This document shows positions 1 through 33,347 of a stretch of DNA of 33,347 nucleotides, piece by piece. The notes under the pieces were generated by a model. That model saw only the letters and a list, made by a program, of their open reading frames with translations, was not told where the DNA came from and searched no databases. The position numbers and the translations under genes were made by a program. Where the stretch lies: positions 1 through 33,347 of the forward strand of contig JAEESU010000009.1 in the NCBI GenBank assembly GCA_016290095.1. The letters are read 5' to 3'. The number at the start of each line of letters is the position of its first letter. Within the stretch, counting starts at the first letter, position 1. The DNA comes from Clostridia bacterium. Lineage in GTDB: Bacteria > Bacillota > Clostridia > TANB77 > CAG-508.

Positions 1-288
1 ATTATCATTAATGTTTGCATCTTCAAAACTTTCTGAAAAATTGAGTGTATTTCCTAAACTTCTAGTTTCTCCTGTGTCACTTAAATATACTGTAAATTGG
101 TCAATATTTCCATCTATTCTTACTCTTCCTGTAGAGATTTCCTCTCTATAAATATAAGCATTTCCATTGCTTCCAATAATGCTTAAAATATCCGGCTTAA
201 TGTCTGGTACTATTACATCTCCATTTACTTCAAAATTCTTTGTAAATTCTGCAACTTTTCTATTTATAGCTATTGTATTTTCTTCCAT
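1..288 (-). CDS. SPOCS-domain (DUF3794) protein, N-terminal part
   Basis: The gene runs off the left edge, so only the first 96 codons are visible. They contain the motif VIVPDIKPDILSI followed by alternating strands ending in a GNTLNFSESF stretch. This is the typical start of the DUF3794/SPOCS domain, found in clostridial spore-envelope proteins such as SipL and in related proteins that carry a C-terminal LysM domain. The ATG at 286-288 is preceded at 7 bases by TTTAGGAGGA, which fixes the start. Nothing downstream can be judged, including whether a LysM follows. A role in spore coat or cortex morphogenesis is an inference from the family and from spoIIID lying close by. Confidence 0.75.
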   Translation of the reverse strand, partial: MEENTIAINRKVAEFTKNFEVNGDVIVPDIKPDILSIIGSNGNAYIYREEISTGRVRIDGNIDQFTVYLSDTGETRSLGNTLNFSESFEDANINDN

Positions 289-340
289 AAAAAAATCCTC
301 CTAAATGATATCTTTTATACCATTTATATGAGGACTAACA

Positions 341-370
341 AAAAAAATTCCTAAATAATTTTAGGAATTT
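341..370 (-). terminator. Rho-independent terminator of veg
   Basis: An 11-bp stem (AAATTCCTAAA against TTTAGGAATTT, loop TAAT on the plus strand) is followed in the minus-strand transcript by a run of seven or more U. Its 5' arm includes the last codons and stop of the veg-like gene, so terminator and reading frame share sequence. Confidence 0.85.
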
Positions 371-684
371 TCTATAATAGCTTCTGGTTCATGTTTAACT
401 CTTTTTACTTCTAATTGTGGTTGTACTAATGGCTCATAATTTTCTCCATTATACATACTTACTTCTACAGATCTTGTAAACAAGTCTGTGTAATTATAAG
501 AGCCTACTCTATCAACACCATCGAATTTAACTCTAAAATAACTATGATATACATTTTCTATAGTAGCTGATTTTTCTTGAGGTTTACTTCTTTTGCCTGG
601 AGACTCTTTTATGATAATTTTTTGTCCTATGTTATCTTCAATATTTTTTCTTAGGTCTGCAATTTCAGATCTGTAAATTCCCAT
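361..684 (-). CDS. veg: Veg family protein
   Basis: The 107-residue product matches the Veg (DUF1021) pattern: an N-terminal helix with IRS..ADLRKNIEDNIGQK, a basic turn rich in Lys/Arg (SPGKRSK), then ATIENVYHSYFRVKFD and SYNYTDLFTRSVEV. In Bacillus subtilis Veg is about 86 residues and is linked to biofilm gene control and spore outgrowth; this copy has about 20 extra residues at the C terminus (LEVKRVKHEPE). The ATG at 682-684 is chosen because AGGTG lies 7 bases upstream; an in-frame TTG at 690 sits too close to that site. A strong vegetative-type promoter precedes it and a terminator overlaps its end, so it is probably a single-gene unit. Confidence 0.85.
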   Translation of the reverse strand: MGIYRSEIADLRKNIEDNIGQKIIIKESPGKRSKPQEKSATIENVYHSYFRVKFDGVDRVGSYNYTDLFTRSVEVSMYNGENYEPLVQPQLEVKRVKHEPEAIIENS

Positions 685-720
685 ATCCAATCACCTATCT
701 CTTTCGCTTAAGTTGACTTT

Positions 721-749
721 TTTATATCACGGATAGGTACAAAAGTCAA
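721..749 (-). promoter_or_regulatory. SigA-type promoter of veg
   Basis: On the minus strand TTGACT (744-749) and TATAAA (721-726) are separated by exactly 17 bases, about 30 bases upstream of the ribosome site. The rest of the 691-886 gap shows no gene or clear hairpin. Confidence 0.8.
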
Positions 750-886
750 AAACTGTCGAATGAGTATCTCGGCGTGAAGTGCTTTATTTTAAAGGACTCT
801 GTGTCTTGTTTTGAGTTTTTTATCATTTGTATTACATCTTTGTTTCATATTTGTAACAATTTGTTTTTTGCTTTATTTTTAAGTCA

Positions 887-1162
887 TCACAAAGCTTTAT
901 TTCTTTCTTCTCTACTATGTATATATTTTAATTTTGTTGCCATTCCTCCTCGAATATGTCTTTCCGCTTTATTCTTATTTAATACTTTTCTAACTTCTAA
1001 TGCTAATGGGTAATTAATTTTAATTAATCTTTGACTAACGTCTTTATGAATACTGCTTTTGCTTATTCCAAACCTTCTAGCAGCTCCTCTTACTGTATCT
1101 CCTGTATCTATTATATAATGTGCAACAGCTACTGCGCGCTCTTCTATTGATAAACTTTTCAT
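887..1162 (-). CDS. spoIIID: Sporulation transcriptional regulator SpoIIID
   Basis: The 91-residue protein closely follows SpoIIID (93 aa in B. subtilis), a DNA-binding protein that turns genes on and off in the mother cell after SigE becomes active. The helix-turn-helix spans about residues 22-47 (TVRGAARRFGISKSSIHKD), followed by the diagnostic AERHIRGGMATKLKY segment. The ATG at 1160-1162 lies 8 bases after GGAGG. An upstream in-frame ATG at 1207 is rejected because it would put the ribosome site and the regulatory hairpin inside the coding region. The gene directly follows a 267-aa unknown protein in the same direction, and its ribosome site is part of a long hairpin (see 1171-1216). Confidence in identity is very high. 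Confidence 0.95.
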   Translation of the reverse strand: MKSLSIEERAVAVAHYIIDTGDTVRGAARRFGISKSSIHKDVSQRLIKINYPLALEVRKVLNKNKAERHIRGGMATKLKYIHSREERNKAL

Positions 1163-1170
1163 TATAAGAA

Positions 1171-1216
1171 AACCTCCAAATGAATACTTTTGTTTAAGTG
1201 TATTCACTCGGAGGTT
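1171..1216 (-). promoter_or_regulatory. RNA hairpin burying the spoIIID ribosome binding site
   Basis: In the minus-strand RNA the arms are AACCUCC-GAG-UGAAUAC and GUAUUCA-UUU-GGAGGUU with a 12-base loop. The two 7-bp blocks are perfect, and the three middle positions pair as G-U, A-U and G-U, giving 17 continuous pairs. The GGAGG in the 3' arm is the spoIIID Shine-Dalgarno sequence. The hairpin starts about 11 bases after the stop of the upstream gene. It is followed by UUCUUAU, so it might also act as a weak terminator or an RNA-processing block between the two genes. Confidence 0.75.
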
Positions 1217-1227
1217 GTATTATTACA

Positions 1228-2031
1228 TTATAAATAGAATCTTATTTTTTCATTATTCTCTTTAAATGGATTTTCATTAATATAAATTTTTTTATTTTTT
1301 ATTTCATCTCTTACTCTTTCTTTAGTTCTTTCATTTGTTGTTAATAATATAAAACTATCTGCCACACTGTCATTTACTTGAGATATCACATCATCTATAT
1401 TATCTTCATAAACAATTTCTAATTCATATTCGTATTCTGATGTAAACAAGAAAATTGCTTCTTTTAATTTTTCTAATTCTTCATTTTCTGAATACATAAT
1501 ATAATTTTTGTATGAATAAAATTTGCTTTTCTTTAATAGCTGATTTACTGCGCTATCACCTATTACAATAACTTCCTCTTCAAGAATATTTAATTCTTGA
1601 ATTAATTCTGGTGTAACTTTTGTAATGCTATAAATTAAATTTGTAATTTTATAACGTTTTAAAACTTCATAAAAAATTGATAATATAAGTTCGTTTGTAC
1701 CTAACATATATTCATTAAATGCAAGTAATATTCTCTTATGTTTTTTTAGTGATTGAAGCAATAATTCTAAAGTTAAATATGGATCACCTGTATAAATTAC
1801 AACTTTGCTATTAGTTGAAACTAAAGCTGGTTCAAATTTGTATTTATCAATTATTTCTTCTAGTTTTTGCAAATCAATTGTATTTCTATTATAAGTAATA
1901 TCAATTTCATTTGCTTTTTTTATTAAATTGCTATTTGATTTTATTTCTTTTTTCAAAGTATCAAATATACCATCAACTATTTCAAATTCTTTATCTTCGT
2001 CTTTAAGAAATTTTTCCAATACATCTATCAT
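1228..2031 (-). CDS. Unrecognised 267-aa protein, weakly aldehyde-dehydrogenase-like
   Basis: No family is recognised with confidence. The N terminus is helical and charged. The middle (VVIYTGDPYLTLELLLQSL, then VIVIGDSAVNQLL) and the end (an acidic strand ending in NIDDVISQVND, then TTNERTKERVRDE and KKIYINENP) recall the layout of the C-terminal part of the aldehyde dehydrogenase/ProA superfamily. No catalytic Cys motif is visible and the protein is about 60% of normal length, so if related it would be a non-catalytic derivative. There is no signal peptide or membrane segment. The ATG follows AAAGGAGG. It lies 17 bases after the 732-aa gene and just ahead of spoIIID, which suggests co-transcription with a sporulation regulator. 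Confidence 0.6.
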   Translation of the reverse strand: MIDVLEKFLKDEDKEFEIVDGIFDTLKKEIKSNSNLIKKANEIDITYNRNTIDLQKLEEIIDKYKFEPALVSTNSKVVIYTGDPYLTLELLLQSLKKHKRILLAFNEYMLGTNELILSIFYEVLKRYKITNLIYSITKVTPELIQELNILEEEVIVIGDSAVNQLLKKSKFYSYKNYIMYSENEELEKLKEAIFLFTSEYEYELEIVYEDNIDDVISQVNDSVADSFILLTTNERTKERVRDEIKNKKIYINENPFKENNEKIRFYL

Positions 2032-2048
2032 TGGAATTTCCTCCTTTG

Positions 2049-4247
2049 TTATTCCATAATTTTAGAATTTTCAACTTCCTCTGCTAGTTTTCTTATTTCA
2101 CGTTTTTGTTCTTCTGTATATCTATCAGGTACATCTAATCCAAAATATTTACAAATGCTTTGTGCCCAACCTTTATGAACAAATTTCTTTACTGCTTTAT
2201 CTCTATGCAATTGTGATAATACTGTTCTGTCAATTTTTCCATCTTGTATTAAATCAGATTTGCTCGCCTCAAATTCCTCTTCAGTCATAACATATGTTGC
2301 AGAACCATATGCATATCTTGGCATTCCTTTTCTTTGAGTACGATCATATAGTTTTTCTATAATGTAAGTTCCTCTATTTGGTAAAAACATAATAACATGT
2401 CCATCTCTTGGGTAATATTTTTTAGAATAATCTGGGTCTAATGCTGCTAAAAACGCCCATTTTGCACATGGATCATATACCTCTTTTATTCTTGGTTTTG
2501 GAGGAGGTTCTGGATTTACATCATTGTTACCATCATTATTATGGCCATGATCTTCGTCCTCGCCTTGTGGCTTAGCTCTTCTTTCTCTGTCTTCAACAAT
2601 ATCTGTTAGAAATTGCACAAGTTCATCTCTTACAATTCTATCTTCTTTTGTTGGGAATGTACTATAAATTAATAAAAGCTTTTCTTCATTTTCAATTCCG
2701 CTTGATTCTAAAATTGATTTAAAATCATTAATACTAATGCTGCCTCTATCAAACATTTTTCTTACGTCTACAGGCTTAATTTCGCCTTTTTCAACTAAGT
2801 CTCTTAACGCTTCATTTCCAACAAGTCCAACATAATTATCACAAGTTATTAATCCTAAATTGTATAATTCTCTGAATCTATTCTCGTCAAGTAATTCTTG
2901 ATTTTGATCTGCAATTAAAAGTCCCACTTCTTCTTTTTCTTCATCTGTTTTTCCGTCTATTACAAGTCCTTTAAATATTTTTCTATATATTTCGAACTCT
3001 TTAGCATTTTCAGGTGACTTTTCTTTATCCATGTATAGTTCAACTAATCTTCTAGGAGATTTTAACTCATCTAAATCTTCCTCAGTAAGAAATCCTTCTT
3101 TAGCAAAGAATTCTATTGCTTTAACATCATGTGCAGCTATTTCTAATAATTCTGCTTTTGTAAAGAACATTGTTGAAGTATAATCTCTTGCAGATATTTC
3201 ACTAAATCCCATCTCTCCAGAAAGCAAGCATCTTCTTACTTCTTCAACATCTTGCTCAAATGTTAAACTACCATTTATAAATCTTCTGCTCATCTTTACA
3301 GAGTAATCTAATACTTCATCAAGATTTATTTTTTCTGTTTGTCTTTCGTTTAATGTTCTTTTTTCTTCAGGAATAAATTTTTGTAATTTCTTTAAAATAT
3401 CAATAAACTTATCAAGTGCATCTTGATCAACATCAAGTGCTTGACTTCTTAAATCGTCATAGCATCTTTTTACTATTAACATTAATAATTTATCAATGTC
3501 CATATATTCAATGTTTGCTTTTGTTGTTTCAATAAGCTCAGCAATTATATATTGTTTTCCAGTTGCTAATTCTTCATCTGTAAACTTTCCTTGTTGAATT
3601 GCATCATTATTCGCATCAATCGGTTGCATTAACCTATCTGCCAACATACTTCCCAATTCTTGATATCTACATACATAAATTAAGTCTGATGGCCAAAGTT
3701 GTGAGATTAATTCATCCATATCTATTTTTTCACTAATCATTTCGAATCTTCTTTTGGCCACAAGTTCTCTATTTCTTCTTCTACTTGATTGTCCTAGAAA
3801 ATCTTCGCTTGTTTTTATAATAGCTTTTGGACTTCCTTCTTCAAATTTCACATCTTGTGTTGATAAAAGATCTGCATCTCTAATATATTTTATAATATCA
3901 GTAAGTAGCTCAGCTTCACGAGGAGTAAGTTTAGGGCCTAATCCACTTTCTGCAAGTTCTTTTTTAGTTGTGAAATTTCTATAAGAAAGATACATGTATT
4001 TTCTTCTATTAATATATTGCTCTATCTCTTTCAATACTTCTATAATTTTTCTTGTAATTTCTATTCTATTTTCATATTCTGTTGCTACATAAAGTTCATT
4101 ATAGAAATTTCTATATTCTGTTATTTTAGATACAACAAAATTTTCTTGATCTTCCGGAACCACACTCAAATCTATACATTCTAATATTTCTGAAGCATAT
4201 CCATATTTACTTACAATTTCTTCAATACTTAAATCAATTTTTTTCAT
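2049..4247 (-). CDS. Unrecognised 732-aa helical protein with acidic linker and C-terminal domain
   Basis: I do not recognise this protein. It is highly charged, with no signal peptide or membrane span. Residues 1-556 are almost entirely predicted helix; in the second half, segments such as YNLGLITCDNYVGLVGN and VEKGEIKPVDVRKMFDRG suggest short helical repeats. A linker rich in Glu, Asp, His, Asn and Pro (about residues 557-585) separates this from a distinct C-terminal domain of about 147 residues, with YDPCAKWAFLAALDPDY, a strand-rich VIMFLPNRGTYIIEKLYD and a HKGWAQSICKYFGL helix. It may be a scaffold or nucleic-acid-associated protein, but that is a guess. It starts after AGGAGAATGAA and sits between rusA and the 267-aa gene with gaps of only 16-17 bases, so all are likely one operon. 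Confidence 0.7.
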   Translation of the reverse strand: MKKIDLSIEEIVSKYGYASEILECIDLSVVPEDQENFVVSKITEYRNFYNELYVATEYENRIEITRKIIEVLKEIEQYINRRKYMYLSYRNFTTKKELAESGLGPKLTPREAELLTDIIKYIRDADLLSTQDVKFEEGSPKAIIKTSEDFLGQSSRRRNRELVAKRRFEMISEKIDMDELISQLWPSDLIYVCRYQELGSMLADRLMQPIDANNDAIQQGKFTDEELATGKQYIIAELIETTKANIEYMDIDKLLMLIVKRCYDDLRSQALDVDQDALDKFIDILKKLQKFIPEEKRTLNERQTEKINLDEVLDYSVKMSRRFINGSLTFEQDVEEVRRCLLSGEMGFSEISARDYTSTMFFTKAELLEIAAHDVKAIEFFAKEGFLTEEDLDELKSPRRLVELYMDKEKSPENAKEFEIYRKIFKGLVIDGKTDEEKEEVGLLIADQNQELLDENRFRELYNLGLITCDNYVGLVGNEALRDLVEKGEIKPVDVRKMFDRGSISINDFKSILESSGIENEEKLLLIYSTFPTKEDRIVRDELVQFLTDIVEDRERRAKPQGEDEDHGHNNDGNNDVNPEPPPKPRIKEVYDPCAKWAFLAALDPDYSKKYYPRDGHVIMFLPNRGTYIIEKLYDRTQRKGMPRYAYGSATYVMTEEEFEASKSDLIQDGKIDRTVLSQLHRDKAVKKFVHKGWAQSICKYFGLDVPDRYTEEQKREIRKLAEEVENSKIME

Positions 4248-4263
4248 TTCATTCTCCTAAGTA

Positions 4264-4674
4264 TTAGTATTCTTCTAATTCTACTACTATTTTCTCCACT
4301 TCGCCATATCTTTTTTCAACTTCAATTTTTGTTATTTGATTATCATCTTTAAATGCTACTTTATTTAATGCATCTAGTACAACTTTTGTAACATTATCAA
4401 TATCAGGTTTTTTAGTTGGGCTTAAAGACCCGTTTAACATTAATTCTGTATTTTTCTTATTTGTGTTTTTTGGTATTTTAAAATAAGCTTCTATCTTTAC
4501 TCTTACTCTGTTTTCTAGTGGTACAAATCTAGGATATTTTATTTTAAAATATTGTATAATTAAATTTTCATAATCTTTTGTGTTTGTTGGAGTATATGTT
4601 ACGCCTGTTATTGTATTCATTCTTGGTCTTGCTTTTCCTTTTATGTCTCCAACTACTTCAAATTCATATTTCAT
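4264..4674 (-). CDS. rusA: RusA-family Holliday junction resolvase
   Basis: The 136-residue protein has the RusA hallmarks: an N-terminal strand with GKARPR (residues 13-18), and the metal-binding block KPDIDNVTKVVLDALN (residues 89-104) with Asp91, Asp93 and a nearby Lys97, followed by FKDDNQI. RusA is a dimeric endonuclease that cuts four-way DNA junctions; most relatives are in prophages. Here no phage genes flank it. It sits 3 bases after an S66 peptidase and just before a 732-aa unknown protein, all in one orientation, so it appears to be a chromosomal operon member. The length fits the family (about 120-140 aa). Whether it works in recombination repair or is a domesticated phage gene cannot be told from sequence alone. 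Confidence 0.85.
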   Translation of the reverse strand: MKYEFEVVGDIKGKARPRMNTITGVTYTPTNTKDYENLIIQYFKIKYPRFVPLENRVRVKIEAYFKIPKNTNKKNTELMLNGSLSPTKKPDIDNVTKVVLDALNKVAFKDDNQITKIEVEKRYGEVEKIVVELEEY

Positions 4675-4677
4675 ATT

Positions 4678-5661
4678 TTATCCTTTAATTAATAATTTTA
4701 TTTCTCCATTTTTAGCTTCTAGTTTTGCAGTTCCTCCCACTGGGAATGCTATTCTCGGTGTTGAGTGTCCAAAATCAGCTCCTGCAATAACTGGTATATT
4801 ATTTAATTCTGGCTTTCCTTTTATTAGTTTTGTCCATTTTTCTCTATTCATTTCTGATGCAACTTGTGCTCTTCCAAGTACAATTCCTTTTACATTTTTA
4901 AATTCTGGAAGATGAATTAATGATTGTAAATTTCTATCAAATTCTACAAAGAATAAGTTTCCAGACATATTATCATCTTCTAAAAATAAAATTCTATTTG
5001 TTATATCTGGCATATACTGTGTTCCTTGTAATAAATTAAATGTGCATAGATTTCCACCTGCAATTTGTCCTTCTGCTTCACCTTCATTGATGACAAACAT
5101 TCCATCATTTTTCATGAAGTTTCTGTTTTCTTGATCTAAAAACCATAAATCATCACTCCACTCTTCTGATGATTTAACTTCAAATTCATCTTCTTGGAAA
5201 AACATTTTCTTAAAATATTCCATCTCATATTCAAAACCTTTTTTCATTCCGAAGCTTGAATAATGTGATCCAGAATATGTTACAAGTCCTGTTTTAGAAT
5301 GTATTGCATTAGATAATGCAGTAATATCAGAATACCCACATAGTATTTTTGGATTTTCTCTAATTAAATCATAATCTATATAATCTAATAATTGATTTGA
5401 ATTAAAACCACCGATTACTGTTAGAATTGCTTTAACATTTTTATCTCTGAAAGCATCATGTAGGTCTTCTATTCTAGAAGCGACTGATGCGCTCATTGTT
5501 TCATCTGCCTCTAAAACATGTTTTCCAAAAGTTACTTTTAATCCTAAGCTTTCTAATCTTTCTGTAGCAATTTGTTTGCAATCTTCTCCAAGCATTTTCA
5601 TGCTTCTTGCTGGTGCTATTATTCTAACTTCATCACCTGATTTTAATTTTTCTGGTATCAT
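4678..5661 (-). CDS. S66-family peptidase (LD-carboxypeptidase / MccF-like)
   Basis: The 327-residue protein belongs to peptidase family S66. The nucleophile Ser111 lies in GYSDITAL, preceded by VIGGFNSNQLL; the charge-relay Glu is probably in RILFLEDDN and the His in GADFGHSTPRIAFPVGG near residue 298. Family members either trim the terminal D-alanine from murein tetrapeptides (LdcA) or cleave peptide-nucleotide antibiotics (MccF). The long insert with FFQEDEFEV...EEWSDDLWFLD resembles the MccF side of the family, but substrate choice is not decided by sequence. No signal peptide, so it is cytoplasmic. The ATG follows AGGAGGATAGAT. It is second in an operon that begins with a pilin-like gene. 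Confidence 0.85.
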   Translation of the reverse strand: MIPEKLKSGDEVRIIAPARSMKMLGEDCKQIATERLESLGLKVTFGKHVLEADETMSASVASRIEDLHDAFRDKNVKAILTVIGGFNSNQLLDYIDYDLIRENPKILCGYSDITALSNAIHSKTGLVTYSGSHYSSFGMKKGFEYEMEYFKKMFFQEDEFEVKSSEEWSDDLWFLDQENRNFMKNDGMFVINEGEAEGQIAGGNLCTFNLLQGTQYMPDITNRILFLEDDNMSGNLFFVEFDRNLQSLIHLPEFKNVKGIVLGRAQVASEMNREKWTKLIKGKPELNNIPVIAGADFGHSTPRIAFPVGGTAKLEAKNGEIKLLIKG

Positions 5662-5674
5662 ATCTATCCTCCTA

Positions 5675-6109
5675 TTAGTTAATTACGTATTGTAGACTTC
5701 TTTTTTCTCCTGAAATAGTTAGGTCAACTGTTATGCTTTCTTTTTCAGAACGGTCAACAACAACTCTAAAGTAATCAACATTTTCGCACAGTTTTATCTG
5801 ATTATAATATAACAAATTTCCTTTTTTTATAAACGAATATGTTGAGCCATCTTCTTGCTGAAAAGTAACAAAATAGCTAGATTCGTCACCATCAACAGTG
5901 CCAACTTTTCTAATTTTAGTTTCTTCTGCTTTTAGTGTTTTTAGCATATATAAATCAAATTTTGTAAATTCAGAACTAGCAGTAGCTTCATTATTCATAG
6001 TTCTTGCTTTAGAATAATAAGATGTAGCAAAATTGCCTATTGCAAAAACAATTGCAGTAAGTATCAAAATATATAAAATCAAATGAAACATTACTTTATT
6101 TGACTGCAT
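5675..6109 (-). CDS. Putative pseudopilin-like membrane-anchored protein
   Basis: The 144-residue protein has one N-terminal hydrophobic helix (residues 8-28, VMFHLILYILILTAIVFAIG) followed by a charged helix and then strands. The segments TYSFIKKGNLLYYNQIKLCENVDYFRV and the closing strand resemble minor pseudopilins of the ComGF type. There is no clear prepilin peptidase site (no Gly-Phe-Thr-Leu-x-Glu), so this is a resemblance only. The ATG at 6107-6109 is preferred since GAAGG lies about 8 bases upstream; an ATG two codons earlier (6115) is also possible. Longer readings extend into the 6186-6377 repeat and are artefacts. It opens the operon leading to spoIIID. Confidence 0.5.
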   Translation of the reverse strand: MQSNKVMFHLILYILILTAIVFAIGNFATSYYSKARTMNNEATASSEFTKFDLYMLKTLKAEETKIRKVGTVDGDESSYFVTFQQEDGSTYSFIKKGNLLYYNQIKLCENVDYFRVVVDRSEKESITVDLTISGEKRSLQYVIN

Positions 6110-6137
6110 ATTCATTTCCCTTCTTATAATCAAAAAA

Positions 6138-6166
6138 ACTATATCATATAAGAAAATTTTTTTCAA
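6138..6166 (-). promoter_or_regulatory. Promoter of the pilin-like/S66/RusA operon
   Basis: Minus-strand TTGAAA (6161-6166) and TATAGT (6138-6143) are 17 bases apart, about 30 bases upstream of the chosen start at 6109. Only the repeat element lies further upstream, so this is the likely head of the operon running left. Confidence 0.7.
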
Positions 6167-6185
6167 TAGTTTCTCGAGTTTCAAA

Positions 6186-6377
6186 GGTTCCTCAGTTCCT
6201 CGGTTCCTCGGGGACGTTCCTTTTAGTGCCATTTTGGCACTTTGGGGACACTCCTTTTTCTTTTTCTTGAAATTTAGGGACATTCCCTTTTTCATTTTAG
6301 GTTTGCTTTTGTATGTTCCCCCTCAAGGAGTGTCCCTTTGGTTCCATTTTGGAACCAAAAGGAACGTCCCCGAAGAA
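6186..6377. repeat. Composite REP/MITE-like inverted repeat
   Basis: The outer arms 6204-6224 and 6357-6377 match as an inverted repeat with one mismatch (core TCGGGGACGTTCCTTTT). Inside are nested hairpins: AGTGCC-ATTTT-GGCACT (6225-6241) and TTTGGTTCC-ATTTT-GGAACCAAA (from about 6337), a second arm pair GGGACACTCCTT (6245-6256) with AAGGAGTGTCCC (6325-6336), and a small AGGGA-CAT-TCCCT palindrome near 6276. Three direct copies of (G/A)GTTCCTC precede it at 6186-6209. There is no open frame for a transposase. REP-like elements with GGGACGTTCC cores are known from many Clostridia and are often linked to single-strand (RAYT/IS200-type) transposases; that link is from memory and was not checked here. 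Confidence 0.8.
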
Positions 6378-6380
6378 CTA

Positions 6381-6409
6381 AAAAGAACGTCCGTATTGGA
6401 CGTTCTTTT
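6381..6409 (-). terminator. Terminator of the rplJ-rplL transcript
   Basis: A 12-bp stem (AAAAGAACGTCC against GGACGTTCTTTT, loop GTATT) lies 24 bases after the rplL stop. The minus transcript ends in UUUUU. The stem core GAACGTCC also matches the arms of the neighbouring repeat, so it may be derived from that element. It is close to symmetrical and could work in both directions. Confidence 0.85.
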
Positions 6410-6432
6410 TTTGAAATTTAATTGACTATCAA

Positions 6433-6807
6433 TTATTTTAATTCAACTGTTGCTCCAGCTTCAACGAATTTAGCTTTTAATTCTTCAGCTTCTTCTTTAG
6501 CTACAGCTTCTTTAATTGTTTTTGGTGCTCCATCAACTAAGTCTTTAGCTTCTTTTAATCCTAATCCTGTTGCATCTCTAACAACTTTGATAACAGCGAT
6601 TTTGTTTGCTCCTGCTTCTGTTAATACAACATCAAATTCTGATTTTTCAGCTGCTCCAGCTGCTGCTCCTGCAGCTCCTGCTGCTGGTGCTGCTACAGCT
6701 GCTGCTGTAACTCCGTATTTTTCTTCAATTCCTTTAACTAATTCTGCTAATTCAACAACTGTTAAGCTGTCGATTTCTTCTAACATTTTATCTGTTTTTT
6801 CACTCAT
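6433..6807 (-). CDS. rplL: 50S ribosomal protein L7/L12
   Basis: The 124-residue protein has the standard L7/L12 plan: an N-terminal dimerisation helix pair ([21 protein letters not shown]), an Ala/Gly-rich flexible hinge (residues about 38-54), and the C-terminal domain with [25 protein letters not shown] that contacts elongation factors. The ATG at 6805-6807 follows AGGAGGATTTATAAA; upstream in-frame codons lie in an AT-rich leader and are not used. It is the last gene before the operon terminator. A 150-bp spacer separates it from rplJ, holding two small stems (CGATATT/AATATCG and GTACTT/AAGTAC) that may be processing sites. Confidence 0.98.
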
Positions 6808-6957
6808 TTTATAAATCCTCCTAATTTTTATTTTTAATTTTTTATTTTTAAATTTTATTTTCGATATTTTAATATCGTTTATAAGTGAATTGTACTTTAA
6901 ACAAGTACTAGTTGGTTTCGTGTTTTCCTTCACATAAATTTTGTTTTCTAAATATTA

Positions 6958-7467
6958 CTATTTAGCTTCTTCTGATTCTTTTTTTACTCTAACTGCATCA
7001 AGTGTAGCAGCAAGTTTTGATACATTTGCAAGTAAGCATCCAGCAAGTTTTGCAATAAGTTCTTCTCTTGATGGAAGTTGTGCAAGTGTTGTTAATTCTT
7101 CAATTGAAGATACTTTACCTTCTAGAACTCCACCTTTAATTTGGTAAAAATCATTTTCTTTTCCAAATTTGTAGATAGCTTTTAATGCAGGTAAATATTC
7201 TTCTGTAGCTATAATAACAGCTGTTGGTCCTTCTAGAGCTTCATCTAATGTGTCTATTCCACATTCTTTTAATGCTCTTCTTGTTATGTTGTTTTTAATA
7301 ACAGAATATTCAGCACCAATTTCTCTTACAGACTTTCTTAAAGCTGTATCGTCTGCTACGTTGATTCCTCTATAGTTTGTTAGAAGTACTAATTTAGCAT
7401 CTTTCATTTTAGCAGCTAAAGCTTTTACTTCTTCTTCTTTTTGTTTGATAATGTTTTGATTAGCCAA
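6958..7467 (-). CDS. rplJ: 50S ribosomal protein L10
   Basis: The 169-residue protein is L10, the base of the L7/L12 stalk. Visible landmarks are KLVLLTNYRGINVAD near residue 30, the VIKNNITRRAL block, and a C-terminal helix that binds L7/L12 dimers. The start is taken as TTG at 7465-7467: the full ribosome site GGAGGTG lies 9 bases upstream and gives the usual N terminus MANQNIIKQKEE. A GTG at 7479 would overlap the ribosome site. An L10-binding leader with an attenuator hairpin precedes it, so expression is expected to be repressed by excess L10-L12 complex. Confidence 0.97.
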   Translation of the reverse strand: MANQNIIKQKEEEVKALAAKMKDAKLVLLTNYRGINVADDTALRKSVREIGAEYSVIKNNITRRALKECGIDTLDEALEGPTAVIIATEEYLPALKAIYKFGKENDFYQIKGGVLEGKVSSIEELTTLAQLPSREELIAKLAGCLLANVSKLAATLDAVRVKKESEEAK

Positions 7468-7512
7468 TTTAAATTTCACCTCCGTTTAAAAATATAATTT
7501 TATGTTTAAAAA

Positions 7513-7622
7513 TTAAAGCCTCTTTACTACCTAATACGCACGAGGTAATAAAGAGGCAAATAAATTTACTCTTTTATAAATTACCTCGGTAGGATTTACT
7601 TTTGCACCTACTGTCTTAGGTT
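7513..7622 (-). promoter_or_regulatory. Ribosomal protein L10 leader (autoregulatory RNA)
   Basis: The minus-strand RNA downstream of rplA contains CCUAAGACAGUAGGUG and then CCUACCGAGGUAA, the conserved core of the Firmicutes L10 leader (the kink-turn region that binds L10 with L12). A strong hairpin follows at 7518-7557. The leader lies between rplA and rplJ with no promoter of its own in view, so it works on read-through from the upstream genes. Confidence 0.9.
7518..7557 (-). terminator. Attenuator hairpin of the L10 leader
   Basis: In the transcript GCCUCUUUAUUACCU pairs with AGGUAGUAAAGAGGC (one U-G wobble) around a 10-base loop, followed by UUUAAUUUUU. This is a Rho-independent terminator shape. 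It probably forms when L10-L12 binds the upstream core and reduces rplJ-rplL transcription. Confidence 0.85.
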
Positions 7623-7632
7623 AAATATTTAA

Positions 7633-8316
7633 CTATTTTTGGTTAATATAAATGCTTGGTCCCATAGTAGTTGTTAAAGTAACAGATTTAATATATTGTC
7701 CTTTAGCAGCTGCTGGTTTAGCTTTTATAATAGCATCCATAATTGTTTGATAGTTTTCTGTTAATTTTTCAGCTCCAAATGAAACTTTTCCAATTCCTAA
7801 GTGGATGATGTTGTTTTTATCTAATCTGTATTCAACTTTACCAGATTTGATTTCACTAACAGCTTTTGTTACATCCATTGTAACTGTTCCAGATTTAGGG
7901 TTTGGCATTAATCCTTTTGGTCCTAAAACTTTTCCTAGTCTTCCTATAACACCCATCATATCAGGTGTTGCAACGATAACGTCGTAGTCAAACCAGTTTT
8001 CTTTTTCAATTTTTGGAACTAATTCTTCAGCTCCTACATAATCTGCTCCAGCCTCTTGAGCTTCTTTTGCTTTGTCTCCTTTAGCAAATACTAAAACTTT
8101 TGCAGATTTACCTGTACCATGAGGTAATACAACTGTACCTCTAACTTGTTGATCAGCATGTTTTGAATCAACACCTAATTTAACGTGTAATTCTACTGTT
8201 TCATCAAATTTTGGTTTTGGCATTTTTTCAATAACTTCTAAAGCATCTTTTGCTTCATAAGCTTTTGAGCTGTCTATTAATTTAGCAGCTTCTACGTATC
8301 TTTTTCCTCTTTTCAT
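7633..8316 (-). CDS. rplA: 50S ribosomal protein L1
   Basis: The 227-residue protein is L1 of the 23S rRNA L1 stalk. It has the basic start [32 protein letters not shown], the [13 protein letters not shown] loop and the signature [21 protein letters not shown] in domain II. The ATG at 8314-8316 has GGAAGGAAAG just upstream; the earlier in-frame ATG at 8337 would swallow the ribosome site. It follows rplK with a 71-base gap and leads into the L10 leader. Confidence 0.98.
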
Positions 8317-8404
8317 TTTCTTTCCTTCCTGGTGCAAACGAATTAAATTTCTTTTAATTCTCCCAAAATATTAAATTTATATATTAAAAATATAAATTTC
8401 TAAA

Positions 8405-8833
8405 TTAGTCAACTACAACTACACCCATTGATCTAGCTGTACCTTCAACCATTCTCATTGCTGCTTCAACTGATGCTGCATTTAAGTCTTCCATTTTTTG
8501 TTCTGCGATAGCCTTAACTTGAGCTTTAGTTATTTTAGCAACTTTGTCTTTGTTTGGTTTTCCAGATCCGCTCTTAATTCCTAATGTTTTCTTAATAAGA
8601 ACTGCTACTGGTGGAACCTTTGTAACAAATGTGAATGATTTATCTTTATAAACAGAAATAACAACTGGTATTATCATACCTGGTTGGTTAGCTGTTCTAT
8701 CATTGAATTCTTTAACGAATTGCATGATATTAACACCGCTAGAACCTAAGGCTGGACCTACTGGTGGAGCTGGTGTAGCTTTTCCTGCTTCAATTTGTAA
8801 TTTGATAACATTTACAACTTCTTTTTCTGCCAC
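8405..8833 (-). CDS. rplK: 50S ribosomal protein L11
   Basis: The 142-residue protein carries the L11 N-terminal domain ([30 protein letters not shown]) with the Pro-rich linker that binds thiostrepton-type drugs, and the rRNA-binding C-terminal domain ending [10 protein letters not shown]. The start is taken as GTG at 8831-8833, because AGGAGGTG lies 6 bases upstream and the product then begins [13 protein letters not shown] as expected. A GTG at 8842 overlaps the ribosome site. It lies 15 bases downstream of nusG. Confidence 0.98.
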
Positions 8834-8848
8834 CTTTAACACCTCCTT

Positions 8849-9385
8849 TTAATTTTCTTTCTGAACTTGTGAAAACTCTAGTTCTACTGGAGTTTCTCTT
8901 CCAAACATAGAAACTAAAACTTTTACTTTTTGTTTTTCTTTATTTATTTCCTGTACTGTTCCAACAAAACCTTCTAAAGGTCCATTTACAACTTGTACAG
9001 TATCATTAACATCATAATCAATATTTACTGGAACTTCTTCAAATCCCATATTTCTTATTTCTGCATCTGTAAGTGGAATAGGGTCTGTTCCTGATCCAAC
9101 AAAACCTGTAACACCTCTTGTATTTCTAACTATATACCAAGATTCTTCTGTTACAATCATTTTTACAAGAACATATCCTGGGAAAACTTTCTTTAAATTT
9201 GTTTTTCTTTTTCCATCTTTTATTTCTACTTGTTCCTCCATTGGAACAACTATATTAAAGAAGAAATCTTCTAGTTCTCTATTTTTTATTGTTTTTTCTA
9301 AGTCTGTTTTAACTTTGTTTTCATAACCAGAATAAGTATGTACAACATACCACTTTGGCTCTTTTTTATTCTCATCTTGAGACAT
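8849..9385 (-). CDS. nusG: Transcription termination/antitermination factor NusG
   Basis: The 178-residue protein has an NGN domain (KWYVVHTYSGYENKVKTDLE at residues 11-30, VFPGYVLVKM, WYIVRNTRGVTGFVG) that binds RNA polymerase, and a C-terminal KOW domain (VNDTVQVVNGPLEGFVGTVQEI). The length is normal. The ATG at 9383-9385 follows GGAGGCGCTAAAATT. Its place between secE and rplK is the standard bacterial order. Confidence 0.98.
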   Translation of the reverse strand: MSQDENKKEPKWYVVHTYSGYENKVKTDLEKTIKNRELEDFFFNIVVPMEEQVEIKDGKRKTNLKKVFPGYVLVKMIVTEESWYIVRNTRGVTGFVGSGTDPIPLTDAEIRNMGFEEVPVNIDYDVNDTVQVVNGPLEGFVGTVQEINKEKQKVKVLVSMFGRETPVELEFSQVQKEN

Positions 9386-9428
9386 AATTTTAGCGCCTCC
9401 TTCAATTTTCTTCTTCCATTAGTTTATA

Positions 9429-9863
9429 CTAATTTTCTTCTACAGAATTTTCTACGACTTCATTTGTTTCAACAGTATTTTCAACAGTGTTTGCTGTATT
9501 TTCAGCATCTTCAGCATCTTCTGTTGTTTCTACTTGCGTTGTTAAATCAGTACTTTCTGATTCACCTTCTGTATTTTCTGAAGCATTATCTACTGTGTTA
9601 TCTACAGTATCGCTTGATTCAGATGTAACTAAGGCTTTTAGTTTTTCTACACCAAAGTTATTTAAGTTTTCAAAAATAACATCTAATACGAATACAATTA
9701 CAGCAACTAATACTACTATACCAATAACTACAGCTGTATTGTTTACTAATTGTTTTGGTGTTGGCCAACTAACTCTTTTTAATTCTGCTCTAAATTCCTT
9801 AAAAAAGTTTTTATTTTCTTTCTTTTCTTTTTTTTCATTCTTTTTTGCTGGTTCTTTAGCCAT
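9429..9863 (-). CDS. secE: Preprotein translocase subunit SecE with long acidic tail
   Basis: SecE clamps SecY in the Sec translocon. Residues 1-20 are Lys/Glu rich, residues 20-39 hold the amphipathic FFKEFRAELKRVSWPTPKQL signature, and the single membrane helix spans about residues 44-64. Single-span SecE proteins usually stop around residue 60-75. This one continues for about 65 more residues after ALVTSES with a low-complexity tail rich in Glu, Thr, Asn, Val and Ser and lacking Lys and Arg. The tail would be on the outer face if topology is normal. There is no frameshift and the stop is followed by the nusG ribosome site, so the tail looks real. Confidence 0.93.
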   Translation of the reverse strand: MAKEPAKKNEKKEKKENKNFFKEFRAELKRVSWPTPKQLVNNTAVVIGIVVLVAVIVFVLDVIFENLNNFGVEKLKALVTSESSDTVDNTVDNASENTEGESESTDLTTQVETTEDAEDAENTANTVENTVETNEVVENSVEEN

Positions 9864-9896
9864 CTTAACTCCTCCTATTTTAAGGTTTTATCTTAA

Positions 9897-10061
9897 TTAT
9901 TTTGTTTCTTTATGAGTTGTACGTTTTTTGCAGAATTTACAATACTTAACTACTTCTAGTCTTTCTGTATTATTTCTTTTATTTTTAGATGTCATGTAAT
10001 TTCTTCTTTTACATTCTGTACATTCTAATATAATGTTTTCTCTTGGTCCTTTTGCCGCCAT
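9897..10061 (-). CDS. rpmG: 50S ribosomal protein L33
   Basis: This small gene encodes 54 residues beginning [18 protein letters not shown] and containing [11 protein letters not shown] and [14 protein letters not shown]. The two CxxC pairs (CTEC and CKFC) make this the zinc-binding form of L33. The ATG at 10059-10061 follows GGAGGTGTAATGAA. It is the first gene of the rpmG-secE-nusG-rplKA-rplJL series and has a good promoter upstream. A zinc-binding L33 is often paired with a zinc-free copy elsewhere that is used in zinc shortage; no second copy is in this window. Confidence 0.95.
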
Positions 10062-10158
10062 TTCATTACACCTCCGTCTTTTTTTAATGAAGCTTTTTAA
10101 ATTTATTTTTTTATTTTAACGATGTGATTTCATGTATATATAAAATACATGCTTATAT

Positions 10159-10187
10159 ACTTTACCACAAAACATATGATATGTCAA
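10159..10187 (-). promoter_or_regulatory. Promoter of the rpmG-secE-nusG ribosomal operon
   Basis: Minus-strand TTGACA (10182-10187) and TAAAGT (10159-10164) are separated by 17 bases, giving a leader of about 90 bases before rpmG. Confidence 0.75.
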
Positions 10188-10248
10188 CAATTTTAAAAGA
10201 TTTTTTGTTTAATATTTTCTTATATTTATATCTACTCTATAGGTGTGT

Positions 10249-10277
10249 TTTACATTTAAAGTAAAAAATGTTATAAT
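10249..10277 (+). promoter_or_regulatory. Promoter of the secreted-protein cassette
   Basis: TTTACA (10249-10254) and a perfect TATAAT (10272-10277) are 17 bases apart on the plus strand. Transcription would start near 10284, giving a leader of about 120 bases. It lies back to back with the ribosomal operon promoter. Confidence 0.8.
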
Positions 10278-10301
10278 TAGTGTACATCTTAGTTTTGTGT
10301 A

Positions 10302-10345
10302 TTGCTTGAGTTCAAGCAAGAGATGTAAGGAGGCTTCTCTTTACA
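10302..10345 (+). promoter_or_regulatory. Two tandem hairpins in the cassette leader
   Basis: TTGCTTG and CAAGCAA (10302-10319) form a 7-bp stem with loop AGTT. Directly after it TGTAAGGAG and CTCTTTACA (10324-10345) form a 9-bp stem with one G-U pair and loop GCTT; its 5' arm plus the first loop base holds an AGGAGG that is not next to any long reading frame. The true ribosome site of the gene (GGAGGAGG, about 10391-10398) lies further down and is free. Confidence 0.5.
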
Positions 10346-10405
10346 AGCAACGCACTTTATTGGATGTTGAACTTAATTCAAACAAAAGATGGAGGAGGTA
10401 CACAC

Positions 10406-11089
10406 ATGAACCTGAAGAAGTTGGTTGTCCTGTTCCTCGCACTTATTCTTGTAAGTGCTGCACCCGTCGTCTCTGCTGAAAGCAGCTGGGAACTCATCGA
10501 CACCGTCACGAATCCTGAGGATATCGAATTGGAAGTAGTTATCATGCACAGCTCCGATGGAAACACCTACTACTTTGTCTCTGCATTACACGATGATATG
10601 CTTACACTTGTATACACTTGCACCGCCGAAGATGGCTGGGTATATGACCAGGAGAGGCACATGTTCGTGAACGAGAGAGACAATGGAGTAATCAATTTCG
10701 TAATAGTATCTCAACTGCTTCTTCCTAAGCCTGATACCAGTGGCATGCATCTTCTCAAAGGAGTCCACATTGATGATAAACTTTACCTAGTCATCGAAGA
10801 CCACTTCCCCGGAAATGGAGAAGACGATGAGGAAGTCTGGTTAAAGATCATCGACAGTGATTACGACTCCAATTACATCGAATATTTCTCCATTGGAATT
10901 GGTGGCTGGAAATGGGATAATGAATCTCAAACCTTGAGTCTCACTCCTGAAGAAGACACCGAAGTAGCATATTGCTTTCTTACCGAAAAAGGTGAACTTT
11001 CAATCGGAAACTTCATCAAGTTGACCAAAGGAGTTCCGATTGTAATCGATCCCGCAAAAGCAGTTCAACCGAATTATCATCTCAACTAA
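10406..11089 (+). CDS. Secreted protein of unknown function, higher-GC codon use
   Basis: The 227-residue product has a clear signal peptide: Lys4-Lys5, a hydrophobic core and a probable cleavage after VVSA (about residue 23). The mature part is acidic and strand-rich, with aromatic repeats such as NTYYFVSAL, VWLKIIDSDY and GGWKWDNESQTLSL; no family is recognised. The ATG follows GGAGGAGGTACACAC. Codon use differs sharply from its neighbours: many codons end in C or G (ATC, GAC, CTC, ACC, CCC) whereas nearby genes use almost only A/T endings. It is the only plus-strand gene in the left half and has its own promoter and a GC-rich terminator. Horizontal gain is the simplest explanation. Confidence 0.8.
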   Translation: MNLKKLVVLFLALILVSAAPVVSAESSWELIDTVTNPEDIELEVVIMHSSDGNTYYFVSALHDDMLTLVYTCTAEDGWVYDQERHMFVNERDNGVINFVIVSQLLLPKPDTSGMHLLKGVHIDDKLYLVIEDHFPGNGEDDEEVWLKIIDSDYDSNYIEYFSIGIGGWKWDNESQTLSLTPEEDTEVAYCFLTEKGELSIGNFIKLTKGVPIVIDPAKAVQPNYHLN

Positions 11090-11102
11090 TCCAATAAGCG
11101 CA

Positions 11103-11140
11103 AACATTGGGTGGCAGCCGCCACCCAATGTTTTTATTTT
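11103..11140 (+). terminator. GC-rich terminator of the secreted-protein cassette
   Basis: A perfect 13-bp stem (AACATTGGGTGGC with GCCACCCAATGTT, loop AGCC) is followed by TTTATTTTTTC. The U tract overlaps the 3' end of the converging flavin reductase gene, whose last codons (Lys run and stop) are read from the opposite strand. The stem is far richer in GC than other terminators here. Confidence 0.95.
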
Positions 11141-11703
11141 TTCTTTTTCTTTTCTACGGAAAAACCAAATTTTCCAATTTTTTTACCTAGCTTATAATAG
11201 CCTCCATTTGCATATGCAATTAAATCACATTTAGAAATATCAAATGCACCCTTTTCATCAAAATATTTTTCGTCCGCATCAATAGAAAGCACTTCTGCTG
11301 TAAATAGCACATGGCTTCCTAAGTTTTCTTCTTTAATTACTTTGCACTCAATTGAAACTGGGCTTTCTTTAATTAATGGTGCTTTTACAAAATTTGCTTT
11401 TTCTTTTGTAAGCTTCATTTCTTTAAATTTATCATATTTGGCACCACTTCTTACACCACACCAGTCTGTTGCATAAGCTAATTTTTCTGTTGTTAAATTA
11501 ATTACAAATTCTTTTTTGTCTTTAATTATATTATAAGAATATCTCTCTGGCCTTACGGAAATATAAACAATTGCAGGATTTGTATTTAAGATTCCTGTCC
11601 ATGCAACTGTCATTATATTAGAATTTTTCATGTCTCCAGATGATACCATAACAGCAGGTATTGGGTATACAAAAGTACCTGGTTTCCAAACTTTTTTAGA
11701 CAT
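11134..11703 (-). CDS. Flavin reductase family protein (FMN-binding split barrel)
   Basis: The 189-residue protein has the pattern of the flavin reductase-like (DIM6/NTAB) family: VYPIPAVMVSSGD, NIMTVAWTGILNTNPAIVYISVRPERYSYNII and EFVINLTTEKLAYATDWCG, which bind FMN. It probably uses a reduced nicotinamide to reduce flavin or bound substrates, but the partner is unknown. It is the last gene of the zinc-uptake operon, 11 bases after its neighbour, which may be a chance arrangement. The final residues are a Lys run encoded by the A-rich strand of the opposing cassette terminator, so the original 3' end may have been altered when the cassette arrived. A paralogue lies at 24868-25422. Confidence 0.88.
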   Translation of the reverse strand: MSKKVWKPGTFVYPIPAVMVSSGDMKNSNIMTVAWTGILNTNPAIVYISVRPERYSYNIIKDKKEFVINLTTEKLAYATDWCGVRSGAKYDKFKEMKLTKEKANFVKAPLIKESPVSIECKVIKEENLGSHVLFTAEVLSIDADEKYFDEKGAFDISKCDLIAYANGGYYKLGKKIGKFGFSVEKKKKK

Positions 11704-11714
11704 ATTTTTGCTCC

Positions 11715-12356
11715 TTAGTTATTTATTGTTTTATTTCCACTCTTATTCATAACTTCTAAACTTAACACTTTTAAATAATAAAAATCTGTAAAATCTGTAG
11801 ATTCATCATTTCCTACTTCTAATGTTCCAATAACTTTTATCCATTCTTTTTCATCAGTTAATTTTAAGTCTAAATCTCCATCTAATTGATATTCAAAATA
11901 TGAATATCCTGGAGGACAATTTGGACAAAGATTTGATGTTGAATATCTACCAACAAATGTGTATGGAGAATTCTCTAAATACATTCCCTCTATTTCTATT
12001 GTTTTACCTAAATAACTATTTGGATTTGTCCAAATATCGTTTATAGTTGTATCATAAAATTTTTCACTAATAACCATATCTGCTTTATATTGTTTTCCAT
12101 CTTTTGAATATAAAGTCCCATCATTTAATTTTGTTTTCTGATAGGCTGGTGAACTGTTTGATGCTGTAGTAGTATTTGAAGTATCAATTGCAAATGTATT
12201 TGTAAAAGTTTCATTTTTAATTTCTGTAGTTTTTCCAAAATTCTCTGTATTTGTTGTTGCTACATTTGTTTCCTTTTTTCTTGCAACTGATATTCCAAAT
12301 ATCATTGCACCTAAAATAACAACCAATAATATAATCCATAAAATTTTCTTATTCAT
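11715..12356 (-). CDS. Secreted/anchored protein with CPNCPPG motif, zinc-operon member
   Basis: The 213-residue protein starts with a membrane anchor or signal segment (ILWIILLVVILGAMIFGISVA), then a Thr/Asn/Ser-rich linker to about residue 75, then a compact domain with NPNSYLGKTIEIEGMYLEN, a CPNCPPGYSYFEYQL cysteine motif and WIKVIGTLEV. The YLGK..EIEG and IKVIGTLE strands suggest an OB-like fold as in DUF1980/YcgQ-type proteins that belong to zinc regulons; that similarity is from memory and tentative. The two Cys could bind metal. It follows znuB by 11 bases, so it is probably made under zinc limitation. Confidence 0.6.
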   Translation of the reverse strand: MNKKILWIILLVVILGAMIFGISVARKKETNVATTNTENFGKTTEIKNETFTNTFAIDTSNTTTASNSSPAYQKTKLNDGTLYSKDGKQYKADMVISEKFYDTTINDIWTNPNSYLGKTIEIEGMYLENSPYTFVGRYSTSNLCPNCPPGYSYFEYQLDGDLDLKLTDEKEWIKVIGTLEVGNDESTDFTDFYYLKVLSLEVMNKSGNKTINN

Positions 12357-12367
12357 TTTTAATCCTC

Positions 12368-13189
12368 CTACTCATGAATAATTTTTTCTACTATTGTGAA
12401 AAGTATAAAAAATACTAAGTTTACTAAAACAATTGTAGCACCTGTACTAATATTATATAAGTATGATAAATAAATTCCTAATAAGAAAGATACTACACTT
12501 ACTATTCCAGAGCTTATTACTACTCTTTTAAATGATTTAAATATTCTCATTGATGTTAATGCCGGAAAAATAATTATACTACTTATTAGCATAACACCCA
12601 TCATTCTCATTCCAATAACAATGATTAACGCGGTTAATACTGCAATAATTGTTGTATATCTATCTGATTTTAATCCACTTGCTTTAGCAAAATTTTCATC
12701 AAAAGTTACTACAAATAATTTCCTATAATAAATAACAAATAATATAGTAACAATTATACTTACTGCAACACTTAAAATTACATCAGCTTGGCTCATTGCT
12801 AATATACTTCCAAACATAAAATTACATACATCTGTATTCATTCCTGTTGTAACTGATGTAACAGCAACACCAATTGCTAATGCTGTACTTGAAATTAATG
12901 CTATTGCGCTATCACTTTTTATTCTGTGATTATTTCCTATTTTTAATAAGATTATGGCTGATATTGTAACACCTGGAATTGCTATATAAAGTGGTGTTGC
13001 ATATCCAAAAGCTGTAGCACATGTCATTATTCCAAATCCAACATGTGAAAGTCCATCACCAATCATGCTATATCTCTTAAGTACTAAACTAACACCTAAA
13101 AGTGCTGCACATAAACTAATTAATGTTCCAACTAAAACTGCTCTTTGAATAAAAATATGTGACATCATTTCTACTACTGTAGCAATCAT
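12368..13189 (-). CDS. znuB: Zinc ABC transporter permease
   Basis: The 273-residue integral membrane protein belongs to the ABC-3 metal permease family, with about seven to nine membrane helices and the conserved LIALCAALLGVSLVLKRYSMIGDGLSHVGFG-type start (here split around ALLGVSLVLKRYSMIGDG) and GMRMMGVMLISSIIIFPALTS in the second half. It forms the channel for zinc, or possibly manganese or iron, with ZnuC supplying energy. Its start ATG overlaps the znuC stop by one base, indicating coupled translation. Confidence 0.93.
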   Translation of the reverse strand: MIATVVEMMSHIFIQRAVLVGTLISLCAALLGVSLVLKRYSMIGDGLSHVGFGIMTCATAFGYATPLYIAIPGVTISAIILLKIGNNHRIKSDSAIALISSTALAIGVAVTSVTTGMNTDVCNFMFGSILAMSQADVILSVAVSIIVTILFVIYYRKLFVVTFDENFAKASGLKSDRYTTIIAVLTALIIVIGMRMMGVMLISSIIIFPALTSMRIFKSFKRVVISSGIVSVVSFLLGIYLSYLYNISTGATIVLVNLVFFILFTIVEKIIHE

Positions 13190-13860
13190 TATTTAGCACC
13201 TCCCATCTTAAATTCAGAAGGTTTTCCTATGAATTTTACTTCGCCATTTATTATTTCAATAACTTTATCTGCATAATTTAATGCTCTTTCAATATCGTGT
13301 GAAACCATTAAAATTGTAATATTTTCTTCTCTTTTTATTTTGTCTAATAATTCATATATTTGTTTTGCAATGCTTGGATCTAATCCATTTGTAGGTTCAT
13401 CAAGAATTATAATGTCTTTAGTTGCACATAAAGCTCTTGCAATTAATACTCTTTGTTGTTGACCTCCAGATAAATCTGCAAAGCATTGCTTTCTTATATT
13501 ATATATGTTTAATTTCTCCATTACTTGCTTTGCTTCTTCTTTATCAGATTTTGTATAAAATATTTTGCTTGGATGATTTGATATTGTTCCTGATAAAACA
13601 ACTTCTTCTATTGTTGCTGGAAAGTTAGTTTGAATATCACTTTTTTGTGGTAAATATCCAATATTTTTTTCTTTTATAATATTACCTGTATAATCTTCAT
13701 TAAGTCCTAAAATACATTTTAGTAATGTACTTTTTCCAGAACCATTTTCACCAACTATACAAGTGAAACTTCCACTTTCAATATTTAAGTTTATATGTTT
13801 TAAAGTATCTTTTTTAGTAGGATAGCTAAAACATAAATCTTTTATTTGGATTAAATCCAT
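13189..13860 (-). CDS. znuC: Zinc ABC transporter ATP-binding protein
   Basis: The 223-residue ATPase has Walker A GENGSGKST (about residues 38-46), the Q-loop in YLPQKSD, signature LSGGQQQR (129-136) and Walker B IIILDEPTNG (149-158), with the switch His in MVSHDIE. It is the cytoplasmic energy unit of the importer encoded by its neighbours. It is 20 bases downstream of znuA and overlaps znuB. Confidence 0.95.
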   Translation of the reverse strand: MDLIQIKDLCFSYPTKKDTLKHINLNIESGSFTCIVGENGSGKSTLLKCILGLNEDYTGNIIKEKNIGYLPQKSDIQTNFPATIEEVVLSGTISNHPSKIFYTKSDKEEAKQVMEKLNIYNIRKQCFADLSGGQQQRVLIARALCATKDIIILDEPTNGLDPSIAKQIYELLDKIKREENITILMVSHDIERALNYADKVIEIINGEVKFIGKPSEFKMGGAK

Positions 13861-13880
13861 TTTTAATCTCCCCCTATTTA

Positions 13881-14843
13881 TTATTGTAATGCTTTCTTTA
13901 AAACTTCAATATTTCTTGACATTAAACTTACCCATGTTTCTCCATTATTGAAATCTTCTAATGAAACATTGTGTAATGATTGAATTCGAAGTGCCTCGCA
14001 ATTTTCTCCTGTTTCATCTGCTATTGTTTTTGCAACTCTTCCATTGTTTAATTCAATATATAAAACAACTGGAATTTTTTCTTCTTTAACTAGTTTTTCT
14101 AAATATGCTATTGTTGCAGCTGATGGTTCTGTTTCTGTACTACATCCTGAAAAAGCTGCACTTACTTTTAGTTTATAATAATTTATAAAATATTGCATTG
14201 GCATTTTGTCACCAAATACTAATCTATTTCTTACTTTATTATCAACTACTTCTTGAATTTTGCTATCTACTTCTTTAATTTGATTAATGTAATTTTCTGC
14301 ATTTGCTAAATATGTATCTTTATTTTCTGGGTCTAGTTCTATAACTTTTTCTCTTAATATTTCAACCATTTTTATAGCATTTGATGGAGATGTCCAAATA
14401 TGCTCATTAAATGCACCTTCTTCTTCCTCTTCTTCCTCTTCTTCTGCTCCATCTATTTCTTCTTCATCTTCTTTATCAACATAGTCTGATATACAAATTA
14501 CTTTTTTAGGTTCCTCTATCGCTCCTAAAACTTTATCAGACCATTTTTCCATTCCTCCACCTACATAAACAAATAGATCTGCATTTTGAATCTTTATTAA
14601 ATCTCCAGCTGATGGATCATAGCTATGAGAATCTTTTCCTGGTCCTAGTAAAAAGTCTACATTAAATTTTTCACTATCTCCTACTATAGCTCTTAAAAAA
14701 TCGTAACTTGCAAAGTTACTTGCAACTAAATTCATCTTTCCATTATTTTCTGTTTTTTTATTTCCAGATCTAGAAAGTGCATATCCTAGTCCTACAACTA
14801 TTGCTATCAACAGCATTATTAATAATATTTTTTTCATTTTCAT
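13881..14843 (-). CDS. znuA: Zinc ABC transporter substrate-binding protein with Glu-rich loop
   Basis: The 320-residue protein is a cluster A-I metal-binding protein. Likely ligands are the His in DSHSYDPSAGD and in NEHIWTSP, and the C-terminal acidic site; the third region reads FGDKMPMQYFINYYKLK and GCSTETEPSAAT, the form common in clostridial zinc binders rather than the classic FHDAF motif. Instead of the His-rich loop usual before the second ligand it has a run of nine Glu plus further acidic residues (about 131-143), encoded by GAA/GAG repeats. The N terminus is a hydrophobic segment (residues 5-23) with no lipobox Cys, so it is anchored by an uncleaved helix or released. It is third in the operon. 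Confidence 0.92.
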   Translation of the reverse strand: MKMKKILLIMLLIAIVVGLGYALSRSGNKKTENNGKMNLVASNFASYDFLRAIVGDSEKFNVDFLLGPGKDSHSYDPSAGDLIKIQNADLFVYVGGGMEKWSDKVLGAIEEPKKVICISDYVDKEDEEEIDGAEEEEEEEEEGAFNEHIWTSPSNAIKMVEILREKVIELDPENKDTYLANAENYINQIKEVDSKIQEVVDNKVRNRLVFGDKMPMQYFINYYKLKVSAAFSGCSTETEPSAATIAYLEKLVKEEKIPVVLYIELNNGRVAKTIADETGENCEALRIQSLHNVSLEDFNNGETWVSLMSRNIEVLKKALQ

Positions 14844-14885
14844 TATATTTTCCTTTCCTTAAAATAAGCTTAAAACACTTTAAAC

Positions 14886-15176
14886 TTATTCATTAAATTG
14901 CACCTTTTGAAATACTAGTGATTCTTGAATTAAACTTGAATTTCTATAGTTTACTAGTGATGCAATTAAGTATATTAATATTTCGTATTGCAATAATATT
15001 TCTAAAACCGAACTATATCTTGTAACTATTCTTGCTACTTCTATAATTTGGCATATTATACAATTTTCATCATGACATTCATAAACATGGTGTTCATTTG
15101 CAAGTGCAAAACTGTATGTTAAAATATTTAAAATCAAAAAAATTATTACTAAATTTTTAATTAAATTTCTTATCAT
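14886..15176 (-). CDS. Small membrane protein with His/Cys metal-type motif
   Basis: The 96-residue protein has an N-terminal hydrophobic helix (NLVIIFLILNILTYSFALA), then HHVYECHDENCIICQII, where two His, three Cys and another His fall within 14 residues, then a second hydrophobic stretch (LLQYEILIYLIASLV). The cluster would face the outside and could hold zinc or be redox active. I do not know a named family. The ATG at 15174-15176 follows AGGAGAACTT; an in-frame start upstream would overlap the regulator gene. It sits between the Zur-like regulator and znuA, so a role in zinc delivery or sensing is a fair inference. Confidence 0.65.
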   Translation of the reverse strand: MIRNLIKNLVIIFLILNILTYSFALANEHHVYECHDENCIICQIIEVARIVTRYSSVLEILLQYEILIYLIASLVNYRNSSLIQESLVFQKVQFNE

Positions 15177-15187
15177 AAGTTCTCCTA

Positions 15188-15587
15188 TTATTTTTTTGCG
15201 CATTTACCGCAAACTCCATAAATAATTGTATTGTAGTCAACTTCAAAATCGTGGTCTTCTACTATATGCTTTGTTGCTTGCATGAATTCTCTACAATCCA
15301 AGTGCTGCATCTTTCCACACTTTTTGCACTTTAAGTGGAAATGTTTTGAGCAACCATCTTTTATATATTGATAATATTTTGTATGATCTCTAACTTCTGT
15401 TCTTACTTTATTTTCTTTTTCTAGTATTGTTAAAGACCTATAAATTGTTGTAAGGCCTACTCCTATATTGAATTCTTGCATATATTCTAAAATGTCCTTG
15501 CCGGCTTACAAACTTATCTGAATTTTCATAAAGATATTTTTCAACAAAATACCTCTGTGTAGTATTATATTTTTTTAAATTTTCCAT
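15188..15587 (-). pseudogene. zur: Fur/Zur-family regulator, interrupted by a one-base frameshift
   Basis: Two overlapping frames together make a 133-residue Fur-type protein: MENLKKYNTTQRYFVEKYLY...KFVS from the ATG at 15585-15587, then GKDILEYMQEFNIGVGLTTIYRSL in the next frame. The winged helix, the metal-binding HFHLKCKKCGK motif and the closing CGKC pair are all intact. The change of frame falls at the CC of 15503-15504: removing one C gives the smooth reading VSGKDILEYM. The C sits in GCCGGC next to a rare CGG codon. The ORF may be truly broken, corrected by +1 frameshifting, or a sequencing error. Its place before the zinc genes points to Zur. AUG follows GGAGATGAAAAA. Confidence 0.8.
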
Positions 15588-15602
15588 TTTTTCATCTCCA
15601 AT

Positions 15603-15647
15603 TTGAAAATCATTTTCAATTTTACTATGAAAATATGAAAATGTCAA
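15603..15647 (-). promoter_or_regulatory. Zinc operon promoter overlapping a Fur-like operator
   Basis: Minus-strand TTGACA (15642-15647) and TAAAAT (15619-15624) are 17 bases apart. Directly after and touching the -10 box is the 7-1-7 palindrome TGAAAAT-G-ATTTTCA (within 15603-15619), the format of Fur/Zur/PerR operators. A regulator bound there would cover the transcription start, so the first gene of the operon probably represses its own transcription when metal is plentiful. Confidence 0.8.
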
Positions 15648-15678
15648 TATTCTATATATAACATATATAGATAAAAAC

Positions 15679-15704
15679 GACTGACAATTAGTAAATTGTC
15701 AGTC
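15679..15704 (-). terminator. Terminator of the M20 peptidase gene
   Basis: An 11-bp perfect stem (GACTGACAATT with AATTGTCAGTC, 4-base loop) is followed in the minus transcript by GUUUUUAU. It ends the peptidase unit just before the zinc operon promoter. Confidence 0.9.
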
Positions 15705-15714
15705 ATTAAAAAAT

Positions 15715-16743
15715 TTATTTACATATTTTATAGATTATATCTTTATATTGGTCAATTAATCTTCTATAACTTTCAACAGATATATTTTCATTCACTTCGT
15801 GTGCAGTAACTGGACCTGTACCAAGTATTATACGTTTGCATCCAGATACTTTTCCACCTTCTGTCATAAAATTCGTTGTTTTTATTTCGTCTACAAAATC
15901 AATATCATCTGCAAATGGCATTGTTTTTTCAATTATATTTACTTCTGCATTATATTTTTTTGAAAGTTCATCTATTTTATTAATGATTTTTAGCACATGT
16001 TTTTCATCAGCAATTCGAAAATCTATACTCACATTGCAAAATGCAGGTACAGAATTTTTAGCAGTTCCTCCATTTATTATTCCAACATTCATTGTTGTAT
16101 AAGGAATCTCATAAAATTTAATTTCATCTTTCTTAATTTCATTATTATAAAATTCATCAAGATCATTCAAAAATTTTACTGCATTCATATTTGCACTAAT
16201 TCCTTTTGCAGGATTGCTTGAGTGAGCTTTTAACCCTTTAAAATAAATCTCATATTCTAACAAACCCTTGTGACCTGTATAAATTACATTATTTGTCGGT
16301 TCTCCAAAAATCATAATATCAGGAAATTTTTCATTATTATCTACAATTTCTTGTACCCCTGTAAATAATATTTCTTCATCATATGTAAAATATAATTTCA
16401 TTCCTGATTTTAATTTACTAAAATTAATTTGTGATACTGTGTCAAGCATTGCCGCTATTCCGCCTTTCATATCACAGCTTCCAAGTCCATATAAATATCC
16501 ATCCTTTAATGTTAAATCAAATGGATTCTTAAATTCATCAATATATTCTACTGTATCTGTGTGTCCTAAAAATCCCAGTTTTGGATTTTCTCCAATACTC
16601 ATTATTAAATCTTTGGTTTTGTATTCTGTTTTAAAACCTAAACTCTTTAAATAATCTTCAATATAATTGATTATCTCTTTATTTTCTTTGTCTTTAATGG
16701 TATTAAACCTTACCAAATCTTTTAAAATTTTAAATTCTTCCAT
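15715..16743 (-). CDS. M20-family metallopeptidase / deacylase (ArgE/DapE type)
   Basis: The 342-residue enzyme carries the M20 di-zinc signature: GHTDTVEY (His61, Asp63), GLGSCDMKGG with bridging Asp91, and YDEEI with general-base Glu123 and ligand Glu124; a typical dimerisation insert follows AHSSNPAKG. The family removes acyl groups from amino acids (ArgE, DapE) or cleaves dipeptides. This organism has a diaminopimelate dehydrogenase (17402-18382), so a DapE role is less likely, and ArgE or a peptidase is favoured. The ATG follows AAGGAGGGAG. Its expression appears to be governed by an attenuator with a leader peptide (16768-16925). Confidence 0.9.
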   Translation of the reverse strand: MEEFKILKDLVRFNTIKDKENKEIINYIEDYLKSLGFKTEYKTKDLIMSIGENPKLGFLGHTDTVEYIDEFKNPFDLTLKDGYLYGLGSCDMKGGIAAMLDTVSQINFSKLKSGMKLYFTYDEEILFTGVQEIVDNNEKFPDIMIFGEPTNNVIYTGHKGLLEYEIYFKGLKAHSSNPAKGISANMNAVKFLNDLDEFYNNEIKKDEIKFYEIPYTTMNVGIINGGTAKNSVPAFCNVSIDFRIADEKHVLKIINKIDELSKKYNAEVNIIEKTMPFADDIDFVDEIKTTNFMTEGGKVSGCKRIILGTGPVTAHEVNENISVESYRRLIDQYKDIIYKICK

Positions 16744-16767
16744 ATTTTTTCTCCCTCCTTACATAAC

Positions 16768-16810
16768 AAAAAAGATGTATAAGTGTTTTCTTAATCACTC
16801 ATACATCTTT
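16768..16810 (-). terminator. Attenuator terminator before the M20 peptidase
   Basis: The transcript forms a 15-bp stem (AAAGAUGUAUGAGUG with CACUUAUACAUCUUU, one G-U pair, 10-base loop) ending in six U at 16773-16768. It stands about 8 bases before the ribosome site of the peptidase, so it would stop transcription before the gene. Its 5' arm (16793-16805) can instead pair with 16856-16868 in the leader ORF (12 of 13 positions, one C-A mismatch), which would prevent termination. Confidence 0.85.
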
Positions 16811-16841
16811 ATTAGTCTTGTTTTTAAAATACTATGAATTT

Positions 16842-16925
16842 TTACATGACTAATACGTATGGGTGATTTACACTCCATACGTGATGTCTATTATTTAATT
16901 TGCAAAATAAATTTTGAAAATTCAT
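16842..16925 (-). CDS. Putative 27-codon regulatory leader peptide
   Basis: An ATG at 16923-16925, 7 bases after GAGGT, opens a 27-codon frame ending in TAA. The peptide begins MNFQNLFC, contains NNRHHVW at residues 11-17 and ends VLVM. Residues 15-24 are encoded by a hairpin: segment 1 (16871-16881) pairs with segment 2 (16856-16865), 10 pairs with one bulged A. A second stem (16848-16854 with 16811-16817, 7 perfect pairs) follows. The layout of leader ORF, 1:2 hairpin, 2:3 antiterminator and 3:4 terminator is that of trp/his-type attenuators. A ribosome stalled at the two His codons would cover segment 1. There is no proof that the frame is translated. Confidence 0.7.
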   Translation of the reverse strand: MNFQNLFCKLNNRHHVWSVNHPYVLVM

Positions 16926-16943
16926 AATATTTACCTCGAAAAT

Positions 16944-16972
16944 ATTATAACATATATTAAAATAATTGTCTA
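16944..16972 (-). promoter_or_regulatory. Promoter of the attenuator-peptidase unit
   Basis: Minus-strand TAGACA (16967-16972) and a perfect TATAAT (16944-16949) are 17 bases apart. The start of transcription would fall near 16937, leaving a very short leader before the leader-peptide ribosome site, so the exact start matters. The -35 box begins immediately after the terminator of the upstream cassette. Confidence 0.75.
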
Positions 16973-16973
16973 T

Positions 16974-17004
16974 AAAAAACGGTGCACCCTCAGAAGAGTG
17001 CACC
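16974..17004 (-). terminator. Terminator of the small tail-anchored-protein cassette
   Basis: GGTGCAC (16981-16987) and GTGCACC (16998-17004) form a perfect 7-bp GC-rich stem, with a small inner TC/GA pairing, followed in the minus transcript by GUUUUUU. Confidence 0.85.
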
Positions 17005-17020
17005 TATCCTCATTGCATTG

Positions 17021-17305
17021 TTATCTTGCGCGCGACAAAACGAAGATTGCTACTGCCATGAGCCCCAGAACGATAATCGAGATAAAGATGTAAGCAATAG
17101 TTTTTGCTACTTTGCTATTACCAAAATATCTCACCCGATAATCACTGGTCTCGCCAGCAGGCCTGGTCTTGATATACGGTGTGTTGGTTTTTCCTTTTAC
17201 TCTTTCGATTTCAGGAGAATACTTACCACCCGCATACCGGTTGTTGTTAAGTTTCACCTTTACCAGCTCCTTTTGTTTTTTGATGACAATGACAATAGGA
17301 TCCAT
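17021..17305 (-). CDS. Small protein with C-terminal membrane helix, higher-GC codon use
   Basis: The product (94 residues from the ATG at 17303-17305) is basic in its N-terminal two thirds, with NNNRYAGGKYSPEIERVKGK and TRPAGETSDYRVRYFG, and ends in one membrane helix (about 67-89) and SRAR. No family is recognised. The start is uncertain: the only strong ribosome site before 17305 is 13 bases away, and an alternative GTG at about 17254-17256 has AGGAG 9 bases upstream and would give 78 residues. Codon use is richer in G and C than the flanking genes, and the unit has its own promoter and terminator, like the 10249-11140 cassette. Confidence 0.65.
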   Translation of the reverse strand: MDPIVIVIKKQKELVKVKLNNNRYAGGKYSPEIERVKGKTNTPYIKTRPAGETSDYRVRYFGNSKVAKTIAYIFISIIVLGLMAVAIFVLSRAR

Positions 17306-17364
17306 CTTTTTCCATTTGCTCCTTAACAAATTATTATTAATGGAATCCTAATTGTTCCGCGAGC

Positions 17365-17393
17365 ATTATACAACGATTTTTGTCTAAAGTAAA
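17365..17393 (-). promoter_or_regulatory. Promoter of the small tail-anchored-protein cassette
   Basis: Minus-strand TTTACT (17388-17393) and a perfect TATAAT (17365-17370) are 17 bases apart, about 55 bases ahead of the ATG. The -35 box lies just after the ddh stop codon. Confidence 0.75.
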
Positions 17394-17401
17394 GAACTTT
17401 T

Positions 17402-18382
17402 TTATAATAGCTCTTTCCTTAATGCTTCTGGCGTTTTTTCTGAAAGCATAGCTGGTGCAACGTCAAATATTGTTTTTGCTCCATATAATCCCATTTTGTT
17501 CATTCTATAATTCGCTCTTGCTAGTGCAATTAAAACAGATGCTGTAAATTCTGGATTAGAATCAAGTTTTAATGAATACTCTATAATTTGTTTGTTTCCA
17601 TTTCCTGTTTCTCCACTATGGATTACAAATCCTCCATGTGGCATTTTATTATGATCTCTTTTTAATTCTTCTTCTGAAATAAAATGTACTATTGTTTTAT
17701 AATCACTAAAATAATTTGGCATTGTTTTGATTTCATTTTCTATTCTATCTTTATCCGCACCATCTTCTGCAACAACAAAACATTCTCTTAAATGTTTCTC
17801 TCCTGTTGATAAGCTAGGATTTTCTCCTCTTCTAACAGATTCAACTGCTTCATCAATTGGTATAGTATATTGAATAGCATTTTTTACTCCATCAATTCTT
17901 CTTATTGCATCAGAATGTCCTTGGCTAACACCTTTTCCCCAGAAAGTATATGTTTTTCCAGAAGTTAAAATTGAGCTTGCATATAATCTCATTAATGAAA
18001 ACATTCCAGGATCCCATCCTCCAGAAATAATAGATGTTTTCTTGTTTTCTTCTGCTGATTTATTTACTGTTTCAAAATGTTCTGGTATCTTAGCATGTGT
18101 ATCAAAACTATCAACAGTGTTATACAATTTTGCTACTTCTGGTACTTGTTTTGGTAAATCTGTTGCAGATCCACCACACATAATCATAACATCTATTTTA
18201 TCTTTCCATGCTTCCAAATCAGCCATATTAACTACTGGTGTATTTGAATTTATTTTTAAATCTTCTGGATTTCTTCTAGTAAATACAGCAACTAAATCCA
18301 TGTCACCAGTTTTAGTGATTTCGCTTTCTACTCCTCTACCTAGATTTCCATAACCGCAAATTGCAATTCTTATCTTACTCAT
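17402..18382 (-). CDS. ddh: meso-Diaminopimelate D-dehydrogenase
   Basis: The 326-residue enzyme makes meso-diaminopimelate from tetrahydrodipicolinate, ammonia and NADPH in a single step, feeding lysine and peptidoglycan synthesis. It has an N-terminal Rossmann motif GYGNLGRG (residues 10-17), FTRRNPE for NADPH binding, MCGGSATDLP, SFDTHAKIP, GGWDPGMFS, and GKGVSQGHSDAIRRIDGVK, all typical of Ddh; length is normal. It ends a same-strand run of eight genes with gaps of 29 bases or less, starting near 25422. The ATG follows AAAGGAGAAAAT. No clear terminator follows before the next promoter. Confidence 0.97.
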   Translation of the reverse strand: MSKIRIAICGYGNLGRGVESEITKTGDMDLVAVFTRRNPEDLKINSNTPVVNMADLEAWKDKIDVMIMCGGSATDLPKQVPEVAKLYNTVDSFDTHAKIPEHFETVNKSAEENKKTSIISGGWDPGMFSLMRLYASSILTSGKTYTFWGKGVSQGHSDAIRRIDGVKNAIQYTIPIDEAVESVRRGENPSLSTGEKHLRECFVVAEDGADKDRIENEIKTMPNYFSDYKTIVHFISEEELKRDHNKMPHGGFVIHSGETGNGNKQIIEYSLKLDSNPEFTASVLIALARANYRMNKMGLYGAKTIFDVAPAMLSEKTPEALRKELL

Positions 18383-18405
18383 ATTTTCTCCTTTCAGTTT
18401 AAATA

Positions 18406-19584
18406 CTACTCTCCAGGTTCTTCTTGTGCCTTTTGACCATCAAAAAAATCTGGGATATCTGCACTTCTTACAAATTTTTTCATTCTTTTAGAATCAATAA
18501 CTTGTTTTGCTCTAATAATATTTGGATTGTCTGTTCTTGTAGACAACTCTTCAATCTGTTCATCAAATACGCTTAGTACAGTACTTTCAAGTTCTCTTTC
18601 ACACTCAGTTTCATAATCATATCTATCATCATAGTCTTCAAGTTTTCTTGTGTTTGCTCTGTGGTAAAGCCATGCACTTTTCATTCCTGTTTCTGCTAAA
18701 CTTATTCTTACATAATTTGCAGCAATTTGCCAGTACTCACTTTTACCAGATTCAACATCTCCAATAGATTCTACTACTATTTGTCTAAGTGTTTTATTAA
18801 AGTGTTTCATTTCTTCGTCATCTAATGTTAAATCTCCCACTTCAGTTCCATGCTCTTCAAAATATTTCAAAGTTTCTGGTGGTAATGTACGTAAAAGCCA
18901 TCTCCTATGTTTGTCAAAACCTGGTATTGTTTTTTCCATTGCCATAAACAATCTTTGTCTTATTCTCATTACCATCTCATCAGATTTTGTTTTATCTTCA
19001 AGCCCTGCATAATAAGCTGCATTAGCTAATGCTTGTGGCATAGCAGACAAATTTATCCATAAAAAAGATATATCTCTAAATGATTCTGGATTAAATCTTC
19101 TATCAGTTCCATCTAATAAATCTATAACCGTAAATCCACCATCTTTTTCATCTTCATCATAAAAGAAATTTTTAGGTTTCATTTCTATTCCTAAAAAAAG
19201 TAGTTCTGATAAATCACTCACAAATTTTTCATAATGTGAATCTGGAATTTGAGATATAATTGCTTCTGATTCTAGTATTCTATCTTCACGGCAATACTCA
19301 GAAAAATTCTTCCCTCTTGCCATTTCTTGAAGAACCCAGCAAAAATTTCTTTCACCTTCTGTTGTTCTTTTGATTGCTAAATGTGCTGGTGTACGAACCC
19401 CTCTTGAGTTTCTCTCATTAGCTTGTATTGCCACACTTTCCTCACAACTCCTTGCCATACCATATTTTGATGGTATTTCATACTTTACAAGAACAACATC
19501 ACCAAACCTAAACGATGAACTTCCTCCATCACTTGTATCTTCCATTTCTGCAGCTCGTCTAATATAATAATCAATGTCTTCCAT
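18406..19584 (-). CDS. Divergent protein-kinase-like protein
   Basis: The 392-residue protein is not an assigned family to me, but the first 160 residues follow the kinase fold order. There is a strand with Lys34 (DVVLVKYE), a Glu pair near 48-49, a hinge-like segment VLQEMARGKNF (84-94), a catalytic-loop-like GIEMKPKNFFYD (132-143) and a DFG-like VIDLLDG (153-159). The usual catalytic Asp is Glu135 here, so activity is uncertain. The remaining 230 residues are charged and helical, with no match that I recognise. There is no signal peptide. It lies between a DUF4026-DUF2314 gene and ddh with gaps of 14 and 23 bases. Confidence 0.55.
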   Translation of the reverse strand: MEDIDYYIRRAAEMEDTSDGGSSSFRFGDVVLVKYEIPSKYGMARSCEESVAIQANERNSRGVRTPAHLAIKRTTEGERNFCWVLQEMARGKNFSEYCREDRILESEAIISQIPDSHYEKFVSDLSELLFLGIEMKPKNFFYDEDEKDGGFTVIDLLDGTDRRFNPESFRDISFLWINLSAMPQALANAAYYAGLEDKTKSDEMVMRIRQRLFMAMEKTIPGFDKHRRWLLRTLPPETLKYFEEHGTEVGDLTLDDEEMKHFNKTLRQIVVESIGDVESGKSEYWQIAANYVRISLAETGMKSAWLYHRANTRKLEDYDDRYDYETECERELESTVLSVFDEQIEELSTRTDNPNIIRAKQVIDSKRMKKFVRSADIPDFFDGQKAQEEPGE

Positions 19585-19598
19585 ATCCTTCTCCTATT

Positions 19599-20870
19599 CT
19601 ATGATAATAAATATACAGTGCTTGGTCTAACTGTAAATTCAGGTGCATATATAGTCCAATCTGTTACATCATTTACTGTAAACCATCTTTCATCACCTTC
19701 TGCTATATCATCAACATTATATGGTTTTTGCAATAATTTTGCTTTGAATCTATCTCCATTAAATTCTACTAGTTCAAACCATATATGTTCATATTCATCT
19801 GTATCTTTTATTTGCAGTGCAATTTTTATTATTATCTTATTTTCTTTAATTTGAGCCTGTTTTTTCACATAGTCAAATCTTTCCATTGCCATTTCTTTCA
19901 TTCTTGCTGTTTCTTCATTGCTAATGAAAAATATTGGATTATCTCCCCATAAATCATTATAATCTGTAACGTTACCTAATTTTCTGTTTTTTTCATCCTC
20001 TTCACTTTTATATAAGAATATGACACTTGTTTTACTATTATGTCCTTCTTCTCTATCTTTTTTTCCACCTAAAACATCTTTATCATAATAGCTCAATGCT
20101 TTAGTCCAAGATAAATAAGTTACAACGATAGGATGTCTATTTGATAATATACCAACATATGCGCTGTCTTCTATAGGATTAAAATCAGTCTTTTTATCTA
20201 ATAAATAACTCGCAAAAGTTGAAATTAAATTATAATGATTATTATAATTTTTCTTATCTGATTCTAATATTTCAAGTTCTGTAATTCCACATCTGCAAAG
20301 CCCATGTGTATGAAGCCATACTTCATCTTTCTCATCATAAATAGCTTGGACAGTAAAAATGTCATTTGCATCTGGAGCTACTTTTGACTCTGCTGCCATT
20401 TTTACCCATTTAGCAGGAACAATTTTTTCAGCACTTTCATCCATTACTCCTATAATGTTTTTAACACTTTTATATAATAGTTTTAATTGTAAATGATATG
20501 ATTTTTGAGAATCTTTATTAAATTTCATAAAAATTGTAAAAGCTCTTTTAGCATTTCTTAAATTATGTAATTCTTCGTTTGAAAAGAAATAATTCCCATG
20601 TAAATATACTTCTGGAAGAGAAAATTCTGATGGATAAAATCCTATATAATATTCTTCTCCTTCATACTCTATTGTTGCTTGGCCCGGTTCTGATTCTGAA
20701 AGTTCTTGCTTTTCTTTAATTTTTAAACCTTCTATTTCAGAAATTCTATCAAAGAAATTATTTAATATATCATCAAAATCATCATCTGTTATTGCAAGCA
20801 TATATGAATTTCTTTCCCAATATCCTAGTGGCTGTTCCACTAAATTTTCATCATCTACTCTTTGAAACAT
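19599..20870 (-). CDS. DUF4026 / DUF2314 two-domain protein
   Basis: The 423-residue protein combines a long N-terminal region matching DUF4026 (GEEYYIGFYPSEF, KAPDANDIFTVQ-like stretch, VWLHTHGLCRCG) with a C-terminal DUF2314 domain (about residues 345-423: EHIWFELVEFNGDRFKAKLL, DDIAEGDERWFTVNDVTDW). Both are domains of unknown function found in Firmicutes and others and are not membrane bound. The first codons overlap the end of the upstream Nudix gene by 16 bases, so the two are translated together. Domain naming is from recognised motifs and was not checked by search. Confidence 0.75.
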   Translation of the reverse strand: MFQRVDDENLVEQPLGYWERNSYMLAITDDDFDDILNNFFDRISEIEGLKIKEKQELSESEPGQATIEYEGEEYYIGFYPSEFSLPEVYLHGNYFFSNEELHNLRNAKRAFTIFMKFNKDSQKSYHLQLKLLYKSVKNIIGVMDESAEKIVPAKWVKMAAESKVAPDANDIFTVQAIYDEKDEVWLHTHGLCRCGITELEILESDKKNYNNHYNLISTFASYLLDKKTDFNPIEDSAYVGILSNRHPIVVTYLSWTKALSYYDKDVLGGKKDREEGHNSKTSVIFLYKSEEDEKNRKLGNVTDYNDLWGDNPIFFISNEETARMKEMAMERFDYVKKQAQIKENKIIIKIALQIKDTDEYEHIWFELVEFNGDRFKAKLLQKPYNVDDIAEGDERWFTVNDVTDWTIYAPEFTVRPSTVYLLS

Positions 20871-21328
20871 AAATACTCCTTTTTATAATAATCAATTATG
20901 TCTTTTAAAGCTTTTTGATCTGGTTTATGTATTTCATTTGGAAGATCATCTATATCAAACCATTTCACTTCTGCAACTTCAGTGTGATCTATTTTTATTT
21001 CACCTATATAATCTGTAACTAAAAAAAATGCTGATATTCCGTAAACTTCATCTTGATTCGGATAAACAAGATGAACATCTTCACCTGAATAAACATTTAT
21101 TAATTTTGGATTTAAAATTTGTATATCTAACTCTTCTTTTACTTCTCTTATTAATGCTTCTTCAAAAGTCTCACCTAAATCTAAAGCTCCGCCATGCATT
21201 GCCCATCTTCCATTATCAGATCTTTTTTGTAAAAGAATCTTGTGATCTTTAACTATTGAGCAACCTGATGCAGGCATAAATACTGGATCATGTCCAATCT
21301 TTTTTCTAATATCTGAAATGTATCCCAT
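20855..21328 (-). CDS. Nudix hydrolase
   Basis: The 157-residue protein has a complete Nudix box at residues 47-69: G-ALDLG-E-TFEEALI-REVKEELDI, with the metal-binding Glu residues present. It resembles MutT/ADP-ribose pyrophosphatase-like members; the substrate cannot be told. It starts 5 bases after the glycosyltransferase gene and its 3' end overlaps the next gene by 16 bases. Confidence 0.92.
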   Translation of the reverse strand: MGYISDIRKKIGHDPVFMPASGCSIVKDHKILLQKRSDNGRWAMHGGALDLGETFEEALIREVKEELDIQILNPKLINVYSGEDVHLVYPNQDEVYGISAFFLVTDYIGEIKIDHTEVAEVKWFDIDDLPNEIHKPDQKALKDIIDYYKKEYLCFKE

Positions 21329-21333
21329 TTATA

Positions 21334-22500
21334 CTAACTCCTTTTACTTACATATATTTCATATATCTCTTTTATTTTTTGATCCCAATTTACATATACT
21401 TCTTTAAAAGCATTCTCACATACCTTATCATACAAATCTGTATTGTTCATTATTTCAATTATTTTATTAGCAAAACTTTCTTCATTATTTGCACTTATAA
21501 AACCATTAACATTATTTTCTATTGCTGAAGCTGTTACTGCACCTTCTATAAAAACAGTAGGCGTTTTTTGTGAGGCCGCTTCTATTTGAACAATTGATGA
21601 AGAATCATATAGTGATGGAAACAAAAATAAATCCGCTCTTGCATAGTAATCTGCCAAAATATTTCTATCTGTCATTTTACCACACATTATAATATCATTT
21701 TCCATATTATTATTTTTTATAATTTTCTTTAATTCTTCTTCATCTTGGCCGTTCCCAACAAAAAGCATCTTAAATTTAAAATTACACTTTTCTTTTAAGA
21801 TTTTCAGAGTATTTGCTATAAAAAATACATTTTTCAAATTATTAATTCTGCCTACAAATAAAAACACTTTTTCATTAGGATTTATATTATACTTGCTATT
21901 TATTAATTCTTTTGCTTTTTTTATATCATCAACAGGTTTCATATCAGTAGCATTATTCATAACTTTTGGAAGTTCCTTATAATGATATTCTTTATAATAA
22001 ATATTCGCAATTTGTTCGTTTACAGCCCAGCATTCATCACATCTATTATATTGTTTAATTACTACTTTAGTTAGCATATTAGCAATCGAATTAAATTTTA
22101 CTGCTCTTAAGAAATCCAATTTATATTGACTATGCATTGTTCCAATAACTGGAATATTATTTTGCTTAGCATAATTTATTCCAATCTTTCCAACCGTAAA
22201 CGGAGAATGAATATGCACTATATCAAGTTTTGCATTATTCAATTCTTTCACAAATCTTTTATCTAATTTTGGTATAGGTAATGAGTAGTCTACAATTGGT
22301 AATTTTAATGCTTTACATCTAACTACTTTATATGAGAATTTTGAATCATCATATTCTACACCTGGGTATTCTGGAGCAAAAACTATAACATTAGCATAAC
22401 TTGTAAGCTTTTTGGCGTAATTATCAACTACAGTTACAACTCCATCTATCATTGGAAAAAATGTATCAATAAATAACCCTATTGTTAGTTTTTCTTTCAT
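21334..22500 (-). CDS. Glycosyltransferase family 4 protein
   Basis: The 388-residue GT-B fold enzyme begins LTIGLFIDTFFPMIDGVVTVV, the start typical of GT4 lipid glycosyltransferases, with VHIHSPFTVGKIG (acceptor domain), KVFLFVGRINNLKNV (donor domain) and LFLFPSLYDSSSIVQIEAASQ, where the usual EX7E motif has Asp in place of the first Glu. Relatives include diacylglycerol and phosphatidylinositol glycosyltransferases of the cell membrane. It follows the ABC permease by 17 bases. The acceptor is unknown. Confidence 0.88.
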   Translation of the reverse strand: MKEKLTIGLFIDTFFPMIDGVVTVVDNYAKKLTSYANVIVFAPEYPGVEYDDSKFSYKVVRCKALKLPIVDYSLPIPKLDKRFVKELNNAKLDIVHIHSPFTVGKIGINYAKQNNIPVIGTMHSQYKLDFLRAVKFNSIANMLTKVVIKQYNRCDECWAVNEQIANIYYKEYHYKELPKVMNNATDMKPVDDIKKAKELINSKYNINPNEKVFLFVGRINNLKNVFFIANTLKILKEKCNFKFKMLFVGNGQDEEELKKIIKNNNMENDIIMCGKMTDRNILADYYARADLFLFPSLYDSSSIVQIEAASQKTPTVFIEGAVTASAIENNVNGFISANNEESFANKIIEIMNNTDLYDKVCENAFKEVYVNWDQKIKEIYEIYVSKRS

Positions 22501-22517
22501 GCATTTTCCTCTTCTTT

Positions 22518-24131
22518 TTATACATTAATTGAATTAAATTTTTTAACGCTTTTTCTATTCAAATGAATTAGTAATAAAACATATATTAATATATATACTA
22601 ACAATCCACCTAAAATAATTAAATCTTTGTGTATATTAGAAAATGCACAAACAACAAGCCCAATTCCTGTTAAACCTGTTAATACCATTCCAATAAACAC
22701 TGATATCATTGAACTCATACTTTGTTTTACAACTTCTGTATCATTTTCTGCATCCATTTTAGGATATTTTAGATTAACTAATATTCCTATGGTTTCAGCA
22801 ACTAAAGGCAATACAATTGATGATAATAAAATAATAATTATTTCAAATATATTAAATTTAAATCTAATAAACATTACTATATCACCTATTAAAATAATAG
22901 GTATCATAATTAGTACTGCTGTTAACACTTTAGATAAAATAATTTTAAAAGGTTTAATTGGCAAACTTTTTAAAATACTAAATGATTTACCTTCTAGTGA
23001 AATCATTGAGCTTGTAATTGATGACATAAGTGATGTAAAACATATAAATCCAAATAATATAATTGGAATAAAACTTTCTATTGACTGAATAGATATTGTA
23101 TCATCTTCCATTATAAATGAGTTTGCTATTCCTTCAAATCTTACACTTATTAATACACATCCTACTAAAAATATCGCTAATCCAAAAGCAGCATTTGTAA
23201 CAAATACAGGCGAATTAATAAATCTATTTAGTTCCTTTTTAATAAGTGATTTCATTGGTGTATTAGTTTTAATTTTGTAATCACCTTTATGAGAACCTGT
23301 AGGTACTGATTTAACTCTTGAATTAACAGAAAAATATTTTTTACTTAAAACAACAATTGATAATGCAAATAAAGCAATGTGTATTCCCAAAAATAATAAG
23401 AATTCACCAATATTAAAATTTGTTGCTAAATTAATATAAGCTTTTGCAGGATAATATATTTGTGTAATTTTTTCATGTATGCTTGTTGCTGTATTTGCAA
23501 GATTATCTATATATCCTTGTAAATTAAATGAGCCATAAAATACTAATAATAAAATAGCCATTGTAATAATAATTTGAGCAATATTCTTGTTCTTGAAACT
23601 TGAAGATGACATTGATATAAATCCACCAAGTAGACATGAAATGATAATTGGTATTATTGGCAATAATAGTATTGCAACAATTGTAGCCAAATAATATGTC
23701 CATCCAACACTAACATTTAAAGCATAAACCACCATTGCAGGCACTAAAAATAATGAGTTATACATCAATTCAAAAACATAAAATTTGAAAATTCTTATAA
23801 AAAGAACCATTGATTTACTAATAGGTAAAGAAAGTAACAAATTATCATCTTTGCAATTAAATAATAAACTACTTGATTTATATATTCCTTCTACCAAAGT
23901 CATAATACTTGTAAAACACACAAACAATGTTAATAATACAAATTCTTTGCCAGTTCCAACAAGTGGCTCAATAATCATACTTGCAAAAGACCACATATAG
24001 AAAAAGATTATTAAAAATAAAACTATTGGCAAAATTTTTTTAGACTTTTCACTTTGATTTTTAGTTTTTACTCTAAATAGATTCATATTATCTGACATAC
24101 AAGTTTTAATTAATGACAATACTTTATTCAT
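22518..24131 (-). CDS. ABC-type exporter permease, 12-span type
   Basis: The 537-residue membrane protein has about 12 hydrophobic helices in two halves, beginning with a helix near residues 33-52 (ILPIVLFLIIFFYMWSFA). In the centre is KTNTPMKSLIKKELNRFINSPVFVTNA, a cytoplasmic coupling segment, and in both halves a SLPISKSMVLFIRIFKF or SLPIKPFKIILSKVL segment typical of two-gene Firmicutes ABC exporters. Its partner ATPase ends 2 bases upstream. The substrate is unknown; drug, lipid or peptide export are all possible. Confidence 0.85.
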   Translation of the reverse strand: MNKVLSLIKTCMSDNMNLFRVKTKNQSEKSKKILPIVLFLIIFFYMWSFASMIIEPLVGTGKEFVLLTLFVCFTSIMTLVEGIYKSSSLLFNCKDDNLLLSLPISKSMVLFIRIFKFYVFELMYNSLFLVPAMVVYALNVSVGWTYYLATIVAILLLPIIPIIISCLLGGFISMSSSSFKNKNIAQIIITMAILLLVFYGSFNLQGYIDNLANTATSIHEKITQIYYPAKAYINLATNFNIGEFLLFLGIHIALFALSIVVLSKKYFSVNSRVKSVPTGSHKGDYKIKTNTPMKSLIKKELNRFINSPVFVTNAAFGLAIFLVGCVLISVRFEGIANSFIMEDDTISIQSIESFIPIILFGFICFTSLMSSITSSMISLEGKSFSILKSLPIKPFKIILSKVLTAVLIMIPIILIGDIVMFIRFKFNIFEIIIILLSSIVLPLVAETIGILVNLKYPKMDAENDTEVVKQSMSSMISVFIGMVLTGLTGIGLVVCAFSNIHKDLIILGGLLVYILIYVLLLIHLNRKSVKKFNSINV

Positions 24132-24133
24132 AT

Positions 24134-24838
24134 CTATTTCTCCAATTCTAAAAATACTTTTTCTAAGCTCTTATCGCCTTTTATTTCTTCCATACTACCA
24201 ACTTTAACTAGCTCACCTTTTTTTATTATTGCAACTCTTGAGCATAGTTTTTCCGCAACATCTAAAATATGTGTTGAGAAAAATATTATCTTTCCTTCTT
24301 TAATCATTTCGTTCATTATTTCTTTAACATCAAAAACTGCTTTGGGATCTAATCCAACAAATGGTTCATCCATAATTAATACTTTAGGATCATGTGCTAA
24401 AGCTGAAATTAAAGCAATTTTTTGTTTCATACCATGTGAAAAAGAATTTATAGTATCATTTAAGTTGTTTTCAATTTCAAATAATTTAGCATATTTTTTT
24501 ATATTTATTTCTCTTGTTTCTTGACTAATTTCATACATATCACACATGAAATTAATAAAATCTATTGCTTTCATATTTTCATAAAGTTCAGGATTATCTG
24601 GTACAAAAGCCATTTCTTTTTTACATTCAATTGAATTTGTTTTTATAGATTTTCCATTTATTAAAATATCTCCTTCATCAAAATCATGAATCCCTACGAT
24701 TGATTTTATAAGTGTAGTTTTTCCAGCACCATTGTGACCTATAAATGCAAATATTTCTCCATCATTTACATTAAATGAAATGTTAGAAATAGCTGTTTTG
24801 TCTCCATACTTTTTAGTAACATTTTTAATTTCTATCAT
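24134..24838 (-). CDS. ABC transporter ATP-binding protein
   Basis: The 234-residue ATPase has Walker A GHNGAGKTT (about residues 34-42), a signature reading FSHGMKQK (a variant of LSGGQ, frequent in this subfamily), Walker B VLIMDEPFVGLDP, and the switch His in FFSTHILD. The ATG at 24836-24838 follows GGAGGATAGAAAA; the ATG at 24853 overlaps that ribosome site. It pairs with the permease at 22518-24131. Confidence 0.93.
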   Translation of the reverse strand: MIEIKNVTKKYGDKTAISNISFNVNDGEIFAFIGHNGAGKTTLIKSIVGIHDFDEGDILINGKSIKTNSIECKKEMAFVPDNPELYENMKAIDFINFMCDMYEISQETREINIKKYAKLFEIENNLNDTINSFSHGMKQKIALISALAHDPKVLIMDEPFVGLDPKAVFDVKEIMNEMIKEGKIIFFSTHILDVAEKLCSRVAIIKKGELVKVGSMEEIKGDKSLEKVFLELEK

Positions 24839-24867
24839 TTTTCTATCCTCCACTTTATTTTTATGTG

Positions 24868-25422
24868 TTACATTAATTTTTTCCCTTCAGAAAATGCTTG
24901 TCCAACTTTATTTCCAACTTCATAATATCCATGTCCATATGGGTCATAAGAAATAATTCCAACTTCATTTAATTTTATTGTTCCATCTTCATTTAAGTAT
25001 TTCTCATCAGCTAAAACATTTAGTACTTCAACTAATGTTCCATCATCTTCAAAATTAATAACTTTACATTCCATACAAATTGGATATTCATCAATTACTG
25101 GAGCATCAACTCTTGTTGATTTTGTGCTATGAAGTCCAGATTTTTCAAACTTATCACTGACATTATTTCCAGAAACCATTCCTAAATAGTCAGACTCTGC
25201 AACATAATTTTTAGTTGCTAAAGAAACAGTGCAATATCCTGTTCTTTTCATATTTTTAACTGTTTTATGAGATTCTGTTAAACATAGTTTTAATTGTGTC
25301 ATGCTTTGCGCCATTCCCCATGCAGCATTCATAACATCAACACTACCATCTTCATTATAAGTTCCTATCATTAATACAGGCATAGGAAAAATTCCTGATA
25401 CAGCTTTTAAATCTTTTTTCAT
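24868..25422 (-). CDS. Flavin reductase family protein
   Basis: The 184-residue FMN-binding split-barrel protein has FPMPVLMIGTYNEDGSVDVMNAAWG, LKLCLTESHKTVKNMKRTGYCTVSLA and a C-terminal GHGYYEVGNKVG, typical of the DIM6/NTAB group. It is a distant paralogue of the gene at 11134-11703. The ATG at 25420-25422 follows AAAGGAGAAAAAAAT; earlier in-frame starts have no ribosome site. It is first in the long run that ends with ddh and has a promoter 70 bases upstream. Confidence 0.9.
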   Translation of the reverse strand: MKKDLKAVSGIFPMPVLMIGTYNEDGSVDVMNAAWGMAQSMTQLKLCLTESHKTVKNMKRTGYCTVSLATKNYVAESDYLGMVSGNNVSDKFEKSGLHSTKSTRVDAPVIDEYPICMECKVINFEDDGTLVEVLNVLADEKYLNEDGTIKLNEVGIISYDPYGHGYYEVGNKVGQAFSEGKKLM

Positions 25423-25491
25423 ATTTTTTTCTCCTTTACAATTTATAATTAAACAAAACATTATAATTGTTTTTTTATATACTTTGAAAGA

Positions 25492-25520
25492 ATTATACAT
25501 TAAAAACTATTATTTTACAA
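25492..25520 (-). promoter_or_regulatory. Promoter of the flavin reductase to ddh run
   Basis: Minus-strand TTGTAA (25515-25520) and a perfect TATAAT (25492-25497) are 17 bases apart. A second TATAAT lies closer to the gene near 25469-25474 with a weaker -35 at 18 bases. Confidence 0.6.
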
Positions 25521-25544
25521 TAATTGAAATACAATACATTTTTC

Positions 25545-25573
25545 TTGAATTAAAATAATAAACTTGATATAAT
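25545..25573 (+). promoter_or_regulatory. Promoter of the AIM24 gene
   Basis: TTGAAT (25545-25550) and a perfect TATAAT (25568-25573) are 17 bases apart, just ahead of the TAGGAGGG ribosome site. It is divergent from the flavin reductase promoter. Confidence 0.8.
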
Positions 25574-25603
25574 CTTATTAAATTAATTTATAGGAGGGCT
25601 ATT

Positions 25604-26293
25604 ATGAATTACAAACTAATTGGTCAAACAGTCCCTGTTGTTGAAATGACATTAAACAATGGAGAAACTGTATACACTCAATCTGGAGGAATGGCATATC
25701 AATCAGAAGGAATAAAAATGACAACAAATGCGCGTGGTGGCGTTATGAAATCTTTAGGAAGAATGTTTTCAGGAGAATCAATGTTTATGGCAAGTTACAC
25801 AGCAGAAACTAGTAATGCTGTTGTTGCATTTGCTTCAACTGTTCCTGGAACAGTAGTTCCAGTAGATTTAGCTAATCACCCAGGTGGTCTTATAATGCAA
25901 AAAGGTGCATTCTTATGTGCAGAAAACTCTGTAAATACTAGTGTAGCTTTTACTAAAAAGCTTATGTCAGGATTTTTTGGTGGAGAAGGATTTATTCTAC
26001 AAAAAGCAGAAGGACGTGGAATGTTATTCTTAGAAGTTGATGGAGATGTTATAGAAAAAGACTTAAAACCAGGAGAAGTAATAAAAGTTGATACTGGAAA
26101 TGTTGTAGCATTTGATTCAAATGTTTCTTATGATATTGAAACTGTAAAAGGATTAGGAAATATATTCCTAGGTGGAGAAGGATTATTCTTAACAAAATTA
26201 ACAGGTCCTGGAAAAATCATTTTACAATCACAAAATATAAAAGATTTTGCAGGAAAATTAATTCCATTTTTACCAACACGTAATTCAAATTAA
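25604..26293 (+). CDS. AIM24 family (TIGR00266-like) protein
   Basis: The 229-residue protein matches the AIM24/TIGR00266 family: VYTQSGGMAYQSEGIKMTTNARGG near the start, AVVAFASTVPGTVVPVDL in the middle and a repeat of GGEGF/GGEGL turns (FFGGEGFILQKAEGRG and FLGGEGLFLTKLTGPG) of a beta-prism-like fold. The bacterial function is unknown. It is one of two plus-strand genes in the window with host-like codon use unlike the 10406 gene, and has its own promoter and terminator. Confidence 0.9.
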   Translation: MNYKLIGQTVPVVEMTLNNGETVYTQSGGMAYQSEGIKMTTNARGGVMKSLGRMFSGESMFMASYTAETSNAVVAFASTVPGTVVPVDLANHPGGLIMQKGAFLCAENSVNTSVAFTKKLMSGFFGGEGFILQKAEGRGMLFLEVDGDVIEKDLKPGEVIKVDTGNVVAFDSNVSYDIETVKGLGNIFLGGEGLFLTKLTGPGKIILQSQNIKDFAGKLIPFLPTRNSN

Positions 26294-26311
26294 AATATGT
26301 AAACTACATAA

Positions 26312-26346
26312 AAAAAGACATATAGTTTTATACTATATGCCTTTTT
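26312..26346. terminator. Shared terminator between AIM24 and the DUF3592 gene
   Basis: CATATAG and CTATATG (7 bp, loop TTTTATA), extended by an A/C mismatch and AAAAAG/CTTTTT, lie between converging genes. U tracts occur on both sides, so it can stop transcription in both directions. Confidence 0.85.
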
Positions 26347-26349
26347 ATT

Positions 26350-26757
26350 TTAATACATTTTTCCAAATATTCCAGCAACAACTACAAATACTCCAACAAT
26401 TATAAATGCTATTTCCAATATATTTGATGATTTATATCCTTCTATTAGATATTGTTCTACATTATCTGGATTATAAAGAATGTTTACTTGCTCACCAATT
26501 GAATACTCAGATTTGCTTGATCCCACATCATAGCGTTCTTCAACTGTTCGTCCTTTTGCTTCGTATTTTATAACTGGATAATATGTATATTCATATCTTC
26601 CATCATCTGAGTTATAAAATTCGTCTTGTTCTATTTCTACTACTATTCCCTCAGCTGGCTCTATACATTTTTTTACCATTTCGCTTGATGTAACTATCCT
26701 TAATATACCAATTGTCACAATAATTATTCCTAATAATATTATTCCTATTCTTTTCAT
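26350..26757 (-). CDS. DUF3592-type membrane protein
   Basis: The 135-residue protein has an N-terminal membrane helix (IGIILLGIIIVTIGILRIV), an outside strand domain with EGIVVEIEQDE, YTYYPVIKYEAKGRTVEE and GEQVNILYNPDNVEQYLI, and a second membrane helix near the end. The PVI.YEA.GR...Y..G and V.I.YNP.NP.. patterns are typical of DUF3592. Function unknown. It is followed by the shared terminator. Confidence 0.8.
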   Translation of the reverse strand: MKRIGIILLGIIIVTIGILRIVTSSEMVKKCIEPAEGIVVEIEQDEFYNSDDGRYEYTYYPVIKYEAKGRTVEERYDVGSSKSEYSIGEQVNILYNPDNVEQYLIEGYKSSNILEIAFIIVGVFVVVAGIFGKMY

Positions 26758-26822
26758 TTTAAACTCCCCTTAAAACTTTATATATCTACTATACTGTTCA
26801 TTAATATAAAAAATCAAATATT

Positions 26823-27326
26823 TTATCTTCCCAAATCTAAATAATCTTTTATATACTTATCTGTTTCTTCTCTAGTTTTAAAAATTACAACACTTATCTT
26901 ATCTTTATATTTATCTAAAAATTCATATATTTTTGGCAATTTCTGAGTTGAAAAATCTATAATACTCTGTTTGAATTCTTCATTTAATTCATCCTCAACC
27001 CATGGTAAATCCTCTCTTTTTTTACCAACACGTGATTCTGCACCAGCAACGCAAATCTCTGTTGGAAAATCAAGTAAAAATACTGTATCACACTCACTAA
27101 TACGCATCTCTAATGTTCTTTGATAATTTCCATCAATAATCCATTTATCAGTTTTAAATATTTTTCTTAATTTTTCTTCAAATTCTTCTTTAGAAATGTG
27201 TGTTCCATCTGTATTATGGTATAGCATATCTAAATGGTATAATGGTAGTTTCGTAATATTGCTTAACTTTTGTGAAAACACGCTTTTCCCTGCACCAGGA
27301 CTTCCAATAACAATAACTTTTTTCAT
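26823..27326 (-). CDS. P-loop ATPase of the FlaR / adenylate-kinase-like group
   Basis: The 167-residue protein begins with a Walker A motif GSPGAGKS (residues 8-15), then LPLYHLDMLYHN, KWIIDGNYQRTLEMRISECDTVFLLDFP and the basic ESRVGKKREDLPW segment seen in proteins annotated as DNA topology modulation protein FlaR. They are probably small-molecule or nucleotide kinases; the FlaR name rests on old data. The ATG follows AAGGAGTAAAA. It is part of a loose run of salvage-type genes with the Nudix and phosphorylase genes upstream. Confidence 0.85.
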   Translation of the reverse strand: MKKVIVIGSPGAGKSVFSQKLSNITKLPLYHLDMLYHNTDGTHISKEEFEEKLRKIFKTDKWIIDGNYQRTLEMRISECDTVFLLDFPTEICVAGAESRVGKKREDLPWVEDELNEEFKQSIIDFSTQKLPKIYEFLDKYKDKISVVIFKTREETDKYIKDYLDLGR

Positions 27327-27354
27327 TTTTACTCCTTAATTATGTAAAATAATT

Positions 27355-27843
27355 TTACATTAAAAAGTTACATGCTTTAATAAAACATGAAATTTGATTT
27401 TCGTTCAATTCTTTTATTTCAACCATGTGTTTTAATTCATCAATTGAAAACCATCTGACATCAGTTAATTCATCTTTTTGTATTGTTATATCTTTTAAAT
27501 CTATATCTTTACTTACATAATACATTTTATAACAATCTTTTCCGTCACAACCAGAATCGTATTCAATAATATTTTCATTTGAAAAATCCAATCCTAATTC
27601 TTCTTTTACTTCTGTAATAATTCCTTGAAGTGGCGTTTCTCCTGATTTTGGATGTCCTCCTGTTACTCCCCAATCTCCACCTTTGGATGGAGATCTTTTC
27701 TGCATTAAAAATTCTCCTTTTGAATTTCTAATAACTATCATTACTACCATTGGATAATAACCTTTTGGAATTATATCACCTTTTCTATATGTCTTATCTG
27801 TTTTATTACTATTTATATCATATAAATCTCTTAATTCTGACAT
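27355..27843 (-). CDS. Nudix hydrolase
   Basis: The 162-residue protein has a Nudix box at residues 63-85: G-HPKSG-E-TPLQGII-TEVKEELGL. The usual Arg of the REVxEE core is Thr78, but the catalytic Glu residues remain. The N-terminal DLYDINSNKTDKTYRKGD is typical of IPP-isomerase-like Nudix proteins often seen beside salvage genes. Substrate unknown. It lies 20 bases after the nucleoside phosphorylase gene. Confidence 0.9.
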   Translation of the reverse strand: MSELRDLYDINSNKTDKTYRKGDIIPKGYYPMVVMIVIRNSKGEFLMQKRSPSKGGDWGVTGGHPKSGETPLQGIITEVKEELGLDFSNENIIEYDSGCDGKDCYKMYYVSKDIDLKDITIQKDELTDVRWFSIDELKHMVEIKELNENQISCFIKACNFLM

Positions 27844-27863
27844 AATATACCTCTTTTATGATA

Positions 27864-28625
27864 TTATGAAACATAATCAGCAAGTTCAATTGCTATATCA
27901 AATAATCTAGAGTCGTGTTGCGTTCCTCTATAGTCATCTCTATCACTTATTCTTTCATCCCATACAGGTGAATCTAATAAGTCTCCACTAGATAAAAAGC
28001 AATAAAATTCAACACCTCTAAAGTTGCATACAGCTTGAAAAGCAGAACATTCCATTTCTACTGATATACATCCATCATTTTTTCTTTTTAATATATTACT
28101 TTCTGTTTCCCTATAAAAAGCATCTGTTGTCCATGTCTTTCCGATAACATATGGTAATTTCTTACTATTCATAAAATTAGCAACTATAGAAGAATTCTTA
28201 ACTGTTATATAATCAGCAGGTTCTGCATAATGATAACTTGTTCCTTCATCTCTATATGCTTCTGTTGGTATCATCAATTTTCCTCTTGCTATTGCCTTAT
28301 CCAAGCAACCTGCTCCTCCAAAAACAATATATTTGTCTGTATCTATTATTTCTCTTACATCTTCTAAGCATCCAACTGCTGTTGGAGCTCCAAGAATAGT
28401 TTTGTAAAATGCTATTCTTTTATTATTATAATTGATAACATATACTGGCTTCTTTCCGTTAACTGTTTTTATATACCCAACAATTTCTGTATCAAATTTT
28501 TTCGTAACATATTCTTCTATAATATTTGAAAATGTTACTACACAAGCATCACATTTAACTCTGCCATCACCTATATTTGGATTTATTTTAGCATTAGTTT
28601 TATTATCAAAAGAATCTGTTATCAT
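27864..28625 (-). CDS. Nucleoside phosphorylase
   Basis: The 253-residue enzyme belongs to the PNP/UDP phosphorylase superfamily. Landmarks are TILGAPTAVGCLEDV, YIVFGGAGCLDKAIARGKLMIP, EGTSYHY and VEMECSAFQAVCNFRGVEFYCFLSSGD, where the ME(C/S) Glu binds the ribose and the late Asp contacts the base. It splits nucleosides with phosphate in salvage; uridine versus purine choice is not clear. The ATG follows AAGGAGGTATTAT. Confidence 0.88.
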   Translation of the reverse strand: MITDSFDNKTNAKINPNIGDGRVKCDACVVTFSNIIEEYVTKKFDTEIVGYIKTVNGKKPVYVINYNNKRIAFYKTILGAPTAVGCLEDVREIIDTDKYIVFGGAGCLDKAIARGKLMIPTEAYRDEGTSYHYAEPADYITVKNSSIVANFMNSKKLPYVIGKTWTTDAFYRETESNILKRKNDGCISVEMECSAFQAVCNFRGVEFYCFLSSGDLLDSPVWDERISDRDDYRGTQHDSRLFDIAIELADYVS

Positions 28626-28639
28626 ATAATACCTCCTTA

Positions 28640-29341
28640 TTAGTTAAAAACATCAACTACTTCAGCATTATTAATATATTTATCAATTACTTCATCTAAA
28701 GACTTATATTCTAATTTTCTTCCTGTTGCAGAATCTCTGTATTCTGGTACTTCGTTATCTTCTATATACTCTTCTTCTACTTTTTCAAGTAACTCATAAG
28801 AAGTTCCATTTTCAGATATTTTTCCAAACTCATAAACATGAAGCATAGCTCCTCCGGCACCACCTGAAAAAATAGTGCCATTATCATATATTGATGCAGA
28901 GCCTCTTTCTAAAGTATCTAAAGCAAAAATAAATACCGGTTTATTAGAACTTGTATCAAATGAATATATAACTCCTATAGCATTTTCTGCTCCTAATATC
29001 AATTCATCAATTCCGTTTTTATCAACATCATAGAATTCTTTTGTTAGTTTCAATCCATCTTCAGCATAACGTGCAATATGCATTATTAAAGTCAAATCCT
29101 CTATACCATATTTATTTTTGATTTCTTCCTCTGATTCTAAACTATCTAAATCAAATTCTGCTAACGCTTTTTCATAGTTTTCAATTAAATCGCTATACAT
29201 TTCTTCATTTGATAGCACTGTTTTTTCTGTATTTGTTTTAGATTCAGCTTGCTCGGCTTCTTCAGTTCTTTCACATCCTGTTAGTACAAAAACTACAGCA
29301 CAAATTATCATTACTAAAAATATACTTTTTACTTTATTCAT
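28640..29341 (-). CDS. Lipoprotein with DxDxNGxDEL calcium-type loop
   Basis: The 233-residue protein has a lipoprotein signal with lipobox VLTGC (Cys23), a Glu/Thr linker, a helix region with two Asp-rich turns and FYDVDKNGIDELILG, a loop resembling EF-hand/VCBS-type calcium sites. The rest is strand-rich (AIGVIYSFDTSS, GSASIYDNGTIFSGGAGGAMLHVYEFG). It is anchored on the outer face of the membrane. Function unknown. The start has AAGGAG 9 bases upstream. Confidence 0.8.
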   Translation of the reverse strand: MNKVKSIFLVMIICAVVFVLTGCERTEEAEQAESKTNTEKTVLSNEEMYSDLIENYEKALAEFDLDSLESEEEIKNKYGIEDLTLIMHIARYAEDGLKLTKEFYDVDKNGIDELILGAENAIGVIYSFDTSSNKPVFIFALDTLERGSASIYDNGTIFSGGAGGAMLHVYEFGKISENGTSYELLEKVEEEYIEDNEVPEYRDSATGRKLEYKSLDEVIDKYINNAEVVDVFN

Positions 29342-29384
29342 AATGTTAAACTCCTTTTTTATATATTTTTCTCATTATTAAAAA

Positions 29385-30119
29385 CTATTTTCTTGTAATT
29401 GATGTAACATCATATTCATTACTTATAACATTATATCTCATTACGCCAAAGCCTTCTTTCTCAATAACCAATCCTGTCTCTTCATTATATTCACCTAAAG
29501 CTTCTGTAATTTCTTCTGCTGCATCTTTGTTGGCTGGTTTTAATTCAACATCAATTTCAAATGCATAATCATTTTCAGCTAAATCCACATACTCTAGTAT
29601 TTCTTCTTTCTCTTTACCTTCATATATTTTTATATTATTAATTTTGATATCTTCTATTTTATCTTCGTAAACCATTTCAAAGTATTTTTGAGTTGAATCT
29701 TTAACTATTCCTTCTATATTATCAATTTCTTTTACTATCTCTGGAGTGTATGCATTTTCTGTTACTGGATATTTAATTGTTCCTGTAGCATTTTTTCCAG
29801 AAATTGTGAAAATATAGTATCCACTTTCTGGAATATTTATAACTTCACTTTTTGATTCTACAATATTCTTTTCCTCAAAAACAATTTTATTACCAATAGA
29901 TATTTTAATGTTTAATTCTCCTTTTACTAAGTCAATATCTATTGGAAATTCCCCTTGATCAATATCCATACCATATCCTGTGTCTGAACCAATTTTTTCA
30001 AATGTAATTACACCTGCAATTCCATCATTGTTTGCTTGGCCACGGTTAAGTCTTTCATAAACAACAAGACCAACAATTACTAAAACAACAATTGCAACAA
30101 TAGCAATAACTTTTTTCAT
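29385..30119 (-). CDS. Membrane-anchored protein of unknown function
   Basis: The 244-residue protein starts with a hydrophobic helix (VIAIVAIVVLVIVGLVVYE) and continues as an outside domain: a first part with SGYYIFTISGKNATGTIKY, resembling an Ig-like or lipocalin-like strand pattern, and a second part with DYAFEIDVELKPANKDAAEE near the end. No family recognised. The ribosome site GAGGAGG and a plausible promoter (30161-30189) precede it, and the lipoprotein gene follows after 43 bases. Confidence 0.7.
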   Translation of the reverse strand: MKKVIAIVAIVVLVIVGLVVYERLNRGQANNDGIAGVITFEKIGSDTGYGMDIDQGEFPIDIDLVKGELNIKISIGNKIVFEEKNIVESKSEVINIPESGYYIFTISGKNATGTIKYPVTENAYTPEIVKEIDNIEGIVKDSTQKYFEMVYEDKIEDIKINNIKIYEGKEKEEILEYVDLAENDYAFEIDVELKPANKDAAEEITEALGEYNEETGLVIEKEGFGVMRYNVISNEYDVTSITRK

Positions 30120-30160
30120 CTCTTTTATTCCTCCTCATATATTTTATTAATAATGGAATA

Positions 30161-30189
30161 AGTATATCATATTTATTTTATTAATACAA
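30161..30189 (-). promoter_or_regulatory. Promoter of the 29385-30119 gene
   Basis: Minus-strand TTGTAT (30184-30189) and TATACT (30161-30166) are 17 bases apart, about 40 bases ahead of the ATG. Confidence 0.5.
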
Positions 30190-30204
30190 TTAATCATTTA
30201 TAAT

Positions 30205-30284
30205 CTAGCATTTTACAAAAATATCTTTTAATCCATTTTTTAATTCTTTATCTAATTTTTCTTTCCTAGCTCAAACACTTTATC
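30205..30284 (-). pseudogene. Possible short gene remnant
   Basis: Two adjoining frames read DKVFELGKK and then KLDKELKNGLKDIFVKC followed by a stop, separated by a one-base shift. The text is protein-like but very short and has no start or ribosome site, so it may be chance in AT-rich DNA. Confidence 0.2.
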
Positions 30285-30301
30285 AAATAAAAAATCATAA
30301 T

Positions 30302-30335
30302 AAAAAAACGAGATTTTATATTCAAAACTCGTTTT
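30302..30335 (-). terminator. Terminator of the 30366-31052 gene
   Basis: AAAACGAG with CTCGTTTT plus TTTT with AAAA form a 12-bp stem with one bulged base and a 6-base loop, followed by seven U in the minus transcript. Confidence 0.85.
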
Positions 30336-30365
30336 CCCATAATATTTTTTAGGTTTTAATCTAAA

Positions 30366-31052
30366 TTACTGTGTAGTATATTTATCTATAATTTCCAATG
30401 CAGATTTCATATCCATTTTAATACAACGACCACTATACATGCTCGAATATGTATTATCCGATTTCTCCCAAGTATTATTATCTTTATTAAAAACATATAT
30501 TTGACCACCTTGGGTTTTATAAATATTTCTATAATATGATATTATATAATACCAGTCTTCATCACTTCCTGATTTTCTATAATATGCTCCATCTTCTTGC
30601 GGTATAAGCCAATAATTATAAGCTTTTTTCTCTTCTATAAAGTTATCCATATCTGTAGCTCTTCCTACAACATCATTAATAACTTCAATAAAATAAATAT
30701 CGTCTGGAACATTAATTCCATAGTCAGGATAATCAGATGACACTTTCCATCCAAGTAATTCTTTTTTTAGATATAAAGATCTCTGCTCATTCTCGTTTTT
30801 TATAATTACACTTGCTCTAGTCGCTTTATGTCTATAATATGGTTCGATGGTTTGAACTGTTGAAGACCAATCTACATATTGTAATTCTAAGTTTTCAATC
30901 TCATAATAAGGATATTTATTATTAATAATCTTTTCAATCCTTTTTTTATCTTTAGCTAAACTTTTATCAACTGTTTCAAATATATTCATTATAAGTAAAC
31001 ACATCAATAATAATATAAATATTATCACTAACATCTTTAAACTTTTTTTCAT
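30366..31052 (-). CDS. Membrane-anchored protein of unknown function
   Basis: The 228-residue protein has an N-terminal hydrophobic anchor (MLVIIFILLLMCLLIMNIF) and an aromatic, polar outside domain (KYPYYEIENLELQYVDW, AYNYWLIPQEDGAYYRKSG, WYYIISYYRNIYKTQGGQIY). No family is recognised. The ATG follows TGGAGAAATGAT; a terminator ends it. Neighbouring genes are also surface proteins or fragments, so the region looks like variable surface-protein territory. Confidence 0.7.
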   Translation of the reverse strand: MKKSLKMLVIIFILLLMCLLIMNIFETVDKSLAKDKKRIEKIINNKYPYYEIENLELQYVDWSSTVQTIEPYYRHKATRASVIIKNENEQRSLYLKKELLGWKVSSDYPDYGINVPDDIYFIEVINDVVGRATDMDNFIEEKKAYNYWLIPQEDGAYYRKSGSDEDWYYIISYYRNIYKTQGGQIYVFNKDNNTWEKSDNTYSSMYSGRCIKMDMKSALEIIDKYTTQ

Positions 31053-31086
31053 ATCATTTCTCCATTATTACATTTATCTATTTATA

Positions 31087-31362
31087 TTATATCATATTAT
31101 TTTTAAATAGTTTTGAAAAATCAACATTATATCCAAACATTTTTTTTGCTACATCTTCTGGAAATAATCTCTTATAGTCTGCTTCTTGTCCAGCACCATC
31201 TGTTGGATTTTCATAACTTACTGGCTCTCCATTTACAAATTTAACTTTATATGCCATAGAACTTCCTGAACCTTCTTCAACTTTTCCATTTTCTTGATAA
31301 TAAGAAGAATCTACTATATGCATGTAAGCATAAAACGGCACTGACAGTTTTAAACTATTACA
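31087..31362 (-). pseudogene. 3' fragment of a gene, probably degenerate
   Basis: An open stretch without a ribosome site reads NSLKLSVPFYAYMHIVDSSYYQENGK and on (shown here in part: LKLSVPFYAYM, FVNGEPVSYENPTDG, LFPEDVAKKMFGYN) to a stop at 31087. The frame is already protein-like before the first possible start (GTG at 31341) and is closed by a TAG at 31363-31365. It is best read as the C-terminal end of a larger secreted or surface protein whose 5' part is lost. If translated from the GTG it would give 84 residues. Confidence 0.5.
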
Positions 31363-31400
31363 CTATCATTCATTGTTTTGTGTCTAACATTAGAAATAAT

Positions 31401-31429
31401 AAAAGAACCCTAGTCTTATGCTAGAGTTC
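31401..31429 (-). terminator. Terminator of the 31469-32344 lipoprotein gene
   Basis: GAACCCTAG and CTAGAGTTC form a 9-bp stem (one G-U in RNA) with a 7-base loop, followed by UUUUAUUAUUU in the minus transcript. Confidence 0.8.
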
Positions 31430-31468
31430 GATTTATATTTAAATTCGCTAAAAGCCAATATTTAATAA

Positions 31469-32344
31469 TTAATTTCCACCACCATCATTAATATATAAGT
31501 ATATTACACCATCTTTTATTTTAAATGAGTCTTCATTATAATATGAAGTTCCAATTATTGGACTGCTCTCATGTTTAAATAATTCTTTAACTGTATATGT
31601 TTCTTCAGATAAAACTTTATCTATATTATTTCCATGAGCAAGAACTATTTTATCATTATCATTTAATACTAATTCAAAAACATTTTCTTTTATATCATCA
31701 ATCAATGCAATATCACCTATTGGAACACTACTAGAATATGGAGTATAGTACCCATTCTTATATTCAAACTTAACAAAATTACCGTGAGAATCTGTAATAT
31801 AATAAGGAATCCTATCTTCATTATACCACTTAGTCTTATCGAATGATTTATCAACAAATTCATATTCCAAACTAAAATCCCCGATATACCATCTATAAAA
31901 TCCTTCTATATAATCTTTGTGAATAGTATAATTTCCCAATTTAATTTCTTTTTCGTTGCTATTTTCTAAACTATTAACAGTAGTTTTTATTTCCTTTGCT
32001 GAAAAAGTATGTGGATTTCCTACATCGGCTTTTAAGATAACTCTATCTGCATCCTTTATTAATCTTGCATTTAAAAAGACATTTTGTGGCATTAGCATCG
32101 CATCATAATTGTTACCTCTTTTTTTAATAATACTATTATAATCATCAATAGTATTATACTCAACTGACAAATTAGAATCTTGTACCTTGTCAATATTCTC
32201 CATAGATGGTGTATTTTCAACTATTATTTCTTGTTGATTATCTGTAACTTCAGGCATATTATTATTTTCTACCTTTTCCTTCTTATTGCATCCAGTAAGT
32301 AATAATACAGATATTAAAGACACTACTAATAATACTTTCTTCAT
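31469..32344 (-). CDS. Lipoprotein of unknown function
   Basis: The 291-residue protein has a lipoprotein signal with lipobox LLTGC (Cys about residue 19), a Glu/Asn-rich linker, and an outside domain rich in strands and aromatic residues (YIEGFYRWYIGDFSLEYEF, GNFVKFEYKNGYYTPYSS). No family recognised. The ATG at 32342-32344 has AGGAG 8 bases upstream; an ATG two codons earlier is less well placed. It ends in GGGN just before a terminator. Confidence 0.78.
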   Translation of the reverse strand: MKKVLLVVSLISVLLLTGCNKKEKVENNNMPEVTDNQQEIIVENTPSMENIDKVQDSNLSVEYNTIDDYNSIIKKRGNNYDAMLMPQNVFLNARLIKDADRVILKADVGNPHTFSAKEIKTTVNSLENSNEKEIKLGNYTIHKDYIEGFYRWYIGDFSLEYEFVDKSFDKTKWYNEDRIPYYITDSHGNFVKFEYKNGYYTPYSSSVPIGDIALIDDIKENVFELVLNDNDKIVLAHGNNIDKVLSEETYTVKELFKHESSPIIGTSYYNEDSFKIKDGVIYLYINDGGGN

Positions 32345-32371
32345 ATACATTTCTCCTCTCAATTATAATTT

Positions 32372-32584
32372 TTAATATTTCACTCTTCTCCTCTTATATT
32401 CATTTTCTAACAAAACATAAGGTGAACATTTATCTATTATTCTATCTAAATTTTTCTTAAAATATATTTGTCTAACACCATTGATTGTCTTATAATTTAC
32501 ATAATGTTTTCTCTTTTCTTCAGCAAATTCGTTTACCTCTTGAATGGCTAAGTTGTATCTAAAGGCATTTTTGACTTCTTTCTC
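32372..32584 (-). pseudogene. 5'-truncated gene remnant of about 70 codons
   Basis: A continuous frame with normal host codon use reads EKEVKNAFRYNLAIQEV at its start and CSPYVLLENEYKRRRVKY before its TAA at 32372. There is no ATG, GTG or TTG near the beginning and the frame opens straight after a stop, so the 5' end is missing. The basic, helical sequence is not recognised. The next 285 bases (32585-32869) hold no gene or clear structure that I can see. Confidence 0.45.
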
Positions 32585-32869
32585 TTACCACATCCATATA
32601 ATATAATATTATATCACTATTCCATACAAAATTCTACAAAGTAACAAAATTTTCTAAAAATTGTGGTATCAAGCAAATTGACTGCATTTTAACTACTAGT
32701 TCAATTTTATAGTCATTTATATATAAATCATTCATAATAACTTCTAGACTTTATTTAACAAAAAAATATTTAGAAAGGTTTAAGCTATAAAACACAAAGC
32801 AAGAACCTAACGACCTTTAGTTGCTTTGCAACAAGTATTGTTTCAATGAATCTAACATGTGAAAATAAT

Positions 32870-32902
32870 AAAAGACATATAGCTTTTAGCTATATGTCTT
32901 TT
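32870..32902 (-). terminator. Terminator of the rRNA-tRNA operon
   Basis: A perfect 15-bp stem (AAAAGACATATAGCT with AGCTATATGTCTTTT, 3-base loop) starts 2 bases after the tRNA 3' end. It is followed by UUAUUUU in the minus transcript. Its arms resemble the terminator at 26312-26346. Confidence 0.9.
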
Positions 32903-32904
32903 AT

Positions 32905-32980
32905 TGGCTCCTCTTGTTGGGCTCGAACCAACGACCTATCGGTTAACAGCCGAGCGCTCTACCAACTGAGCTAAAGAGGA
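32905..32980 (-). tRNA. tRNA-Asn (anticodon GUU)
   Basis: The minus strand gives a full 76-base cloverleaf: acceptor TCCTCTT/AAGAGGA, D-arm AGCTCAGTTGGTAGAGC, anticodon loop CTGTTAA with GTT, T-arm GTTGG-TTCGAAC-CCAAC, discriminator G and an encoded CCA. It is the last gene of the rRNA operon. Confidence 0.97.
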
Positions 32981-32987
32981 ATATAAA

Positions 32988-33104
32988 ACTGGCGACTTCT
33001 TATCTTCCCAGCAAGGTATACTCGCAAGTATTTTCAGCACTAAGGAGCTTGACTTCTGTGTTCGGCATGGGAACAGGTATTTCCTCCTCGTTATCATCAC
33101 CAGA
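32988..33104 (-). rRNA. rrf: 5S ribosomal RNA
   Basis: The minus strand starts with TCTGGTGATGATAACGAGG, contains the conserved CCCATGCCGAACACAGAAG and the CTTAGTGCTGAAAAT region, and closes with GTCGCCAG pairing with the 5' end. Ends are set to within a few bases. Confidence 0.95.
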
Positions 33105-33251
33105 AAATTTTTGTGTGCTTAGCACACTCAAAAATACATAGATAAATGTTACTTTAATTTGCGAAGCTACATTATTCGCAGCTTCGAGAAAATTTTAATT
33201 TTCTTGAAGTGCGGACAACTTTGCTTGCAAAGTTGTAGGCAAAACTTTTTG
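33105..33251 (-). other. 23S-5S spacer with processing stems
   Basis: The 147-base spacer holds stable inverted repeats: ACAACTTTG and CAAAGTTGT (33215-33236, loop CTTG), CGAAGCT with AGCTTCG (about 33162-33187) and GTGTG with CACAC (33113-33127). They are likely RNase processing stems of the rRNA precursor. No tRNA or frame is present. Confidence 0.6.
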
Positions 33252-33347
33252 TGGTTAAGCCCTCGATCTATTAGTACTGGTAAGCTACATCACTCTCATG
33301 ACTTATACCTCCAGCCTATCAACCAGGTCGTCTTCCTGGAATCTTAC
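33252..33347 (-). rRNA. rrl: 23S ribosomal RNA, 3' end
   Basis: The minus strand shows the last part of 23S rRNA: GTTGATAGGCTGGAGGT, AGCTTACCAGTACTAATAG and ATCGAGGGCTTAACC. The gene continues past the right edge; the 3' end is set by comparison with known ends, to within a few bases. Confidence 0.93.

Follow-up and report, generated by a model that had tools for sequence, protein, structure and literature searches.

What regulates the gene for an M20 metallo-amidohydrolase in a member of the Clostridia, and which signal does the leader of this gene read? The locus lies within 33,347 nt of DNA (contig JAEESU010000009.1), the whole of which is referred to here as the window. A preliminary description of this DNA had pointed to a leader-peptide attenuator upstream of the gene, responding to His, Arg or an antibiotic by a route not known to be described. 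Leader-peptide attenuation is classical, and amino-acid attenuators of this type are less often reported in Firmicutes than T-boxes.

Anatomy of the leader

The elements of the locus are as follows.

16974..17004, minus strand: terminator-like hairpin 3' of the upstream gene
16944..16972, minus strand: promoter, with -35 TAGACA at 16972-16967, a spacer of 17 nt and -10 TATAAT at 16949-16944
16937-16934, minus strand: ribosome site GAGG, 5' of the leader ORF
16842..16925, minus strand: leader ORF of 27 codons plus TAA, MNFQNLFCKLNNRHHVWSVNHPYVLVM
16881..16889, minus strand: candidate sensor codons Arg13 (AGA), His14 (CAT) and His15 (CAC), at the position of the Trp codons in trpB-type leaders and within the antitermination window of the masked folds
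16871..16882, minus strand: segment 1, partner of segment 2
16855..16867, minus strand: segment 2, partner of segment 1 or segment 3
16848..16854, minus strand: 5' arm of an inner stem that extends the antiterminator, partner of 16811-16817
16811..16817, minus strand: 3' arm of the inner stem, partner of 16848-16854
16794..16806, minus strand: segment 3, partner of segment 2, or the bulk of the 5' arm of the terminator
16768..16810, minus strand: intrinsic terminator (3:4), arms 16810-16796 and 16785-16771, with 15 pairs and a six-U run
15715..16743, minus strand: controlled gene, an M20 metallo-amidohydrolase of 342 aa, nearest to acetylornithine deacetylase/DapE but below cut-offs

The promoter, ORF, ribosome site and three pairings of the preliminary description are all present, with coordinates that agree to within one base. 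The perfect TATAAT noted there belongs to a promoter matching 11 of 12 consensus bases overall, with its 17-nt spacer. We guess that transcription starts at about 16937, in which case the terminated leader RNA would measure about 170 nt. Hairpin 1:2, earlier counted as 10 pairs plus a bulge, joins 16882-16871 to 16867-16855 through 11 pairs around one bulge. The antiterminator 2:3 (16867-16855 with 16806-16794) was found with the 12 of 13 positions paired and the 7-bp inner stem (16854-16848 with 16817-16811) ascribed to it, and the terminator likewise with its 15 pairs and six U (16773-16768), three of these U being already counted among the pairs. The pairings 1:2, 2:3 and 3:4, the last being the terminator, are mutually exclusive. 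The transcript 16744-16940 folds at -50.8 kcal/mol, whereas its shuffled versions average -26.2 (sd 3.6); this corresponds to z -6.9, and none of 200 shuffles was as stable. The leader terminator is missing from a simple terminator scan because its loop of 10 exceeds the limit of 8 set in that scan. Since the hairpin at 17004-16974 ends the upstream gene, the leader is probably a transcription unit of its own, judging from the sequence.

No Rfam model, the His leader RF00514 included, reached its threshold over the window leader, and 16650-17020 gave only sub-threshold hits. The best of these hits, caiA (E 0.014, 27.2 of a gathering threshold of 55.5), falls on the terminator hairpin and was rejected. 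Among 18 related loci there were two tRNAs and two sub-threshold hits, none of them over the leader. A T-box was also rejected, with no hit in the window or in the 20 M20 loci, out of 30 retrieved, that were scanned. Elsewhere in the window, a ribosomal protein L10 leader (RF00557, 62.1 bits) lies at 7503-7638 before a gene that looks like rplJ.

Relatives of the leader and conservation of its pairings

The leader belongs to a family that spans gut and rumen Clostridia. A second, diverged copy in the same genome, found by DNA search (85% identity over 72 bases), precedes a histidine-racemase-like gene and, together with the frame and pairing conserved in relatives, places the leader beyond chance. 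A search of relatives matched 62 of 144 genomes, mostly through short weak matches, and at that stage five places were accepted as genuine in addition to the window; one of the weak matches (L014 in genome G018) later proved real as L058. Pattern searches matched 4 of 385 genomes in the order and yielded 14 stretches in the GTDB species set, nine judged real and five judged chance. Pattern matches L039, L042, L047, L050 and L051 and a viral match, L053, were rejected as chance. The DNA, relatives and pattern searches together gave 11 distinct leaders, window included, from which covariance model R1 was built. R1 gave matches in 13 of the 53 genomes searched in the genus; ten of these were new, and every new leader stands in front of trpB or a TrpB-like gene. 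With model R2, 37 out of 385 genomes in the order gave a match, of which two were put down to chance and two were partial. Model R3 picked up leaders in 13 of the 199 genomes belonging to one large genus, and five were new. In a class sample of 391 genomes, searched with stricter filters, R2 matched four, namely the window's genome, a second genome from its order and two that we judged to be chance; no convincing leader was found in this sample outside the window's order. Model matches L097, L098, L130 and L131 were rejected as chance, and a reverse-strand match on L002, attributed to palindromic hairpins, was left out of alignment A4.

The leaders tabulated number 48, of which 20 precede trpB, nine a TrpB-like gene and 19 other genes (14 M20, two racemase, two racemase then M20 and one aminotransferase). 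Dropped before this count were a partial match (L095), a trpB-type leader with the peptide LNNWWTVW, a stop two codons later and an incomplete model match (L096), repeats of the same locus (L001, L003-L008, L034-L038, L045, L052, L054-L056, L067, L072, L074, L088, L129, L137) and leader-bearing M20 loci that were repeats (L099-L103, L106-L108, L110, L115, L116); the almost identical L044 and L049 were both retained. One genome (G787) carries two leader loci, L043 and L046. At E < 1e-6 no such leader was detected at 19 of the 30 M20 loci examined, among 66 M20 places found.

Helices 1:2 and 3:4 both covary. In 11 leaders aligned with MAFFT, helices 1:2 and 3:4 are paired in 95.6% of cells and 6 of 26 pairs change on both sides, a count reached by none of 500 shuffles. 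With 43 leaders fitted to the covariance model, paired cells make up 90.8%, and two-sided changes are seen at 18 of 24 pairs, some of them in helix 1:2, which again none of 500 shuffles matched. Alignments A4 and A5 are fitted in this way and favour the structure; A2 is not. Helix 2:3 pairs in 96.2% of cells, with no two-sided change and no signal above shuffles, so that its support is constancy only; the freedom of segment 2 would be limited by its two partners. The ORF and the pairings are thus kept in relatives, and the segment rule of trp/his attenuators invoked in the preliminary description holds, for 2:3 by constancy without covariation.

Candidate sensor codons and the nature of the signal

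In all 48 leaders an ATG 30-66 nt upstream (39-60 nt in a subset of 42) opens a frame through GTA TGG, or through GCA TGG in L093, while neither of the other two frames is so opened in any of them; ribosome sites were scored here against a permissive set of motifs. Within the ORF, the upstream portion shows an excess of third-position differences in trpB-type leaders (651 of 1428). No such excess is seen in the non-trp leaders (139 of 379), which lends no support to translation of the His-type leaders. Overall, the conserved frame suggests that the leader ORF is translated.

The three codons immediately 5' of GTA, hereafter the sensor triplet, change with the gene downstream. Trp is found in the triplet of 29/29 trpB or TrpB-like leaders (e.g. 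LNNWWNVW) versus 0/19 others, and His in that of 16/19 non-trp leaders versus 0/29 trpB or TrpB-like ones, although the Fisher values for these counts assume independence among related sequences and so exaggerate the significance. In the TrpB-like subtype a single sensor Trp (NNWQ) is present in all nine leaders (L061, L064, L076, L078, L079, L084, L085, L133 and L135). Two adjacent His are common to the racemase leaders, the racemase-hisS leader and 4 of 14 M20 leaders; the triplets of 12 of the 14 contain one His or more. KSH is the triplet of two further non-trp leaders, and the three that lack His read RRR (L048), RRQ (L081) and NQN (L041). Arg occurs in 12/19 non-trp triplets and 2/29 trpB or TrpB-like ones, and three genomes of one genus carry RHQ, RRQ and RRR. 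The window leader has only two adjacent His codons, and the triplets of 42 leaders at most two. The regulatory codons appear to match the target pathway for the trpB, racemase and racemase-hisS leaders; for M20, whose leaders also carry Arg and whose substrate is only putative, they may do so.

The position of the sensor codons was probed by folding the window leader up to segment 3 under a simulated ribosome footprint. With the A site on codons 3, 6, 9 or 11, hairpin 1:2 remains; on codons 12-16, 2:3 forms with 12 pairs, and on codons 17 and 18 with fewer; on the tested codons among 19-26 neither forms, and at the stop codon a partial 1:2 of 6 pairs returns. The result at codon 12 varies with the length of upstream RNA folded, a run on 43 leaders giving 1:2 there, but with the A site at codons 13-16 hairpin 1:2 is removed in favour of 2:3, in line with the earlier suggestion that a ribosome at Arg13-His14-His15 masks segment 1. 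Across the 43 leaders, 2:3 was scored as formed when it had 7 pairs or more. By that measure the three sensor codons, taken in order as the A site, give it in 38, 41 and 41 leaders, and the Val and Trp codons that follow in 41 and 39. The count is 6 when the A site lies six codons before Val and falls to none when it lies four codons past Val; five leaders, all trpB-type, form 2:3 without a ribosome. When the full terminator is included it wins at equilibrium in every window case tested, ribosome mask or not, so the decision must be kinetic and fall before RNA polymerase reaches segment 4. Classical attenuators likewise decide before segment 4 is transcribed.

Several lineages carry a second small ORF 3' of the terminator. 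At trpB-type loci it is present in 20/20 (19 by scan and L091, where it is in frame with trpB, by eye), with Trp within residues 2-8 in all 20 and two or more Trp in 16, and at 16 of the 20 it overruns the trpB start in another frame (L057-L060, L062, L063, L065, L066, L073, L077, L080, L083, L086, L087, L089-L091, L132, L134, L136). Where the scan offered several candidates, the ATG ORF starting near MESDWHW was chosen. A small downstream ORF near QENFIKNQYKLHW is listed for 7 of the 9 TrpB-like loci. At trpB-type loci the second ORF is a possible translational switch, to judge by its codons and placement. The leader peptide of Bacillus subtilis rtpA (anti-TRAP) acts on translation through a Trp-codon leader ORF; it resembles the trpB-type second ORF in having Trp codons near the start of a gene, but sits with a T-box rather than with a leader-peptide attenuator.

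The reading that best accounts for these observations, and the one that we think probable, is a ribosome-mediated trp/his-type attenuator that senses charged tRNA-His and drives a histidine-salvage M20 amidohydrolase. Its anatomy, its conservation, the covariation of 1:2 and 3:4, the codon swap and the failure to find HisD (see below) rest on sequence, and from these we infer stalling, the kinetics and the M20 substrate. Of the signals put forward earlier, His is the best supported, with HH before the racemase and racemase-hisS genes and Trp codons before trpB.

The same attenuator might instead read Arg, or Arg and His together, with M20 releasing basic amino acids. Beyond the frequency of Arg in non-trp triplets, this draws on the RRR, RRQ and RRH leaders that precede M20, on the resemblance of the window M20 to acetylornithine deacetylase, on the rarity of argininosuccinate synthase (over cut-off in only 2 of 17 genomes, with weak partial matches in 14) and on an Arg/Lys-rich second ORF between terminator and M20 in 7 of 14 M20 leaders, five near KRRYYRRKSEKP and two RKRWRK-like (loci L044, L045, L046, L049, L052, L070 and L071). 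That second ORF is absent in the window, however, and no Arg stands in the LHH and VHH triplets found before a racemase and a racemase-hisS operon or in the IHH of one M20 leader (L069), which makes HH the shared core. We therefore consider an Arg signal unlikely, while a dual or shifted His/Arg specificity is possible.

A fixed arrest peptide of the TnaC or Erm leader type, sensing a small molecule or antibiotic in the exit tunnel, would explain why N-N before and V-W after the triplet recur in many His and Trp leaders, beyond the needs of a pure codon sensor. V-W nevertheless lies within RNA segment 1, which can account for its constancy; in L044/L006 and L049/L008 the peptide after V-W-S continues in another frame while the RNA is kept, and no resistance gene was recognised among the leader targets read. 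Because the triplet carries His or Trp according to the target gene, an arrest peptide is very improbable, and the antibiotic sensing raised in the preliminary description is unlikely. That the locus is a plain intrinsic terminator with an unrelated ORF upstream and no translational control could be argued from an anatomy and pairing deduced from sequence and folding, but the frame conserved in relatives, the competing helices, their covariation and the codon swap make this hardly credible.

Controlled genes and proposed histidine salvage

The window M20 falls short of the acetylornithine deacetylase model TIGR01892 (206.5 bits against a cut-off of 297.7). Directly 3' of it on the same strand, the window carries a FUR-family regulator and metal uptake cluster (12368-15481), with ZnuA recognised by model and a permease and ATPase by eye. 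Three proteins from trp loci were scanned and confirmed, two as TrpB (596.8 and 594.1 bits, cut-off 392.45) and one as TrpB-like (682 bits, cut-off 366); apart from the hisS described next, remaining leader targets were identified by eye from translations. At L043 (2483-4825) a leader, a histidine-racemase-like gene and hisS (419.7 bits, cut-off 286.75) follow in a row on one strand. M20 adjoins the racemase in L040, L114, L115 and L127, in both orders, and a racemase remnant lies beside M20 in one genome (L092/L106). In the window's genus, the same leader with triplet NQN precedes a HisC-like aminotransferase with an interrupted frame (L041), by decay or assembly error.

The racemase-like gene of the window's own genome scores below the histidine racemase models (88.0 bits against 400 for HisR, 73.6 against 300 for CntK), as do two further ones. 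The six racemase-like genes read all keep both catalytic Cys and two Glu, in the motifs EFC and E-x-x-C, which were assigned from their spacing relative to Cys67 and Cys209 of HisR, not from structure. In histidine racemase the two Glu have been proposed to bind imidazole (PMC11602996).

HisD was not found in any of 19 leader-bearing genomes (17 non-trp and 2 trpB-type; thresholds of 90% completeness and 5% contamination are satisfied by 11 of them), by a search that can miss, since its control recovered HisD in 13 of 14 genomes and failed in Bacillus subtilis, which we take to have hisD; this failure slightly lowers our confidence in the overall reading. TrpA was not found in 22/22 genomes, namely the window's own and 21 that carry a trpB or TrpB-like leader, with a control of 14/14. 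These results fit salvage, in which TrpB would make Trp from scavenged indole, and the products of the His-type genes would yield His, by synthesis or by release, from scavenged precursors.

In the proposed mechanism, RNA polymerase would start near 16937 and a ribosome would follow on the 27-codon leader. With ample His-tRNA, the ribosome would pass the sensor codons and cover segment 2 up to the stop codon, blocking 2:3 and letting the 3:4 terminator form; in the absence of translation, 1:2 would form and termination would follow as well. With scarce His-tRNA, the ribosome would wait at His14-His15, covering segment 1, so that 2:3 would pair before segment 4 is made and the M20 gene would be transcribed. 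The M20 enzyme would most likely free histidine from an N-acyl or dipeptide form, working alongside the histidine-racemase-like gene under the same switch elsewhere in the genome.

How new is such a switch? The Trp leader is RF00513 in Rfam, and the enterobacterial his leader has seven adjacent His codons. The window leader shares with the enterobacterial trp/his attenuators (His leader RF00514) a leader ORF with putative regulatory codons, the 1:2/2:3/3:4 pairings and the U-run terminator, but differs in having no Rfam match, a target outside his biosynthesis, Clostridia hosts and two adjacent His codons. Branched-chain leader-peptide attenuators have reportedly been seen in Staphylococcus aureus and Listeria monocytogenes; compared by description only, these also serve amino-acid attenuation in Firmicutes, for other amino acids and targets. 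Other His leader peptides in Firmicutes are in print. In bacilli, hisS and hisZ paralogs are preceded by His leader peptides (PMC2965389); these resemble the window family in His codons, Firmicutes hosts and the hisS target, and are set apart, by description only, by their stretches of His codons. Candidate His attenuators of the Bacillus cereus group, the Clostridium difficile group with Lutispora, and Erysipelotrichales (PMC9413887) are also His-codon transcription attenuators in Firmicutes, but have, again by description only, three to five adjacent His, against two in the window, and mostly precede his operons. The words M20, peptidase and racemase are absent from PMC9413887 and peptidase from PMC2965389, while PMC7438024, which maps histidine racemases of zincophore clusters, lacks the term M20. 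In the literature listed (without bioRxiv and most subscription journals), no M20 gene under such a leader was found, nor did the family of RNAs, the swap of its codons or its target genes turn up there or in Rfam. The earlier claim of an undescribed route therefore stands for the M20 target in the literature searched but not for His leader peptides in Firmicutes as such: the kind of attenuator is already known there, and what appears to be new is the family, the swap and the targets.

There is, in our estimate, about an even chance that a single RNA scaffold has been re-coded from Trp to His, perhaps also to Arg, by swapping two or three codons, with the second ORF adding a translational layer of matching codons in several lineages. 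If true, a Trp switch for a lone trpB would become a His switch for an undescribed histidine-salvage set, proposed to comprise the racemase, the M20 amidohydrolase, the HisC-like aminotransferase and hisS. The family would also offer a natural series in which RNA structure is constant and codons vary with the target, making codon choice, spacing and ribosome footprint testable. More broadly, it points to a role in histidine salvage for an M20 family and for a racemase of gut bacteria whose genomes yielded no HisD, and the leader family may serve as a marker for further salvage genes.
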